The notes below the pieces were generated by a model. That model was not told where the DNA came from. It saw only the letters and a list, made by a program, of their open reading frames with translations, and ran no database searches. Shown in pieces: positions 1-64,000 of a stretch of 64,000 nucleotides of DNA. The position numbers and the translations under genes are program-made. Each line of letters starts with the position of its first letter. The stretch's first letter is position 1. The stretch covers positions 186,001 through 250,000 of the forward strand of contig CANJYB010000002.1 of NCBI GenBank assembly GCA_947479085.1. Reading direction: 5' to 3'. The stretch comes from Bacteroidota bacterium. Lineage in GTDB: Bacteria > Bacteroidota > Bacteroidia > 2-12-FULL-35-15.

Positions 1-437
1 CCTCTTGCCTCAAAGGTATTACGAATACCTCCGTTCGGAAAGCTGGAAGCATCAGGCTCCTGCTGTACCAATTGGCTGCCGCCAAAACGTTCGATGGCTC
101 GGCCTTTTTCAGTTGGTTCAAAAAATGCATCGTGCTTTTCGGCCGTTGCTCCTGTTAATGGTTGAAACCAATGAGTGTAATGGGTTGCCCCTTTTGAGTT
201 GGCCCATGTTTTCATCGAAGCAGCCACCTGGTCTGCCATTTTGCGGTCTATCTGGGTGCCTTTGTCCATGGCAGCCATCACACTTTCAAAAGCCTCATCC
301 GACAAATACTCACGCATGGCATCAATGCCAAATACGTTTTCGCCAAAAAATTCTGATACTTTGTTGTTTGGCATCACTACGTTTACCGGTACTCTCGAAA
401 GAACCGTTTCTAATGCTTTAAATCTATGGAAAGCCAT
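1..437 (-). CDS. glnN: Glutamine synthetase type III, N-terminal part (truncated by window start)
   Basis: Read on the minus strand from the ATG at 437; a stop lies three codons upstream, so this start is well supported. The 145 visible residues carry segments typical of the large type III glutamine synthetase of Bacteroidota: [30 protein letters not shown] and [20 protein letters not shown]. The enzyme makes glutamine from glutamate and ammonia with ATP in the cytoplasm. Type III subunits are about 700-730 residues, so only the N-terminal fifth is here; the catalytic core lies outside the window. Plus-strand open frames across this stretch are shadows. Confidence 0.93.
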
Positions 438-656
438 GTTTGTTTAATTATGAATTATGAGTTATAAATTATGAATTAAGTTTCGGAGGCAAAAATATTG
501 TTTTTTGGGGTAGGATAAGCAAAAAAGTAATCTTATTTTATCAACACCCCCATTAAAAAGAATAAAATAATGAAAAAATGGTATAAATATTTAAGATGAA
601 GGTAAAAAAAAGGGGGGTGGCAATATTTTTGTTGAAAAATGTTCACTTCTTAAGGT

Positions 657-925
657 GGAAAATTAAAATGGTTTTACAGTCCGACATGGAATATCATTAA
701 GTAAAGGCTTTTAGTGTTTAGTAATTGCCACGACCTTTCGGTCGTGGGTAAATTAAAAAAGCAATTTGGCTTTAGCCAAACCCCTCTATTTTTGGCTAAA
801 GCCAAATTATTCACATTCATTAACCACGACCTAAAGGTCTTGGCAATTAACCCAGCCCATGAATTCCTCCAATAAATGAACATTAACTTAATGATATTGG
901 TGCCGAAGGTGCAGGATGGAAGAAC
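657..925. repeat. Nested palindromic (REP-like) element, family 3
   Basis: The centre carries paired hairpins: a CCACGACC/GGTCGTGG stem near 729-748, TTTGGCTTTAGCCAAA near 764-780, TTTGGCTAAAGCCAAA near 792-808, and CCACGACC/GGTCTTGG near 822-844. The outer hairpins are inverted copies of each other (TTGCCACGACC and GGTCTTGGCAA). Further out, AATATCATTAAGT near 691 is matched inversely by ACTTAATGATATT near 886. The whole is a symmetric palindrome of palindromes with no reading frame. This fits the non-autonomous REP-like elements common in Bacteroidota intergenic DNA; the family assignment is inference. Confidence 0.6.
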
Positions 926-952
926 CATTAAAATTATCCTGTTTTAAAAGAA

Positions 953-986
953 GCAAAAAAAATCCCGACTTCATGAAGTCGGGATT
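953..986 (-). terminator. Intrinsic terminator after the Spy-like gene
   Basis: A perfect 13-bp palindrome (AATCCCGACTTCA and its complement, 961-986) is flanked by an A-run at 954-960, which becomes a U-run on the minus strand. It lies just past the stop codon at 994. Confidence 0.85.
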
Positions 987-993
987 TGATATA

Positions 994-1548
994 TTATTTA
1001 GGATTAGATGGCGTTGGTTTCACCGCATCAGGCTTTGGGGCTGTAGGGGGCGGAGCAGGAGTTTTTTCCACTTTACCCGGAGCAGGAGGAGGTGTTGCGT
1101 TTGTTGGCGGTGCCGGTGCTGCTGGTGTTGCTGCAGGTGCAACCGGAGGAGCAGGAGGAGGATTCAATTTTCTTCTCTCCGCATTCTCTTTATTTCTCTT
1201 TCTGGCCTCTTCAATGTATTGTTTCTGATGTTCTATTTGTTCAGGTGTTAATAATGCTTTTACATTTTTATCAGCTTCAGCATTTGCTTTTTTAAACTCA
1301 GTTGCAAACGAGTTATTATCATCAGCATATTTTTTTCTTAGTTCATCACGGGATTGCTCGCGTTTTAAAATAAGATCCTTTACTTTTGGTTTTTGCTCCT
1401 CCGTTAAAGCATACTCCTCGGTAAGTTTAGTCATAAATCGTTCTGTACGTTGCTCAGGTGTTTTTTGCGTTGGAGCTTTTTTGTCCTGTGCATTGGTAGT
1501 TGCAAATGCTATGGCTACTGCAACTAAACTTAAAATTATTTTTTTCAT
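994..1548 (-). CDS. Secreted Spy/CpxP-like helical protein with Pro/Ala-rich tail
   Basis: 184 residues. The N-terminus (MKKIILSLVAVAIAFATTNA) is a signal peptide, so the protein is periplasmic. Residues about 25-120 are charged and helical with repeated LT-EQ segments (KLTEEYALTEEQKPKVKDL, LLTPEQIEHQ), the pattern of Spy/CpxP-type periplasmic proteins. The last 60 residues are an extended proline/alanine-rich tail ending TPSNPK. A role in envelope stress or as a periplasmic chaperone is suggested by the pattern only. It forms its own unit: a terminator follows, and the neighbouring upstream gene has its own terminator. Confidence 0.7.
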   Translation of the reverse strand: MKKIILSLVAVAIAFATTNAQDKKAPTQKTPEQRTERFMTKLTEEYALTEEQKPKVKDLILKREQSRDELRKKYADDNNSFATEFKKANAEADKNVKALLTPEQIEHQKQYIEEARKRNKENAERRKLNPPPAPPVAPAATPAAPAPPTNATPPPAPGKVEKTPAPPPTAPKPDAVKPTPSNPK

Positions 1549-1610
1549 AGTTTAATATTTTTTGATGTTAGGACCGTAAAGATATAAAAAGGTTTAATAG
1601 GATTACAAAT

Positions 1611-1648
1611 AAAAAAATCCCGTTTCAATTATGAACCGGGATTTTTTA
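1611..1648 (-). terminator. Intrinsic terminator after the PpiD-like gene
   Basis: Stem AAAAATCCCG (1613-1622) pairs with CGGGATTTTT (1637-1646) around a 14-nt loop, with the A-run on the left giving a U-run on the minus strand. It sits about 30 bp past the stop of the foldase gene. Confidence 0.8.
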
Positions 1649-1677
1649 ACCCTTAAATACTATAAGGTAATTTGTGT

Positions 1678-3882
1678 TTAATAAAATCTTACTAAGTGTT
1701 CAGTAACGTTAGCATTTTGTTTCAATGCGTCATACACTTCGTAATCCACACGTTGCGCCATTTGTGCCACCTGTGAAGATTGTTGTGCTTTGTAATCTTT
1801 TTGCGCAGGAGCATCTGTTTTAGAATCTACATAAACTACAAATACTCCATCGTTACCGGAAATCGGTTTGCTAAGTGTTTGTGCCTTTAAAGCAGAAACA
1901 GTTCCCATAAAGTTTCCGTCCTGTGCCACGTCAGGCGCACCTCCACCAGAACCAAAATTAACGTTGGTATAAGGCTGAGACAATTGAACTTTCATTTTAG
2001 TTGCCAAATCTTCAATTGTTTTTCCGGAAGAAGCATCTGCAAATTCTTTTAATATCATTTCACCCTTTTTCTTTTTAATCACTTTTGCTGTTAATCCTTC
2101 CTTCACATCTTCCATAGTTCCAATTCCTTTTTCCTTGGTATCAGTAATTACACCAACAATAAATTTATCACCAAATTCCTGAGCTTCAGAAACGGTTCCT
2201 TTTTTATTGTCGTATACCCATCTAACCAATGTTCTTGGAGATTCAATACCAGCAATGGTTTTATCGTTTTCTTTTATGTTATCAGCAATACGTTTATTTA
2301 ATTTCTCATCAATTACCGCTTTCTGAAATAATTCGTTGGTATTGTATTTACCAGCAAATTCAGAAGCTTTAACATACACACCTTGCATGGTTTTGCTGCT
2401 CGGTACCACTTTTGTTTCAATAGAAGAAACCTGAACTTTTTGTTGTTTCCCTTTTGAATCTTCAATTTCCATAATGTGATAACCAAACTGAGCTTCAACT
2501 ACCACGATATCTCCTTTTTTGTTATCCAATCCACCATCTTTAAAAGGCTCAACAAATCCGCTTTTTGAATTTACCCATCCATATTCCCCATCTTTCCCCA
2601 TTACAAATTTTTTCGGATTCTTAGGGTCAGGCTGTGCGTTTTTACCTCCCATATCATCAGAGTATTTTGCAACAAAATCTTTGAAATCGCCTTTTTTCTT
2701 TCTTAATAGATTAGCAAGACTATCAGCCATTGATTTTGCCTGTTCTTTTGTCCTGGTTACAGTTGGAGGTGCAGATGCTGCTCCTTTATAAGCAATCAGG
2801 CAATGACGTACTTTGGCAGAGTCAGCAGAATATTTTGTTGATTCCAGTTTGTAAATTTTAAATGAACCATTTTCAAGGAAAGGACCTTTTACAGTTCCTA
2901 CTTCAGCAGTAAACATGGTTGAATCTATTATCGGAGATAAAGTTCCTTTGGTATGAAAAGTCAAATCATAATTTCTGGTTTCAGATTCTGAAATAACAAA
3001 AGCAGAATCTTCAGAGGTTTTTTTAGTTTTGAACTCTTCAGCAGTATTTTCCATCGCTTTTTTAGTGGTTTCAAAATCTTCAGGAGAAGGAAGGATATCA
3101 AAAGCAATGTATTCTAATTTGCGGGAAGCTTCCTGTTTAAATTCATTTTGATGTTCTTTGTAATACGAATCAAGTTCAGCATCTGTTGGTTTAATAGTGC
3201 TGTCAGCAATCATTTTATAAGGTTTCATCACAAAACGAACGGTAGCGTTGCTATTGGTTGCTATGTATTCGCGTTTTGCAAAAGCAGAAGGAACGTAAAG
3301 TCCTTTTTTTATAAGGTTATTGTATTTTTCTACTGTACGCACCTGTTTAATGTATTCTTCAAGTTTAGTCCAGCTTTGTTCCTGCTCATCGGTCATTTTT
3401 TGAGTAAATTCCTTAATTTTAGAAGGGCTTACCTGACCTGTCTGAGGGTCAGCAAACATTTGAGAAACTTTTCCTTGCTGGTCGCTAAGGTTACGAACAA
3501 GTGCGCTGTGCGGGTGATCTACCATAAGGTCATAAAGCTCTTCGTCAGAAACGGCAATTCCTAATTTCTGATATTCCTTGTCCATTACCATTTCGTTAAT
3601 GGTTTGGTTCCATACCTGTTGAACAGTCTGATCTGTTTCTTCAGGAGTTAAAGTTGATTTTTGAGTATTCTTTTTTTGATTTTCAAGGGCTTCCTTCACT
3701 TTATTATCAAAAGTATTCCATTCTACAGGATTACCATATATTTCACCAACAGCTCTTTCCGAGCTTCCAAAAATGGAAGAACCTCTTTCAAATAATCCGG
3801 TTAATACAAAAGCTAATAGTGCTAAACCTACTATTGCTACTAATAAACCCGAACGTTTACGTAAACTTTCTAAAACACTCAT
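1678..3882 (-). CDS. ppiD: PpiD/SurA-type peptidyl-prolyl cis-trans isomerase
   Basis: 734 residues, close to the usual length of Bacteroidota PpiD-like foldases (about 700). One N-terminal membrane anchor (about residues 12-31) precedes a SurA_N-type helical region (about 40-250). A parvulin rotamase domain follows at about 355-475, with KVRHCLIAYKG, DFVAKYSDDMGG and GEYGWV segments. A C-terminal helical region contains further substrate-binding segments. It would be anchored in the inner membrane, facing the periplasm, and help fold proteins leaving the Sec translocon. It is transcribed alone with a terminator behind it. Whether it is catalytically active cannot be told from sequence. Confidence 0.9.
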   Translation of the reverse strand: MSVLESLRKRSGLLVAIVGLALLAFVLTGLFERGSSIFGSSERAVGEIYGNPVEWNTFDNKVKEALENQKKNTQKSTLTPEETDQTVQQVWNQTINEMVMDKEYQKLGIAVSDEELYDLMVDHPHSALVRNLSDQQGKVSQMFADPQTGQVSPSKIKEFTQKMTDEQEQSWTKLEEYIKQVRTVEKYNNLIKKGLYVPSAFAKREYIATNSNATVRFVMKPYKMIADSTIKPTDAELDSYYKEHQNEFKQEASRKLEYIAFDILPSPEDFETTKKAMENTAEEFKTKKTSEDSAFVISESETRNYDLTFHTKGTLSPIIDSTMFTAEVGTVKGPFLENGSFKIYKLESTKYSADSAKVRHCLIAYKGAASAPPTVTRTKEQAKSMADSLANLLRKKKGDFKDFVAKYSDDMGGKNAQPDPKNPKKFVMGKDGEYGWVNSKSGFVEPFKDGGLDNKKGDIVVVEAQFGYHIMEIEDSKGKQQKVQVSSIETKVVPSSKTMQGVYVKASEFAGKYNTNELFQKAVIDEKLNKRIADNIKENDKTIAGIESPRTLVRWVYDNKKGTVSEAQEFGDKFIVGVITDTKEKGIGTMEDVKEGLTAKVIKKKKGEMILKEFADASSGKTIEDLATKMKVQLSQPYTNVNFGSGGGAPDVAQDGNFMGTVSALKAQTLSKPISGNDGVFVVYVDSKTDAPAQKDYKAQQSSQVAQMAQRVDYEVYDALKQNANVTEHLVRFY

Positions 3883-4061
3883 TTTTTAAATAATTATATT
3901 GTTTAATTGCTTTTTGATTAAATTTTTTCTCCCGCTTTTTTAAATCGGGGTGCAAATATAAGATTCTTTGTCAAATCCTAAAACTTTTTAAACATTTAAG
4001 GCAAAATAGGCTTTAATTTGAAAGAGGAAGAAAACAGGAGCTTCTGGAAAAAGGAGTAAAT

Positions 4062-4092
4062 AAAAAAAGCGGAGGGGTTAGCTCCGCTTTTT
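4062..4092 (-). terminator. Intrinsic terminator
   Basis: Stem AAAAAGCGGAG (4064-4074) with CTCCGCTTTTT (4082-4092), symmetric A/T tails. It lies 25 bp beyond the stop of the small lipoprotein gene. Confidence 0.85.
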
Positions 4093-4116
4093 AGTCAAAT
4101 TCTTGAACTTTACCTT

Positions 4117-4557
4117 TTAAATCTTTGTAAAATGAAGTTCTTCATTATGCGCAGTATTATCATCTTTTAAGTCAAACTCTGTAGCGGTTTTTGTAATAAT
4201 CAACCAGCCATTGCTTATGTCGTTTAATGGACTGCTGGTTCCAATGTTCATATGAAACTCATTATGGCTATCATCATTACTCCAGGTTCCGCTAGTGGTC
4301 ACTCCCGAAACGGTTGCCGACATGGTACCATTTGCATTAAAAGTAAATGTATAACCACTGAAATTACTGGTATGGTCGTTACTGTTTTCGTGATAATAGG
4401 TTACATGCCACGAACCGGACTCAATAATAGTGGAAGTAGAAGTAGAATTACTACTGCTGTTACTGTTATCATCCGGAGAATTAGACGACTTTTTACATGA
4501 TGTGATAATTAGGGCAAATGCTGCAATTGCCAATAATACTGATATTTTATTTTTCAT
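4117..4557 (-). CDS. Small lipocalin-like outer-envelope lipoprotein
   Basis: 146 residues. The N-terminus ends in a lipobox (ALIITSC, Cys21) followed by KK and a Ser/Asn/Thr-rich linker to about residue 48. The rest (ESGSWHVTYYHEN, YTFTFNANGTM, GTWSNDD, FDLKDDN) resembles the short lipocalin-like / META-type beta proteins common in Bacteroidota. The function is unknown. Transcribed singly with its own terminator. Confidence 0.7.
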   Translation of the reverse strand: MKNKISVLLAIAAFALIITSCKKSSNSPDDNSNSSSNSTSTSTIIESGSWHVTYYHENSNDHTSNFSGYTFTFNANGTMSATVSGVTTSGTWSNDDSHNEFHMNIGTSSPLNDISNGWLIITKTATEFDLKDDNTAHNEELHFTKI

Positions 4558-4735
4558 TGTTTTTTATCTTAGAAATTTATTTATTGTTTTTTTAATGACC
4601 TTTTTAGTTAATGGAAATTACGTTTCTGGGGAATAAATCCCACATTACCCCATGATTTCATATCATATCACTTTTCCCTAAAGGGAAGCAAAAAATAGCA
4701 TGGGTAAAATGTAATTTTAAAAAAAGAAACGCGAA

Positions 4736-5128
4736 TTATGAAACTTGAGGAGGACGCCAGATACTGGCTTGATAGTTTGAGGTTATAAACGATTCTTTCT
4801 TTGCAAAAAAATCATTTTTTGCAATTGCAACGAAACTGAAAATTGATAAAGTAGAATTGTCAGGAACGAACTGGTTAGCGCTATTGGCAATAACATTTTG
4901 CCCTGACTTGAATGGTAACTGATGATCACGGTTATTATCTTTACTGTTATTATCATCAGTTACATAATGCATCTTCAGGAAATTAAAAAAGGAAATGGAA
5001 GGATCGGTTTGCTTGGTTTCAAAGTAATGATCTACCAATACATTCATCTTCAGCAACTCTTTAATATCAGTTGCTGAAAAAAGATAGATAGAAATAAGAA
5101 AAAGGGAAAATGCTTTTTTCACAGGCAC
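4736..5128 (-). CDS. Conserved Bacteroidota hypothetical with C-terminal WRPPQ motif
   Basis: 130 residues, no ATG at the 5' end. It starts at one of two GTG codons (5128 or 5122); the second gives a compact hydrophobic N-terminus, KKAFSLFLISIYLFS. The pattern LLKMNVLVDHYFETK, ISFFNFLKMHYV, a D/N-rich stretch, QLPFKS and the terminal WRPPQ matches a small family that I recall beside heavy-metal efflux genes in Bacteroidota; no efflux gene is visible here. A TATCTTTG box lies on the minus strand immediately upstream of the GTG, so the transcript would be almost leaderless. Function unknown. Confidence 0.6.
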   Translation of the reverse strand: MPVKKAFSLFLISIYLFSATDIKELLKMNVLVDHYFETKQTDPSISFFNFLKMHYVTDDNNSKDNNRDHQLPFKSGQNVIANSANQFVPDNSTLSIFSFVAIAKNDFFAKKESFITSNYQASIWRPPQVS

Positions 5129-5151
5129 AAAGATACGAAAAATGCGCTTTA

Positions 5152-5757
5152 CTATGGTTTCTTAAATAATTTATTGCTTTGACTTATAAAGTCAAGAATT
5201 TCGTCACGGCCTGTCTTCTTTTCGGCTGAGGTGTAAAATACCTTTGGTAATTCGTCCCAATGGGCACCCATGTCTTCCTTATATTTTGTTATGTTGTCAG
5301 CAAATTGCCTTTTAGAAAGTTTATCAATTTTGGTAAATACCATTACAAACGGGATTCCATTTTCGCCCAGCCAGTTCATAAATTCGAGGTCAATTTTCTG
5401 CATCGGAATTCGGGAATCTAAAAGTACAAACATGCACATTAGGTTCGGTCGTTCTAAAATATAATCCTGGAGAAACTTTACCCATGTTTCTTTTCTTTCT
5501 TTTGAAACAGTGGCGTAGCCATATCCCGGCAAATCTACGAGGTACCAGTTAGCATTAATAATAAAGTGATTGATTAATTGTGTTTTTCCAGGCTTGCCCG
5601 AAGTTTTTGCCATGTTATTTCTAACACAAAGCATATTTATCAATGAAGATTTACCTACGTTACTTCGCCCAATAAAGGCATATTCGGGCAATTCGGGTTT
5701 TGGGCATTTTTCCACTTCCGTATTGCTCATTACAAACTGTGCTGTTTTTATTTCCAT
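5152..5757 (-). CDS. engB: Ribosome biogenesis GTP-binding protein EngB (YsxC/YihA)
   Basis: 201 residues, full length. All GTPase motifs are visible: G1 GRSNVGKS (30-37), G2 region with T59, G3 DLPG (75-78), G4 TKID (142-145) and G5 TSA near 176. The DLPGYGYA extension is typical of EngB. It acts in the cytoplasm in assembly of the large ribosomal subunit and is usually essential. The stop is 23 bp from the start of the WRPPQ protein, so the two may be co-transcribed. Confidence 0.95.
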   Translation of the reverse strand: MEIKTAQFVMSNTEVEKCPKPELPEYAFIGRSNVGKSSLINMLCVRNNMAKTSGKPGKTQLINHFIINANWYLVDLPGYGYATVSKERKETWVKFLQDYILERPNLMCMFVLLDSRIPMQKIDLEFMNWLGENGIPFVMVFTKIDKLSKRQFADNITKYKEDMGAHWDELPKVFYTSAEKKTGRDEILDFISQSNKLFKKP

Positions 5758-6048
5758 GGCCTAATTGATAATTTTTTGCGAAAGTAGTCATAATAAGTAT
5801 AAAGTAGGAAGTCCAAAGTCCAAAGTAGTTTTAATACTTCATCCTTCGGACCATCTGCTGACAACTATTTTCTGCTTTTTTTAAGCTTGTGACAATAAAT
5901 TTTAAAATTTAATAGTGGGAATGAAATTGGGTGTTTAGATAAATAACGTGTGTTTTAGGTAAGTAATATTAAAGATTCCAATTATTTAACCCATAAAAAT
6001 TTTTTCTTATAATATTCTAAATAGTAAGCGCTATGAATAAGGTTTGTT

Positions 6049-6981
6049 TTATTTTTTGATATAGGTTACCACGTGTCGTTCTTTCTTGGTTTCGTATATG
6101 TCGGCAATGGTTACCATAATTCCGGTTTCTTCCACATCACCAAAATGAGTATTGGGAGCGGTGCCAAACATTTTCATGGTCAATGAAAGATTCATGTAAG
6201 CATTTACAAGCGGGGGGACATTTTCTCCAAGCGCTCTTACATTTTGGCTCAATATCCGGTGGCCATCTTTATAGCTCAATCCATTAATGGATTTCAAAAA
6301 TTCCGTAACATCCGTTTTAAGCGGAACCGGGGTTTTGGGGTAAACTAATTTTTCAGGGTCTGGAAAATAATATTGCATAAAGGCAATAATCATATCACGG
6401 GCATGCTCATTAAAATGAGTGTACATGGTTACTTTTCCATAAAAATATTTAATATCAGGATTATCAACCACAATTGCTCCCAGTCCATCCCAAAGATTAT
6501 CAAGCGAAAATAAACCTTTTCGGTTATCTATAGCGGGTTGAAATTTGGGTTGAACAAATGAGCGTCCCAATTCAATGGTATAGGGCGTATACTCCTTCAT
6601 AAATTTTTCGGAGAAATTAAAATATTCGGTTGTAGCTAACTGCACCACCCCATCTTTACCTATCGGTGCTTCGCCACATTTAATAAAACGATAACCACCT
6701 ACTATTTCCTTTTCTTCGGGGCTCCATACTATTAACTGTTTATAGGGAGCATTATCAGCAGTATCATAATCATCAATGTCAATGTCTTTGCCTGTTCCAC
6801 CACCCGAAGCACGGAAGGTAACTTCACGCAAACGGCCAATTTCTCTCATTACATTGGGTGAATCATGATGGGTGATTATATAAATTTCATTGTCACCATT
6901 ATTGGTTTCGCGAACAAATCGGTCTTGGGAAAGTTCTGCTTCCAATATGTTTATGGCTATCGGGTCAATAATATTTTGCAT
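6049..6981 (-). CDS. glsB: GlsB-type glycine lipid N-acyltransferase (GNAT fold, OlsB-like)
   Basis: 310 residues. The sequence has the layout of OlsB/hemolysin-like GNAT acyltransferases: MREIGRLREVTFRASGGG, then a DIDDYD segment, then KEIVGGYRFIKCGEA and TIELGRSFVQPKFQ. In Bacteroides, GlsB N-acylates glycine with a 3-hydroxy fatty acyl group as the first step of glycine-lipid (and flavolipin-type) synthesis. The gene follows a PlsC-like gene by 81 bp on the same strand, the arrangement of the split glsA/glsB pair. The assignment to glycine rather than ornithine as substrate is inference from phylum and neighbour. Confidence 0.78.
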   Translation of the reverse strand: MQNIIDPIAINILEAELSQDRFVRETNNGDNEIYIITHHDSPNVMREIGRLREVTFRASGGGTGKDIDIDDYDTADNAPYKQLIVWSPEEKEIVGGYRFIKCGEAPIGKDGVVQLATTEYFNFSEKFMKEYTPYTIELGRSFVQPKFQPAIDNRKGLFSLDNLWDGLGAIVVDNPDIKYFYGKVTMYTHFNEHARDMIIAFMQYYFPDPEKLVYPKTPVPLKTDVTEFLKSINGLSYKDGHRILSQNVRALGENVPPLVNAYMNLSLTMKMFGTAPNTHFGDVEETGIMVTIADIYETKKERHVVTYIKK

Positions 6982-7062
6982 TGTTTTTTATTTTATTTGT
7001 TTTCAATATACCCCAGCAGGTTTTTAAACCCTTTAGAGGGTACACTTAACGTTTATTAATCT

Positions 7063-7935
7063 TTACAACATCTTGATTTTATCTTCCGAATGTAGGGCAT
7101 AAACATGCTGTTTTACCATTTTAGCCCAGTGTTCGGCTGTATGCTCTTTGGTAAATGTCTCCCACGAAATTTCCTTTCCAAAAGTAAAAGTAATTGTTTT
7201 CCCTCTTTGTTTATACATTTCATCGGGTAAATAAAACATTTCCAGGTTTGCTTTAATCCCGAGTTTTTTTCTCCAATAGGCAAAATTGTAAAAGAAATTA
7301 GAATTTTTCGCATCAATATAAACAGGAACAATATTTTTTTTGTACTGAATGGCTTTGGTGATGAAGCTTTTTTTCCAGACAAGGTCTTCAATCACTTTTC
7401 CGTTTTGCCTGCGCGAAACCAGGCCGGCCGGAAAAATCATAATACAATTATCGGAACCATAGACTTCTTCAAACTTTTTGGTATAGTCTCCTGAGTTTTT
7501 CCCGTGTTTATTTACGGGAACAAATAAGGGGTCGAAGTTTTTAAGCGCCATCAGCAAGTCATTCACAAAAAACCTCACATCTTTTCTGTAAACCCCGACT
7601 GCTTTTATCATAGCCACACCATCAAGTCCACCCAGCGGATGATTGGCGGCCATAATAATGCCTCCTGTTTCCGGAATGTTTTCAGTACCTTTTGTTTTGA
7701 TGGTAATGTCAAATTCCTCCATGGTAGCATCCACAAAATCCAATCCCCAGCGGTTTTTATTTCGAAAGGAAGCATCGTTCAGTTCATCCTGATGAATGGT
7801 TCTTTTAATGTAATTTAGAATAAATTGTGGTAAAAGCTTGTAAAGCTTTGGGTTTTTAATTGAAAGGGCTTTTTCCACATCAATTAATTTATCCTGTTTG
7901 TTCTCGAAAGTAGAGTCAGAAACCTTGTTTGGCAT
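7063..7935 (-). CDS. glsA: GlsA-type O-acyltransferase (PlsC-like) of glycine lipid synthesis
   Basis: 290 residues. It has a PlsC-like acyltransferase core: NHPLGGLDG (about 98-106, with His99 and Asp105), FVPVNK (about 138-143) and FPAGLVSRR (about 168-176). The spacing between His and Asp is five residues rather than the usual four of the HX4D motif. Its partner just downstream is the GNAT protein GlsB; together they would add the amide- and then the ester-linked acyl chains of glycine lipids at the inner membrane. Flavobacteria fuse both domains (GlsF); here they are separate, as in Bacteroides. Confidence 0.75.
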   Translation of the reverse strand: MPNKVSDSTFENKQDKLIDVEKALSIKNPKLYKLLPQFILNYIKRTIHQDELNDASFRNKNRWGLDFVDATMEEFDITIKTKGTENIPETGGIIMAANHPLGGLDGVAMIKAVGVYRKDVRFFVNDLLMALKNFDPLFVPVNKHGKNSGDYTKKFEEVYGSDNCIMIFPAGLVSRRQNGKVIEDLVWKKSFITKAIQYKKNIVPVYIDAKNSNFFYNFAYWRKKLGIKANLEMFYLPDEMYKQRGKTITFTFGKEISWETFTKEHTAEHWAKMVKQHVYALHSEDKIKML

Positions 7936-8028
7936 AATTATTAAAAGTTCACAAATCTAAATTATTTTTCAATAAAACGGTGAAGTAATTTGTTTCCAGT
8001 AAAGTATTAGTTGGTAGAAAACTATATT

Positions 8029-8691
8029 TTATGGTTCTTCAATAAAAGAAAGTTTGGTTTTCTGATACTTTTGCTGAAGTACCCATATTCTTAAATTCAC
8101 GGTGGTTTCAAAAGGGCCGTCAATTGCAGCTAAGTTGACCAGCCAGGCGGGTATATTTCCCCCGGGATGCACCAGAAGTTGGTATTCACAATTAACAAAA
8201 CCATTTTTCATTGGCGTAAGCGTCCAAACAGCCTTGAACTGTGTTATTCTAACATGACCTTCTACTTTTGGTATAAATCCCGGCACACAGGTAGAAGTTT
8301 GAACCACGACTTTGGTCTTAGGGTCCTGCACCACTTTTACATGCACCACAAAATCCCTGTTATCAATAGGCCATGGAGCCAGTACATTCTGATAATAATA
8401 ACCTTCTGATTCGCTGATTTTCTTAACTAAATAAGACTTTCCGCATTTATATACCCATTTTGGGTACGTTTCTCTGTCTTCCAAGAGTGCGATAAAGCCA
8501 GAAAGGGTTGTTTTTATCTGAGTTACTGCTTTTAGTTCCTTAATTGAGGAGGTATCCAAATCCCGGTTATAAACTGCTACTCCATCGCTGTATTTTTTCA
8601 AGGTCCACTCGCCTGAAATGTAATAGAATGAGGTGAAAGAAAGGAAAAGGAGCAGAAGTGAAAAGTACCCGAAAAATTTATTTTTGGTCAT
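8029..8691 (-). CDS. START-domain lipid-binding-like secreted protein
   Basis: 220 residues. A hydrophobic N-terminus (about residues 8-25) acts as signal peptide or anchor. The remainder has START-domain hallmarks: GVAVYNRDLDTSSIKELKA, WVYKCGKSYLVKKISESEGYYYQNVLAPWPIDNRDFV, and a late FVNCEYQLLVHPGGNIPAWLVNLAAIDGPF. START proteins form a hydrophobic pocket for lipids; the ligand here is unknown. It lies 94 bp upstream of glsA on the same strand, so a lipid-related link is possible but unproven. Confidence 0.8.
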   Translation of the reverse strand: MTKNKFFGYFSLLLLFLSFTSFYYISGEWTLKKYSDGVAVYNRDLDTSSIKELKAVTQIKTTLSGFIALLEDRETYPKWVYKCGKSYLVKKISESEGYYYQNVLAPWPIDNRDFVVHVKVVQDPKTKVVVQTSTCVPGFIPKVEGHVRITQFKAVWTLTPMKNGFVNCEYQLLVHPGGNIPAWLVNLAAIDGPFETTVNLRIWVLQQKYQKTKLSFIEEP

Positions 8692-8758
8692 TTTTTATAA
8701 GATAAGGGTGCAATAATTGACCCTAAAAGTAAGAAAAATTAATGATTTTATAAAACCC

Positions 8759-8785
8759 ATGCAACCTTTTACGTAAAAATTGCAT
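8759..8785. promoter_or_regulatory. 27-bp dyad in the divergent gap
   Basis: ATGCAA-CC-TTTTAC is followed directly by GTAAAA-A-TTGCAT, so two blocks of 6 bp are each perfectly mirrored about one centre. It sits between the divergent START-domain gene and YqeY gene, 68 bp upstream of the former. The symmetry and position fit an operator; no regulator is known. Confidence 0.35.
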
Positions 8786-8839
8786 CTATATATATGATTA
8801 GAAGATTAAAATTTTTATAAAACCACCACCCAAAGGTTT

Positions 8840-8881
8840 CACGCCCCATAATAGCTGAAAAGTTATTTAGGGGCGTTTTTT
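8840..8881 (+). terminator. Terminator-like hairpin without an upstream plus-strand gene
   Basis: Stem ACGCCCC (8841-8847) pairs with GGGGCGT (8870-8876) and is followed by TTTTT on the plus strand only. There is no plus-strand gene upstream; the YqeY gene starts 55 bp downstream. It could be an attenuator in the YqeY leader or the end of a small RNA starting near 8790. Confidence 0.5.
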
Positions 8882-8935
8882 ATTCAATATGTTATTCTCT
8901 TTTTGCTAATTTCGTGCATTCAAAAACTTAAAAAT

Positions 8936-9376
8936 ATGTTAGAAGAACAAATAAATAAAGAAATTAAAGAGGCTATGTTGGCTAAAAAAGCTTCGAAATT
9001 AGAAGCGCTTAGAGCTATAAAATCGGCAATTATACTTTTAAAAACTTCATCAGAAGGTTATTCGGACGAAACTGAACAAAAGTCTTTAATGAAAATGGTG
9101 AAACAGCGAAAAGAAACTGCGGATGTTTATAAAACCCAAAACCGACCTGAATTAGCTGATGTGGAGCTTGCACAAGCTGCGGTTATCGAGGCTTATTTAC
9201 CAGCACAGATTGGTGAAAATGAAATAAAGGTAGAAATTGCAAAAATCATTGCTTCTGTGGGTGCTAGTTCTCCTGCGGACATGGGGAAAGTAATGGGTGT
9301 TGCCTCAAAGCAATTAGCAGGTAAAGCAGATGGAAAGATTATTTCAACTATCGTTAAGGAATTATTGAGTAAATAA
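8936..9376 (+). CDS. yqeY: GatB/YqeY domain protein
   Basis: 146 residues from the ATG at 8936; an upstream non-ATG start at 8903 would add 11 residues that do not fit the family. The start MLEEQINKEIKEAMLAKKASKLEALRAIKSAI, the middle ELADVELAQAAVIEAYLP and the end SPADMGKVMGVASKQLAGKADGKIISTIVKELL are typical of YqeY, a cytoplasmic tRNA-amidotransferase-like protein whose exact role is not established. It is followed by its own terminator and converges with the deacetylase gene. Confidence 0.9.
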   Translation: MLEEQINKEIKEAMLAKKASKLEALRAIKSAIILLKTSSEGYSDETEQKSLMKMVKQRKETADVYKTQNRPELADVELAQAAVIEAYLPAQIGENEIKVEIAKIIASVGASSPADMGKVMGVASKQLAGKADGKIISTIVKELLSK

Positions 9377-9390
9377 AGTCAGTTAATTTT

Positions 9391-9439
9391 AAATACCATT
9401 GTCATTGCTTCATATTAGAAGCAGCCAATGGTATTTTTT
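9391..9439 (+). terminator. Intrinsic terminator after yqeY
   Basis: AAATACCATTG (9391-9401) pairs with CAATGGTATTT (9426-9436), with an extra inner GCTTC/GAAGC stem and a T-run to 9439. Its end touches the stop of the convergent deacetylase gene, so it may serve both. Confidence 0.8.
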
Positions 9440-10208
9440 ATTTTTGAAATCCAAGAGTATAATCGTTCATGGTTATGAATTCTCCCTTGGTTTTCAATTC
9501 AGTTATTATTTCTTCAAGCCTCTTAAGCATATTTAATCCGCTATGTTTACTAATGTATTTAGGAAGTCCATAATTTTTAATGTCGGTAAACTCCCATGGG
9601 TGAAAATAAAGTGAAACTACTTTATCGTGTTTTAATGTTTGATTCATTATAATTTTAAAATACCAAAGTGGGAAGTTTTTAAAACTGAGCCAAAACAATG
9701 GAACGCGTAAATTCGGGGAAACAGAAGTAGGAATGGTTAGTACTTTCCCAACAAAAAAAGCAGTCCTTGGTTTATTTAAGTGATTATATCGGCCAGGGAT
9801 ATAGGTTGGGTTCATAGATGAATTATAACTATATCCCGCCTTCTCGATTTCCAAATCATCTACAGGTGCGAGTCTTGCCATTCTAAAGCCCGTGACAGGC
9901 TTATTAATTATTTTTTCCAATTCTTCTTTCGAATTTTTCAAATCCTCTGGTTTAAACGAAGAATGATAAAAACCATGGGAGGCTATTTCGTGCTTTGCTG
10001 AAAGCGATTTAATAATTTCAGGATGTTGAAGTGCGTAGGTGGCAGTGGTAAAAAAGGTGCAGCAGATACTGTGTTTGTCTAAGAGGGCAATAACCTTTTG
10101 AAGTCCGGTGGTCGAAACTTCTATTTGTTCCTGGAAAGGGACTTTGTTTCCATATTCTTCAGGAACGTCAAACTCTTCCACATCAAATGTTAACAGCACT
10201 TTATGCAC
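9438..10208 (-). CDS. Polysaccharide deacetylase (NodB family)
   Basis: 256 residues starting at a GTG (10208; a second GTG three codons in is an alternative). NodB motifs are visible: LLTFDVEEFD (Asp9), a metal-binding HGFYH pair (His78, His82), FRMARL, and FHPWEF near 203-208 with the last conserved His. Such enzymes remove N- or O-acetyl groups from surface glycans or lipid-linked sugars. It is the last gene of a three-gene unit, 3 bp after the GT2 stop, so translation is probably coupled. The substrate is unknown. Confidence 0.85.
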   Translation of the reverse strand: MHKVLLTFDVEEFDVPEEYGNKVPFQEQIEVSTTGLQKVIALLDKHSICCTFFTTATYALQHPEIIKSLSAKHEIASHGFYHSSFKPEDLKNSKEELEKIINKPVTGFRMARLAPVDDLEIEKAGYSYNSSMNPTYIPGRYNHLNKPRTAFFVGKVLTIPTSVSPNLRVPLFWLSFKNFPLWYFKIIMNQTLKHDKVVSLYFHPWEFTDIKNYGLPKYISKHSGLNMLKRLEEIITELKTKGEFITMNDYTLGFQK

Positions 10209-10211
10209 AAC

Positions 10212-10952
10212 CTATACTTTTGTTTTAAATACAATAGAATACACGGTAATGAAATTTCGGAACTCTCGCATAAAGGTTCGGAAGCTCATTTTAGAGAGAA
10301 TGATTCCCTCTCGCAATGAAACTTCATGAGGTACAAGCTTTAATTTTCTTGTTTTTGCTGCCAGCGCAAGAAATTCAGTATCGGCAAGGTATCGTTCTAT
10401 AGTGGTTCTTAAAAATATCATCTTTCCTTTCCTGTTTATTCCTTTTAATCCGGATTGAGTGTCATTAAAGGGTAACCTCAAAAACAGACGATTTAATATT
10501 TGAGACATTTTGGAAGCCAGCCACCTCTGGGGTGAAAGTGTTTGGTAATAATTTTTTTTTCGCACACCAGAAACAATATCTGCACCCTGAATGAGCATGT
10601 CATAGATTTCCTTTATATGAATTAATTCATAAGGGAAATCAATATCCGTATATATCTGGATTCTTCCTTTACTTGCTTTAATACCTGTCCGAAGGGCATT
10701 TCCTTTTCCCTTGTTAGGTTCATAACTGATGTATTGAAAATTGGCTATCCTTTTTTTTAAGAAATCAATAGCTTCGGAATTAATATTTTTCTTTGAACCA
10801 TCATTAACAATAATGAGATTGATTGCAATATCTGGAAGCAGTTTTGTTACATCATTAAAATGTAACCATACCGATTGTTCCCAATCCGGCAAAGGATTGT
10901 AACATGGCTGGATTATATCCAAATCAATAATTGGAATCTTGTTTTCAGGCAT
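10212..10952 (-). CDS. Family 2 glycosyltransferase
   Basis: 246 residues. A GT-A fold: nucleotide-binding IIVNDGS (about 47-53), NKGKGNALRTG (about 80-90) and a DIDFPY acidic segment (about 103-108) that plays the DxD role. There is no C-terminal membrane region, so it resembles dolichol-phosphate-mannose-synthase-like GT2 enzymes without anchors. It overlaps the upstream GT87-like gene by 8 bp and is followed after 3 bp by the deacetylase, so all three probably act on one glycan. Confidence 0.88.
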   Translation of the reverse strand: MPENKIPIIDLDIIQPCYNPLPDWEQSVWLHFNDVTKLLPDIAINLIIVNDGSKKNINSEAIDFLKKRIANFQYISYEPNKGKGNALRTGIKASKGRIQIYTDIDFPYELIHIKEIYDMLIQGADIVSGVRKKNYYQTLSPQRWLASKMSQILNRLFLRLPFNDTQSGLKGINRKGKMIFLRTTIERYLADTEFLALAAKTRKLKLVPHEVSLREGIILSKMSFRTFMREFRNFITVYSIVFKTKV

Positions 10953-12153
10953 TTAAGGCTTGCATTTTTGTGCGTTTTCTGAAAATTAATTCATACTCTA
11001 TTTTCATCCAGATTAAAAAGCAAGGAAGACATTTAATGGCATAAGGAATAAAGAAATTAGTTTTTAAATATCTTGGAAATAAATCTGTATAAGCCATCGA
11101 AGTAAAAATAAATGCAAAGATAAGTAAAGCAAGATTCAATTTGCTTTTTGTATCAGCAATATACCAAATGGCAACTCCTGTAATAGCAATAATAAAACTT
11201 GGAGATTCAACAGCATTATTAAATATGGTGGTCCAAACCAATATGGATGCTAAAAACAGTAATTTGAATTGTTCATCGCCATAAGATTTGTATCTTATGT
11301 ACTTTATGCAAAATAGGATTACTGCTATTCCTTGCATCGCATACCTTAGTGCATCACTCATTGTGAAATGAAGATGGATTGAGAGAAGCGACATTACAGA
11401 AAGATCGTTAACATTAGTTGAATGAAGATTTATGATTGTATTGTACCATCCAAGGTATTGTTTTGTTAACTCATCAAAAGGAATAAAAACCAAGGGTAAT
11501 AAAAACACAATGGCACTCCAGAAGATTAAATAACCGATAAATTTTAATCTTTGAGGATACAATAAAAAAAGTGATGCACCAACGATACCAAATACTTTAA
11601 TAAACATACTTGCTGCAATAATTAAAGCAGCAAGCCCCACTTTTTTTCTTTCAAAGGCAACAAAAGTTAGAATAAATAATGCAGCAACCACCGGATTAAC
11701 CTGCACATTTTGTATAGAAGTAAGTAATTCCTGTAGAACAAACCACCAGATAAATACTTTTTTCTTTTCATCAATATTTAATAGTTTTACTGCATAAAAT
11801 AAAGCCAGTGCGTTGAAAACACACCATAAAACGACACCAATATATTTTGGCAATAAAGCAAAAGGCATAATAATGAATGGAAAGGAAGGGCTATACAAAT
11901 ACCAGTCGTAATATTCGCTCCAATGATAACCGTATAAGGTTTCATGATGAATAAGATGTAAAAAAGAGTCCTGATAAATAATGTAATTATTCATCGAACT
12001 GTTCATAATGAAATTTTCAGAACCCTCTTTATATTCAGAAAAAATATCGAAAAGTTCAAGATGAATGGCAGCTCCTGCAGCAACTACCAAATATACCCCG
12101 AGAATAATGGAGGGTTTTTTTAACAATGCAAAAAGGGCATCAAGTTTCTTCAA
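10945..12153 (-). CDS. Polytopic membrane glycosyltransferase, GT87/DUF2029-like
   Basis: 402 residues with about ten hydrophobic segments and a large first outside loop (about 40-85, with many aromatic and acidic residues). This fits GT-C-type mannosyltransferases of the DUF2029 family, which use polyprenyl-phosphate sugars. The only available start is a TTG at 12153 (reading MKKLDALFALLKK), just before the first membrane helix. It is first in the unit with GT2 and deacetylase. A GT2 making polyprenyl-P-sugar, a GT-C transferase and a deacetylase would make a coherent lipid-linked-sugar pathway; this is inference. Confidence 0.72.
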   Translation of the reverse strand: MKKLDALFALLKKPSIILGVYLVVAAGAAIHLELFDIFSEYKEGSENFIMNSSMNNYIIYQDSFLHLIHHETLYGYHWSEYYDWYLYSPSFPFIIMPFALLPKYIGVVLWCVFNALALFYAVKLLNIDEKKKVFIWWFVLQELLTSIQNVQVNPVVAALFILTFVAFERKKVGLAALIIAASMFIKVFGIVGASLFLLYPQRLKFIGYLIFWSAIVFLLPLVFIPFDELTKQYLGWYNTIINLHSTNVNDLSVMSLLSIHLHFTMSDALRYAMQGIAVILFCIKYIRYKSYGDEQFKLLFLASILVWTTIFNNAVESPSFIIAITGVAIWYIADTKSKLNLALLIFAFIFTSMAYTDLFPRYLKTNFFIPYAIKCLPCFLIWMKIEYELIFRKRTKMQALNA

Positions 12154-12278
12154 AATTAATTGAGTTAAAAAATAATCGGTTTGAGAAAGTTCGAAGATAT
12201 AAAATTATTTTAATGAAGGCGTAAGAAGTTATTGAAGTGTCAGGAATAATAGTGTCGGGCTTTTTATCTGGAAGTAGT

Positions 12279-13103
12279 TTAATTTGCATGAGCCTGATAA
12301 ATGTTTCCATCAATGGATACAGAAATTAAATCATCACATGAACCATCTCCCAGATCTGCAGTTCTGCCATTTTTGTCCCGTATAGCAATTTGTAGGCCTC
12401 CTTTTACAATGTACTTACTGCAATTGGGGATGAAATTCTTTATAAGAGAAGAATTAATGTTCATTGAAAATTGCTGATTATCAGAAGTGGTTCCTGCAGC
12501 AGTACCGTTTATTGTCATTACATCATCATTCCATGCTACAGAACTGTCCCCGGCTATAAATGAAATGACATTCCGAGCATACCAGGTAACTGTTGTGCCA
12601 TTACTATATCTAAGACTTCCTGTCATTGTATCATGATAGTATTTATGTCCACTCGGACTAAATCCGCTAAAAGCATCTTTTATTTTACCATTTATCATAT
12701 TGAAATCTATATAGTAGTTAGAAAAAGAGATGGAATGCGAGTTGCTGGTATCATTGTAATTTCCAAGGTAAATACAGCTAATTTTTCCTTTACGCATTCT
12801 CCCATCAATACATGTTTTGTAGGTGTTCCCAAAATTAACGGTAATAGTATCGCTGTCGGTACTATTAGAAGAGTCAAATTGAACAACAATGGAGCTGTCG
12901 ATTAAAATACCATTATAAGGTCCGTTTTTAAGTCCGGCCTCATCCATTATCGATTTGGCATTTGAAAAGAAATTCTCTGCATTTACGCAGTCAGATGCGG
13001 AAACGGTATCACTATCAATAGAGTCATCCTTTTTGCAGCTGCCTATAAAAGCGATGACTATTAAAAAAACAATACTATATAAAATAGATTTTTTTAAATT
13101 CAT
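12279..13103 (-). CDS. Putative lipoprotein, unknown function
   Basis: 274 residues. Hydrophobic N-terminus ending FIGSC (lipobox, Cys23), then KKDDS and an acidic/Ser-rich linker. The mature part is beta-rich with repeated aromatic/Gly segments (KYYHDTMTGSLRYSNGTTVTWYARN) and ends with GLQIAIRDKNGRTADLGDGSCDD. I do not recognise a family. It stands alone between the groEL terminator and the GT87-like gene. Confidence 0.65.
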   Translation of the reverse strand: MNLKKSILYSIVFLIVIAFIGSCKKDDSIDSDTVSASDCVNAENFFSNAKSIMDEAGLKNGPYNGILIDSSIVVQFDSSNSTDSDTITVNFGNTYKTCIDGRMRKGKISCIYLGNYNDTSNSHSISFSNYYIDFNMINGKIKDAFSGFSPSGHKYYHDTMTGSLRYSNGTTVTWYARNVISFIAGDSSVAWNDDVMTINGTAAGTTSDNQQFSMNINSSLIKNFIPNCSKYIVKGGLQIAIRDKNGRTADLGDGSCDDLISVSIDGNIYQAHAN

Positions 13104-13187
13104 TTAATTTTAAATTTATTGGCTGCAAAATTACTAATAATATGCCACCTTATTTTACTCAAATTATAAGAACTAGATCAACTACAA

Positions 13188-13225
13188 ATAAAAAAACCTC
13201 CTCTTTTTTAAGAGGAGGCTTTTTG
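13188..13225 (-). terminator. Intrinsic terminator after groL
   Basis: CCTCCTCT (13197-13204) pairs with AGAGGAGG (13211-13218); A-run at 13188-13196 and T-run after. It ends the groS-groL unit. Confidence 0.85.
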
Positions 13226-13242
13226 TTTAATAAGAGGGTTAA

Positions 13243-14907
<1,665 letters not shown>

Positions 14908-14945
14908 TTAATTAATTACAGAATAGAGAATTAAGTTTCATCTAT

Positions 14946-15236
14946 TTAAACAATAGCGAAAATATCACTTTCGCGCATAATAAGCACATCCTTGCCTTCT
15001 ACCTGAATTTCTGTACCTGCATATTTACCGTACAATACGATATCGCCTACTTTTACAGTCATTGGTTCATCTTTTTTGCCCGTTCCTACAGCAAGTACTT
15101 TTCCACGTTGAGGTTTTTCTTTTGCAGTATCAGGAATAATGATTCCACCTGCAGTTTTTTCTTCAGCGGCAGCCGGTTCTATTATTACTCTGTCTGCCAA
15201 TGGTGTAATGCTACTTTTACTAGTTGTTTTTGCCAT
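14946..15236 (-). CDS. groS: Co-chaperonin GroES (10 kDa)
   Basis: 96 residues, with [10 protein letters not shown] at the start, the mobile-loop segment [19 protein letters not shown], and [14 protein letters not shown] near the end. It caps GroEL. First gene of the groS-groL unit; a 178-bp gap separates it from secG, enough for its own promoter. Confidence 0.98.
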
Positions 15237-15414
15237 TTTGTTTTATGATTAAAAGTTAAACTTAAGTTTTATGAATTTTAAAATTGCGTTCGCCAATTGA
15301 CAGATATTGTACCAAAACAATTTAAGGCGACAAATTTTCCGTTAAATAGTGAAAATAAAAAAATTTCAGAGGTCTATGTGACACTCTGACATTTTTTTAT
15401 AAAAAGTTAATATG

Positions 15415-15798
15415 TTATTTTTGCTCTGGTTTTTGAACCGGCACTGGTGCAGTTTCTTTTGGAGCTCCCGGAGTTGCCATAGGTGCAGTTTTGGCAGCCG
15501 GCTGTTCGTTTGCTTTGGTTCCACCAATTTCGCGGGTTTTGGAAGTTGAACTTCCTCCGGTGGTTGTCCCTTCTGCCGGTTTGTTATAGGCAGTTGAAAC
15601 CAAACTTAATGCTAATAAAGCAATAGCCAGTGTCCAGGTTGCTTTTTCGAGGAAATCCGCTGTTTTACGAACACCCATTACCTGATTGGAAGATGAAAAC
15701 GAAGAAGCCAATCCTCCTCCTTTAGAATTTTGTACTAATACCACTAATATCAGTAGTATGCAAACGATTACGATTAAAATTGAAATGATGGTTCCCAT
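15415..15798 (-). CDS. secG: Preprotein translocase subunit SecG
   Basis: 127 residues with two membrane helices (about 4-22 and 53-70) separated by the typical QNSKGGGLASSFSSSNQVMGVRKTADFLEK loop. A long Ala/Pro/Thr-rich C-terminal tail (about 75-127) is common in Bacteroidota SecG. It assists SecYE-dependent export. It lies 3 bp after the acidic TPR-type gene. Confidence 0.95.
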   Translation of the reverse strand: MGTIISILIVIVCILLILVVLVQNSKGGGLASSFSSSNQVMGVRKTADFLEKATWTLAIALLALSLVSTAYNKPAEGTTTGGSSTSKTREIGGTKANEQPAAKTAPMATPGAPKETAPVPVQKPEQK

Positions 15799-15801
15799 TG
15801 T

Positions 15802-17382
15802 TTATTGTTGCTTTTGTTGATTAATTAATTTCCTTAAATTTTTAATTTGGGCTGCAAAGTAAAGCCTTTTTTCCGGATATTTCAAATGTAAATTTTCATA
15901 AGCTTTCAAAGCCTTGCTGTAATTGCCTTGCAGGATATATATTTTAGCCAGTGTTTCGCTAACAAAGGTAATATCTTCTGCCACCGACTGCTTAGCCATA
16001 TTAACCGGATTATAAAATTCTGCCTTAGGTCTCGTTAATTTTGGTTCTTCCTTGATAAATTTATCAATCAAATCAAATGCGTTGGCCTGTTTTTCTTCCT
16101 TTTTTGTAGGCTCAGGTTCCAACTTTTCGGACATTACAGAAGTATCATCTCCAAGATGTTTCAACCAATCTGTAAATGATAATGAAGCCTCATTCGTACC
16201 AGGTTTTATAGCAGTTTCAGTTGCCTTTGGTTTCTCTTCGTTGGTGTTGTTCGAAATACCATCTGAAACAATTTTAGTTTGCGGAATTTTCTCAGTTTCT
16301 TCAGTTTTAACAGTAGATGTTTCTAACAATGGCTCAGAGTTAAGAATTTCTATCTCATAACCTGCAATCACTGCCTCAGCTAAAAATTCTTTCTCCAACC
16401 CACCTAAAGATTCCTTTGTTGGATGAGTTATTTCGGGTTCTTTTTCAAGGATATCTTCAATAATTGGTTCGTGAACCTGATTAATAGTAAGTTCTTGAAC
16501 AGGTTCAATAATTTGTTCAGCTAATTCCTCTATCTTATTTTCTGAATTTTCATCTTGTTCTATTATCTCACTTTTGTCCTCTTCCGTTAGTATTTCTTCC
16601 GTTGCAGGTTGGGCTTTATTTTCCGAAATTACTTCTGCCTTAGGTTCTATCTGTGGTGGTTCAACCTCTATATCAGTATTTTCGGAAATAGACTCTCTAA
16701 CTTCAACAATCTCTGGCTTTATTTCCTCAACAACTTCTTCAATAACCGGCTTAATATTTTGTTCAAGAACTTCTTCTTTTATTAAATCGGCAACAGATTG
16801 CTCAATTGTCTCGTCTTCTTTTTTAGAAAGAATTTCTGGAGTTTCTGTAATTTCAGGCTTTATCTCCTCAACAACTTCTTCAATAACCGGTTTAATATTT
16901 TGTTCAAGAACTTCTTCTTTTATTAAATCAGCAACAGATTGCTCAATTTCCTCGTTCTCTTCTTTAGAAATAGTTTCGGGCGCTTCAGTTATTTTAGGCT
17001 TAATTTCTTCAATAACTTTGTCTCTAATCTCCTTTTGGTTACTTTGTGAAATGTCGTCTATTGCCGAATCCGTAACTGGTTGTGTTAACTTCTCTTCCTT
17101 TTTTTCACTGCTATGAGAAGGTGTTAATATTAATTCTACTTCTTTTTCTTCCTGTTTGGTAATCAGCCGATGCAGCACTTTTCTGTCTGTGGCGTAGGCA
17201 GCGGTAATTTTTAATTGGTTGTTGTAATGAATGCTGCTTTGATTATGTAGACTTTTTGCATAAAGCAAATGAGCCGTTTGAAAATAAGGGAAGTTTTTTA
17301 GTAATTCAGCAAGTAATGTAGCATCGGTCCAGGTTAATTTATCAGGGGTTTCTACAAAAGATATGAATTGATTTTTATTCAT
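15802..17382 (-). CDS. Acidic repeat protein with conserved N-terminal and TPR-like C-terminal domains
   Basis: 526 residues. The N-terminus (about 1-75: TWTDATLLAELLKNFPYFQTAHLLYAKSL, LKITAAYATDRKVL) is conserved in Bacteroidota proteins found between lptE and secG. The C-terminus (about 460-520: ETLAKIYILQGNYSKALKAYENLHLKYPEK) is a TPR-like hairpin. Between them lie about 380 residues dominated by Glu, Ile, Lys and Val, with two near-identical 47-residue repeats. There is no signal peptide. It ends 3 bp before secG and starts 2 bp after lptE, so all three are co-transcribed. Function unknown; a scaffold role in envelope biogenesis is only suggested by neighbours. Confidence 0.75.
   Translation of the reverse strand: MNKNQFISFVETPDKLTWTDATLLAELLKNFPYFQTAHLLYAKSLHNQSSIHYNNQLKITAAYATDRKVLHRLITKQEEKEVELILTPSHSSEKKEEKLTQPVTDSAIDDISQSNQKEIRDKVIEEIKPKITEAPETISKEENEEIEQSVADLIKEEVLEQNIKPVIEEVVEEIKPEITETPEILSKKEDETIEQSVADLIKEEVLEQNIKPVIEEVVEEIKPEIVEVRESISENTDIEVEPPQIEPKAEVISENKAQPATEEILTEEDKSEIIEQDENSENKIEELAEQIIEPVQELTINQVHEPIIEDILEKEPEITHPTKESLGGLEKEFLAEAVIAGYEIEILNSEPLLETSTVKTEETEKIPQTKIVSDGISNNTNEEKPKATETAIKPGTNEASLSFTDWLKHLGDDTSVMSEKLEPEPTKKEEKQANAFDLIDKFIKEEPKLTRPKAEFYNPVNMAKQSVAEDITFVSETLAKIYILQGNYSKALKAYENLHLKYPEKRLYFAAQIKNLRKLINQQKQQ
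16693..17016. repeat. 141-bp in-frame tandem repeat (about 2.3 copies)
   Basis: Inside the acidic protein the 47-residue unit beginning EQSVADLIKEEVLEQNIKPV occurs at residues 147 and 194, with a partial earlier copy of its second half (EEIKPKITEAPETISK) from about 125. The nucleotide copies are nearly identical, implying recent duplication or ongoing homogenisation. Confidence 0.8.
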
Positions 17383-17384
17383 GT

Positions 17385-17924
17385 TTACCAGTCGTTTAAA
17401 GCTCTGTTAAATATATCCTGAACTAATTGCTCATTTATGTCCTTTATTAATTGCTCTTCCACAGTTGTCAAACTTTGTGTGCTTGGGTAGTCAGCGAAAC
17501 GGGAAAAGGATTGCTCGAAATTTTTCTTTTCGTCAAAAGTGCAGGTATATTTTACATTCACAGTTATGGTTAACCGATTCGAGGCCGATTGATCATTGCT
17601 TTGTAAAGAAATGGGAGCAGTAGTATAACTGGTAACGCTTCCTTCAAAGTTCAGGTCTCCACCTTTGTTTACCAATCCTAATCGAGTTTGAGAACTTAAC
17701 CTATCTCTTAATGCCTCGGTGAAGATTTGACTTAAAGTTGGGGGAGCAAGTGATGCGTTATTCTGAAAGTACTGAACAGACACAGTTTTAGCTTCAGGTG
17801 GAATGGATGCACCATTAAATGAATAATGAATTTTGCAACCGGATAGGGAGGCAATAGTGAAAAGGCAATAGGCAATAGCCATTACCTGATAAAGAGGTTT
17901 TTTTATATGTTTGCTAAGTTTCAA
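17385..17924 (-). CDS. lptE: LPS assembly lipoprotein LptE (Bacteroidota type)
   Basis: 179 residues. The lipobox is SLSGC (Cys30), followed by KIHYSFNGASIPPEAKTVSVQYFQN, then LSQIFTEALRDRLSSQTRL and a late RFADYPSTQSLTTVEEQLIKDINEQLVQDIFNRA. This is the pattern of LptE-like proteins in this phylum. It would partner LptD in the outer membrane for LPS insertion. The only start upstream of the positively charged region is a TTG at 17924; an ATG at residue 15 would leave a signal sequence without positive charges. Confidence 0.85.
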   Translation of the reverse strand: MKLSKHIKKPLYQVMAIAYCLFTIASLSGCKIHYSFNGASIPPEAKTVSVQYFQNNASLAPPTLSQIFTEALRDRLSSQTRLGLVNKGGDLNFEGSVTSYTTAPISLQSNDQSASNRLTITVNVKYTCTFDEKKNFEQSFSRFADYPSTQSLTTVEEQLIKDINEQLVQDIFNRALNDW

Positions 17925-17943
17925 CCTTTTATTGTTTCTTTTT

Positions 17944-17971
17944 AACTATTAACTATTAACTATTAACTATT
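17944..17971. repeat. Short tandem repeat, 4 x 7 bp
   Basis: Four exact copies of AACTATT lie in the 56-bp gap between the sigma54 activator gene and lptE. A slippage-prone microsatellite upstream of lptE. Confidence 0.8.
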
Positions 17972-17980
17972 TGCTATTGC

Positions 17981-19222
17981 CTACTTAATATCGTATTCAG
18001 TAATTTTCCTGTAAAGTGTTCGTTCCGAAATGCCTAATTCTTTAGCGGCTTTCTTACGTTTACCTTTATATTTTTCCAATGCTTTTCTTATCATATCTTC
18101 TTCAACACCCTGCAATGAAAGGTTTGCTTCTTCTACTTCCTGAACCGGTATTTTTTCCGGTACTTTTTGAACAACAGTAGTAGGGGTGGAGGTATTGTAA
18201 CCTAATTGTATAGGAGATTCTGCTGTACCCACTTCCTGGTAGAGCTTTTTAATAATCTGTGCATTTTCAGGCAAAAAATCCTGGTTCAACTGATTGTCGT
18301 TCTCAATCAGGTCCACAACAATTTTTTTCAGGTCTGTTAAGTCTTTTTTCATATCGAACAGGACTTTGTAAAGTAAATCGCGTTCGCTGAAATCACCTCC
18401 CTGAACAGAATTATTCATTACCATTGGTAATTGAGAAACTTGTTGCTGTGGCAGATAAGTCCGCATGATGTCTGCGGTAATATCTCTTTGTTTTTCTATA
18501 ACAGAAATCTGTTCGGTAATGTTCTTTAATTGGCGAACATTTCCCTGGAAATAATAATTACTTAATAATCCTTCTGCCTCTGTATCCAACTTTATAGTCG
18601 GCATGCGATACTTGGTTGAAAAATCGGAAGCAAATTTTCGGAACAATAAAAAGATATCCTGTTTGCGCTCACGCAATGGCGGAACATTGATAGGTACGGT
18701 ATTTAACCTGTAATATAAATCTTCACGGAATTTGCCTTTTTCAATTGCCTGTTGAATATTTACATTCGTGGCAGCGACTACTCTTGCATCTGTTTTTAAT
18801 ACTTTTGAAGAACCTACTTTAATAAATTCACCTGTTTCCAGTACACGTAATAATCTAGCCTGAGTAGCTAATGGCATTTCGGCTACTTCATCCAGAAAAA
18901 TAGTTCCGCCATTTGCAACTTCAAAATAGCCTTTGCGTGCTTCGTGTGCACTGGTAAACGAGCCTTTTTCATGCCCGAATAATTCAGAATCGATAGTGCC
19001 TTCCGGTATTGCACCGCAGTTTACAGCTATGTATTGCCCATGTTTACGGGCGCTGAGCGCATGTATTATTTGTGGAAAAACTTCTTTCCCTGTTCCGCTT
19101 TCCCCGGTTATCAATACTGTCAAATCAGTTGGGGCCACCTGTTTGGCAATGTCTATTGCCCTGTCGAGGGAGGGGGAACTACCTATAATTCCGAACCTGT
19201 TTTTTATTTCCTGTATAGTCAT
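17981..19222 (-). CDS. Sigma54-dependent transcriptional activator without receiver domain
   Basis: 413 residues. The AAA+ domain starts almost at the N-terminus: Walker A GESGTGKE (about 40-47), the sigma54-contact loop reading GSFTSA (family consensus GAFTGA), Walker B GTIFLDE, then a DLYYRLN segment and the GNVRQLKN sensor region. A linker follows, and a Fis-type HTH ends the protein (AAKELGISERTLYRKITEY). There is no response-regulator domain, so activity must be controlled otherwise. It precedes lptE-TPR-secG in the same direction, an arrangement I recognise as conserved in Bacteroidota. Targets are unknown. Confidence 0.92.
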   Translation of the reverse strand: MTIQEIKNRFGIIGSSPSLDRAIDIAKQVAPTDLTVLITGESGTGKEVFPQIIHALSARKHGQYIAVNCGAIPEGTIDSELFGHEKGSFTSAHEARKGYFEVANGGTIFLDEVAEMPLATQARLLRVLETGEFIKVGSSKVLKTDARVVAATNVNIQQAIEKGKFREDLYYRLNTVPINVPPLRERKQDIFLLFRKFASDFSTKYRMPTIKLDTEAEGLLSNYYFQGNVRQLKNITEQISVIEKQRDITADIMRTYLPQQQVSQLPMVMNNSVQGGDFSERDLLYKVLFDMKKDLTDLKKIVVDLIENDNQLNQDFLPENAQIIKKLYQEVGTAESPIQLGYNTSTPTTVVQKVPEKIPVQEVEEANLSLQGVEEDMIRKALEKYKGKRKKAAKELGISERTLYRKITEYDIK

Positions 19223-19234
19223 TTTTAAGGTTTT

Positions 19235-19660
19235 CTATTTCAAATTCTCTAAAATAAGAATTTTAATTTCTTTAATTTTTGATAGTTCTTTGTCATTGGT
19301 GAGGAAAGTATCACAATTGTTTTTTATTGCGATAGAAAGTTGAAGGGCATCTAAGCCTTTCAAAAAAGAATACTTTGCTCGTAATTTTGATGCGTATTCT
19401 GCAATAGATAAATCGACCTTAAGGAGTGGTATAGATAACTTAGAAAGTACTTCTTTAAAGTTGGAAATAATTTTTGTTTTTTTTGTTCTTTCAGGCAGAA
19501 CGCAAAACTCCATGTATGTGATAACACTTGTTATCATTGGTACTTCATGAATTAAACAGTCGCTCAAAAAATCCTCTACTTTGTCAGAAAAACTCTTATT
19601 TCCTTCTATAAAATAAATAAAAGGTGCTGTATCTATAAATATTTTTTTAAAATCTTTCAT
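19235..19660 (-). CDS. vapC: PIN-domain toxin, VapC family
   Basis: 141 residues from the ATG at 19660 (a further ATG at 19693 lies inside the antitoxin gene and adds residues foreign to the family). The four PIN acidic residues are visible: Asp10 (FIDTAPFIYFIEG), Glu51 (ITYMEF), Asp104 (KGLDALQLSIA) and Asp123 (FLTNDKEL). Such toxins are metal-dependent ribonucleases. The gene overlaps the upstream antitoxin by 14 bp. It ends 12 bp before the sigma54 activator gene, inside an otherwise conserved gene order. Confidence 0.88.
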   Translation of the reverse strand: MKDFKKIFIDTAPFIYFIEGNKSFSDKVEDFLSDCLIHEVPMITSVITYMEFCVLPERTKKTKIISNFKEVLSKLSIPLLKVDLSIAEYASKLRAKYSFLKGLDALQLSIAIKNNCDTFLTNDKELSKIKEIKILILENLK

Positions 19661-19853
19661 CTTTTCGTCCGTCAGATACCAGTTGCTGTGCATCTTTTTT
19701 CCAGATTCCTTTTCCGATTCCTTTATATTTCGCTAAAAGTTTCTGTGCATCTTCTATATGGTTATATTTTTTCAATAATTTTTGAAACAATAATTGAATT
19801 TCACTTGCTTTTAGTGTTTCTATTTCTTTGAGTAATAAATCAATTTTTGACAT
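19647..19853 (-). CDS. vapB: Antitoxin paired with the PIN toxin
   Basis: 68 residues, helical and charged. N-terminus MSKIDLLLKEIETLKASEIQLLFQKLL, C-terminus GIGKGIWKKDAQQLVSDGRKDERF; the GIW-KDAQQ-V---R tail is of the kind that wraps a PIN toxin. It overlaps the toxin start by 14 bp, the usual coupling. It begins 33 bp after the miaB stop. The family name of its DNA-binding part cannot be settled by eye. Confidence 0.75.
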   Translation of the reverse strand: MSKIDLLLKEIETLKASEIQLLFQKLLKKYNHIEDAQKLLAKYKGIGKGIWKKDAQQLVSDGRKDERF

Positions 19854-19886
19854 GATATTATGTTTTATTAATTTGTATTTTATTTT

Positions 19887-21317
19887 TTAAACCGCCTTCC
19901 CAATCAGCGTTCCGCCCGTACAACTATCCACCAGCACAGTCACGTAATCTCCTTTTTTATAATTTTCTTTTGGAAATACAACCACAGTATTCTGAGAATT
20001 TCTTCCAAACAATTCTTCTTTCGATTTCTTTGAAGTGCCTTCCACCAGCACTCTATGTACTTTTCCAACGCCCTGTTTGGTTCTGAATGCAGAATGTTTT
20101 ACCTGTAAATCTACGATCTCTTGTAGTCTTCTGCTTTTTACTTCTTCGGGTACATCATCTTTGTATTTCCTTTCTGCAAGCGTTTTCGGACGTTCGCTGT
20201 AAGCAAACATATAACCGAAATCGTATTTCACTTCTTCCATTAACGATAAAGTGTCCCGGTGTTCTTCTTCGGTTTCCGAACAAAAGCCGGTAATAATATC
20301 CATCGAAATTCCTGCATCAGGAATAATTCTTCTTATAGCATCTATTCTATTTAAGTACCATTCGCGGGTGTATCCGCGGTTCATCATTTCAAGAATTCTT
20401 GAGTTGCCCGACTGAACCGGCAAGTGAACATAACTGCAAATGTTGTCGTATTTTGCTATCGTGTAAAGTACATCATCCAGCATGTCTTTTGGATGAGAGG
20501 TGCTGAATCGAACTCTTAAATCGGGATGAATTAATGCTACTTTTTCGAGTAGCTGAGCAAAGGTAGTGGCGTTTTGTAATTCGTCAGCAGAGGGGTTTTC
20601 CTTTTTCAGTCCGCCACCTGTCCATAAATAAGAGTCCACGTTTTGACCTAATAAAGTTACCTCGCGGTACCCCTGTTCAAATAAATCTTTTGCTTCATTT
20701 ACTATGGTTTGCGGGTCGCGGCTACGTTCGCGGCCCCTGGTAAAAGGAACCACGCAAAATGCACACATATTATCACATCCGCGGGTAATGCTAATGAAGG
20801 CTGTAACTCCGTTGCTTCCTAATCTTACAGGCGCTATATCAGCATAGGTTTCTTCTTTTGACAAAAGCACATTTACCGCCTTTTGGCCGGTTTCTGCTAT
20901 TTCTATTAATTCTGGCAGACTGCGGTAAGCATCAGGTCCTACCACTATGTCCACCAGTTTTTCTTCTTCCAGAAATTGCGATTTTAATCGCTCGGCCATG
21001 CAGCCCAAAACTCCAATTATTAAATCGGGGTTTGTTTTTTTAGCTTTGCGGTATTCGGTTAATCGTTTGCGAACGCGCTGTTCTGCTCCTTCGCGAATGG
21101 CACAGGTGTTAACAAATATTACATCTGCTTCAAAAAAATCCTGGGTGGTGCTGAATCCTTTGTCTTTTAATATGGAGGCTACTATTTCCGAATCCGAAAA
21201 ATTCATGGCGCAACCGTAACTTTCCAGGAAAAGTTTCTTTCCCGTGGGTTGTTCGGGTTGTTCAAGCATTATTGCTTCGCCCTGTTTGCTTTCGTCTAAT
21301 TGTTTGTTTTCCGACAT
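19887..21317 (-). CDS. miaB: tRNA-2-methylthio-N6-dimethylallyladenosine synthase MiaB
   Basis: 476 residues from the ATG at 21317; an in-frame ATG at 21338 would add seven residues. Three N-terminal cluster cysteines (Cys36 in SYGCAMN, Cys72 in NTCAIRE, Cys106 in LGCMAE) precede the radical-SAM CxxxCxxC (181, 185, 188 in [10 protein letters not shown]) and a C-terminal TRAM domain. The enzyme adds the methylthio group to i6A37 of tRNAs reading UNN codons. It heads the minus-strand block before vapBC and the sigma54 activator. Confidence 0.96.
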
Positions 21318-21797
21318 TTTTATTTTTATGGATGGCAAAGGTAATAAAAATAAGAGTGTGACAAAATGACAGTACCTTTAAAAATCCTTAATTTAATCCG
21401 GATTTTAAAAAAAATGAAAAATGTCGAATTGCTTTAAAAAAAAGTAAGGCTAAATTTCGGTAAAATTTTTTTTGCTGGATTTTGCTTTTATTTCTGAAAA
21501 ATAATAATTTAGCAGTGTGAAATTTTATTGAGGAATGATTCAATAAATGTAAAATCACCTGCAAAAGGGGTATGTGGCTTTGTTACAGAAAAACAAACTA
21601 CAAAGACTGCGTATCGAAACGGCAAATCATTATTTGCCGAATTAATGAATGATTTTTTTTGAAAACACTTTATTTCAAAAAAATATGAGTATTTGATGCA
21701 CACTTGTTATGAGCAATGATGCAAAGCATAATACAGAATTGTAATTAGACATAATTAATACTCCGATTTATAAACAATTTTAATAAAAAATAAAAAC
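21318..21797. other. AT-rich gap with possible small RNA
   Basis: This 480-bp divergent gap between miaB and the unknown gene at 21798 has no convincing coding frame. It contains poly-A/T tracts at 21400-21480, a TAATTTAG box at 21505-21512 preceded by TTG at 21482, and a terminator-like hairpin ending near 21660 (separate entry). Confidence 0.5.
21518..21660 (+). ncRNA. Candidate small RNA
   Basis: A TTG-N20-TAATTTAG promoter-like pair (21482-21512) is followed about 140 bp later by AATCATT (21625-21631) pairing with AATGATT (21646-21652) and a run of eight T. A second stem GGCAAAT/ATTTGCC overlaps the first. No open frame longer than 26 codons lies inside. Promoter plus terminator without a gene suggests a short transcript; its function is unknown. 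Confidence 0.22.
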
Positions 21798-22487
21798 ATG
21801 AAAAAAGTAAATTCTTTAAAAGAAAAGATGGCAGAAGAACTTTTTGCCGAAATTAACGGTTTACCCAACACCGAAATTATTGTTTTAGTGGCCATGCCAT
21901 TGGCAGTTCATAAAGTAACAGGGTCTATTAACTTTCCAGGCGATATAGCCGGAATATCGGCCCGTGCCAGGTTTATTTACACCAAAAGCAACGCTTCAAC
22001 AGTTTCATTTCCAAGCGGCATGCTGACCGATTTTCTGGCGCTGATAGTGGCTTACGAAACGGCTTCCGTGGACGACCGGCCAGGTGCTTTTTACCTGATG
22101 AATAACAAAGCTCAGGCTATTTTAGGTATTGTACAGCCCTTGGCAGATGCTGAGCCACTTAGGGCTATCGGCATTTTGCATGGCTGTGGTTTTAATGTTA
22201 TTCCTGCTCATGGGGCGCATGTTAACGAGTTTACAGGTACCGCAAGTGCTACCATTCCGGGTGCTATAGATTTGAGCACTGCCGGTGGGCCCGAAAACAA
22301 AAACCATCTGCATATTTGGTACACGTCCGAAGATGGCATAAATTGGGTAATGAAAGATGCAACCACTGGCAGAAAAGTAACCGTTACCGGTTTTGCTCAC
22401 GGAAAGGATATTTATGTTAAAACACAACTAAGTATTCAGGATGTAAAGCAGCCCGAAAGTAACATTATTATTGTATTGGTTAACTAA
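21798..22487 (+). CDS. Protein of unknown function, no signal peptide
   Basis: 229 residues. I do not recognise a named family. The N-terminus is charged (MKKVNSLKEKMAEELF). The middle is Ala/Gly-rich with many beta-type segments (GSINFPGDIAGISARARFIYTK, YLMNNKAQAILGIVQPLADAEPL). The last 80 residues (HLHIWYTSEDGINWVMKD, RKVTVTGFAHGKDIYVKTQL) look like a fibronectin-type beta-sandwich. GC content is above its neighbours. It is followed after 21 bp by the 21-bp repeat array at 22509. Its C-terminal layout recalls the other unknown protein at 50968, also beside a 21-bp array. Confidence 0.6.
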   Translation: MKKVNSLKEKMAEELFAEINGLPNTEIIVLVAMPLAVHKVTGSINFPGDIAGISARARFIYTKSNASTVSFPSGMLTDFLALIVAYETASVDDRPGAFYLMNNKAQAILGIVQPLADAEPLRAIGILHGCGFNVIPAHGAHVNEFTGTASATIPGAIDLSTAGGPENKNHLHIWYTSEDGINWVMKDATTGRKVTVTGFAHGKDIYVKTQLSIQDVKQPESNIIIVLVN

Positions 22488-22508
22488 CAAAACCCGGAAG
22501 AGACCTCA

Positions 22509-22760
22509 AATAGGCCGGTGGTTTCGGCCAATAGGCCAAAACTTGTCTCAATTAGGCCGGAACTTGACAGAATTAGGCCGGAAGTTTATAAAAATAGGCC
22601 GGACGGTTTAGCAAATAGGCCGGAACTTGTCCCGATTAGGCCGGAACTTCTTCCAAATAGGCCGGAACTTGATAAAAACAGGTCGGAGGTTTCGGCAAAT
22701 AGGCCGGTCGTTTCGGCCACCGGCCTATTTTACTTCCCAATTAGGCCGAAACCGGTCCGG
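22509..22760. repeat. 21-bp tandem array, 12 units in perfect register
   Basis: Twelve consecutive 21-bp units occupy exactly 252 bp, each beginning A-A/T-TAGGCCGG, for example at 22509, 22551, 22572, 22593, 22614, 22635 and 22656. The first 11 bases are nearly constant and the rest drifts. Unit 11 (22719) carries the core inverted (CCGGCCTATT). Because 21 is a multiple of three, frames stay open and would encode heptads like NRPELVP; no start site or family supports a protein. Locally GC-rich in an AT-rich setting. Confidence 0.85.
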
Positions 22761-22817
22761 TTGTGTTTAATATCCGGTAAAAAAGGTTAGCCGGGTTCAG
22801 TTAAGTTAAAATTCATT

Positions 22818-22857
22818 AAAAAAAACCGTTCTTTTAATTTAAGAATGGTTTTTTTTT
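22818..22857 (+). terminator. Intrinsic terminator after the repeat array
   Basis: AACCGTTCTT pairs with AAGAATGGTT (arms near 22824-22833 and 22841-22850), with A-run before and a T-run of nine after. It would end a transcript covering the unknown gene and the array. Confidence 0.75.
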
Positions 22858-23100
22858 GAAAAATGAAATTTTCACATTGGCTATAAATTTTATGAAAAAT
22901 GTTTTTGAATTTTTTTTTCTCATTTAAAAAAATAACTTTTTTCCTTTTTCTTAATCGGCAAATTGGTCGCATAAATACCCCCCTCAAAAAAATAAATTTG
23001 CATTATTCAATTTTGATTTGTTTACTTTGCAACGTTTTTTGTAAAAAAAGCGTCATAGTAATAAAGAAGTTATTAATAGAACAAATCAATACTATACCTG

Positions 23101-25533
23101 ATGAGTAAAAATTTAGTAATAGTGGAGTCACCAGCAAAAGCAAAGACTATAGAGGGTTTTTTGGGAGAAGGATATACTGTAAAATCGAGTTATGGTCACG
23201 TTCGCGATTTGGCAAAAAAGGGTTTTGGTGTAGATATAGAAAATAATTTTAAACCCGATTACCAGGTTTCGGAAGATAAAGTGAAGGTGGTTTCGGAATT
23301 AAAAAAATTAGCAAAGGGAGCAGAAACAGTATGGTTAGCAACGGATGAGGACCGTGAGGGAGAAGCCATATCATGGCATTTATTTGAATCATTGGGATTG
23401 GAGGAAAAGAGCACCAAACGAATTGTATTTCACGAAATAACAAAGTCGGCCATTCAAAATGCAATTGCAAATCCAAGAACAATTGATAAGCACCTTGTAG
23501 ATGCACAGCAGGCCCGGAGGATATTAGACAGGTTAGTGGGTTTTGAATTATCACCAGTTTTATGGAAAAAAATCCGTCCGAGTTTGTCAGCAGGTCGTGT
23601 ACAGTCTGTAGCAGTTAGATTAATTGTAGAACGCGAACGCGAGATAGATGTATTTAATGTTACTTATAATTATAAAGTCTCCGGATTATTTGAAGTAAAC
23701 GGAAAAACATTTAAAGCAGATTTACCAAAAAGATTTACATCAAGAGAGGAAGCAGAACATTTTCTGGAACAATTAAAAGGAGCCAATTTTACGGTAAAAA
23801 ATAAAGAAGTAAAACCGGGGAAACGTACCCCTTCTGCGCCATTTACCACTTCCACCTTGCAGCAGGAAGCCAGCCGTAAGCTTGGTTTTTCGGTGGCACA
23901 AACCATGGTGGTGGCGCAACGGTTATACGAAAGCGGAAAGATAACTTACATGAGAACGGACAGTGTAAACCTTTCGGATACTGCTATTAATCAGGCAAAG
24001 GAAGCCATTACCGGAAATTACGGAGACAGATACCTGAACATACGTCAATACAAAAACAAGTCGAAAGGTGCGCAAGAAGCGCATGAGGCCATTCGTCCAT
24101 CGTATATCGAAAATCAAACCATTGATGGAGATAATAATGATAAACGGTTGTACGATTTAATCTGGAAAAGAACCATCTCATCGCAAATGAGCGATGCAGT
24201 GCTTGAATTAACTACCATTACAATTGAAAATAATAAAACCGATTTGGATTTTGTTGCCAAAGGCGAAGTAATTGTTTTTGATGGTTTCCTTAAAATATAC
24301 ATGGAAGGAACGGATGATGAAAATTCGGAAGAGAACGAAGGTTTGTTGCCGGCTATGAGCATAGGCGATAGATTATCATTGTCAGAAGCAGTTGCCACGC
24401 AACGTTTCAGTTCACCTCCTTCCAGATATACCGAAGCCAGCCTTGTAAAAAAACTGGAAGAACTTGGAATAGGACGACCAAGTACCTATGCACCGACTAT
24501 TTCCACCATTCAAAAAAGAGAATATGTGGTAAAAGAAGACCGGGAAGGGAAAGAACGTTTTTCGGATGTTATTACTTTAAAAAATGATGTAATAACTGCT
24601 CATAAAAAATCAGAAATTACCGGAGCAGAAAAATCAAAAATGTTTCCTACCGATATCGGTATGGTGGTAAACGATTTTTTATTGAAAGAGTTTCCGCAAA
24701 TTCTCGATTTTAATTTTACTGCAAAAGTGGAGGAAGAGTTTGATGAAATAGCAGAAGGAAAAATGGTATGGACAAAAATGCTGAAGGATTTTTATACACC
24801 ATTTCATAAATTAGTAGAACATACTTCCGAAAATTCGGAGCGCGCAAGTGGTGAACGTAAGTTGGGTGTTGATCCTGTTTCCGGAAAAAATTTAATAGTT
24901 CGTATTGGCCGTTTCGGACCGATGGCACAATTGGGCGATAGTGGTGATGAAAACGACAAGCCAAAATTTGCAGGCTTAAGAAAAGACCAGCGAATGGATA
25001 CCATCACTTTCCAGGAAGCATTGGATTTATTCAAACTTCCGCGTGTAGCAGGTATGTTTGAAGATAAAGAAATGAAAGTGGCCATAGGTAGATTTGGGCC
25101 CTATATTCAGCACAACAGTAAGTTTGTTTCTTTGAAAAAAGAAGACGACCCAATGACCGTAACTGCCGACCGTTGTATAGAACTAATACAAGCCAAGCGT
25201 CAGGCAGATATTGATAAATACATAAAGTCATTTCCTGAAAACCCGGATGTACAATTGCTGAATGGCCGTTTCGGACCATATCTTGTTATTGCAGGTAATA
25301 ATTATAAATTACCTAAAGGAACGGACCCAAAGGAACTTACTTTGCAGGAATGTTTAGACATTGCAGCAGACCCTAAGAACGCAAGCAAAGGCGGGCGTTT
25401 TAAAAAGAAAGTAGTTGCAAAACCATTTAAGCAAGCGGCTGCAAAAAAGGCAACACCTAAGAAAGCGGCAAAAAAATCAGCACCTAAAAAGGCTGCAAAG
25501 AAGGCTGCTAAAAAAACAACACCAAAAAAATAG
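23101..25533 (+). CDS. topA: DNA topoisomerase I (type IA)
   Basis: 810 residues. TOPRIM domain at the start (LVIVESPAKAKTIEGFLG; acidic DEDREGE near 80), the catalytic Tyr in ITYMRTDSVNLS near 280, GIGRPSTYAPTIS further on, and several C-terminal ligand modules with GRFGPY repeats. It ends in a Lys/Ala/Pro-rich basic tail of about 35 residues (repeated KKAAKK-type units). It relaxes negative supercoils. A TTACTTTG box at 23022-23029 is a plausible -7 element. It leads into the T9SS locus in the same direction. Confidence 0.97.
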   Translation: MSKNLVIVESPAKAKTIEGFLGEGYTVKSSYGHVRDLAKKGFGVDIENNFKPDYQVSEDKVKVVSELKKLAKGAETVWLATDEDREGEAISWHLFESLGLEEKSTKRIVFHEITKSAIQNAIANPRTIDKHLVDAQQARRILDRLVGFELSPVLWKKIRPSLSAGRVQSVAVRLIVEREREIDVFNVTYNYKVSGLFEVNGKTFKADLPKRFTSREEAEHFLEQLKGANFTVKNKEVKPGKRTPSAPFTTSTLQQEASRKLGFSVAQTMVVAQRLYESGKITYMRTDSVNLSDTAINQAKEAITGNYGDRYLNIRQYKNKSKGAQEAHEAIRPSYIENQTIDGDNNDKRLYDLIWKRTISSQMSDAVLELTTITIENNKTDLDFVAKGEVIVFDGFLKIYMEGTDDENSEENEGLLPAMSIGDRLSLSEAVATQRFSSPPSRYTEASLVKKLEELGIGRPSTYAPTISTIQKREYVVKEDREGKERFSDVITLKNDVITAHKKSEITGAEKSKMFPTDIGMVVNDFLLKEFPQILDFNFTAKVEEEFDEIAEGKMVWTKMLKDFYTPFHKLVEHTSENSERASGERKLGVDPVSGKNLIVRIGRFGPMAQLGDSGDENDKPKFAGLRKDQRMDTITFQEALDLFKLPRVAGMFEDKEMKVAIGRFGPYIQHNSKFVSLKKEDDPMTVTADRCIELIQAKRQADIDKYIKSFPENPDVQLLNGRFGPYLVIAGNNYKLPKGTDPKELTLQECLDIAADPKNASKGGRFKKKVVAKPFKQAAAKKATPKKAAKKSAPKKAAKKAAKKTTPKK

Positions 25534-25623
25534 TGGTTTTATTTCTGTATCTTTTTTCATAATTCACGTTATGTATTTAAATTACATTAATTATCCGATT
25601 AGTAATAGTTAGCAGACAATAGC

Positions 25624-26793
25624 ATGCAGGAATATTTCACCCCCATAGAAGTAGATAAGTTAAACGGTGTAAATCAATACACCGATTCCTCTTATGGGAA
25701 ATTGATTAACATTAACCATTCCGGAGGAAGTTTTCCGGATTTGGAGAATGTGCAACTAGCCATCATAGGAATAGAAGAGGACCGCAATGCCATTAATAAT
25801 GAGGGTTGCGGTTTGGCTGCTGATTATATTCGCGAAAATCTGTACCGGTTATTCCAGGGGAATTATGAAACTAAAATTGTTGACCTTGGAAATATAAAAA
25901 GAGGAAATACCATTGATGATAGTTACTTTGCGGTTGCGGATGTTTTATCTCAGTTGTTGAGAAAAAATATTATCCCTATTATTATCGGAGGCTCTCAGGA
26001 TTTTACTTTCTCCAATTACCTTGCCTATACAAAAATGGAACAAACCATTAATATTGTTTCTGTTGATTCCTGTTTTGATATTGGTGATGGTGATAAAGAT
26101 TTGAATTCACAAAATTACCTCAGCAAAATTATTTTACATAAACCTAACATCCTGTTTAATTATAGTAATATTGGCTATCAAACTTATTTTGTAGAACAAA
26201 GTTCAATTGACCTGATGGAAAAACTGTATTTCGATTCTCACAGGTTAGGTGCATTGCGCAAAAATATGGAAGAGGTGGAGCCAATTGTTCGGAACGCAGA
26301 TGTTTTGAGTTTTGATGTTTCGGCTATTCGTCATGGCGATGCTCCGGGAAATGGTAATGCATCACCTAATGGTTTTTATGGGGAAGAGGCCTGCCAGATT
26401 ACCCGATATGCAGGTATGAGCGATAAACTTTCTTCTGTGGGTTTTTATGAAATCAACCCTGCTTTTGATAACAATAAACAAACTGCACATCTCGTTGCAC
26501 AAATGATTTGGTATTTTATTGATGGGTTTTATAACCGCAAGCAGGATTATCCTATTGTAGATAAATCAGAATACACCAAGTATCGTGTTTCCATCAAGGA
26601 CCATGACCATGAAATAATATTTTATAAAAGCAACAAAAGCGACCGTTGGTGGATGGATGTTCCATACCCAATTAATCACCAGATAAAGCATGAAAGGCAC
26701 CAGATGGTTCCTTGCTCCTACAGCGACTATGAAACGGCATGTAAGAATGAATTACCTGACAAATGGTGGCAAACGTATAAAAAACTAGGGTAA
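25624..26793 (+). CDS. Arginase/formimidoylglutamase-fold protein with missing metal ligands
   Basis: 389 residues with the ureohydrolase layout: NNEGCGLAADYIRENLY, then IIPIIIGGSQDFTFSNYLAY, VSVDSCFDIGDGD, and LSFDVSAIRHGDAPGNGNASPNGFYGEEAC. The conserved metal-binding GGDH, DAHxD and SxDxDxxDP motifs read GGSQ, DSCFD and SFDVSAIRH. Both metal His are replaced (by Gln and Cys) and at least one Asp (by Ser). It is therefore probably not a Mn-dependent hydrolase. A long C-terminal extension (about 310-389) ends in WWQTYKKLG. It stands between topA and porP-gldKLMN, a position I recall for such genes in other Bacteroidota. Confidence 0.8.
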   Translation: MQEYFTPIEVDKLNGVNQYTDSSYGKLININHSGGSFPDLENVQLAIIGIEEDRNAINNEGCGLAADYIRENLYRLFQGNYETKIVDLGNIKRGNTIDDSYFAVADVLSQLLRKNIIPIIIGGSQDFTFSNYLAYTKMEQTINIVSVDSCFDIGDGDKDLNSQNYLSKIILHKPNILFNYSNIGYQTYFVEQSSIDLMEKLYFDSHRLGALRKNMEEVEPIVRNADVLSFDVSAIRHGDAPGNGNASPNGFYGEEACQITRYAGMSDKLSSVGFYEINPAFDNNKQTAHLVAQMIWYFIDGFYNRKQDYPIVDKSEYTKYRVSIKDHDHEIIFYKSNKSDRWWMDVPYPINHQIKHERHQMVPCSYSDYETACKNELPDKWWQTYKKLG

Positions 26794-26838
26794 CGGATGG
26801 TTTTTAGGTATAATCAGGGAACAAAAATGTTAAAAAAT

Positions 26839-26868
26839 TTGTTTTTTAGAAACTTATATCTAATTTAG
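26839..26868 (+). promoter_or_regulatory. Probable promoter of porP-gldKLMN
   Basis: TTG at 26839-26841, 19-bp spacer, then TAATTTAG at 26861-26868: one mismatch to the Bacteroidota consensus TTG-N17-19-TAnnTTTG. It lies 55 bp upstream of the porP ATG. Confidence 0.5.
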
Positions 26869-26923
26869 CGACCTGATATTTATTAAAGAGCGACATAAAC
26901 TGTTAAAAAATACAAAATAGAAA

Positions 26924-27886
26924 ATGAAAAGAATCCTTACTATTATTGCATTATCGGTTACTTCAATGGTAACTTTCGCACAACAAGATGCACAATTCAG
27001 TATGAATATGTTTAACCGCCTATCCATTAATCCTGGGTATGCAGGAACAAACAAAGCACTTTGTGGTGTATTGTTATACCGTCAGCAATGGAATAATTTC
27101 CCGGGAGCTCCGAAAACATTTTTATTTAGCGCTGATTATGGGCAAATATTACATGGAGGATTTGGACTAACAGTAGATCAGGACGCATTGGGTTTTGATA
27201 AGACCTTTAAAGCAAAATTAGCTTATTCTTTTCATCAGAATTTAGGACCTGGAATATTAGGTATTGGTTTAGATGTTGGGATGATTCAAAAATCACTTTC
27301 TGGAGAGTTCATTTCTCCTGACGGCTCAAGGACAAGTACTGGAGGAAGTACAGATATGGCTATTCCTTGGAATGGTGCAAAAGCAACAACATACGATTTA
27401 GGCTTGGGTTTATATTATACTACTTTTAATGATAAATTATATGTTGGTATTTCTTCATTACACTTAACGCAGTCAAGTTTGAAAAAAGCCGGAATAACAT
27501 CAACAGGAAACATATATAACTACAAGTATGAGGAAGCTCGTCACTATTATGTTATGGCAGGTTACCGTTTTGATGTAGGTTCTCAATTTGCTTTAACTCC
27601 ATCTGTTTTGGTAAAATCTGATGCATCTTCAACGCAATTAGATATTAATTTATTAGCAAAATGGAATAAAATGGTATTTCTTGGTGCTTCATATCGTTTA
27701 AGCGATGCAATTGTTGCAATTGTTGGACTTGAATGGAAAGGCATTAAATTTGGTTACTCGTATGATATTACAACTTCCACAATAAAAAGCCACAGTAATG
27801 GAACACACGAAATTATGCTGGGATACTGTCATAAATTTGTGAAACCAGAAAAGAAACATGGTCATATGAACGAAAGATTTTTGTAA
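26924..27886 (+). CDS. porP: PorP/SprF family type IX secretion protein
   Basis: 320 residues. Signal peptide MKRILTIIALSVTSMVTFA, then QQDAQFSMNMFNRLSINPGYAGT, the family hallmark (Q-x-Y/F-x-x-N, NPGYAG). A beta-barrel-like body follows, with WNNFPGAPKTF and repeated alternating hydrophobic strands. PorP-type proteins are outer-membrane components of T9SS, and SprF paralogs anchor particular cargo. Being directly upstream of gldK argues for the core PorP. A His/Lys-rich end (EKKHGHMNERFL) follows the last strand. Confidence 0.92.
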   Translation: MKRILTIIALSVTSMVTFAQQDAQFSMNMFNRLSINPGYAGTNKALCGVLLYRQQWNNFPGAPKTFLFSADYGQILHGGFGLTVDQDALGFDKTFKAKLAYSFHQNLGPGILGIGLDVGMIQKSLSGEFISPDGSRTSTGGSTDMAIPWNGAKATTYDLGLGLYYTTFNDKLYVGISSLHLTQSSLKKAGITSTGNIYNYKYEEARHYYVMAGYRFDVGSQFALTPSVLVKSDASSTQLDINLLAKWNKMVFLGASYRLSDAIVAIVGLEWKGIKFGYSYDITTSTIKSHSNGTHEIMLGYCHKFVKPEKKHGHMNERFL

Positions 27887-28020
27887 AAAAATTAACTTTA
27901 TTGTAACCTTTAATAAAATTTTACGTTAAAGATACCCTATCTCTTTTATTAATGTTTCGTCTATAAAATTAATTAGTGATGATTTTTTTAAAAAAGATTT
28001 TAATTATAAAAAATAAAAAC

Positions 28021-29475
28021 ATGAAAAAATTGCTTTTGTTTAGTTTAATGATTACCCTTTTGGCCGGATGCGATAAAGGCCCTCCGGGAGAATTGATTGG
28101 TTTTGGTCCTAGAGCTGAATGGTTTGATATAGATCCATTCGGAATGTTATATCTTCCTATGGGAAGCTATAATCAAGGGCCAAGTGATGAGGATGCTCCT
28201 TATGCACAAACTACAAAGTCTAAAACGGTTTCTGTTCAGGCATTTTACATTGACCAGACTGAAATTTCCAATAACGAATATCGTCAGTTCGTTTATTGGG
28301 TAAAGGACTCTATTGCTCATCGTGCATTATTTGAGGACGGAAGAGCCGAACATGGAATTGAAACAGATGATTATGAGCAACCAATTGATCCGCCATTGGT
28401 TAACTTTGATGAAAAAATTGCTTATGATGAGCAGGATGTAAGAGAGGTGCTGGAATTCATGTATCTCCCGCCAGAAGAACGTTTTTACAAACGCAGAGAA
28501 ATTGATTCACGTAAATTGAATTTTGAATATTACTGGATTAATTTACGTCTGGCTGCTGTTAAATCAAACCGCTTCAAACCATCTAAATCTCCTGATGAAA
28601 AGACAGGTTTAGATTTTATTAACGGTTATCAGAATACTAGTATTGGTGATAATAAGACGCTGGGTCACTATGATGTAAAAGATCAGATTTCTGATGGAAG
28701 TGGTAATTATAGCACTCGTGAGAGAAAAGATAAAGATAGAAGTGTATTCATTGTGAAAGATATTATCAATGTATATCCCGATACCTTGGCTTGGGTGCAT
28801 GACTTTACTTATTCATTTAATGAACCTATGACCAATATGTATTTCTGGCATGTTTCGTTTGACGATTATCCTGTGGTAGGAGTTACCTGGAAGCAAGCAA
28901 GAGCATTTTGTATCTGGAGAACTCAGTTATTTAACAATTGGCTATTGGCAAATGGTTCAACTTATGTAAATGATTTCCGTTTACCTACTGAATCAGAATG
29001 GGAGTATGCTGCTAGAGGTGGTCTTGCGTTGAGTCCATATCCTTGGGGAGGTCCTTATATCCGCAACTCTTTAGGATGTTTCTTAGCTAACTTTAAACCA
29101 ATGAGAGGAAGTTATGTTGATGATGGTGGATTTCATACTGTGAAAATAATGTCTTACAATCCAAATGATTATGGTTTGTATTGTATGGCTGGAAATGCCG
29201 CAGAATGGACAAGTAACGCATTTGATGAGTCAGCTTATGATTTCAGTCATGATTTGAATCCTGATTATGTATACGAAGCTCAGGACAATGAATCGAATGT
29301 GCTTAAACGTAAAGTAATCAGAGGAGGTTCCTGGAAAGATGTAGGATATTACTTACAAAACAGTACAAGAACTTATGAATATCAGGATACCGCAAAATGT
29401 TATGTTGGTTTCCGTTGTGTTCAAACCTATTTGGGTCGTGCTAAAGGCGATGATGAAGGACCTGGAGGCTTTTAA
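28021..29475 (+). CDS. gldK: T9SS ring lipoprotein GldK/PorK
   Basis: 484 residues from the ATG at 28021; an ATG at 27976 would put 15 residues before a perfect lipoprotein signal (MKKLLLFSLMITLLAGC, Cys17). The body has a formylglycine-generating-enzyme/SUMF1-like fold: YIDQTEISNNEYRQFV, FDDYPVVGVTWKQARAFC, RLPTESEWEYAARGG, MAGNAAEWT and VIRGGSWKD. GldK forms the large periplasmic ring with GldN under the outer membrane. It is followed by gldL after 81 bp. Confidence 0.96.
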   Translation: MKKLLLFSLMITLLAGCDKGPPGELIGFGPRAEWFDIDPFGMLYLPMGSYNQGPSDEDAPYAQTTKSKTVSVQAFYIDQTEISNNEYRQFVYWVKDSIAHRALFEDGRAEHGIETDDYEQPIDPPLVNFDEKIAYDEQDVREVLEFMYLPPEERFYKRREIDSRKLNFEYYWINLRLAAVKSNRFKPSKSPDEKTGLDFINGYQNTSIGDNKTLGHYDVKDQISDGSGNYSTRERKDKDRSVFIVKDIINVYPDTLAWVHDFTYSFNEPMTNMYFWHVSFDDYPVVGVTWKQARAFCIWRTQLFNNWLLANGSTYVNDFRLPTESEWEYAARGGLALSPYPWGGPYIRNSLGCFLANFKPMRGSYVDDGGFHTVKIMSYNPNDYGLYCMAGNAAEWTSNAFDESAYDFSHDLNPDYVYEAQDNESNVLKRKVIRGGSWKDVGYYLQNSTRTYEYQDTAKCYVGFRCVQTYLGRAKGDDEGPGGF

Positions 29476-29556
29476 TAATTGAATTTTTTTCTCTAATCAA
29501 AATAAATAAAAACAACAAACAAACAATTAATTATTAACTTTTAAATTTCTAAAATC

Positions 29557-30342
29557 ATGGGTGGTAAAAAATGGAAAAATTTCATGGCCAAATTGTATGG
29601 ATTTGGTGCAGCAATCGTTATCGTTGGAGCGATGTTTAAAATTATGCACTGGCCTGGTGCTGGTCCGATGCTTGTAATTGGATTATCAACAGAGGCAGTT
29701 ATCTTCTTTTTCTCGGCATTTGAACCACCTCACGAAGAAGTGGATTGGAGTTTGGTTTATCCTGAATTAGCTGGTATGCACGGTGAAGAAGGTGAGGTAG
29801 AAAAACTAATTGAAGAAGATAAAGGTTCTATTACTGAGCAATTGGATAATATGTTGGAAGATGCAAAAATCGGACCTGAGTTGATTGCAAGTTTGGGAGA
29901 GGGTATGCGTACTTTAAGCGATCAGGCTTCGAAATTGAATAATATTACTGATGCTTCAGTTGCAACTAATGACTATGTTGATAGTGTTAAATCGGCTTCT
30001 AAAAATATTAATTCTTTATCGGATTCTTATTCTAAGGCTTCAGAATCTTTATTAGGTTTATCAGTTTCTTCTGACGAGAGTGCGAATCTTGGGGATCAGA
30101 TTGTAAAAGTTTCTAAAAACCTTTCTGCATTAAATGCTTCTTATGAATTGCAATTGCAAGGTTCAAATGAGCATTTGAAAGCTACTTCTAAATTCTATGA
30201 TGGATTGGCGGACTTGATGAAAAACTTAAACGATTCAGTAGACGATACTAAAAAGTATAAGGAACAAATAGGTCAACTATCTTCAAACTTAGAATCTTTG
30301 AATACTATCTACGGTAATATGCTTACCGCTATGAGAAAATAA
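29557..30342 (+). CDS. gldL: T9SS motor subunit GldL/PorL
   Basis: 261 residues. Two N-terminal membrane helices (about 14-31 and 38-53) with MFKIMHWPGAGPML between them, conserved acidic residues Glu46 and Glu56 (GLSTEAVIFF, FSAFEPP), then a cytoplasmic helical tail. With GldM it forms the proton-driven rotary motor of the T9SS in the inner membrane. 95 bp separate it from gldM. Confidence 0.96.
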   Translation: MGGKKWKNFMAKLYGFGAAIVIVGAMFKIMHWPGAGPMLVIGLSTEAVIFFFSAFEPPHEEVDWSLVYPELAGMHGEEGEVEKLIEEDKGSITEQLDNMLEDAKIGPELIASLGEGMRTLSDQASKLNNITDASVATNDYVDSVKSASKNINSLSDSYSKASESLLGLSVSSDESANLGDQIVKVSKNLSALNASYELQLQGSNEHLKATSKFYDGLADLMKNLNDSVDDTKKYKEQIGQLSSNLESLNTIYGNMLTAMRK

Positions 30343-30437
30343 AAGTACCTCAAGTACTTTTATTTTCCTTTTTTGAAAGATAAGTTTTCTTTCTTATATA
30401 AAGTAATTTTAATTTAACGATATTATAAAAAAAAGAT

Positions 30438-32087
30438 ATGTCAGGAGCAAAAGAAACCCCAAGGCAAAAGATGATTGGTATGATGTACCTAGTGTTAACG
30501 GCACTTTTGGCACTAAATGTATCCAAAGAAATTCTGAACGCCTTTGTTATAGTTGAAGAAGGTTTAAATACCACGAATGTGAACTTTGATGGTAAAAACG
30601 CAATATTATACAAAAAATTTCAGAAATCATTGGATGACAATAAAGTCAAAACGGAACCTTGGTTTAACAAAGCCATGGATGTTAAAAAGAGAGCAAATGA
30701 ATTGTGTAAATTGGTGGATGATATTAAATCCGAACTGTATTTGAAAGTTCAAAAATTGCCTTCAAAAGAAGTAGCGGATACTTTTAAACTAAAACAATTA
30801 GATAGTAAAGATAACTATGATATACCAACGCATTTTTTATTAGGTGAAACGCCAGAAGAACCGAAAGAAGATGCCAAAGCAATTGAATTAAAGAATGCTA
30901 TTATTAAGTTCAAGGCAGAAATATTAAAAACCCCTTCCGGAATTAAGCCCGAGCAGGCTGCAAGTTACGAAAAGGAAAAGGCAAATATTAAACTGGGATT
31001 GAATACTGACGATGTTTATTCTTATAGTGATGAAAAACGAGTTCATTGGGAATATAACAATTTCGACCACACGACAATGGCAGCGGATATGTGTATTTTT
31101 GCTGGAATAAAGAATGATATAAAGAATGCTGAAAGTGATGTAGTAGGCGCTTTATTAAAAGCGGTAAGTTCTGAGGATTATTCTTTTGACGCGGTTGAAG
31201 CGAAAGTTGTTGCACCAACAAGTTATATTACTGCTGGGGAAGAGTATACCGCGGATATTTTTGTTTCTGCTCATAGCTCTACTCAAGACCCTGCAATTTT
31301 AATAGGTCGCGTAGATAGTACGGATAAAAAGAATTTGAAAATTGCTGGAACACCAGAGGTTGTTAAGGTATCTTCTGGGGTTGGGAAATACTCCGTTCAT
31401 ACTGGAGCCGAAGGTATTCAGGAGTACAATGGTTTAATACAGGTAAAAGGTCCTGATGGTGGAATTAAGGCGTATCCATTTCATGGAGAATATATGGTTG
31501 CGAAAGCATCCATGGCTGTTTCTCCAACCAAAATGAATGTGTTTTATCTTGGGGTTCCAAATCCTGTGGATATATCTGTGGCTGGAGCAGCACCAACTGA
31601 TGTTGTAGCTACATTAACAGGGGCTCAGGGCAGTATTAAGTCTGTAGGGCAGGGGCATTATGAAGTGAATCTTACTGGGGGTACAGAATGTGATATTAAT
31701 GTCTCCATCAAACAAAAAAACACTACAAAATCAATGGGTAAACAACATTTTCGTGTTAAAAAGGTACCAAGCCCCAATGCTTCATTTGCAGGAGTTACTG
31801 GTGATGGTCCTACTACTGTTGCTGAGTTAGGCTCTGCCGGTGGAGTTATTCCTAAACTGGATGACTTTGTTTTTGATTTAAAGTTCCCAGTAGTTTCATG
31901 GAACATGTCAATGATGATTAATGGACTTTATATCGATGCTGCTGCAAATGGTCCTGGTGTTACTTCTGAACAAAGAGCAATGTTGCAAAAAGCTAAGAAG
32001 GGTGGAAGGGTTTTGATAGAAAGCGTTTACGTTATGGCTCCTGAAGGGAAGCGAAAGATTAACGGGTGTGTTTTAAAAATAAAATAA
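30438..32087 (+). CDS. gldM: T9SS motor subunit GldM/PorM
   Basis: 549 residues. Start MSGAKETPRQKMIGMMYLVLTALLALNVSKEILNAF contains the single membrane helix (about 14-32); the rest is periplasmic, with an N-terminal helical domain and beta domains (for example KASMAVSPTKMNVFYLGVPNPVDI). GldM dimers span the periplasm and pass torque from GldL to the GldK/N ring. It is followed 23 bp later by gldN. Confidence 0.96.
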   Translation: MSGAKETPRQKMIGMMYLVLTALLALNVSKEILNAFVIVEEGLNTTNVNFDGKNAILYKKFQKSLDDNKVKTEPWFNKAMDVKKRANELCKLVDDIKSELYLKVQKLPSKEVADTFKLKQLDSKDNYDIPTHFLLGETPEEPKEDAKAIELKNAIIKFKAEILKTPSGIKPEQAASYEKEKANIKLGLNTDDVYSYSDEKRVHWEYNNFDHTTMAADMCIFAGIKNDIKNAESDVVGALLKAVSSEDYSFDAVEAKVVAPTSYITAGEEYTADIFVSAHSSTQDPAILIGRVDSTDKKNLKIAGTPEVVKVSSGVGKYSVHTGAEGIQEYNGLIQVKGPDGGIKAYPFHGEYMVAKASMAVSPTKMNVFYLGVPNPVDISVAGAAPTDVVATLTGAQGSIKSVGQGHYEVNLTGGTECDINVSIKQKNTTKSMGKQHFRVKKVPSPNASFAGVTGDGPTTVAELGSAGGVIPKLDDFVFDLKFPVVSWNMSMMINGLYIDAAANGPGVTSEQRAMLQKAKKGGRVLIESVYVMAPEGKRKINGCVLKIK

Positions 32088-32110
32088 ATAATTAATTAAT
32101 AATTATCGCC

Positions 32111-32989
32111 ATGAAAAATCTAAAAGTGTTTTTCTTACTTTTGTTTGTTACTTTGGTAACACTGGAGGTCTCTGCTCAGGATCCTGCTAATTCAGATGTT
32201 TTGAAACCATCAAAATATCCCGATGGAATATATACCAAGGAAAATTCCAGAACCAGAAGAGCAATTCCTTACACTACCTTGAGAGAGGCAGATGTAATGT
32301 GGAGCAAGAGGGTTTGGAGAATGATTGATTTAAAAGAAAAAATTAATCATCCTTTGTATTACCCTACGGAATTAACAGGGGATAGAAAGAGTTTATTTCA
32401 GGTAATTAAGGACGCTGCGCTTGTAGACGGGTCTATTACCTGCTTTGCTCCGATGGATGATGAATTCCGTAATGAATACACCAAAACCGAAATAGAAGGT
32501 ATCTTGGCACGATGGGATTCAACGCACACATCAGAGGATGCTAATAATCCGGGAACCATGATTGCAGCTCCAATTCAAATTAAAACTACCTCTAGTGATA
32601 TTACTCGATATCAAATTAAGGAGGATTGGTTTTTTGACAGACAACGTTCGGTTTTAGATGTACGTATTATTGGAATTGAAGTGCTAGTCGAAAAAAAGAC
32701 AGAAGGGTCGGGTGAGGTTGTAGGTGATAAACCTTTGTTTTGGGTTTATTTTCCGGAAGCGAGACCTCTTTTTGCAAATCAGGAAGTTTACATGAGACAT
32801 AATGATGCAGAACGCAGAACTTTGGACGATATATTCTGGAAACGAATGTTTTCAAGTTATGTTGTTGAGGAAACAAATGTTTATAAAAGAAGAATTGGTG
32901 ATTATACTGCTGGTTTGGATGCTTTATTGGAATCTGACAGAATTAAGAATGATATTTTTAAATTTGAGCATGATATGTGGCATTTCTAA
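32111..32989 (+). CDS. gldN: T9SS ring protein GldN/PorN
   Basis: 292 residues. Signal peptide (about 1-22, ending VSA-QDPA), then family segments ADVMWSKRVWRMIDLKEKINHPLYYP, IKEDWFFDRQRSVLDVRI and FWVYFPEARP, with a final RTLDDIFWKRMFSSYV. It partners GldK in the ring. Last gene of porP-gldKLMN, closed by a strong terminator at 33006. Confidence 0.95.
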   Translation: MKNLKVFFLLLFVTLVTLEVSAQDPANSDVLKPSKYPDGIYTKENSRTRRAIPYTTLREADVMWSKRVWRMIDLKEKINHPLYYPTELTGDRKSLFQVIKDAALVDGSITCFAPMDDEFRNEYTKTEIEGILARWDSTHTSEDANNPGTMIAAPIQIKTTSSDITRYQIKEDWFFDRQRSVLDVRIIGIEVLVEKKTEGSGEVVGDKPLFWVYFPEARPLFANQEVYMRHNDAERRTLDDIFWKRMFSSYVVEETNVYKRRIGDYTAGLDALLESDRIKNDIFKFEHDMWHF

Positions 32990-33005
32990 GTATTGTAATT
33001 TGGAT

Positions 33006-33042
33006 AAAAAAGCCCTTCAGGAATTTCCTGAAGGGCTTTTTT
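33006..33042. terminator. Bidirectional terminator between gldN and the AI-2E permease
   Basis: An almost perfect palindrome: AAAAAAGCCCTTCAGGAA and its complement around a single T at 33024. With A/T tails on both sides it can end both convergent transcripts. Confidence 0.9.
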
Positions 33043-33051
33043 ATTCCTTAT

Positions 33052-34176
33052 CTATTTATCTGATTGATCCGTTATTTCTTCCAAATCATGTGTCATCTGC
33101 TGTATAATTTTGAAACTGCTCAGAAATTGCATTGCAATAATGCGAATAATGGTATAAACAGGTATCGCAACAACCATCCCTGTTATTCCGGCAATGGTGC
33201 CAGCCGTAAGGATAACCAAAAATATCTCCAAAGGATGCGCTTTTACTGTATTTGAAATTACCAAAGGTTGAAAAAATAAGGCGTCAATTAATTGGACAAC
33301 CAAAAATACACTTGCAATTTTGCCCACAAAAGGAAGCAGCTGACTATAGAAATCTAAAGTAAGGTTGCTTGAAACTCCAATTAAAATAGCGAATCCGCAA
33401 CCAAGCAAAGGGCCGATATATGGAATAACATTTAGTATCCCTGCAAAAAGACCAATAAGTAAAGCATTTTTTAAACCGAAGATAGACAGGCCGATTGTTG
33501 TTAGTATTCCAACAAAAGCCATATCGCAAAGTATACCTATAAAGTAGCGTGTTAATATTAATTTAGAATCCTTCATAATATCAGTTATAGCCTGTATATG
33601 TTTAGGTGGTGTCAATAATAAAATGATATTACGAATTAGGTGTTCATCCTTCATAAGGAAGAAAGTAATGAAAGAAATGCACAAGAACGCTGCTATAATG
33701 CTACCAAAAAAGCTAATTATTTGCTGAGTGAAATATGAAATTTTCTGGAACCCTAAAACAGAAGAAAGGTTAGATGCCATATTGGATTCAAATGAGGCCA
33801 TATTACTGGAAGAAATTTGATATTTCTGCAAATCATATTCAATATTTTGAAGCGGTTGTTTAAACGCTTCAACTACTTCATTAGGATTTATTTTACTTAT
33901 TATTCGGGCTTCTTCAATTATAAGTGGAATGAATAATGAAAATAAACCTATAATCATTAGAAGTAATGTGGCCAATGCCAGGAAAGAGCAAAGGGGTGGA
34001 GACAATGGGCGTTTACTTATTTTTATTTTAGAAAATACTTTAACAATGGGCTGACCTATAAGCGAAAGAATAGCTGAAATAATTATATAAAAAACAACGG
34101 TTTTTAGAAACCATGTAATTAATCCAATAAGGATTATTGCTGCTGTAATAATAAAGTACTTTGACTTTGATTGCAT
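33052..34176 (-). CDS. AI-2E family transporter (PerM/TqsA type)
   Basis: 374 residues, about eight membrane segments. Typical segments: paired N-terminal helices (about 8-45), SLFSLFIPLIIEEARII, GLFAGILNVIPYIGPLLG and the LVVQLIDALFFQPLVISNTVKAHPLEIFLVIL block. A C-terminal charged tail follows. Members are permeases or exporters of poorly known substrates; transport of AI-2 should not be assumed. Transcribed alone, convergent with gldN. Confidence 0.9.
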   Translation of the reverse strand: MQSKSKYFIITAAIILIGLITWFLKTVVFYIIISAILSLIGQPIVKVFSKIKISKRPLSPPLCSFLALATLLLMIIGLFSLFIPLIIEEARIISKINPNEVVEAFKQPLQNIEYDLQKYQISSSNMASFESNMASNLSSVLGFQKISYFTQQIISFFGSIIAAFLCISFITFFLMKDEHLIRNIILLLTPPKHIQAITDIMKDSKLILTRYFIGILCDMAFVGILTTIGLSIFGLKNALLIGLFAGILNVIPYIGPLLGCGFAILIGVSSNLTLDFYSQLLPFVGKIASVFLVVQLIDALFFQPLVISNTVKAHPLEIFLVILTAGTIAGITGMVVAIPVYTIIRIIAMQFLSSFKIIQQMTHDLEEITDQSDK

Positions 34177-34280
34177 TTATTATTTAATTTGATTAATGGT
34201 ATATCTTAAAACCAAAAACTGATTAAGGATATTGTAAAAGTATAAATAAATTCATAACAAGTATCAAAGGCTATAGTTTT

Positions 34281-34288
34281 TATCTTTG
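34281..34288 (+). promoter_or_regulatory. -7 promoter box (TATCTTTG)
   Basis: A perfect TAnnTTTG box 14 bp before the ATG at 34303, implying a very short leader. No clear -33 TTG at the expected spacing. Confidence 0.45.
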
Positions 34289-34302
34289 TCAAAAATTACA
34301 GG

Positions 34303-35313
34303 ATGGATTCATTAACACATATAGTTTTAGGAGCTGCAATTGGAGAAGCTTTATTAGGAAGAAAAATTGGAAGAAAGGCAATGCTTTGGGGTGCAATAGC
34401 AGATACAATTCCTGATTTTGATGTGTTTGCTTCCCCTTGCTTCAGTCCAGCGCAACAGCTTTTAGTGCACCGAGGAATCACACATTCGTTTTTATTTATT
34501 ACTGTAACCTCTTTAGTGTTGGGGTATTTATTCAGCAAGTGGTTTAAAAAAGCTGAAGTTAGCAGAAAGCAATGGACCACTTTGTTTTTTCTTGGAATGT
34601 TTACCCATGTATTAATTGATTCATTTACAGGATATGGTACTGGCTGGTTCGAACCTTTCAGTAGTTATCGTGTTTCTTTCAATTCTATTTTTGTAGCTGA
34701 TTTATTTTATACTTTACCATTTCTAATATGTGTATTGATTGCTATTATTGCAAAGAGTGGCACAGAAAGGAGAAGGAAATGGAATAAAGCGGGTTTGATA
34801 ATTAGTTCTGTTTATATGGTTTTTACCTTGGTGAATAAAATCTTTATTACCCACCAGATGAAGGAAGGATTAAACAAAATGAATATTGTAACTTCCGATT
34901 TTGTAACTACCCCCACACCTCTTAATAATATTTTATGGACCGCTTATGCTGCTGATAATACAGGTTATTGGTTTGGCTATTATTCTTTGCTTGATAAAAC
35001 AAATGATATTAAATATTACCATGTGAACAAAAAGGAAGAGTTGTTAAAGCCATTTGAAAGTGAAAAAGATGTGAAATTATTAAAACAATTTTCAAAAGGA
35101 TACTATTGTATGTCAACGCATGATAGCGCAGTCTTTTTTAATGACATACGTTTTGGGCAGATGGGGGGATGGGATAAACCAGATTCAGCATTTGTGTTTT
35201 CTTTTAAGTTGAATAAGAATTCAGATAATACCATGGCATTGAACCGGAGCCGGTTTAAAACCTCATTTGGTGATGCGTTTTCCTCATTAGTTAATAGAAT
35301 TAAAGGAAGATAA
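34303..35313 (+). CDS. Membrane-bound metal-dependent hydrolase (YdjM/DUF457 family)
   Basis: 336 residues. Start MDSLTHIVLGAAIGEALLGRKIGRKAMLWGAIADTIPDFDVF and VHRGITHSFLFI carry the conserved His and Asp residues of the YdjM-like family. A second conserved His lies in FTHVLIDSFTGYGTG. About four membrane helices are present, then a soluble C-terminal half (about 190-336) with YCMSTHDSAVFF and RFGQMGG. Substrate unknown. It converges with the DUF983 gene 7 bp away. Confidence 0.85.
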   Translation: MDSLTHIVLGAAIGEALLGRKIGRKAMLWGAIADTIPDFDVFASPCFSPAQQLLVHRGITHSFLFITVTSLVLGYLFSKWFKKAEVSRKQWTTLFFLGMFTHVLIDSFTGYGTGWFEPFSSYRVSFNSIFVADLFYTLPFLICVLIAIIAKSGTERRRKWNKAGLIISSVYMVFTLVNKIFITHQMKEGLNKMNIVTSDFVTTPTPLNNILWTAYAADNTGYWFGYYSLLDKTNDIKYYHVNKKEELLKPFESEKDVKLLKQFSKGYYCMSTHDSAVFFNDIRFGQMGGWDKPDSAFVFSFKLNKNSDNTMALNRSRFKTSFGDAFSSLVNRIKGR

Positions 35314-35320
35314 GCCAATA

Positions 35321-35698
35321 TTATTGTTTTGTTTCTTTATACCTTACAAAAATATTAATCCAAAGTAATCGGGAAGCACGATAGAATATAGGCATCAAGA
35401 GAATCTGCAAAATGGCGAATACAACAAGGTAAGTCATGGCATCAAAGTTAAATAAAACGCACATAACCAAAAATACAGAAACCCCAAAGGCAACTGTTAA
35501 TCCATAACTGACAAACATAGCCCCATAATAATATCCTGTTTCGCGTTCAAAATCTTCATTGCATGCCGGGCAACGTTTAAACATTTTGTCAAATTTTTTT
35601 AACTGATAAGGATTTTTTGTTTCAAAAAAATCACCTTTGTGACAACGTGGACATTTATTATTCAGAACGCTGAAAAGAACAGATTGTTTGTAAGGCAT
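35321..35698 (-). CDS. DUF983 membrane protein with zinc-ribbon
   Basis: 125 residues. Two Cys pairs (CPRC at about 16-19 and CPAC at about 43-46) form a probable zinc ribbon, followed by ERETGYYYGAMFVSYG and two hydrophobic segments (about 63-105). This is the DUF983 pattern. In other bacteria DUF983 genes often stand near cytochrome oxidase genes; none are seen here. Function unknown. Confidence 0.88.
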   Translation of the reverse strand: MPYKQSVLFSVLNNKCPRCHKGDFFETKNPYQLKKFDKMFKRCPACNEDFERETGYYYGAMFVSYGLTVAFGVSVFLVMCVLFNFDAMTYLVVFAILQILLMPIFYRASRLLWINIFVRYKETKQ

Positions 35699-35765
35699 AA
35701 AAGAAATATATGTTACAAAGTTAGGGTTAATGCAGATAGCAAATAACTATTTTATAAATAAAGTT

Positions 35766-38700
35766 TTATTGGATCAGTGTAATATTTCCAATATATCTAT
35801 GCCCGTTTTTTAAATTGTCTATTATGTTAAAAACATAAACATAGACATCCTGAGGAGCTATTTCAACACCACTCTGGCCTCTACCATTCCAATGTTTGGT
35901 AATGTCGTTTGAAAAGAATAGAAGTTCCCCCCAGCGATTATAAATACTCATTTCATAGGATTTGATATTTGTTCCTATTCCATAGAATTCATCATTGTTA
36001 CTATCACCATCCGGGGTAAATGCATTTGGTACATAGAAGGTAAACTCAGGTGCAATTTCAATACATTGAGTAATAGAGTCAGAACATGTAGCATTGGTTA
36101 CTTTTAGTTTTACGCAATACATTCCGGTATCAGAATAGGTATGGAGCGGGTTTGTTTCAGTGCTGGAATTACTTGAAGGGTTGGCAAAATCTCCAAAATT
36201 CCAAAGGTATTGGGTTCCATTTATTGAATAATTGGTGAAATTAACAATTGGTGTAAATTCTGAGGTTGCAAGAGGTGCAGTAAAGTTAGCAACAGGCAAT
36301 GCATTTACAACAACTAATATCGTTGCTGTTCCTGTACACCCTCCATTATTGCCTGTTACGGTATAGGTGGTGTTACTTAATGGTGTTGCTTCAGCAGTGT
36401 TTATTCCGGTGGCAGATGCACCTGAACTCCAGGTGTAGGTTGTTGCACCACTAGCACTGATTTGAGCAATGTCTCCCCCACAAATGGTATCTCCGGTTGT
36501 GGTCAGAGTCATTGATGTCCCTACTGTAACTGTCGCTGTTGCTGTATTTGAACATCCTGCGGATGTGCCGGTAACGGTGTAGGTGCTATTAACAATCGGA
36601 GAAACAGTTGCTGTGTTCACTCCGGAAGGTGTTGCTCCTGCACTCCAGGTGTAAGAAGTAGCTCCACCTGCTGTGAGTGTTGCTGTCATTCCTGTGCAAA
36701 TTCCTGTAGAATTAACTGTAACCAGCGGTATTGGATTTACATTAACGGTTGCAGTGGTTGTACCACTACAAGTTCCTGTAGTCCCTGTTACAGTATAGGT
36801 GGTGGTTACAGCCGGATTGGCAGTTGCAGTATTAATTCCGATGGATGTTGCTCCAGCACTCCAAACATAAGTTGTTCCTCCTGTAGCAGTTAAAGTAGCT
36901 GTTTGTCCCGGGCAAACACCGGGTGAATTAACAATGATATTTAATCCTGATGAAACAGTAACTGTGGCAACAGCTGTTCCTGTGCAGGTTCCTGAAGTTC
37001 CGGTAACAGTATAGGTGGTAGTGACGGCCGGTGAAACATTGGCTGTATCTGCCCCGGCATTGGTAGCTCCTGCAGTCCATGTATATGTGGTAGCTCCGGT
37101 TGCATTCAAAGTTGTTGTTTGTCCTGCACATATGGTTGGTGAATTAACACCAACGTTTAAAGAAGGGGCTATAATAACAGTAGTTTGTGCTGTATCAGAA
37201 CATCCAAATGAATTGGTAGCTGTAAGCGTATAGGTTGTTGTAACAGTTGGAGTAACTGTAGGAGTAAGCGTTGTGGCGTTGGTCATGTTGGTTGTTGGTG
37301 CCCATACATAAGTTGGTGCTGCCGGATTAGAGAAAACAATATTCCAGTTATTAATTGTCCCTAAATCGCCACCTGCATCATCACCAACTACAAGTAACCA
37401 ATTACCATTCGCAGTTCCACAAGCCTGGCTTGCAGCAATAAAAGCTGCCCATGCTGCAGCACCACCCGAAGGAACAAAAGTACCATTGAAAGGAGAAAAT
37501 CCTGACCCTATTGTGGCTGTAGCTGTTGGCGTAAAAGTAGTGTTGGTGAAATTATCTCCAGCTCCGCCAACGTTGCCGCACAATTGAATACTATTTCCAC
37601 AGGGATCAAAAAGATAAATTATCAGGTCTCCATCAAAAGTATGTGAAATATTCAAAGTAATACTGGTTAAGGTCCAACCAGTATTTAAGCCTGCGACTGG
37701 CAAAGTTGACGTGGCAAAAGAACCCCCGGTTCCCGTCCAGCCAAAACCTACACCTGAATCGGGAATTGCAACATTGTTGTTTGTTCCTGAACTGGTTGCT
37801 GTTAGAGGTACATTTGAAGGGCCCCCAACTGTTCCTGTTAAGTTAACACTTCCTCCTGAACAAATGGTCATGCCTCCGGTGGCGGTAACTGTTGGAGGTG
37901 CTAAAACAGTTACAGTGTGTGAAATAGTGGAAGTGCCAAAACCACTGTTGGTAATGCTTTCCTGAACAGTATAAGTTCCGGCAGAGGCATAAGTATGCGA
38001 AGGGTTTTGGTGAGCAGCTGTATTTCCGGAGTAAATTGGTGAACTGTCTCCAAAATCCCAAGTCCAGTTTGTTATAGGAGTCCCACTGGTAGATATATCC
38101 GTAAATAAGGTTGGACTGCCCTGGCAAACAAATGTAGAAGAAAAATTAGCAATAATAACAATACAGAAACTCTGTAAATTAGTAAGTGCTCCGGTGGAAC
38201 CTGTAAACCCCCAATAAACATTTGGATTTCCTCCAAAAATATTGGCAATTATATTTCCCACATAAGTTAAACGAAGGTTTCCATCGAACCAAACCTGCAT
38301 GGTTTGTGTAGTTGGATTCCAGCTTATGCGCAGCAAATGGTTAATACAATCCTCTACATTAAACTGAGTAGAACTGGCGGGAACAGGTCCTGAAAGATTA
38401 TTGGCCGTAGTGTGATTAACATCACCGTTTGAATTGATGGAGATATGGTCGTACCAGGGATCAAAGTCGGGCATGGAATTTTGGTAGGTATCAATATAAA
38501 CTCCTAAGGAAGGGTTTACTCCTCCAAGTCCCATCCCATTGCCACTTATACCTATATTAGTGCTCAAGGGCTGTAATCCGAAACAGATTCCATCTGCCCC
38601 TGATGTGTCGCAACCTAAATTTACAAAGAAAGTGAAGTCAAATGGGTTACTCAAATCAATCAGACTGGTATTCCAGACTGAGCCAACCTGGGCGGCTGAA

Positions 38701-38828
38701 TTTGGAGTTAGCTGGTAACAACCTGCACCTTGTGCAGAAGCGTTGCCATTTATCTGGTATTGTGCATTAGCCTGCCTTACAAGATAGAGTATTGATAGTA
38801 TAAAAATGAAACAAACTCGTTTTATCAT
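35766..38828 (-). CDS. Secreted lectin/PKD/P-domain protein with type B T9SS signal
   Basis: 1020 residues. Domains in order: signal peptide (1-22); an L-type lectin-like domain (about 23-228, with FDFTFFVNLG, ADGICFGLQ and LGVYIDTYQN); a PKD domain (about 230-310, WTWDFGDSSP); an Ig-like segment with an inserted proprotein-convertase P-like domain (about 345-500, HTFDGDLIIYLFDPCGN and NGNWLLVVGDDAGGDLGTINNWNI); about five 75-residue Thr-rich Ig-like repeats (TTTYTVTGT-type); a second PKD (about 845-925); and a C-terminal gliding-motility-associated CHU_C domain (VPNAFTPDGDSNNDEF, YNRWGE, HWNG). It is predicted to cross the outer membrane by the T9SS and stay on or leave the surface; binding to glycans is inferred from the lectin fold. 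Confidence 0.88.
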   Translation of the reverse strand: MIKRVCFIFILSILYLVRQANAQYQINGNASAQGAGCYQLTPNSAAQVGSVWNTSLIDLSNPFDFTFFVNLGCDTSGADGICFGLQPLSTNIGISGNGMGLGGVNPSLGVYIDTYQNSMPDFDPWYDHISINSNGDVNHTTANNLSGPVPASSTQFNVEDCINHLLRISWNPTTQTMQVWFDGNLRLTYVGNIIANIFGGNPNVYWGFTGSTGALTNLQSFCIVIIANFSSTFVCQGSPTLFTDISTSGTPITNWTWDFGDSSPIYSGNTAAHQNPSHTYASAGTYTVQESITNSGFGTSTISHTVTVLAPPTVTATGGMTICSGGSVNLTGTVGGPSNVPLTATSSGTNNNVAIPDSGVGFGWTGTGGSFATSTLPVAGLNTGWTLTSITLNISHTFDGDLIIYLFDPCGNSIQLCGNVGGAGDNFTNTTFTPTATATIGSGFSPFNGTFVPSGGAAAWAAFIAASQACGTANGNWLLVVGDDAGGDLGTINNWNIVFSNPAAPTYVWAPTTNMTNATTLTPTVTPTVTTTYTLTATNSFGCSDTAQTTVIIAPSLNVGVNSPTICAGQTTTLNATGATTYTWTAGATNAGADTANVSPAVTTTYTVTGTSGTCTGTAVATVTVSSGLNIIVNSPGVCPGQTATLTATGGTTYVWSAGATSIGINTATANPAVTTTYTVTGTTGTCSGTTTATVNVNPIPLVTVNSTGICTGMTATLTAGGATSYTWSAGATPSGVNTATVSPIVNSTYTVTGTSAGCSNTATATVTVGTSMTLTTTGDTICGGDIAQISASGATTYTWSSGASATGINTAEATPLSNTTYTVTGNNGGCTGTATILVVVNALPVANFTAPLATSEFTPIVNFTNYSINGTQYLWNFGDFANPSSNSSTETNPLHTYSDTGMYCVKLKVTNATCSDSITQCIEIAPEFTFYVPNAFTPDGDSNNDEFYGIGTNIKSYEMSIYNRWGELLFFSNDITKHWNGRGQSGVEIAPQDVYVYVFNIIDNLKNGHRYIGNITLIQ

Positions 38829-38998
38829 TAAATGATTATATTAAATAATTCATAAAATTAATATTAATAAACCATACATCCATTTGTTTGAAATAATACA
38901 ATGGAGTTTTTTATTAACTCTTCTAATTAATAAGACTACTAAAATGGTAGGATAGTTGCATGGAAAGATTACAAAAATTTAAATATTGTAGGTACTAA

Positions 38999-39520
38999 CT
39001 AAAATAGTTCAGTTTGTTTACCAAAAATAGTACTGTTTTCATGGTTAAGCAACCATTCTTTGCGCCAAATACCACCGCTATAACCTACCAACTCACCGGT
39101 ATTCCCAATTACCCTATGGCAGGGAACAATAATACAAATTGGATTCTTTGCATTAGCATTTCCTACAGCCCTATTGGCATTAGCATCGCCCATTTGCTTT
39201 GCAATGTCTAAATAGGACTTAGTTTTTCCGTATGGGATTTTTACCAGTTTACCCCAAACCTTTTTTCTGAATTCGGTTCCTTCGGGATTCAGTTTTAAAT
39301 CAAATTCTCTTCTGTTGTTATTAAAGTATTCATCGAGTTGTTCAATACATTCTAATAATGCAGGATGGATTTTGGTTTTGCCGTTGACAGGCTTTAGTTT
39401 TCTGTCAGCAGGAATGGTTGCAGTTCTTTCAGTAAAATAAAGTGATATTATTCCTTCTTCATTTCCTGTGATTTCAATAGCTCCAATAGGGGAGGAGTAA
39501 TCTGCTTTATGAATATCCAT
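38999..39520 (-). CDS. ogt: Methylated-DNA-protein-cysteine methyltransferase
   Basis: 173 residues from the ATG at 39520 (MDIHKADYSSPIG); a TTG seven codons upstream is less likely. The active site IIVPCHRVIG, with the acceptor Cys, is intact, preceded by FRKKVWGKLVKIPYGKTKSYLDIAKQMG and followed by VGYSGGIWRKEWLLNHE. It repairs O6-alkylguanine by irreversible transfer to its cysteine. Short isolated gene between the lectin protein and the beta-oxidation operon. Confidence 0.95.
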   Translation of the reverse strand: MDIHKADYSSPIGAIEITGNEEGIISLYFTERTATIPADRKLKPVNGKTKIHPALLECIEQLDEYFNNNRREFDLKLNPEGTEFRKKVWGKLVKIPYGKTKSYLDIAKQMGDANANRAVGNANAKNPICIIVPCHRVIGNTGELVGYSGGIWRKEWLLNHENSTIFGKQTELF

Positions 39521-39557
39521 TGGGTTTATTATGTCATGCAAAAGCGTAAATTAATTG

Positions 39558-39630
39558 TCACGCAAAGACGAAAAGAACGCAAAGTTTTTAATTGATATTT
39601 TTCTTTGCGCTCTTTCGGTCTTTACGTGAC
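39558..39630. repeat. 28-bp inverted repeat between ogt and the acyl-CoA dehydrogenase gene
   Basis: Left arm 39558-39585 (GTCACGCAAAGACG...) and right arm 39603-39630 match in 24 of 28 positions when inverted, with a 17-bp T-rich loop. The word is of the CGCAAAGACGCAAAG type widely scattered in Bacteroidota intergenic DNA. It could form a transcription-ending hairpin for the minus-strand fad operon. Confidence 0.75.
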
Positions 39631-39638
39631 ACTCTTTT

Positions 39639-41417
39639 CTAAAAACAATATTTATTTTCAGTAATCAATTTAGCAGCAACAGTTCTGCGGGCTTCAACAG
39701 AATTAAATGCATCAACTTTAGTAAATCTTTTCAGCCCAGTCAACATCATTCGTTGTTCATCTCCGGAAGCAAAATAATTAATGGATTCTTTTCCTGATTT
39801 ATGAATATTGTCTGATGCATCGTTAAGGTAAATCCGCATCATGGCTATTTGCTCCTTACAGGCTTCTTCACCTTTCATTCCTGTTAATTTTTCAACACGT
39901 AACAGAACCGATTCTGCAACATATAGTTCAATCATCATATCCGCTATACTCATCAATACTTCCTGTTCTTTCGCTAATGTCTGCATTAATTTTTGAACTG
40001 CGGCACCCGCTACCATCAATATAGCTTTCTTGAAATTGGATATATAGCTTTTTTCTTTGGAGAACAACGCATCATCTGGAGATTCCATGGAAGGAATGCT
40101 CATTAACTCAGCCGCTACTTTCTGCGCAGGCCCCATCAAATCCAGTTCACCTTTCATAGCACGTTTCAACATCATGTCCATAATCAACATTCGGTTGATT
40201 TCATTTGTCCCTTCAAAAATTCTATTAATACGAGCATCACGATAAGCTCTGTCCATAGGAGCTTCAGCGCTGTATCCCATTCCGCCATAAATCTGAACAC
40301 CTTCATCCACCACATAATCCAATACCTCCGAGCCATGTACTTTTAAAATAGCTGCTTCCACAGCAAACTGTTCCACGCCTTTTAATTTAGCCTTTGCCTC
40401 ATCCATTCCGCCTGCAATTAATGCCTTAATAGCGTCTTCAATATTCTGACTGGCTCTGTATATTGCAGATTCACTGGCATAAATGCGGGTAGCCTGTTCA
40501 GCTAATTTATAACGAATAGCACCATATTTTGAAATAGGCCTACCAAACTGGTTACGTTCATTTGCATATTCCACTGCTTTGGTAACAGTCACTTTACTTC
40601 CACCAATAGCCGCACCAGCCAGTTTTATACGGCCCAGATTTAAAATGTTAACTGCTATTTTAAAACCATTTTGTCTTTCTGATAAAAGGTTCTCCACAGG
40701 CACTTTGCATTCATTAAAAAAAACCTGCCTTGTCGAACTGCCTTTAATACCCATTTTATGCTCTTCAGGATTTAAAGAAATTCCTCCGAATGTTTTCTCG
40801 ACAATAAAAGCAGACAAGTTTGTGTCATCATCTATTTTTGCAAACACTGTGAATATATCAGCAAAACCGCCATTGGTAATCCACATTTTTTGTCCGTTCA
40901 GGATATAATGTTTCCCATCTGCAGATAAGACTGCTTTTGTTTTCCCTGAATTAGCATCCGATCCGGAACCTGGTTCTGTAAGGCAATAGCACGCTTTCCA
41001 CTCACCACTTGCCAGTTTTGGAATGTATTTAGCCTTCTGCTCTGCATTTCCATAATATAAAATTGGTAAAGTTCCTATTCCTGTATGAGCAGAAATGGCT
41101 ACCGCAAATGAATGACCGGCTCCAAGTATTTCTGTAGCAAGCATGGAAGTCGTAAAATCTTTTCCAAAGCCGCCATATTCTTCAGGAACAGAAATACCCA
41201 ATAAGCCAAGCTCTCCGGCTTTATCCAAAAGACCCGGCATAAATCCTTCTTCCTGTGAATCAATCCGGTCGAGGTTGTTCCAAACATTCTGTGCAAGGAA
41301 ATCATGACAGGTCCCCGCTATTAATTGTTGTTCTTCATTCCATTCTTCCGGAATAAAAATATCTTTTGCTTCTGTTTCTTTAATCAGGAATTCACCTCCT
41401 TTGGTACTTGTGCTCAT
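39639..41417 (-). CDS. Acyl-CoA dehydrogenase (long form, FadE-like)
   Basis: 592 residues. FAD and substrate segments typical of the family: CYCLTEPGSGSDAN, KMWITNGGFADIFTVFAKI, HKMGIKGSSTRQVFFNECKVP, QIYGGMGYSAEAPMDRAYRDARINRIFEGTNEINR. A C-terminal extension of about 170 residues makes it the long type, as in VLCAD-like enzymes. It oxidises acyl-CoA to enoyl-CoA with electrons to ETF. It is the last gene of the beta-oxidation unit, separated from the thiolase gene by the S23 cassette. Confidence 0.95.
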   Translation of the reverse strand: MSTSTKGGEFLIKETEAKDIFIPEEWNEEQQLIAGTCHDFLAQNVWNNLDRIDSQEEGFMPGLLDKAGELGLLGISVPEEYGGFGKDFTTSMLATEILGAGHSFAVAISAHTGIGTLPILYYGNAEQKAKYIPKLASGEWKACYCLTEPGSGSDANSGKTKAVLSADGKHYILNGQKMWITNGGFADIFTVFAKIDDDTNLSAFIVEKTFGGISLNPEEHKMGIKGSSTRQVFFNECKVPVENLLSERQNGFKIAVNILNLGRIKLAGAAIGGSKVTVTKAVEYANERNQFGRPISKYGAIRYKLAEQATRIYASESAIYRASQNIEDAIKALIAGGMDEAKAKLKGVEQFAVEAAILKVHGSEVLDYVVDEGVQIYGGMGYSAEAPMDRAYRDARINRIFEGTNEINRMLIMDMMLKRAMKGELDLMGPAQKVAAELMSIPSMESPDDALFSKEKSYISNFKKAILMVAGAAVQKLMQTLAKEQEVLMSIADMMIELYVAESVLLRVEKLTGMKGEEACKEQIAMMRIYLNDASDNIHKSGKESINYFASGDEQRMMLTGLKRFTKVDAFNSVEARRTVAAKLITENKYCF

Positions 41418-41423
41418 AATGTT

Positions 41424-41854
41424 GGATATTAGATGTTAGATATTGGATGTTAAATTAATTGCTTTCTCAAAGTTGATATTAATGAATTAATCATTCTTTC
41501 TAGTTTATTAATAGTAAGAGTAAAGATCTCTAAATCTTCTTTTGTTATATAAGTGAATTCAAACGCTAAAATCATTTGTGTTTCAAGTTCGAAACAAGAG
41601 CCAATTGCAATATTAAGAAATTGTGTAAAGTCTTTATTACTATTTCTCCCTGCTCCTTCTGCAATATTTGATGGTATCGAAACCGCTGCTCTATTCATTT
41701 GAGATGTTAAACCGTACATTTCGGAAGAAGGAAATACTTTGGTTAGATTATATGTCAATTTAGTTATTTCCATTGCCTCTTGCCAAATTTTCAATTCTCT
41801 AAAATTATGCATACTGTTCTCTTTTTAATATCCAATGCCTAAAATCTAATATCC
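41424..41854. mobile_element. Inverted-repeat-bounded cassette carrying an S23 gene
   Basis: Arm 41424-41453 (begins GGATATTAGATGTTAG) and arm 41825-41854 match in 26 of 30 positions in inverted orientation. They enclose just the 120-residue four-helix-bundle gene; the left arm covers its stop codon. The right arm ends 2 bp before the thiolase stop and the left arm lies 6 bp before the dehydrogenase start, so the cassette fills the intergenic gap exactly. No transposase is present. Interpretation as a mobilised unit is inference. Confidence 0.45.
41450..41812 (-). CDS. Four-helix-bundle protein (S23 / 23S rRNA-intervening-sequence family)
   Basis: 120 residues. Pattern HNFRELKIWQEAMEITKLTYNLTKVFPSSEMYGLTSQMNRAAVSIPSNIAEGAGRNSNKDF is diagnostic for the S23/IVS protein family. 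Members were first found in intervening sequences of 23S rRNA genes and are common as isolated genes in Bacteroidota; their activity is unknown. They are structurally akin to Avd accessory proteins of diversity-generating retroelements, but no reverse transcriptase is here. It is enclosed by a 30-bp inverted repeat and sits between thiolase and dehydrogenase genes. Confidence 0.93.
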   Translation of the reverse strand: MHNFRELKIWQEAMEITKLTYNLTKVFPSSEMYGLTSQMNRAAVSIPSNIAEGAGRNSNKDFTQFLNIAIGSCFELETQMILAFEFTYITKEDLEIFTLTINKLERMINSLISTLRKQLI

Positions 41855-41856
41855 GG

Positions 41857-43032
41857 CTAAAGGATTTCAAAAACACCTGCAGCACCTTGCCCGGTGCCAA
41901 CACACATGGAAACAATTCCGTATTTTTTATTTCTTCTTTTTAATTCATTAAATAACTGAACAGACAATTTAGCACCGGTGCAACCCAATGGATGCCCCAG
42001 AGAAATAGCTCCGCCATTTACATTTACAATTTCCTGGTTCAAATTTAATTCCCTGCAAACCGCTAATGATTGAGAAGCGAAGGCCTCGTTCAATTCTATT
42101 AAATCAATTTGATTCAAACTCATTCCGGCTAATTTTAATGCCTTTGGAATAGCCACAATTGGACCTATTCCCATTATGCGGGGAGGAACTCCTGCTGCTG
42201 CAAAACTTACCATTCTTGCAATTGGTTTCAGGTTGTTTTCTTTCAGAAATTTTTCTGATACTACCATTACAAATGCTGCCCCATCACTTGTTTGGGAGGA
42301 GTTTCCGGCTGTAACACTTCCTTTCGCATCAAACACCGGTTTTAACTTAGCCAGCGCATCCAATGTGGTATCGGCTCTAGGTCCTTCATCCGTATCAACA
42401 ATAAAATCTTTGGTCTTTTTCTTTTCATCAACATCCACAAAGGTTTCAGAAACTTTTATCGGAACGATTTCTTCTTTGAATTTACCTTCTTTAATGGCTT
42501 TGATGGCTTTCTGATGGGAGTTTAATGAAAACGCATCCTGGTCCTCCCTGCTCACTTTATATTCTGTTGCTACCGCTTCTGCCGTTAGTCCCATGCCCCA
42601 GTAGTGGTCGGGGTGAGCCAATGCCACGCCTGAATGAGGAACAATTCTCCATCCCCCCATAGGTATTAAACTCATGCTCTCAGCACCACCGGCAATAATA
42701 CAATCGGCCATACCTGCATGTATTTTTGCGGAAGCAATAGAAATGGTTTCCAGTCCTGATGCACAATAACGATTTACGGTTACTCCTGCTATCTTATCAG
42801 AATTAAATGCCATCAGCGAAATTAATCGAGCCATATTTAACCCTTGTTCTGCTTCCGGCATTGCATTACCTACTATCAAATCATCCACCTGTTCAGGGGC
42901 AATATTTGGAACTGAAGCCATCAAATGCTTTATTACATCTGACGCTAAGTCATCTGGCCTTGTGAATCTAAATCCTCCTCGGTTGGCTTTACCAACTGCT
43001 GTACGAAAACCTGCTACTATGTATGCGTTCAT
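41857..43032 (-). CDS. Acetyl-CoA acyltransferase (thiolase, FadA-like)
   Basis: 391 residues. Nucleophile Cys in VNRYCASGLETISIA (near 90), second active-site region GGAISLGHPLGCTGAK (near 345) and the final SMCVGTGQGAAGVFE (near 380). It cleaves 3-ketoacyl-CoA to acetyl-CoA and a shortened acyl-CoA. Located downstream of the FadB-like gene with a toxin-antitoxin pair between them; the gap to hepT is only 10 bp, so all are probably on one message. Confidence 0.95.
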   Translation of the reverse strand: MNAYIVAGFRTAVGKANRGGFRFTRPDDLASDVIKHLMASVPNIAPEQVDDLIVGNAMPEAEQGLNMARLISLMAFNSDKIAGVTVNRYCASGLETISIASAKIHAGMADCIIAGGAESMSLIPMGGWRIVPHSGVALAHPDHYWGMGLTAEAVATEYKVSREDQDAFSLNSHQKAIKAIKEGKFKEEIVPIKVSETFVDVDEKKKTKDFIVDTDEGPRADTTLDALAKLKPVFDAKGSVTAGNSSQTSDGAAFVMVVSEKFLKENNLKPIARMVSFAAAGVPPRIMGIGPIVAIPKALKLAGMSLNQIDLIELNEAFASQSLAVCRELNLNQEIVNVNGGAISLGHPLGCTGAKLSVQLFNELKRRNKKYGIVSMCVGTGQGAAGVFEIL

Positions 43033-43042
43033 TGTTTTTAGT

Positions 43043-43456
43043 TTATTCAGTAATCTTTTCTAAAACTATCTTCATTAATTCTAAATGTTGAGGAAGGCGT
43101 TTGTAAACTTCTTCAAAATAATTTTCGTTGTAAATATGGCTTAATATGTTTCGATCATCAACTAAGCGAATTAACTTTTCAAATTGCTGTTCGTTTATGT
43201 AATTATTTTTAAAAAGTTCCCTGTAAATACTTTTTGGTGATGCAATTATTATCCCATGCTTTTCGGACAACAACACTTTAGTTGTTTTCCATAATAATTC
43301 CGAACAATATTCAAATTTCTGAATCTGTCCATTTTTAACTACATCAGAAATTATTTCCGTAAACGAAAATAAATCTATTTTCATTGCTTCAGAAAATCCT
43401 TTCACGGCTTTCTGCAGTTCAGCTATTTTACTGTTATATTTTTCGGGCAATTCCAT
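43043..43456 (-). CDS. hepT: HepT-like HEPN protein (nucleotidyltransferase substrate-binding family)
   Basis: 137 residues, all-helical. The HEPN ribonuclease motif RX4HXY is present at Arg102, His107, Tyr109 (DDRNILSHIY). Family HI0074. In known pairs the HEPN protein is the toxic RNase and is inactivated by AMPylation of its Tyr by the MNT partner. It overlaps the partner gene by 34 bp. Inserted between the FadB-like and thiolase genes. Confidence 0.85.
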   Translation of the reverse strand: MELPEKYNSKIAELQKAVKGFSEAMKIDLFSFTEIISDVVKNGQIQKFEYCSELLWKTTKVLLSEKHGIIIASPKSIYRELFKNNYINEQQFEKLIRLVDDRNILSHIYNENYFEEVYKRLPQHLELMKIVLEKITE

Positions 43457-43746
43457 ATCATTATATGTTCTAAAGCAATTTCTCTGAAATCAGGAGATAC
43501 TTTTTTAAAATCAATTAAATCAACAGTGTAAGGAATAATAGATTCTTCCAATTCATCTTCAATAGTTGACTTAATCATTATTGGTAATTCTTTCTCGCCC
43601 ATAAATCCAATATCAATATCCGATGTTCTGTTATATTTTCCATTTGCCCTTGACCCGAATAAAAACACAGCAAAATCATCCTTTGGAACATATTTTAAAA
43701 TAATTTCCTTTGCAATTTTAAGGTATTTTGTTTCCGGTGAAATCAT
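43423..43746 (-). CDS. mntA: MntA-like minimal nucleotidyltransferase antitoxin
   Basis: 107 residues. The nucleotidyltransferase motif GSX10DXD is intact (Gly31-Ser32, Asp43, Asp45 in FLFGSRANGKYNRTSDIDI), followed by a third acidic region VDLIDF. It probably adds AMP to the HepT partner. It starts 3 bp after the stop of the FadB-like gene, so expression is tied to the beta-oxidation message unless an internal promoter exists. Confidence 0.85.
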   Translation of the reverse strand: MISPETKYLKIAKEIILKYVPKDDFAVFLFGSRANGKYNRTSDIDIGFMGEKELPIMIKSTIEDELEESIIPYTVDLIDFKKVSPDFREIALEHIMIWNCPKNITVK

Positions 43747-43749
43747 TAT

Positions 43750-46128
43750 TTAATTCCTTAAAATCTTCCCTCCACTGATTATTGACTGCAAGCGTTCCAA
43801 TGTTTTGCGTTCTCCACAAAGAGATAAGAACGCTTCTCTTTCCAAATCCAATAAGTATTGTTCACTCACTAAAGTAGGTGCAGATAAATCACCACCGCAT
43901 AAAACCCAGGCTAACTTCTGCGAAATTTTTGCATCGTGTTCGCTGATGTAATTTCCTGATAACATGGAATTGGCACCCAGATAGGCTAAGCCTAAAGCCT
44001 GTTTGCCGAGTACACGTATATCTTTTCTGTAAATTGGTTTGGTATATCCTTCATTTGCAAGTTCAATACATTCGGCTTTTGCTTCTGTCAATAAACGATT
44101 GCGGGATGGCACCACAATGTCTCTCCCTTTTCTTAAATAACCTAAATCAAATGCCTCGTAAGCAGAGGTAGAAACTTTAGCCTGACCAATCGTTAAAAAG
44201 CGTTCCCTGAAATTATTCAGTTCAATATCTCCTTCCTGTAATTCATCCGAAAGCCTTACAGCAAACTCTTTTGTTCCTCCACCTCCTGGAATTAAACCAA
44301 CTCCAAATTCAACTAATCCCATGTATGTTTCGGCATGAGCCACTACTTTATCTGAATGTAAACTCATCTCGCAGGCACCACCCAGCGCCATATTATGAGG
44401 GGCTACTACCACCGGTATGGATGAATACCGAACCCGCATCATGGTATTTTGAAATGTTTTGATAGCAAAATTCAGTTCATCGTATTCCTGCTCCACTGCC
44501 ATCATAAATATCATTCCCACATTTGCTCCTGCACTGAAATTCGCCCCTTCGTTTGAAATGACCAGACCCTTGAAATCTTTTTCAGCAATCTCAATGGCCT
44601 TATTAATTCCTTCTATTACTTCGGCACCTATGGAATTCATTTTGGTATTCCATTCAATATTCACTATGCCATCACCAATATCGGTAAGCGTTGCACCGGT
44701 ATTTTTCCAGACTGTTTTGTTTCCTCTAATATTATCAAGTAAGATAAATGCTTCGGTACCCGAAATGGTTTTATAGGATTTAGAAGGAATATCGTAATAT
44801 TTCCTGTTTCCGTTTTCCACCTTATAGAAAGATGTGGTACCACTTGCCAGCATATCGTAAATCCATTGTGCAGGTTTGTTTCCTGCCGCTTCCATTGCTT
44901 TTACTGTTTCAGCTACTCCTAAAGTATCCCATGCTTCAAATGGTCCGAGTTCCCATGCAAAACCGGCATTCATAGCCGCATCTATTTTGTATAACTCATC
45001 CGTAATTTCGGGAATACGATTGCTTACATAGGCAAACAAACCATAAAAGGATGCACGATAAAATTCGCCTGCTTTGTCCTTTCCTGCAAGCAGCACTTTC
45101 ATGCGGTCTTTTAAATTATCTATTGTCTTGGTTAATTCGAGAGTTGCAAATTTTGCTTTCTGAGATGGTTTGTATTCTAATGTTTTTAAATCCAGAGAAT
45201 GTATTTCTGATTTTCCTCCCGCTCCTTTTACTTTCTTAAAAAACCCCTGTTCTGTTTTACTTCCCAGCCATTTGTTTTCTACCATTTTGGCAACAAATCC
45301 CGGTATTTTAAATTCCTCGATTGCTTCATCAGTCGGGCAACTGGCAGCCACTCCATTGGCTACATGAACCAAAGTATCTAAACCTACCACATCACAGGTG
45401 CGAAAGGTAGCAGACTTAGGCCTGCCCAAAACAGGACCTGTCAGTTTATCTACCTCATCAATGGTTAATCCCATTTTTTCTACCAGGTGAAATAAACTCA
45501 TGATGCCAAATACTCCTATTCTGTTTGCAATAAAAGCAGGGGTATCTTTACACAATACTGTTGTTTTACCAAGGTAAAGTTCTCCGTAACTCATCAAAAA
45601 GTCAATTACTTCGGGTGATGTTTTAGGAGAAGGAATTATTTCAAGTAAGCGTAAATATCGTGGTGGATTGAAAAAGTGAGAGCCACAGAAGTTCTTTTGA
45701 AAGTCTTCACTTCTGCCTTCATCCATTAGGTGAATAGGAATGCCGGAAGTGTTTGACGTAACCAATGTACCCGGTTTGCGGAATTGTTCGACCTTTTCAA
45801 ACACCTGCTTTTTAATATCCAGCCGTTCTATTACTACCTCTATAATCCAATCGCAGGTAGCAATGTCTTTCATGTTATCATCAAAGTTTCCGGTGGTTAT
45901 TCGCTTTGCAAACAATTTGCGGTAAATAGGGGAGGGATTCGACTTTAATGCAAATGCCAGGGCATCGTCTACTATTTTATTTCGTGATTTTTTATCTGCT
46001 GCGGCATCTTTAGGAACTATGTCGAGGAGGATAACTTCCACACCTATGTTGGCAAAATGGCAGGCAATGCGGCTTCCCATTACTCCTGAACCTAGCACTG
46101 CTACTTTTTTAATACTTCGTGCGCTCAT
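43750..46128 (-). CDS. 3-hydroxyacyl-CoA dehydrogenase / enoyl-CoA hydratase (FadB-like)
   Basis: 792 residues. The NAD-binding domain comes first (VAVLGSGVMGSRIACHFANIGVEVILLD), followed by the HAD C-terminal domains (about 190-410). The crotonase domain is at the C-terminal side (about 470-690: FSAGANVG, ALGGACEMSLHSDKVVAH, VGLIPGGGGTKEF). This order, dehydrogenase before hydratase, is the reverse of E. coli FadB. It catalyses hydration and NAD-dependent oxidation in beta-oxidation. First gene of the operon. Confidence 0.94.
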   Translation of the reverse strand: MSARSIKKVAVLGSGVMGSRIACHFANIGVEVILLDIVPKDAAADKKSRNKIVDDALAFALKSNPSPIYRKLFAKRITTGNFDDNMKDIATCDWIIEVVIERLDIKKQVFEKVEQFRKPGTLVTSNTSGIPIHLMDEGRSEDFQKNFCGSHFFNPPRYLRLLEIIPSPKTSPEVIDFLMSYGELYLGKTTVLCKDTPAFIANRIGVFGIMSLFHLVEKMGLTIDEVDKLTGPVLGRPKSATFRTCDVVGLDTLVHVANGVAASCPTDEAIEEFKIPGFVAKMVENKWLGSKTEQGFFKKVKGAGGKSEIHSLDLKTLEYKPSQKAKFATLELTKTIDNLKDRMKVLLAGKDKAGEFYRASFYGLFAYVSNRIPEITDELYKIDAAMNAGFAWELGPFEAWDTLGVAETVKAMEAAGNKPAQWIYDMLASGTTSFYKVENGNRKYYDIPSKSYKTISGTEAFILLDNIRGNKTVWKNTGATLTDIGDGIVNIEWNTKMNSIGAEVIEGINKAIEIAEKDFKGLVISNEGANFSAGANVGMIFMMAVEQEYDELNFAIKTFQNTMMRVRYSSIPVVVAPHNMALGGACEMSLHSDKVVAHAETYMGLVEFGVGLIPGGGGTKEFAVRLSDELQEGDIELNNFRERFLTIGQAKVSTSAYEAFDLGYLRKGRDIVVPSRNRLLTEAKAECIELANEGYTKPIYRKDIRVLGKQALGLAYLGANSMLSGNYISEHDAKISQKLAWVLCGGDLSAPTLVSEQYLLDLEREAFLSLCGERKTLERLQSIISGGKILRN

Positions 46129-46207
46129 ACTAATTTTGTTTGGTATCTTGTCAATTAATCATAGATAACACCTGTTATTTAGGTCAACAGGAAATTATCA
46201 GTTTGTT

Positions 46208-46215
46208 CAAAATTA
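46208..46215 (-). promoter_or_regulatory. -7 promoter box of the beta-oxidation operon
   Basis: Minus-strand TAATTTTG, a perfect TAnnTTTG, 80 bp upstream of the FadB-like ATG. No -33 TTG at the usual distance. Confidence 0.35.
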
Positions 46216-46275
46216 CGAATAAAAGAGTTTAGAAAGGAGTTTTGTAAAATAAATTTACCATTGCTGACAAACAAC

Positions 46276-46983
46276 CTACTTTACAATTTCAAACTTATCA
46301 TTTTGTAAGGTAAGCAATAGCCAGGGACGTTTAATCCTCACCATACTTAAAAGGGTTAACGGGTGGCCTTTTTTTCCTACTATTTCCTCTTCAAAAATTT
46401 CAGGTGGAATTTTCACTTCAATTTCATCATTTATTTTCGAAAATTCCACAAAGGTTATCGGAATGGAATAATTAGGGTTTACCTCCTGACGCTGGCAATA
46501 GGCAGAATCGAAAAATAACTTAACGGGGAATGAATCAGCTATTGGTTTTGCAATGGTTAATTTCCCGTCTTTGTAAGTATAAAACTTAAGTGTCTGTTCT
46601 TTCCAGTCGTTTTTAAACCAGCCATCCACAGCAATTAATGATTCACCTGTGGACAATGTCCAGACTTTAACATCCATATTAACTTCTTCACTTTTGCAGC
46701 ATAAAAGACGGTTTTTTTCATTTTCAGAAATAATACGAAAACGGGGGTCCTGGCTGGTAAATGTTCTTTTCTGTGCATCAAAGTTGGCAATCATTTTTGT
46801 TCGTTCTCTTACCGGGAAAGAATCTTTTTCAGCAAAATTCAGCTCTTTAATAGAGGTAAAAACACTGTCAGGAAGTAAAAGGAAAAAGTCGATTACGGTT
46901 TGCGGCTGCTGTGCGAAAGAAGATTTAGTAGTAAATAAAAGGGAACAAAAAATGAATAAAACGTGTAGTAAAGTTTGTTTCAT
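46276..46983 (-). CDS. Secreted protein of unknown function (weakly DUF3256-like)
   Basis: 235 residues with a clear signal peptide (about 1-24, ending SSFAQQ). The start of the mature part, VIDFFLLLPDSVFTSI, and the two-lobed layout are reminiscent of DUF3256 of Bacteroidota, but I am not certain. Other segments: MDVKVWTLSTGESLIAVDGWF and TFVEFSKINDEIEVKIPPEIFEEE. Probably periplasmic. Single gene upstream of the fad operon. Confidence 0.65.
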   Translation of the reverse strand: MKQTLLHVLFIFCSLLFTTKSSFAQQPQTVIDFFLLLPDSVFTSIKELNFAEKDSFPVRERTKMIANFDAQKRTFTSQDPRFRIISENEKNRLLCCKSEEVNMDVKVWTLSTGESLIAVDGWFKNDWKEQTLKFYTYKDGKLTIAKPIADSFPVKLFFDSAYCQRQEVNPNYSIPITFVEFSKINDEIEVKIPPEIFEEEIVGKKGHPLTLLSMVRIKRPWLLLTLQNDKFEIVK

Positions 46984-47056
46984 ATATTTAGCAATTGATT
47001 CTTAAATACTATTGTGAGCAAATGTAATTATTTTATTGAAATATGCTATTCTTCAA

Positions 47057-47082
47057 TAAAAAAATCAAAACCTGAGTTTTGA
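47057..47082 (-). terminator. Intrinsic terminator after the S74 protein gene
   Basis: TCAAAAC (47065-47071) pairs with GTTTTGA (47076-47082), loop CTGA, with an eight-base A-run on the left giving U-run on the minus strand. It lies 27 bp past the stop at 47109. Confidence 0.75.
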
Positions 47083-47108
47083 ACAATTGCCCCATTTATG
47101 CTACGAGA

Positions 47109-49334
47109 TTACTTTCTTTCAACCGATGCAGATGTATTGCGCGCATTAATAGTTCGGAACTGAGAATTGTTACTAATCATTGTTTTTATTTCCGAAACTT
47201 CTGCTTTTAACTGCTCAATACTGTTTTTTTGGCCATCTATCAGTTGTTGCTGAGCTTTAAGTGCTTCCAGTAAAATAGGTGTTAATCTTGTATAATCAAC
47301 GGTTTTGTATCCTTTGTTATCAGTAAATACCAATTCAGGATACACCTTCTCCAGTTCCTGAGCAATAACACCGATTTGTTTTTTATCAGTAAAGTCTCTG
47401 TCAGGAAACTCGTCTTTTCTCCAGTCGTAGCTCACTCCGGTAAGTTTCATCACATTTTCAAGGCAATTGCTTAACGGAACAATGTTCTTTTTATATCTTA
47501 TGTCCGAGCAGGCAAGCACCCCGCAACTTGCAGTAACCGTGCCAGTAAACAAACCATTTCCTACCACATTTAATTCGGCAGTAGGAGCACTTGTTCCTAT
47601 TCCTACAAAAACCTTATCAGCACCTAAGCCTCCAAGTACCATGGCATTGCTTATGTTTACAAGGGCATTTTTACCGATAGCTATGGCATTGTTTAACTGA
47701 GTGGCGCTGGCCTGTCCTGCCTGATAACCAAGATAGACATTGTAACTACCTGTAATATTTGAATTAGCTGGGGTAATGGTATTGAAACCTGCAAGGGTAC
47801 CTATTGCTACGTTGTAACTACCGGTAGTATTTCCAAACAAGGCCTGGTAACCAAAAGCTTCATTCTGCTGACCAAATGTATTCGCATCCATTGCCTGAAC
47901 TCCAATTGCAGTATTGTAAGTACCTGTAGAGTTTAATCGCAATGCTCGGTAACCTATTCCTGTATTTCCGTTGGCGGTAGTACTTGTCATTACCGACTGG
48001 TAACCTATGGCAGTATTGTAATTTCCTCCTGTGTTGGCAAATAAAGCACTATGGCCAATGGCAATATTGATACCTCCTCCTACGTTTGAAAACATCGAGT
48101 TATATCCAAGTGCCAAATTAATAGACCCAGTCGTATTATTGAAAAGTGCACTTGTGCCACTTGCTAAATTTAGTGTTCCAGAAGTGTTTTTTGCCATGGC
48201 ACCATAACCTGATGCCACATTGTTAACACCTGAAGTGTTAGAATACAAAGCTGAATCTCCTAAGGCTACATTCTGATACCCTGTTAAATTAGTATAAAGT
48301 GAATTGGCTCCAACTGCCGTATTACTTCCGGTAGCTGCGTTAGAAAACATGGCATTGTAACCTACTGCCGTATTGTTACTTCCCGTATTGGTATATAATG
48401 CATTTGATCCATCGGCCACGTTATTATTACCTGTTAGGTTGGTATATAATGACTGGTATCCATTAGAAACGTTATTGGTACCGGATAAAATATTGAATGA
48501 GGAAGTGAAACCACTTGCAGTATTGTTGGTTCCGGTAAAGTTATGAAATAGCGATTGCATCCCCACTGCCGTATTGTTGAATCCTGTTGAATTTGCAGAA
48601 AGCGCAGAAACACCCAACGCAGTATTGTTATTTCCACTAGTATTGGCCTGCAAAGCATTGGCGCCAATAGCAGTACCATTAAAACCTCCTGCATTTACCT
48701 GCAGAGAAGTAGATCCCACTGCGGTATTATTAAATCCTGTAGTATTTACTGCCAAAGTATTGTTACCAATGGCCGTATTGTTATTTGCTCCTGTTAAAGT
48801 CATCAAAGCTCTTGCACCCAAAGCGGTATTGCCTAACCCGGTGGTTCTTGCTGCCAATGCCGAATTTCCAAAAGATGTATTCAAATCTGCTGCATCCAGC
48901 AATCCTATTCTTCCTGAAGTATGATTGTTTACACGGAATACCATGGCCACACTATCCAGTGTTCCTAAAAAGTTAGTGGTTGAAACAGTAGCCGCATTTC
49001 CTATTAAGGCCCATCCAGAAGCGGCTGCAGAGGTAAGGTACACCCAAACAGGGGTGGTGGTTACACTGGTGTTGTAATAAAATCCCTGTGCTCCATCGGT
49101 CTGATAGATTAACAAACCCTGCGCTGCAGCAGGCAGCGGGTTCAATGCTGTTTTTTCGGCCGAAGTCATTCGGGGGATTAATAATCCTTTTTTGGTGGCC
49201 AGGGCCGACACATCAATATCCAGCATGGCCGAATTGTTGGGTGCTGCTCCGGTACTGTTAATACCAATGTTCTGAGCTTTTACGTCAATTACAAGGAGTG
49301 TAATTGCTAAAATAAGAAGGTAGTTTTTTATCAT
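47109..49334 (-). CDS. Surface repeat protein (YadA-head-like) with C-terminal S74 chaperone domain
   Basis: 741 residues. Signal peptide (1-20), a conserved Bacteroidota start (NIGINSTGAAPNNSAMLDIDVS), then about 25 repeats of 22-24 residues built on N-T-A-x-G-x-x-A/S-L (about 150-560), a left-handed beta-roll pattern seen in trimeric adhesins. At the end an S74 intramolecular chaperone: the self-cleavage site SDIRYKKNI with Ser610 and the conserved Lys, then IGVIAQELEKVYPELV, and a coiled-coil tail. In phage tail fibres S74 trimerises and releases itself. It overlaps the upstream T9SS cargo gene by 4 bp. Confidence 0.88.
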   Translation of the reverse strand: MIKNYLLILAITLLVIDVKAQNIGINSTGAAPNNSAMLDIDVSALATKKGLLIPRMTSAEKTALNPLPAAAQGLLIYQTDGAQGFYYNTSVTTTPVWVYLTSAAASGWALIGNAATVSTTNFLGTLDSVAMVFRVNNHTSGRIGLLDAADLNTSFGNSALAARTTGLGNTALGARALMTLTGANNNTAIGNNTLAVNTTGFNNTAVGSTSLQVNAGGFNGTAIGANALQANTSGNNNTALGVSALSANSTGFNNTAVGMQSLFHNFTGTNNTASGFTSSFNILSGTNNVSNGYQSLYTNLTGNNNVADGSNALYTNTGSNNTAVGYNAMFSNAATGSNTAVGANSLYTNLTGYQNVALGDSALYSNTSGVNNVASGYGAMAKNTSGTLNLASGTSALFNNTTGSINLALGYNSMFSNVGGGINIAIGHSALFANTGGNYNTAIGYQSVMTSTTANGNTGIGYRALRLNSTGTYNTAIGVQAMDANTFGQQNEAFGYQALFGNTTGSYNVAIGTLAGFNTITPANSNITGSYNVYLGYQAGQASATQLNNAIAIGKNALVNISNAMVLGGLGADKVFVGIGTSAPTAELNVVGNGLFTGTVTASCGVLACSDIRYKKNIVPLSNCLENVMKLTGVSYDWRKDEFPDRDFTDKKQIGVIAQELEKVYPELVFTDNKGYKTVDYTRLTPILLEALKAQQQLIDGQKNSIEQLKAEVSEIKTMISNNSQFRTINARNTSASVERK

Positions 49335-50593
49335 CGTGCAATAATTATTTTTTGATTGAAATAGGTGGTATTGCTTTCTGCCCTGAACAGGTAGATAGCA
49401 TTTGATAATTCATTCACCGGCAAGGTCAGCAACTGGCTGCCCGAAGAAGCGGTGTATTCTCCGGTAAGTATTTTATTTCCTGCTATGTCGTAAAGGGTAT
49501 AGGTTACTTTGGCATCGGCATCAAACCTCGAAAAAACATTCAAAGTATTATCCGAATAAAAAGCAGACAAGGTATTGTTTGCCGAACAGGAATGGTTGAA
49601 AATAACAGCACTCAGGTCTGCTCCCCCGTCATAATTATTGGTCTGCAAGCGGTAATAAACTGTGTTGGTTCCGGTTTCGGTGTAGGTATAATTATATTTG
49701 GCAGTAGTGCTGGAATTGGAAGGAGCAGCCACATAAATGGTGGTCCAGGCATTCATGTCATCACTTTTCTGTAATTCTATATTGGCCACATTGGTTTCAG
49801 ATGCGGTGGTCCATTTTATATGCGTTTTTGTTCCATCGCAGGCGGCAGTAAAGCTTACCAGTTCTATAGGCAATGGTGCCACAGTGGCTGAAAGGATATA
49901 AGGAGTGCTCGTGCCTAATCCTCGACCACCTAATACTATTCCTGTGGAAGTGCCTATGGCAGCTCCGGTTACTCCGGCTCCGGTACCTGTTGCAGGAGTC
50001 ATCCACGAACTGGAAGGTATATCCCATTCCTGACCGCTGAAAGGACCTACCGGGTAAACAGTAGTGTTTTCAGTGCCTCGGTATGAAAAATCGGCTGTGC
50101 CGGTAACAGTAGCCAAACTGACAATCTGCCACCAGCGGTCTATCACCGAGTTGGTAGCATTTGCTCCTCCGGTACCGGTCATATTGGTAACCGAAGTAGC
50201 CCAGGTTAAATTGGTATTGGGTGTAGCCCAGGTAGACATGTCTATGGAAGATGCATTGTTAACAACACCTACCGAAGTTTTATGAATGGTTACCGGCAGA
50301 TAATCCGTATTGCTAAAGCCAAAAGGGAATACATAGTTGGTAGTAACCGCCACATTATTAGTTATCCATCTTACAAAATTGCCTTCCTGTTCCGAAATTA
50401 TATGCCCTGTGGTGCGGGTAATGGCTGCCGGTGTTCCGTTATTCACCACCATATAAATAGGGTTGGCAAAAGTACCGTTGGCAATGTTAATATATGCTCC
50501 GTTTATAACCAAAGCATTATTTTGCCCGTAAACAAAGGAATATCCGCCCACTACCAGTTGTAAACTGATAAATACCTGTAAGACGAACTTCAT
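49331..50593 (-). CDS. Secreted protein with type A T9SS sorting domain
   Basis: 420 residues from the ATG at 50593, which opens a compact signal peptide (MKFVLQVFISLQLVVGGYSFVYG); ATGs at 50605 and 50608 are alternatives. An open frame continues to 50749, but that part is encoded by repeat DNA. The body is beta-rich (NALVINGAYINIANGTFANPIYMVVNN). FVRWI and PVTIHKTS segments resemble proteins with an Ig/FN3-like part near 270-350 (LVSFTAACDGTKTHIKWTTASETNVANIELQKS). The C-terminal 70 residues are a T9SS type A domain (YTLYDIAGNKILTGEY, IYLFRAESNTTYFNQKIII). Its stop overlaps the S74 gene start, so both are made together. Confidence 0.85.
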   Translation of the reverse strand: MKFVLQVFISLQLVVGGYSFVYGQNNALVINGAYINIANGTFANPIYMVVNNGTPAAITRTTGHIISEQEGNFVRWITNNVAVTTNYVFPFGFSNTDYLPVTIHKTSVGVVNNASSIDMSTWATPNTNLTWATSVTNMTGTGGANATNSVIDRWWQIVSLATVTGTADFSYRGTENTTVYPVGPFSGQEWDIPSSSWMTPATGTGAGVTGAAIGTSTGIVLGGRGLGTSTPYILSATVAPLPIELVSFTAACDGTKTHIKWTTASETNVANIELQKSDDMNAWTTIYVAAPSNSSTTAKYNYTYTETGTNTVYYRLQTNNYDGGADLSAVIFNHSCSANNTLSAFYSDNTLNVFSRFDADAKVTYTLYDIAGNKILTGEYTASSGSQLLTLPVNELSNAIYLFRAESNTTYFNQKIIIAR

Positions 50594-50712
50594 AGTTTTA
50601 CACATCATTCTTGTATTGAACGCGCTAAAGTAACATAATTTGGTATATCTCACAAATATAAGTGATGAAAATAGGGATAAAAGGGATGAGAGGGAATTCA
50701 GCTTTAAAAATG

Positions 50713-50940
50713 GCCTCACTCCCGACCTCTCTCTTTTGGAATGCCTCACCCCCTGCCCCTCTCCAAAGGAGAGGGGTGACGCTCCCGGAAGTATGCTATC
50801 ATGAAAAAGGCCATTAGAAAAATGAAGTGGTTATAATTTTTTACGAAACCCACCTCCAACCCCCTCTCCTTTGGAGAGGGGATTAAGGGGTGAGGCGTTT
50901 TTAACCATACCTCCAACCTCAGGGGATTAAAGGGTGAGGC
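50713..50940. repeat. GC-rich palindromic repeat pair
   Basis: Two hairpins, CCCCTCTCC/GGAGAGGGG at 50756-50776 and at 50861-50881, lie within a larger inverted repeat GCCTCACCCC (50743) and GGGGTGAGGC (50887). A truncated extra copy (CCTCAGGGGATTAAAGGGTGAGGC) follows at 50916-50940. Related hairpins recur at 55356, 55454 and 55796. The stretch 50594-50967 otherwise contains only a possible minus-strand promoter (TACTTTAG near 50625). Confidence 0.8.
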
Positions 50941-50967
50941 TTTTGGTAAGGCTGGTGAAGGGCTTTT

Positions 50968-51801
50968 TTACGAAACCACAATGGTTACCGCTGATCCAAA
51001 ACTACCCGATTGAGCCGGATGTTTACTATAAATCCAACGGGAAAACAAAACCAGTTTTTTACCCACCGCATCTGCACCCAATGGTAATACCGTTCTTGCC
51101 TTGGTTACCTGTTTTATAAACGTGCATTCATCAGCTGTTTCAGGCACTTTTTCGCCTTTTTCTACCAATGAATAAGCATATTCTATATCACAATTTTCGT
51201 TCAGTTTTGATGCTTTTTTGGTGTCGGTATTTGTCCGGCACTTCACTTCCACATTGCTACCACCAAGCGCTTTCAAGCCTATAACCACCAAAGCAGTAAT
51301 TAACTCAGGTGTCAATTTAGCTTTTTTACGGTCGCTTTTTGGTTTTATGCCCAGGTTAAGGGTGTCTAATGTAGTAATAACACTGTCCGGAATGTCCGAA
51401 AACAGGTCTTTCAGCGCAGCCTCTATACTTACAATCAGGTTGTCTTTCCCTGTTCTAAGCGGGTTGGTGGTAGTGGCTTTATTTGCAGTAAGCGGGTAAT
51501 TATAGTTCCAGGTACCTGCTGTACCATTGGTATTGGGCGGTGTGGCCGTAGGGCTTACCGGCCCGCCTATTAAGCCGCTAAACGTGGTGAATTTACCAGC
51601 CACTATGCGCAACCGGGTTTGTGTGGCTGTAGGAGTAAGGTAAGCCAATGCATTATTATAATAATCGTTTTTATCACTTTGACGGGTTGGGAAAACACCC
51701 ATCAAAATTATACAAGGCATACAACTTGCCCCTTTTTTTACTTTTCTTTTACGGTTAAGCGTTATGCTTAATTGTTGCCCGTTATAAACTATCTTTTTCA
51801 T
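50968..51801 (-). CDS. Protein of unknown function, no signal peptide
   Basis: 277 residues. After a basic start (MKKIVYNGQQLSITLNRKRKVKKG) comes GVFPTRQSDKNDYYNNALAYLTPTATQTRLRI, then Asn/Thr-rich W-NY segment, a helical part (EAALKDLFSDIPDSVITTLDTLNLG), a Lys-rich linker, and a C-terminal beta-sandwich-like part (CDIEYAYSLVEKGEKVP, KARTVLPLGADAVGKKLVLFSRWIYSKHPAQSG). The overall layout matches a recurrent Bacteroidota group of intracellular proteins of unknown role. It follows the repeat-bearing frame by 5 bp and ends near GC-rich repeats. Confidence 0.62.
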   Translation of the reverse strand: MKKIVYNGQQLSITLNRKRKVKKGASCMPCIILMGVFPTRQSDKNDYYNNALAYLTPTATQTRLRIVAGKFTTFSGLIGGPVSPTATPPNTNGTAGTWNYNYPLTANKATTTNPLRTGKDNLIVSIEAALKDLFSDIPDSVITTLDTLNLGIKPKSDRKKAKLTPELITALVVIGLKALGGSNVEVKCRTNTDTKKASKLNENCDIEYAYSLVEKGEKVPETADECTFIKQVTKARTVLPLGADAVGKKLVLFSRWIYSKHPAQSGSFGSAVTIVVS

Positions 51802-51806
51802 TTTTT

Positions 51807-52292
51807 TTATCTTTTTATGTTAACTATTTTTATTTTTTGGAGTATGTTTTCAGAAGTACGGTACCCGTCCGGAGAACGAATGCGGGTAGGAGAAGAATCG
51901 CCTGCATGCCTTGAAAAACCTAAGGAGTTTATTAAATATCCATAGGTTTTAACTGTTAAAATGAGTTTGTTAATCGGTTGCTCAAAGCCGCTGAGCGGTC
52001 GGTGACGGAGGCTGAGTTGCCTGTAGCTGACGCTGAGCTGCCGGTAGCCGACTCTGAGCTGCCGGTAGCTGATGCTGAGCTGCCGGTAGCCGACTCTGAG
52101 TTGCCGGTAGCTGACGCTGAGCTGCCGGTAGACGACACTGAGCTGTCGGTAGCCGACACTGAGCTGCCGGTTAAGGAACAGAAAAGACATAGAAAGGAAA
52201 TCAATTACAACCATTTTTCCTTTTACAAACCAATTAATAGCCTTTGCTATTTGCCCTTTTATTCCCGCTAAAAAATTTTTACTTCCTTTCAT
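51807..52292 (-). CDS. Doubtful reading frame spanning the 21-bp array
   Basis: 161 codons from an ATG at 52292. The first 40 (MKGSKNFLAGIKGQIAKAINWFVKGKMV...) and last 60 residues are not repetitive; the middle is a heptad array YRQLSVG/YRQLRVG encoded by 21-bp units. Any frame stays open through such an array, so the length is weak evidence. In its favour, the frame has an ATG and sits 88 bp after the HTH gene and 5 bp before the next. It may be a real small gene expanded by repeats, or leader DNA. Confidence 0.3.
   Translation of the reverse strand: MKGSKNFLAGIKGQIAKAINWFVKGKMVVIDFLSMSFLFLNRQLSVGYRQLSVVYRQLSVSYRQLRVGYRQLSISYRQLRVGYRQLSVSYRQLSLRHRPLSGFEQPINKLILTVKTYGYLINSLGFSRHAGDSSPTRIRSPDGYRTSENILQKIKIVNIKR
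51990..52178. repeat. 21-bp tandem array, 9 units
   Basis: Nine 21-bp units in exact register from 51990, consensus G/T/A-CTGAGCTGCCGGTAGC-C/T-GA-C/T (plus strand). Units alternate partly (those starting at 52032 and 52074 are identical; 52053 and 52095 are near-copies), giving a 42-bp higher-order period. Locally GC-rich. Same unit length as the array at 22509 but unrelated sequence apart from a CCGG core. Confidence 0.88.
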
Positions 52293-52379
52293 TTTGTATC
52301 ATCATTGGCATTAATTGCCGAATGATGACACAAAAGTAGGACAGGCTGCTGCACCTTGTATTCACGAAAATCGTGAAGC

Positions 52380-52886
52380 TTACGTGAAGGGTTTCTTTTT
52401 GTAATTACAATCTACCGAAAGTTTATAGGCTTCTATCTTTTCGTAATACAGTTCCCGGAACGTTTGGTCAGAGCAGATAAGCAGCTTTCTCAGGTCTGCA
52501 TCGCTAAAATCTCCAATAGCAAGCCGGACATTCCGGATATGCGAATTCACTGTATGGTAGCTTATTTTCATGCTTGCCGCTGTGGTTTTCCGGGCAATGC
52601 CGTTGCAGAAATCAACCATCACTATTTGTTGCTGTTCCGAAAGACCTAGGAACTCGAAACGCTTTAATATCATTTCAAGCGTAAAAATCAGCTCACCTGT
52701 TTTTACTGTTATTTTTTTCATTTTCAGCAAGCCCAGCTTATGCAAAAAAAACAGCAATATGGTGAGCCACCATTTTTTGTTTTTAAGTTTGTTTTCCACT
52801 TCCTGTTCTGTACTGCCTGTAATTTCAATCGTTGTGAGGGGTTTCCCATGCAGGGTATCATCCTCAAAAATAATCTCTACTTTCAT
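52380..52886 (-). CDS. LuxR-type helix-turn-helix protein with N-terminal hydrophobic segment
   Basis: 168 residues. N-terminal 35 residues (MKVEIIFEDDTLHGKPLTTIEITGSTEQEVENKL) are beta-like, then a short hydrophobic stretch (about 40-54, WWLTILLFFLHKLGLL). The C-terminal half carries a LuxR/GerE-like HTH at about 80-125: LSEQQQIVMVDFCNGIARKTTAASMKISYHTVNSHIRNV. There is no receiver domain. It would be a small DNA-binding regulator, possibly membrane-associated. It heads the minus-strand group that contains the 21-bp array and the unknown protein at 50968. Target unknown. Confidence 0.68.
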   Translation of the reverse strand: MKVEIIFEDDTLHGKPLTTIEITGSTEQEVENKLKNKKWWLTILLFFLHKLGLLKMKKITVKTGELIFTLEMILKRFEFLGLSEQQQIVMVDFCNGIARKTTAASMKISYHTVNSHIRNVRLAIGDFSDADLRKLLICSDQTFRELYYEKIEAYKLSVDCNYKKKPFT

Positions 52887-53292
52887 TTTTTTAAAAATTG
52901 ATTTAGATTAATAATTAAGATTCATCGTGCATTTCCTTATTATCCTTACTTTCAAAAACAAAAGTAAACGCAGGCTATACCTGCCGTGTAAACGACAGGT
53001 AAATAAATATGTTTAGTTTAAAAATTCCTGCAACCGCAGGGTTAAGTGTTAATTTAAAAGGTTAATGAAAGTAAGGGTAATAAAAAAATTTGTAGTAGTT
53101 TCTTCATGCACCTTGGGGTATTAGGTTATTACTTTCTTTATTGGTTGGTATTTTTACTGTAACAAACATTTTACTTATTTGGATGCACGAAGATACAAAA
53201 TAGCTACAGAATAAAAAAATAAATTTTCGTTGCACAGAAACGGGACGGTAAGAATAAATGCTCTTGCCATGGTTTTATTTTATCTTTGTGAT
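52887..53292. other. Divergent intergenic region with 17-bp inverted repeat and a promoter
   Basis: TTATTATCCTTACTTTC (52937-52953) recurs inverted at 53067-53083 with one mismatch, 113 bp apart. Between them are small hairpins (CCTGCCGT/ACGACAGG type near 52980, CCTGC/GCAGG near 53030). A TATCTTTG box at 53281-53288 lies 4 bp before the ATG of the T9SS cargo gene. No coding frame. Confidence 0.55.
53281..53288 (+). promoter_or_regulatory. -7 promoter box (TATCTTTG)
   Basis: A perfect TAnnTTTG box only 4 bp before the ATG at 53293; transcription would begin at or near the start codon, giving a leaderless message. Confidence 0.45.
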
Positions 53293-54201
53293 ATGAAAAA
53301 AGGAAATTTCATATCGCGATTCATTGTTGTAATTTGTTTGTTGAAGGGTTTTGTTTTGGATGGGCAGGTTAATTTGGTTCCAAATCCTGGGTTTGAAACT
53401 ATTACATCTTGTGTACCAATAGCAGGTGGTGTAAATATAGGATATTTACCTCCTTGGGATAGCCCATCTGATGGAACACCGGATGCAGACAATACTTGCA
53501 ATCCCATTTCCTCATGTAGTGTTCCTTATAATGGTTGGGGGTTTCAACACCCTCATTCAGGAAATGGATATGTTGGTTTAGGTTTTTATGCGTTTTCTTC
53601 TGGCCAAGATGCGAAAGAATACCTTCAAGTGAAATTGGATAGTACACTTATTGCCCAACACGTTTATTGCGCAAGTTTTTTTATTAGTCTGGCAAATAGC
53701 ACAAAAATTGCATGTAATAACGCTGGGATTTATTTTTCTTTAACTCACACTTATGTCACAAATTCTACCACTTTAAATTTCGTACCTCAAATAAATGATA
53801 CCAATATAATTAGCGATACAGCAGGATGGACAATGATTTCAGGGCAATATACAGCGGGGGGAGGGGAAAAATACATTGTTATTGGTAATTTCTTTTCTAA
53901 TGCTTTAACTGATACTATTCATACAAATGGTGGTAATTCTGCAAATTATTATTACTTGGATGATGTAAGTGTAATTGACTGCACGCCAGGCTTAGGTGTT
54001 GGGGAGTTACAAGAAAATAGTATAACCCTTTACCCCAACCCCGCCACCAATAAACTAACCATAGATATTAAGAATACAAAACCTGAAACTATTAAAGTAA
54101 TAAATATGCTTGGGCAAACACTGGAACAACAGGAAGTAAAAACCAACCAACCCAATGGAAATAGATATAAGTACCCTGCCCAAAGGGATATATTTTATTG
54201 A
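53293..54201 (+). CDS. Secreted T9SS cargo, sorting domain broken by a frameshift
   Basis: 302 residues from the ATG at 53293 (a TTG at 53230 opens the same frame but precedes the promoter). Signal peptide (about 1-26), then VNLVPNPGFETITSC and a CBM/jelly-roll-like body (PHSGNGYVGLGFYAFSSGQDAKEYLQVKLDSTL, YYLDDVSVIDC). A type A sorting domain starts at SITLYPNPATNKLTIDI and MLGQTLEQQ, then leaves frame near the A-run at 54138-54142. In the next frame the rest of the domain continues to a stop at 54250 (STLPKGIYFIEIKTGEKI, KKFVKE). One extra base explains it. Either a real inactivation of sorting or a sequencing error. Confidence 0.8.
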   Translation: MKKGNFISRFIVVICLLKGFVLDGQVNLVPNPGFETITSCVPIAGGVNIGYLPPWDSPSDGTPDADNTCNPISSCSVPYNGWGFQHPHSGNGYVGLGFYAFSSGQDAKEYLQVKLDSTLIAQHVYCASFFISLANSTKIACNNAGIYFSLTHTYVTNSTTLNFVPQINDTNIISDTAGWTMISGQYTAGGGEKYIVIGNFFSNALTDTIHTNGGNSANYYYLDDVSVIDCTPGLGVGELQENSITLYPNPATNKLTIDIKNTKPETIKVINMLGQTLEQQEVKTNQPNGNRYKYPAQRDIFY

Positions 54202-54330
54202 AATAAAAACAGGAGAAAAAATACCTCGGAAGAAGTTTGTGAAGGAGTAAAACCGGGAAGCATTTTACTGCTTGTTTTGTTTTAAAAAACACATTACCTA
54301 AAACCACTCTGCATTTTATTAAAGTGCACA

Positions 54331-54506
54331 TAGCCCTGAAAGGGCGGGATACCAAAACATAGGGCAAAGCCCTATGGTAATGATAACAAGTAGAAAGTAA
54401 GCCCTGAAAGGGCGGGATATTTCGCCCTTTCAGGGCTGAACAGGAGACGGGATGTTTTTCCAATGGGCTTTGCCCATTGTTAGTATATCATGCCCTTTCA
54501 GGGCTA
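54331..54506. repeat. Nested palindromic (REP-like) element, family 2
   Basis: AGCCCTGAAAGGGCGGGATA occurs at 54332 and again at 54400, and inverted at about 54419-54437 and 54486-54505. Between the copies sit two different hairpins, CATAGGGC/GCCCTATG (54358-54376) and CAATGGGC/GCCCATTG (54461-54479). The whole is mirror-symmetric about 54418. No coding capacity. Confidence 0.8.
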
Positions 54507-54525
54507 ACTGATAAAATCTGTAATA

Positions 54526-54555
54526 GATTCCTCTTCGCCTGGGCGAAGAGGAATC
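54526..54555. repeat. Perfect 14-bp hairpin
   Basis: GATTCCTCTTCGCC (54526-54539) and its exact complement (54542-54555) with a 2-nt loop. No T-run follows, so it is not a standard terminator. It adjoins the family 2 element. Confidence 0.8.
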
Positions 54556-54627
54556 TCTCTTTAAATTAGTAAAACAGATTAACAATAAAATAATCCCCCC
54601 ACCTTATCCATCTCATCATTATATCTG

Positions 54628-54635
54628 TAAATTTG
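54628..54635 (+). promoter_or_regulatory. -7 promoter box (TAAATTTG)
   Basis: A perfect TAnnTTTG box 35 bp before the ATG of the oxidoreductase gene at 54671. Confidence 0.4.
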
Positions 54636-54670
54636 CAATTCAAATTAATAAACAAAATAAATAAAAGAAT

Positions 54671-55324
54671 ATGAAAATAGCAGTATTAGGAACAGGAACC
54701 GTGGGAGATACCATCGGTTCAAAATTAACAGAGTTGGGTCATTCCGTAATGATGGGTTCGCGCACCGCTACCAACGAAAAAGCAATGAAGTTTGTGGAAA
54801 AGCACCAGGGCAAAGCTACTGCAGGCACCTTTGCCGATGCAGCAGCCTTTGGCGAAATTGTTTTTAATTGTACTTCAGGGATGGGTTCTCTGGAAGCATT
54901 AAAACTGGCAGGAGAAGCGAACTTGAATGGAAAAATAATTGTGGACCTTTCCAATCCGCTCGATTTTTCGAAAGGAATGCCACCAACCTTATCAGTTGTA
55001 AACACCAGTTCGCTGGGCGAGGAAATTCAGAAAACATTTCCTTCGGCAAAGGTGATAAAAACCCTGAACACGATGTGGTGCGGCTTAATGGTAAATCCAG
55101 GATTAATTAATGGCGGAGACCATAATGTGTTTATAAGTGGAAACGATGCTGATGCAAAAGCCAAAGTAAAAGAAGTATTGAAGTCATTCGGCTGGGCCGA
55201 AAGCAACATAACCGATCTGGGCGATATTGTTTCAGCACGCGGAACTGAAATGTACCTTCCACTTTGGTTGCGCATGTATGGTGCAGGAGGCAGCGGTGTG
55301 TTTAATATTAAGGTGGTGAAATAA
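54671..55324 (+). CDS. NADPH-dependent F420-reductase-like oxidoreductase
   Basis: 217 residues. Rossmann start MKIAVLGTGTVGDTIGSKLTELGHSVMMGSR (GxGxxG with an Arg that suits NADP), then IVFNCTSGMGS, IIVDLSNPLDFSKGMPP, VIKTLNTMWCGLMVNPGLINGGDHNVFISGND, and DIVSARGTEMYLPLWLRMYG. This is the F420_oxidored / YdhF-like group widely annotated as NADP oxidoreductases; F420 itself is not expected in this phylum. Substrate unknown. A single gene between repeat-filled gaps. Confidence 0.85.
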   Translation: MKIAVLGTGTVGDTIGSKLTELGHSVMMGSRTATNEKAMKFVEKHQGKATAGTFADAAAFGEIVFNCTSGMGSLEALKLAGEANLNGKIIVDLSNPLDFSKGMPPTLSVVNTSSLGEEIQKTFPSAKVIKTLNTMWCGLMVNPGLINGGDHNVFISGNDADAKAKVKEVLKSFGWAESNITDLGDIVSARGTEMYLPLWLRMYGAGGSGVFNIKVVK

Positions 55325-55500
55325 CCCCACTCCCCAAACCACCCCTCCCCTTAATCCCCTCCCCAAAGGAGAGGGGGCAGGACGTAAGTGTTTTCTTATT
55401 GAATAATACTATTGATTGCAAATGTTTTTTACAATGTACTTCAGGAAGCGGCTCCCCTCCCCTTTTTTCAAGGGGAGGGGCCGGGGGTGAGGTCTACAAG
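55325..55500. repeat. GC-rich palindromic repeats after the oxidoreductase gene
   Basis: Starts right after the stop at 55324. Hairpins CCCCTCCCC/GGAGAGGGG (55356-55376, one C-A mismatch) and CCCCTCCCCTT/AAGGGGAGGGG (55454-55480) belong to the same family as those at 50756 and 50861. The second is preceded by CTTCAGGAAGC, a word that recurs at 55783 before another hairpin. Confidence 0.75.
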
Positions 55501-55707
55501 TGTTCTAAACCTTTTATATGTCGCCCCTAAAGGGGCTTTAGAAATATTTATCGACAATTTTTCTACCGATATTTTGTCCCTCCGGGACATCTAAACGCAA
55601 TTTTTATGCTCCGTAGGAGCAAAATATCGGTAGAATTTAAAATGGTAAATGGCATCAAGTCCCTTTAGGGACGACATATTTTAACTATTACAGGGTTTCG
55701 AAGACTT
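55497..55707. repeat. Nested palindromic (REP-like) element, family 1, copy A
   Basis: Four small hairpins (GCCCC-TAAA-GGGGC, GTCCC-TCC-GGGAC, GCTCC-GTA-GGAGC, GTCCC-TTTA-GGGAC) are arranged symmetrically. The outer pair is enclosed by TATGTCG (55517) and CGACATA (about 55672). The inner pair is enclosed by TTCTACCGATATTTTG (55561) and its inverse (about 55620-55635). Flanks ACAAGTGTTCTAAACC and GGGTTTCGAAGACTTGT are also roughly inverted. Same architecture as the copy at 58760. Confidence 0.85.
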
Positions 55708-55792
55708 GTGAGGTGAGGTCTTGATAACAAAGGCTTAAAGTCCTAAGCTACCCATGAATGAGCTCTTGATTAAGAAACATACTTCAGGAAGC

Positions 55793-55833
55793 TACCCCCT
55801 CTCCTTCGGGGAGGGGATAAAGGGGAGGGGTGT
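55793..55833. repeat. GC-rich hairpin abutting the acyl-CoA ligase gene
   Basis: CCCCTCTCC (55796-55804) pairs with GGGGAGGGG (55808-55816, one T-G pair), followed by ATAAAGGGGAGGGGTG up to the ligase stop codon. Fifth hairpin of the CCCCTCTCC family in the window. Between 55708 and 55792 I see nothing else. Confidence 0.75.
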
Positions 55834-57609
55834 TTACTCCCCGCTACTACCATAAATCTTATCTATCAATTCCTTATTGGCAGTCATTATTATTTTCCGT
55901 TTCAGCGAAAGCTTGGGCGTCATTTCATTTTTGTCAATGGTCCATTCGCGTGGCAATAATTCAGGGCGTTTAATGGTTTCGTAATGTGCCAGCGATTTAT
56001 TTATTGTTTCCACTTCCTGTATTATCCTTGCTTTTATTTCCGGATTCTTTATTACTTGTTCGTTGCTTGTAAACTCGATGTTATGCAGTCGGCAATATTC
56101 CTTTAAATAAGCAAAAGAAGGAACAATGAGAGCAGAAGGAAATTTCTGGTTCTCACCTATTACCATTACCTGTTCTATAAATGGTGATTCTTTCAGTTTG
56201 TTTTCAATCATCACCGGGGCAATGTATTTCCCTCCCGAGGTTTTAAATATTTCCTTTTTACGGTCTGTTATTTTCAGGAAACGATTCTCCACCATTACAC
56301 CAATATCACCGGTATGAAACCAACCATCTTTATCAATGGCTTCTGCCGTGGCATCCGGCCGGTTATAATAGCCAAGCATTACGTTTGGTCCTTTCACCAG
56401 TATTTCGCCATCTTCTGCAAAAGATACTGTTACATGTTCTATCACCGTTCCCACAGTGCCAAAGCGAATACTGTTGGGTAAAAAATTATTAACAGCAATT
56501 ACGGGCGAGGTTTCCGTTAAGCCATATCCTTCCAGGCAAACAATCCCTGCTGCATTAAACACCCTTGCCAGTCGGGGTTGCAGAGCAGCACCTCCGGATG
56601 CAACGGCAACAATGTTTCCACCCAGTGCCTCTCTCCATTTCGAGAAAATAAGTTTGTTGGCAATCTTTAACTGCAAGCCGTACCACCAGCCATTGGCCCC
56701 GTTCAGCTCGAAACGAAGACCCAGGTTAACCGCCCAGAAAAACAACATCTTTTTTATTCCTTTCTGTTCAGCGCCTTTGGCAATTATGCGGTCGTAAACT
56801 TTTTCAAGCAAACGGGGTACGGTTACAAATATCTGCGGTTTTATTTCTTTCAGGTTTTCGCCCACTGCGTCTATACTTTCAGCATAATACACCGAAACAC
56901 CAAGATATAAATAAAGCGTGTTCAGCATTCGTTCGTACACATGGTTAAGTGGCAGAAAACTCAATGCTTTCCAGCTGGGTTCAAAAGGTGCCAACACTTT
57001 ACATGCAATGGAATTACTGATTAAATTATTATGCGAAAGCATTACTCCTTTGGGATTTCCGGTGGTGCCGGAAGTGTAAAGAATGGAGAATAAATCGTTG
57101 GGTGTAATTGAATTTTTTACGGTTTCAATTTCCTTTGCTCTCGGATTTTGTTTTCCATCTTTCACCAGTTCGGTCCAGTGGCGGGCTCCATCCACTTTGT
57201 TAAAAGTATAGATGTCTTTTACTCCTGTGGCTTTGGCAGCCACTGTTTTCACCTTGGTGTATAATTCAGCGGTAGAAACAAATACATATTTAATATTGGC
57301 ATCGCTGAAAATAAAATTCAAATCGTTTTCGCTGATGGTAGGATATATGGGCACACTCACCGCACCCGACTGCTGAATGGCATAGTCTGCAAAAGTCCAT
57401 TCCGGGCGGTTGTTAGCGATGATTGCAATTTTATCTTCACGATTTATCCCGAGGTTATATAAGCCATAGCTCAGGTTGTTCACCGTGTCGGCAAATTGTT
57501 GCGTGGAATATTCCACCCATTTCCCGTTTTCTTTTGCAGCAATAGCATTGGGTTTATTGTATTTTTCCAGTAATTGTGGAATGATGTCAAATATTCTTGT
57601 TACAGCCAT
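55834..57609 (-). CDS. Long-chain fatty acid-CoA ligase (AMP-binding)
   Basis: 591 residues, usual length. AMP-binding motif LYTSGTTGNPKGVMLSHNN near 173-190, YGLTETSPVIAV near 365, DGWFHTGDIGV near 425 and KITDRKKEIFKTSGGKYIAP near 440-460 with the hinge and the catalytic Lys region after it. It activates fatty acids with ATP and CoA for beta-oxidation or lipid synthesis. It is about 9 kb from the fad operon and not part of it; repeats lie directly behind its stop. Confidence 0.95.
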   Translation of the reverse strand: MAVTRIFDIIPQLLEKYNKPNAIAAKENGKWVEYSTQQFADTVNNLSYGLYNLGINREDKIAIIANNRPEWTFADYAIQQSGAVSVPIYPTISENDLNFIFSDANIKYVFVSTAELYTKVKTVAAKATGVKDIYTFNKVDGARHWTELVKDGKQNPRAKEIETVKNSITPNDLFSILYTSGTTGNPKGVMLSHNNLISNSIACKVLAPFEPSWKALSFLPLNHVYERMLNTLYLYLGVSVYYAESIDAVGENLKEIKPQIFVTVPRLLEKVYDRIIAKGAEQKGIKKMLFFWAVNLGLRFELNGANGWWYGLQLKIANKLIFSKWREALGGNIVAVASGGAALQPRLARVFNAAGIVCLEGYGLTETSPVIAVNNFLPNSIRFGTVGTVIEHVTVSFAEDGEILVKGPNVMLGYYNRPDATAEAIDKDGWFHTGDIGVMVENRFLKITDRKKEIFKTSGGKYIAPVMIENKLKESPFIEQVMVIGENQKFPSALIVPSFAYLKEYCRLHNIEFTSNEQVIKNPEIKARIIQEVETINKSLAHYETIKRPELLPREWTIDKNEMTPKLSLKRKIIMTANKELIDKIYGSSGE

Positions 57610-57743
57610 AGTTCATTATGTTAGTAGTAAATGGTAAACCCACTTTCGTAAATTAGTTTGGATTCGTTATCGGTATCCTCTTATCTTTACGCTTTCAAAA
57701 ATAAATTATTTTTTTGATTAAATCAGTTTATTCTTTTTAAAAA

Positions 57744-58745
57744 ATGACCACACAACTCACCGAAAGTATTTCCATTGATTTCCCGATGATAATGGCACCC
57801 ATGTTTCTGGTGAGTAACGAAGCAATGATAGTGGCTGCCATGAACAGTGGAATTGCAGGCACTTTCCCCACTTTAAATTACAGAAAAGAAGGGGAGTTGG
57901 AGAGCATTCTGAATAAGCTGAACGAAGAAAAAACAAAACTGAAAGTAAAAGGAACCTATGGTGTAAACCTGATTGTTCAAAAAACAAATCCGTTGTACGA
58001 AAAACATCTGAAGGTTTGTGTGGAGAAAAAAGTTCCGTTTTATATCACTTCGCTTGGCAGCCCGAAACAAGTGATAGAACAGGCGCATAGCTATGGCGCC
58101 AAAGTGTTTTGCGATGTTACCAATATAGAACATGCCAAGAAATGTTTTGATTTAGGTTGTGATGGATTTATAGCAGTGGGGCAGGGGGCAGGCGGCCATT
58201 CCGGACCATATACGTTGCAGGTATTGATACCATCCCTGCATCAGCATTTCCCTAAAACACCTGTTATAGCAGCCGGTGGAATTGCAACAGGAGCGGGCAT
58301 ACTTTCAGTTCTTTCCATTGGAGCAGCAGGAGTTTCCATAGGTACCAGATTTATTGCCAGCCTGGAAGCGACAGTAAGCAACGAGTACAAAAATGCTATC
58401 GTGTCTTCCAAAATGAATGACATCGTAATGACCGAAAAAATTTCAGGCACACCTTCCACTGTTATCAATACTCCTTTTGCAAAAAAAATAGGCTATAGGC
58501 AAAACTGGTTGGAGAAATTATTATCCAACAATTCAAGAACAAAGAAATTATTCAAAATGTGGGTGCAGGTAAGCGGCATGAAAAAACTGGAAGCCGCCAT
58601 ACATCCCGGAAACTACAATACATTATGGATAGCCGGCCAAAGTGTGGAACTGATAAATGACATTGCACCCTGCAAAGTTATTATTGAGCGAATGAAGGAG
58701 GAAACGCTGGAAGCTTATAGGGACTTAGGGAAGGTTGTTTCCTGA
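57744..58745 (+). CDS. Nitronate monooxygenase (2-nitropropane dioxygenase family)
   Basis: 333 residues. FMN-binding TIM-barrel signature: DFPMIMAPMFLVSNEAMIVAAMNSG at the start, GCDGFIAVGQGAGGHSG near 135-150, VIAAGGIATGAGILSVLSIGAAGVSIGTRFIA near 175-205. It oxidises alkyl nitronates, or serves a related FMN-dependent oxidation. A TATCTTTA box at about 57688 may be its -7 element. Divergent from the acyl-CoA ligase gene. Confidence 0.92.
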   Translation: MTTQLTESISIDFPMIMAPMFLVSNEAMIVAAMNSGIAGTFPTLNYRKEGELESILNKLNEEKTKLKVKGTYGVNLIVQKTNPLYEKHLKVCVEKKVPFYITSLGSPKQVIEQAHSYGAKVFCDVTNIEHAKKCFDLGCDGFIAVGQGAGGHSGPYTLQVLIPSLHQHFPKTPVIAAGGIATGAGILSVLSIGAAGVSIGTRFIASLEATVSNEYKNAIVSSKMNDIVMTEKISGTPSTVINTPFAKKIGYRQNWLEKLLSNNSRTKKLFKMWVQVSGMKKLEAAIHPGNYNTLWIAGQSVELINDIAPCKVIIERMKEETLEAYRDLGKVVS

Positions 58746-58759
58746 AGCTGTTCCTTTAA

Positions 58760-58997
58760 GGGTTCTAAACCAAGGGTGCACGAAACCTTATAAATCCTTG
58801 TTATATATCGTCCCTACGGGACTTTTGAATTATTTTCATCTTCTTTTCTACCGATATTTTGCCCCTAACGGGGCATATATCCATACTTAAATAGTCCTGT
58901 AAGGACGAAATATCGGTAGAAAAAACCCCTTACTCCTTTGTAAAAGTCCCGTAGGGGCGACATCTTAGTTGTTTCGGACACCCTTGGTTCTTAACCC
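58760..58997. repeat. Nested palindromic (REP-like) element, family 1, copy B
   Basis: A 238-bp near-symmetric element. Outer arms GGGTTCTAAACCAAGGGTG (58760) and inverse at 58971-58997 (22 of 27 match). Four hairpins follow the same plan as copy A but with other stems: GTCCC-TAC-GGGAC, GCCCC-TAAC-GGGGC, GTCCT-GTA-AGGAC, GTCCC-GTA-GGGGC. The inner TTCTACCGATATTTTG (58847) and inverse (about 58906-58920) are shared with copy A. It fills the gap 58746-59033; no coding frame. Confidence 0.87.
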
Positions 58998-59033
58998 AGA
59001 CCGGGTTAAAAATACAACTTCCGCAAAAAATCA

Positions 59034-59041
59034 TACTTTTG
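59034..59041 (+). promoter_or_regulatory. -7 promoter box (TACTTTTG) of the polysaccharide cluster
   Basis: A perfect TAnnTTTG box 9 bp before the ATG at 59051; near-leaderless message. Confidence 0.45.
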
Positions 59042-59050
59042 CACCCCGAA

Positions 59051-59785
59051 ATGAAAAACGCAGTAAAACTCATACTCCATAAATTATTAGGTTTCAAAAA
59101 CTACCTCTTTGTTTTTTCACTGTATAAAATAAATACACTGAAAAAGGATAAGAACGAAAAGGACTTTTTCCAGTTTCTTAAGTTGATTCCTGAAAATTCC
59201 ATTGTGCTTGATATTGGTGCTAACATCGGAATCATGACAGTTCACCTTGCAAGGGAAATAAAAAATGTAAACGTTTTTAGTTTCGAACCTATGCCAAATA
59301 ATATCGAAGCGTTCAAAAGAATAATAAAGCATTTCAAATTGGAAAATGTTAAGTTATTCGAAATCGCATTGGGCAATACAGAAGGAGAAGTGGAAATGGT
59401 AATGCCTGTTATTTCAAACGTGCGGATGCAGGGCTTAAGTCATGTGGTGCATGAGTCCATACCGGAAAATAACAAAGGTGTAAGAGTAAAAGTGCCCTTG
59501 GTAATGCTGGATAAAATGCCCGAATTGCTGAATGCAAAACAACGAATAGGTGGGATAAAGATAGATGTGGAGAATTTTGAATTCTTTGTTCTGGATGGAG
59601 CTAAAAAACTAATAGCGGCTCATAAACCTATTGTTTATGCGGAGTTGTGGGACAATGAAAATCGTGAAAAGTGTTTCACATTATTTAACAATTTGAGCTA
59701 TAAAACCTTTGTAGTGGTTGATAATACAACAACTGAATACGATTCCCGGAAGCATAGAACCCAAAACTTTATCTTCCTGCCTTAA
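59051..59785 (+). CDS. FkbM family methyltransferase
   Basis: 244 residues from the ATG at 59051; a TTG at 59039 overlaps the promoter box. SAM-binding motif IVLDIGANIGIMTVHLAREI near 51-70, then VFSFEPMPNNIEAFKRII, IALGNTEGEVEMV and GGIKIDVENFEFFVLDGAKKLI, all typical of FkbM proteins. Such enzymes O-methylate sugars, often at glycan chain ends in surface polysaccharides. First gene of the cluster, 21 bp before the flippase. Confidence 0.9.
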   Translation: MKNAVKLILHKLLGFKNYLFVFSLYKINTLKKDKNEKDFFQFLKLIPENSIVLDIGANIGIMTVHLAREIKNVNVFSFEPMPNNIEAFKRIIKHFKLENVKLFEIALGNTEGEVEMVMPVISNVRMQGLSHVVHESIPENNKGVRVKVPLVMLDKMPELLNAKQRIGGIKIDVENFEFFVLDGAKKLIAAHKPIVYAELWDNENREKCFTLFNNLSYKTFVVVDNTTTEYDSRKHRTQNFIFLP

Positions 59786-59794
59786 TAAATTCAG

Positions 59795-59802
59795 TATTTT
59801 TG
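59795..59802 (+). promoter_or_regulatory. -7 promoter box (TATTTTTG) before the flippase gene
   Basis: A perfect TAnnTTTG box 4 bp before the ATG at 59807. It suggests a separate, leaderless start inside the cluster. Confidence 0.35.
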
Positions 59803-59806
59803 CCCA

Positions 59807-61303
59807 ATGCACAAAAAGTTTCTGACCAATCTTGGTTTAATTCTGGCGCTTAATTTATTAATCAAACCCATCTATGTGTTCGGGATTGAAAAAGCTGTGC
59901 AGCACCAAGTAGGAACAGCAGCCTACGGTATTTACTTTGCAATATTTAATTTCTCGTTTTTGCTCACCATCCTTCTCGATTTTGGAATTACCAACTTCAA
60001 CAATAAAAACATTTCTCAGAATAATCACTTACTTACCAAGCATTTTTCAAGTTTATTTACCCTAAAACTAATCCTGGCTGCATTATATATTATTCTGGTG
60101 TTAGTGGTGGGTTTAATAATCGGGTACGATACGCGCCTGATGAAGTTATTGCTGGTGCAGGGGTTCAATATGTTCCTGCTCTTTTTTATCAGTTACCTGC
60201 GTTCGAATCTGGCTGCTCTTCATTTGTTTAAAACGGATGGAATCATCTCTGTTCTTGACCGTTCCATTATGATTATTCTTGGGGTATACATGCTTCATTC
60301 AGGTATATTTTATACTGAAAATGGTATCATGTATTTTGTATATGCCCAAACGTTTGCCTATTCAGTTGCGGCATTAATGGCATTTATAATCATTTTGAGA
60401 AAAACCCATACTTTCAAATTGAAATGGAATTTCCCGTTCTCATTAATGATATTGAAGAAAAGTTTACCATTTGCCATTCTTACTTTACTGATGTCATTCT
60501 ATAATCGAATTGATTCGGTAATGATTGAGCGGATGTTGCCTGCTGGAGTGGGAGATGTTCAGTCGGGTATTTATGCTCAGGGATTTCGTATTTTAGATGC
60601 TACCAACATGATTGCTTTTTTGGTAGCCGGGGTATTGTTGCCGGTATTTTCCCGTATGCTGAAACACAATGAATCTGTTGAACCTTTGGTAAAGCTTATC
60701 AGCCGGTTGTTACTTACACCAGCTATTGTTATAGGAATAGGATGTCTTTTTTACAAAAACGAGTTGATACAATTATTGTATCATCAGACCGATAAGGAAA
60801 CCCTGGCTGATTATACCATGCATATTCAGGAGTCTGCTAATATTTTCAGTTTGCTGATGTTAAGTTTTGTGGCAGTATCCACTACTTACATTTTCGGGAC
60901 CTTGTTAACTGCCAATGGCAATATGAAACAGCTCAATTATATGGCTGCAACCGGAATGGTATTGAACATAATTTTTAATTACATTTTAATAAAGAAATAT
61001 CAGGCCTTTGGCTCAGCCATGTCAAGCATGGGAACACAGTTTTTAACTGCCATTATTCAGGTGATAATAGCACAACGAATTTTTAAATTCAAAATGAATT
61101 TCAGGTTGATAAATGCTTTTATATTGTTTACCGTTGGTGTCATTGCAATCAATTATTGTACAAAATTACCTGAATTTCATTGGTTTGAAATGAATAACTG
61201 GATGGTTAACTTTTCAATAATGTGTGCCGCTTGCGGAGTATGGGCATTTGTTACAGGAATGATAAGTATAAAAGCCATCTTCCGGATTCTTAAATTCGGA
61301 TAA
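59807..61303 (+). CDS. Wzx-type oligosaccharide flippase
   Basis: 498 residues with about 13-14 membrane segments. MOP-superfamily features: the first helix with LTNLGLILALNLLIKPIYVFGIEKAV, LLDFGITNFNNKNIS, RIDSVMIERMLPAGVGDVQSGIYAQGFRILDA, and long paired helices to the end. It moves lipid-linked glycan repeat units across the inner membrane in Wzx/Wzy-type pathways. Its place between FkbM and two Wzz-like genes supports that role. Confidence 0.88.
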   Translation: MHKKFLTNLGLILALNLLIKPIYVFGIEKAVQHQVGTAAYGIYFAIFNFSFLLTILLDFGITNFNNKNISQNNHLLTKHFSSLFTLKLILAALYIILVLVVGLIIGYDTRLMKLLLVQGFNMFLLFFISYLRSNLAALHLFKTDGIISVLDRSIMIILGVYMLHSGIFYTENGIMYFVYAQTFAYSVAALMAFIIILRKTHTFKLKWNFPFSLMILKKSLPFAILTLLMSFYNRIDSVMIERMLPAGVGDVQSGIYAQGFRILDATNMIAFLVAGVLLPVFSRMLKHNESVEPLVKLISRLLLTPAIVIGIGCLFYKNELIQLLYHQTDKETLADYTMHIQESANIFSLLMLSFVAVSTTYIFGTLLTANGNMKQLNYMAATGMVLNIIFNYILIKKYQAFGSAMSSMGTQFLTAIIQVIIAQRIFKFKMNFRLINAFILFTVGVIAINYCTKLPEFHWFEMNNWMVNFSIMCAACGVWAFVTGMISIKAIFRILKFG

Positions 61304-61314
61304 ATCCATATAAA

Positions 61315-61345
61315 TTGGGCAGTTTCATAAAATTTTCTACTTTTG
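61315..61345 (+). promoter_or_regulatory. Probable promoter of the Wzz-like pair
   Basis: TTG at 61315-61317, 20-bp spacer, TACTTTTG at 61338-61345 (perfect -7). The ATG follows 31 bp later at 61377. Confidence 0.5.
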
Positions 61346-61376
61346 TCGTCCATTTATAAAAATTATATTTTTTTCT

Positions 61377-62408
61377 ATGAATAAGAGTAATCGGTCTGAA
61401 GATAATTTCAACTCGTTAAATGTATTATACTTTATATACAAATGGCGTATACCGCTTATTGTTATTGGCCTTGCTACTATCATAATTTCAAGTATTGTAG
61501 CTTTAACCATCCAGGAAAAATACAAATCAACTGTCATTCTTTTCCCAGCCACCACCAGTTCCATTTCCAAAGCCCTTTTATCTGAAAATAGTTTTAAGAA
61601 CGAAGACGTACTTCAATTTGGTCAGGAGGAAGAAGCCGAGCAAATGCTCCAGATATTAAATTCTGATGAAATCAGAAGCCGGATTGCCGATAAATACCAT
61701 TTGATGGAGCATTACGGTATTGATAAAACCGACAGATACAAGCAAACAAAACTGTACGATGAATTTCAGGGGAATATTACTTTCAAGCGGACAGAATACA
61801 TGTCCGTTAAAATTGAAGTAATGGACAGAGATCCTGATACCGCTGCTATGATTGCCAATGAAATTGCCGCACTTCATGATTCTGCAAAAATAAGAATGGT
61901 GCGTGACAGGGCTTACCAGGCTTTAAGTATTGTCGGTAAAGAATATCATGCAAAACAGGAAGATGTAAAAAGAATGAACGATTCCATAAAGGCCATTAAT
62001 AATCTTGGTATTTATGATTACGAATCACAATCGGATAAAACGGTGGAGCAATACTCTATTGCAATTTCAAAAGGCGACCAAAGAGCAGTAAAAGCATTGG
62101 AAGAGAAGTTGAAAGTTCTTGCTCAATATGGAAGCATCTATGTTGCTTTGCGTGATAATTTGATTTTGCAAAACAAACAGTTAAACACGTTAAAAACAAA
62201 ATATGAGGAAGCATTGGTAGATGCAAAACAAATCTTACCGCAAAAATTTGTGGTAAGTAGTGCATTTCCCGCAGAAAAAAAATCCTATCCGGTTAGATGG
62301 ATAATTGTTGTAGTGTCAACCTTGTCGTCTTTACTTATAGCAATCATTGTTATTTTACTAATTGAAAATATCAGGCAATTTAAAGGTGGAGGAACGGAAG
62401 CTGAATGA
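61377..62408 (+). CDS. Chain-length determinant (Wzz-like) protein 1
   Basis: 343 residues. N-terminal membrane helix (about 24-45) directly followed by KYKSTVILFPATTSSISKALLSE, a long helical periplasmic part (about 100-290), then a proline-containing stretch SAFPAEKKSYPVRW and a C-terminal helix (about 308-330). This is the Wzz/polysaccharide co-polymerase plan, without a tyrosine-kinase domain. It sets chain length together with the Wzy polymerase. Followed by a second similar gene. Confidence 0.85.
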   Translation: MNKSNRSEDNFNSLNVLYFIYKWRIPLIVIGLATIIISSIVALTIQEKYKSTVILFPATTSSISKALLSENSFKNEDVLQFGQEEEAEQMLQILNSDEIRSRIADKYHLMEHYGIDKTDRYKQTKLYDEFQGNITFKRTEYMSVKIEVMDRDPDTAAMIANEIAALHDSAKIRMVRDRAYQALSIVGKEYHAKQEDVKRMNDSIKAINNLGIYDYESQSDKTVEQYSIAISKGDQRAVKALEEKLKVLAQYGSIYVALRDNLILQNKQLNTLKTKYEEALVDAKQILPQKFVVSSAFPAEKKSYPVRWIIVVVSTLSSLLIAIIVILLIENIRQFKGGGTEAE

Positions 62409-62510
62409 CTACGGAAACCAGTTGCAAATTTCCTCCAAACAAAAACTAAACTGGCAACTCAGGTAATCAGAAACAAATTTGAAAAAACAAAATTAGTAAA
62501 CGAAGAAAAG

Positions 62511-63587
62511 ATGGCAGAAGAAAAAAAGATAGATACGTCAATAGAATCTAATGAAACAAGACAGGAAATTCCTGAAAAAGAAAAAATAAATACAATAAAC
62601 AAAGAAAAGAAATCAGCAGCGATAAGTCCAATGCAGGAGTACACACAAAGTAATTATCACTTTTTAAAACTAATAGTAAAATGGAAATTCTATTTTATTG
62701 TTATTGCTGTTGTGTCGTTTATTATAGCCGCCATTTTTTCAAGTGAATGGTTTATCCCTTCTAAATATAAATCATTTGCGGTAGTTTATCCTTCCAATCT
62801 GACACCTTATGGTGATGAAAGTCCAACTGAACAAATGATGCAATTATTTGCATCAGCGGATATTCAAAAAGACATCATCAGAAAATTTAATTTGCCAAAA
62901 AGGTATGATATTGACACTGCAGCCAAATCCGGAATGGCCGCTTTAATTTCCACTTACGAGTCAAATATTAGTATAAGTCGCACCCAGTTTGAGTCTATTG
63001 AGATTAAGGTTTTAGATACCGATCCAAAAGTAGCTTGCGAAATGGTAAAGGAGATTATTAATTCTCTTAACCTGAAAGCAAGAAAACTTCAACGGGATAA
63101 AACCGGAGAAGTATTGGTAGTGCTTACAAATCAATTGAAGTATAAAAAGCAACAGTTGGATTCTATCAGTTTTAAACTACTTGATTTGAGAAAAAAATAT
63201 CAGATACTTGATTACAACTCTCAGGCAAAAGAAGTGATGAAAGCGTATTTTAAAGTATTGTCTGGAGGGAAAGGTAGCAATAACATGAAAACAATTGAAG
63301 AAATGATGCATAACATGGAAGAAAAGGGAGGAGAATATTATGAAAGCATGAATTTGTTCAACGAATTGATAAAAGGTTACAGCAAGGCAAGACTGGATTA
63401 TGATGATGTTTATAAAGACATGAACAAGGAACTTACCTATACTAATATGGTAACATATCCTTCTCCATCTGATAAAAAGGCATATCCTATACGTTCTTTA
63501 ATTGTTATTGTTTCAGTAGTTTCTGCCAATCTTTTTTTATTTTTAGTAATCGTTTTCCTTGATACAAAAAGGAAAATATTTCAATAA
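62511..63587 (+). CDS. Chain-length determinant (Wzz-like) protein 2
   Basis: 358 residues, same plan as the preceding gene: a Lys/Glu-rich cytoplasmic start (about 1-45), membrane helix (about 58-76), KYKSFAVVYPSNLTPYGDESPTEQMMQLFASADI, helical body, then TYPSPSDKKAYPIRS and a last helix (about 327-349). Shared segments with the first protein (KYKS at the membrane exit, VLDTDPKVACEMVKEI versus VMDRDPDTAAMIANEI) show they are paralogs, probably hetero-oligomeric or acting on different polymers. 103 bp lie between them. Confidence 0.85.
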   Translation: MAEEKKIDTSIESNETRQEIPEKEKINTINKEKKSAAISPMQEYTQSNYHFLKLIVKWKFYFIVIAVVSFIIAAIFSSEWFIPSKYKSFAVVYPSNLTPYGDESPTEQMMQLFASADIQKDIIRKFNLPKRYDIDTAAKSGMAALISTYESNISISRTQFESIEIKVLDTDPKVACEMVKEIINSLNLKARKLQRDKTGEVLVVLTNQLKYKKQQLDSISFKLLDLRKKYQILDYNSQAKEVMKAYFKVLSGGKGSNNMKTIEEMMHNMEEKGGEYYESMNLFNELIKGYSKARLDYDDVYKDMNKELTYTNMVTYPSPSDKKAYPIRSLIVIVSVVSANLFLFLVIVFLDTKRKIFQ

Positions 63588-63594
63588 ATAGCTT

Positions 63595-64000
63595 TTGTTA
63601 GCCTATAAAAATATAAAATGGGTACTTGCGCTCAGTATAGTATTTATTGTAATAAATGCCGTATGTACTTATTTTGAATTCTATTATTTTAATCTTGTCC
63701 CTGCAGTTGTTTTAATTGTTTTACTTGCACTCTTTTCTCTCGATAAACTTATTTTACTTGTAGTTTTTTTAACACCTTTTGCAATTAACCTGCAAAACAT
63801 AGAAGGAGGATTAGGTCTTAGCTTGCCTACGGAACCAATTATTTTTGGCATAATGCTCCTCTTTATTTTTAAGCAGTTGCATCAGAATACGCTTGATATA
63901 AAAGTAATGAAGCATCCTATTACGGTTGCAATAATAGTTAACCTGGTTTGGATATTTATAACCTGCATTACAAGCGATATCCCCATCGTTTCTTTTAAAT
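63595..64000 (+). CDS. O-antigen polymerase/ligase-like membrane protein, N-terminal part (cut by window end)
   Basis: An open frame runs from a TTG at 63595 (a stop codon lies directly upstream at 63589) to the window end, 135 codons. It reads LAYKNIKWVLALSIVFIVINAVCTY..., with at least four hydrophobic segments separated by short loops (VPAVVLIVLLALFSLDKLILLVVFLTPF, EPIIFGIMLLFIFKQL, HPITVAIIVNLVWIFITCI). The pattern of paired short helices with a Pro-rich loop is that of Wzy/WaaL-type proteins. It lies 7 bp after the second Wzz-like gene. The assignment rests mainly on topology and context. Confidence 0.65.
   Translation, partial: MLAYKNIKWVLALSIVFIVINAVCTYFEFYYFNLVPAVVLIVLLALFSLDKLILLVVFLTPFAINLQNIEGGLGLSLPTEPIIFGIMLLFIFKQLHQNTLDIKVMKHPITVAIIVNLVWIFITCITSDIPIVSFK

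Follow-up and report, generated by a model that had tools for sequence, protein, structure and literature searches.

A heptamer-flanked S23 gene in a fad operon as a probable copy of an IVS-like mobile element

The stretch of DNA analyzed here (the window; 64,000 nucleotides of a Bacteroidota contig) carries within a fad operon an S23 gene that is bounded by two inward-facing arrays of RGATRTT heptamers (Table 1). This cassette is probably one copy of a widespread IVS-like mobile element that resides in operon gaps and consists of an S23 gene between two arrays that face inward, each built from a private heptamer repeated about four to five times. The S23 ORF matches PF05635 with an E value of 1.8e-40 (137.9 bits, Pfam profile search), and its protein has relatives of solved structure in 2gsc and 2rld. 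A domain search of the cassette returned PF05635 alone and no transposase; S23 contains no catalytic domain, and no Y1 gene adjoins the cassette in the window. The arms are 31 nt each and complementary at 27 of 31 positions. Their best 25-nt stretch is matched at 22 positions, compared with a maximum of 19 in 1000 shuffles, none of which equalled it. Each arm is composed of four tandem heptamers facing inward (GGATATT, AGATGTT, AGATATT and GGATGTT), i.e. (RGATRTT)4, and S23 is the only ORF that is enclosed. Thus the inverted repeat that the initial annotation had described around S23 is real, and so is the tight spacing to the neighbouring operon genes. In the predicted RNA fold the arms pair as a terminal stem around the S23 ORF (-87.9 kcal/mol, z -3.66); an Rfam search of positions 41300-42000 matched no known RNA family. 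The same operon also harbors a HepT-like / nucleotidyltransferase (MNT) pair of the toxin-antitoxin type (43043-43746, minus strand), which is located between the 3-hydroxyacyl-CoA dehydrogenase and thiolase genes.

Table 1. Coordinates of the S23 cassette, its neighbours and further heptamer runs in the window.
Feature	Position	Strand	Match or type
S23 / 23S_rRNA_IVP four-helix-bundle gene, intact, 120 aa	41450..41812	-	PF05635
Arm on S23 3' side, four exact RGATRTT heptamers, inward on + strand	41424..41454	.	inverted repeat
Arm on S23 5' side, degenerate RGATRTT heptamers, inward on - strand	41824..41854	.	inverted repeat
Thiolase gene, upstream in operon, stop 2 bp from arm	41857..43032	-	Pfam thiolase domains
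Acyl-CoA dehydrogenase gene, downstream in operon, start 6 bp from arm	39639..41417	-	Pfam acyl-CoA dehydrogenase domains
Array-only heptamer run, like arms of another own-genome S23 gene (L004)	446..478	.	
Array-only heptamer run (TTAACTA)n, no clear own-genome S23 match	17942..17978	.	

Eight PF05635 matches were found in the source genome, seven above the cut-off and one below. Each of the seven has a flank repeat word of its own, as read by eye: RGATRTT, AAAGTCC, TAGGCAA, AGTTATG, AATTATT and AGGGACG types, plus one 8-mer (ACCGATGT/ACCGATTT). The eighth match has no obvious flank word. Identical arms on the other S23 genes of this genome, which the initial annotation had proposed to look for, do not occur, as these genes have different arms. 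S23 genes are present in 57 of 59 relatives with up to 19 copies, and their flanks show the same pattern with many different words. One relative harbors three S23 genes with differing words (L063, L175 and L165) within 4 kb of one cluster (G044:C2:45151-48915).

The same anatomy is found across phyla. An independent set of 80 named S23 loci, many of them from MAGs, comprised Bacteroidota, Acidobacteriota, Ignavibacteriota, Bacillota, Nitrospirota, Omnitrophota and others, with phylum labels that were taken from NCBI record titles and are possibly wrong in places. Inverted period-7 arms were located at 43 of 78 S23 genes in this set versus 10 of 180 neighbouring control genes (P 3e-18); direct repeats and lags of 6, 8 and 10 show no excess. 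At the threshold applied, about 45% of the named loci lack clear inverted arms. In a self-match test of 76 loci from the relatives, a lag of 7 or 14 was best in 46 of the 5' flanks and 45 of the 3' flanks, an excess that is missing from shuffled and far-flank controls. Comparison of the 5' flank with the reverse complement of the 3' flank gave a median of 36 at the same locus and 17 between loci. In 134 arrays the G-rich strand points to the gene and in 20 it points away; the arrays have a median length of 4.4 units (IQR 3.9-5.0). Between the two arms, the order of units agrees weakly (42/70, P 0.009, a small effect), so that selection on exact arm pairing is hardly supported; on the same test, the idea that one arm is an exact inverted duplication of the other was dismissed. 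Arms with a period of 8 nt were seen in one S23 protein clade (L006, L152, L153, L154, L158, L159 and L186). S23 genes on cyanobacterial plasmids have arms of the types AGGGAAC, TAGGGAG and GGGTGTA and are set in cas/Cmr, transfer and other clusters. LSU was not found at any of 18 S23 loci that are non-Bacteroidota or unplaced, and no S23 cassette was confirmed in viral contigs.

Judged by the sequences, each S23 lineage has its own arm word, and arm type tracks the protein rather than the site. Pairs of S23 genes at different sites have similar arms in about 1-4% of cases when the protein score is below 0.5 and in 71% when it is at least 0.7, and pairs at the same site with a protein score of 0.5-0.6 share arms in 11%. 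At the thiolase/dehydrogenase junction, one clade (L001, L052) carries RGATRTT on both sides of the gene, and the next S23 clade (L040, L041) carries RGTATCA on both sides. On the protein tree, the 7-nt and 8-nt periods are clustered, with nine changes versus 17.5 after shuffling (0/500 as low), on a tree of few columns and with near-copies that inflate such clustering.

Gene and arms move as a unit. This is indicated by four pairs of related S23 genes at different sites (L145/L176, L072/L076, L147/L216 and L222/L216), in which the alignment spans the gene with its arms at 74-75% DNA identity and ends there, the flanks being unrelated. One S23 lineage was also located in two adjacent junctions of a suf-like operon in different genomes (L139 versus L076 and L140), an operon whose gene names were assigned from sequence. 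Empty thiolase/dehydrogenase junctions, another expectation of the initial annotation, are present in close relatives (L109, L113, L121 and L128), and three further junctions contain arrays without S23 (L119, L124 and L126). No target duplication was seen, and the empty junctions are too diverged for comparison. The proposal of a mobile cassette with terminal inverted repeats is thus supported for the mobility of gene plus arms, by the different-site pairs and the empty junctions, but not for the nature of the ends, which are short-period tandem arrays and not unique transposon ends. The trans-mobilization that the initial annotation suggested may take place. Plain transposon ends were accordingly discarded, since the arms consist of tandem heptamers and vary from one S23 gene to another within a genome. 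At the same junction, decaying S23 genes with persisting arms were observed in G005 (L146, in-frame stop) and G007 (L117, shortened and broken). CCTCCC/GGGAGG-rich intercistronic elements occupy this junction in L116, L127, L129 and L131, where S23 is missing.

Arrays of the cassette's own type are dispersed in the source genome. Two adjacent exact RGATRTT units occur 38 times versus 0 for the reversed pattern, mostly without S23. The initial annotation had regarded the occurrence of arms without S23, as general intergenic repeats, as contrary to its proposal, and such copies do exist as dispersed intergenic arrays. Several of these array-only copies are short inward-facing pairs (C5, C8, C16 and C18); opposite-strand neighbours face inward, and by eye no close outward pair was found among the matches listed. 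Most of the sampled arrays are intergenic and many lie directly 3' of a stop codon. Chimeric arrays of the source genome (L205:13705-13739, L207:11221-11282 and L210:18719-18792) switch words with the 7-nt register kept, e.g. from AGATGTT to AGTTGTT, and look as if words evolve or get replaced inside an array.

The density of period-7 arrays was compared in five genomes, which is a small sample. It amounts to 20 per Mb in the source genome (eight S23 genes, unbiased sampled stretches) and 25 per Mb in G035 (19 S23 genes, sampled stretches). No such arrays were found in 400 kb of G054 (no S23), 192 kb of G025 (no S23, partly masked) and 384 kb of G024 (one S23). In the two S23-rich genomes, arrays are closer to the S23 arms of their own genome than to those of other genomes in 9/10 and 5/5 cases (P 0.007 and 0.03). 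RGTTGTT arrays are plentiful in two genomes (G015, G034) and RGATRTT arrays in two others (G002, G032), and no S23 with exactly the corresponding arms was found in any of the four. This indicates that the coupling between arrays and S23 is not strict. RGTTGTT was set aside as a second test of this linkage: counts are high in two genomes without cognate S23, and the test is not clean because the reversed control is a related word.

The S23 protein, whose relatives of solved structure are pentamers, probably recognizes its own heptamers. Binding would take place on single-stranded RNA or DNA, perhaps with one heptamer unit per subunit. As to the chemistry of transposition, we infer that the transcribed arms would form a paired stem and that RNase III would cut this stem, as it does in the 23S rRNA IVS; strand transfer may come from a host enzyme. 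The gaps between operon genes would form the niche of the element because a cut there does little harm, and array-only copies would have arisen by deletion or by spreading in trans.

Three other explanations have to be weighed against such an element. An unlikely one is that S23 is a sequence-specific RNA-binding regulator like TRAP, with autoregulatory arms, the dispersed arrays as its regulon, and movement as an incidental feature. The tracking of the S23 protein by the arm type is in line with this, as are the location of arrays in intergenic gaps, many directly after a stop codon, and an array length that suits a pentamer. However, two inverted arms would be superfluous for an RNA regulator, whereas S23 genes as a rule have inverted pairs. 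Furthermore, S23 is found in many unrelated operons, gene and arms move together, and S23 copies decay, none of which favors a regulator. Somewhat less probable again is that the arrays are mobilized by an enzyme of the host or of another mobile element, e.g. a Y1 transposase with hairpin substrates, and that S23 is cargo or an accessory. S23 and Y1 counts correlate over 59 genomes (rho 0.43, P 0.0007), but S23 count is equally correlated with genome size (rho 0.44), and G044 harbors 12 S23 genes without a Y1 match. A Y1 transposase is thus not strictly required. Reverse transcriptase is absent from 17 of the 30 genomes with at least five S23 genes; it was therefore rejected as a partner, and a reverse transcriptase of standard type is not required. 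In addition, a lineage-by-lineage match to the arms is not expected of cargo.

The origin of the arrays by polymerase slippage, with S23 genes merely adjacent, was already disfavored and is very improbable. Slippage has been proposed for heptamers, which are over-represented in many bacteria (Rehm et al., PMC4692102), and some arrays are without cognate S23, as would be expected. Nevertheless, slippage does not account for one word in opposite orientation on both flanks of one S23 gene, for a word that follows the protein across sites, or for the lack of arrays in the samples of genomes with no or one S23 gene.

The mobile-element reading can be extended to a broader proposal, which is put forward tentatively as a possibility somewhat short of probable. 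S23/IVP genes may represent a bacteria-wide class of minimal mobile elements with private terminal arrays of heptamers or octamers, which the encoded pentamer would recognize. The 23S IVS and many heptameric repeats (Xanthomonas GGGAATC, cyanobacterial STRRs) would then be special cases or debris, with protein and heptamer coevolving as the two sides of a recognition code. A single answer may exist to two long-standing questions, namely what S23 proteins do and why bacteria have an excess of 7-letter tandem repeats. Since each heptamer word accompanies its protein lineage, such a code should be readable from natural data. The proposal would also account for the occurrence of S23 genes in operons unrelated to each other, such as cas loci, where they are listed among CRISPR-associated functions (PMC3936711).

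The cassette resembles REP sequences with their RAYT transposases and MITEs, which likewise have dispersed palindromic copies of which fewer bear a gene. In contrast to these, S23 is no transposase and the ends are tandem heptamers, and no target duplication was evident against the much diverged empty junctions; unlike in REP/RAYT systems, no Y1 transposase lies beside the cassette, and the 12 S23 genes of G044 occur without one. The Avd accessory protein of diversity-generating retroelements is a related protein, also a pentameric four-helix bundle, whose action involves nucleic acid. Unlike in Avd systems, no RVT_1 reverse transcriptase was found in the source genome or in the S23-rich G035.

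The G-rich heptameric repeats of Xanthomonas and Nostoc have a period of 7, prefer about four units and are intergenic (Rehm et al. 2015, PMC4692102). In Xanthomonas 70-75 convergent pairs occur, close behind the upstream ORF, and few pairs are present in Nostoc (PMC4692102). The arms in the window share with these repeats the number of about four units, the convergent pairing and the intergenic location, whereas the unit RGATRTT differs from GGGAATC and GGGGAYT. One word per genome was studied by Rehm et al., and no linked gene was reported (PMC4692102). The Nostoc word GGGGAYT gave one match, and no repeats, in the cyanobacterial S23 plasmids. The closest solved S23 structure is XCC0516 of X. 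campestris, deposited with five chains and, according to a title cited in PMC3936711, consisting of five four-helix bundles. This gene is predicted to have GGGAATC arms. In a search of the open-access literature, with subscription papers outside its scope, no paper tying S23 genes generally to heptamers was found.

The closest parallel is the 23S rRNA IVS of Coxiella burnetii, which is about 430 nt long, has 28-bp terminal repeats, encodes S23p and is cut by RNase III within its stem (PMC4990558). Directly 5' of the S23p ORF it contains tandem GACAGAT heptamers in variable number (PMC4990558). The window cassette is likewise about 430 nt long, with an S23 ORF in terminal inverted repeats of about 28-31 bp and tandem heptamers. 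It differs in that it is located in a protein operon, flanked by thiolase and dehydrogenase genes instead of a 23S rRNA gene, that its stem is a predicted one, and that heptamer arms are here a family-wide feature. The published Coxiella data agree with the S23-heptamer anatomy described here.
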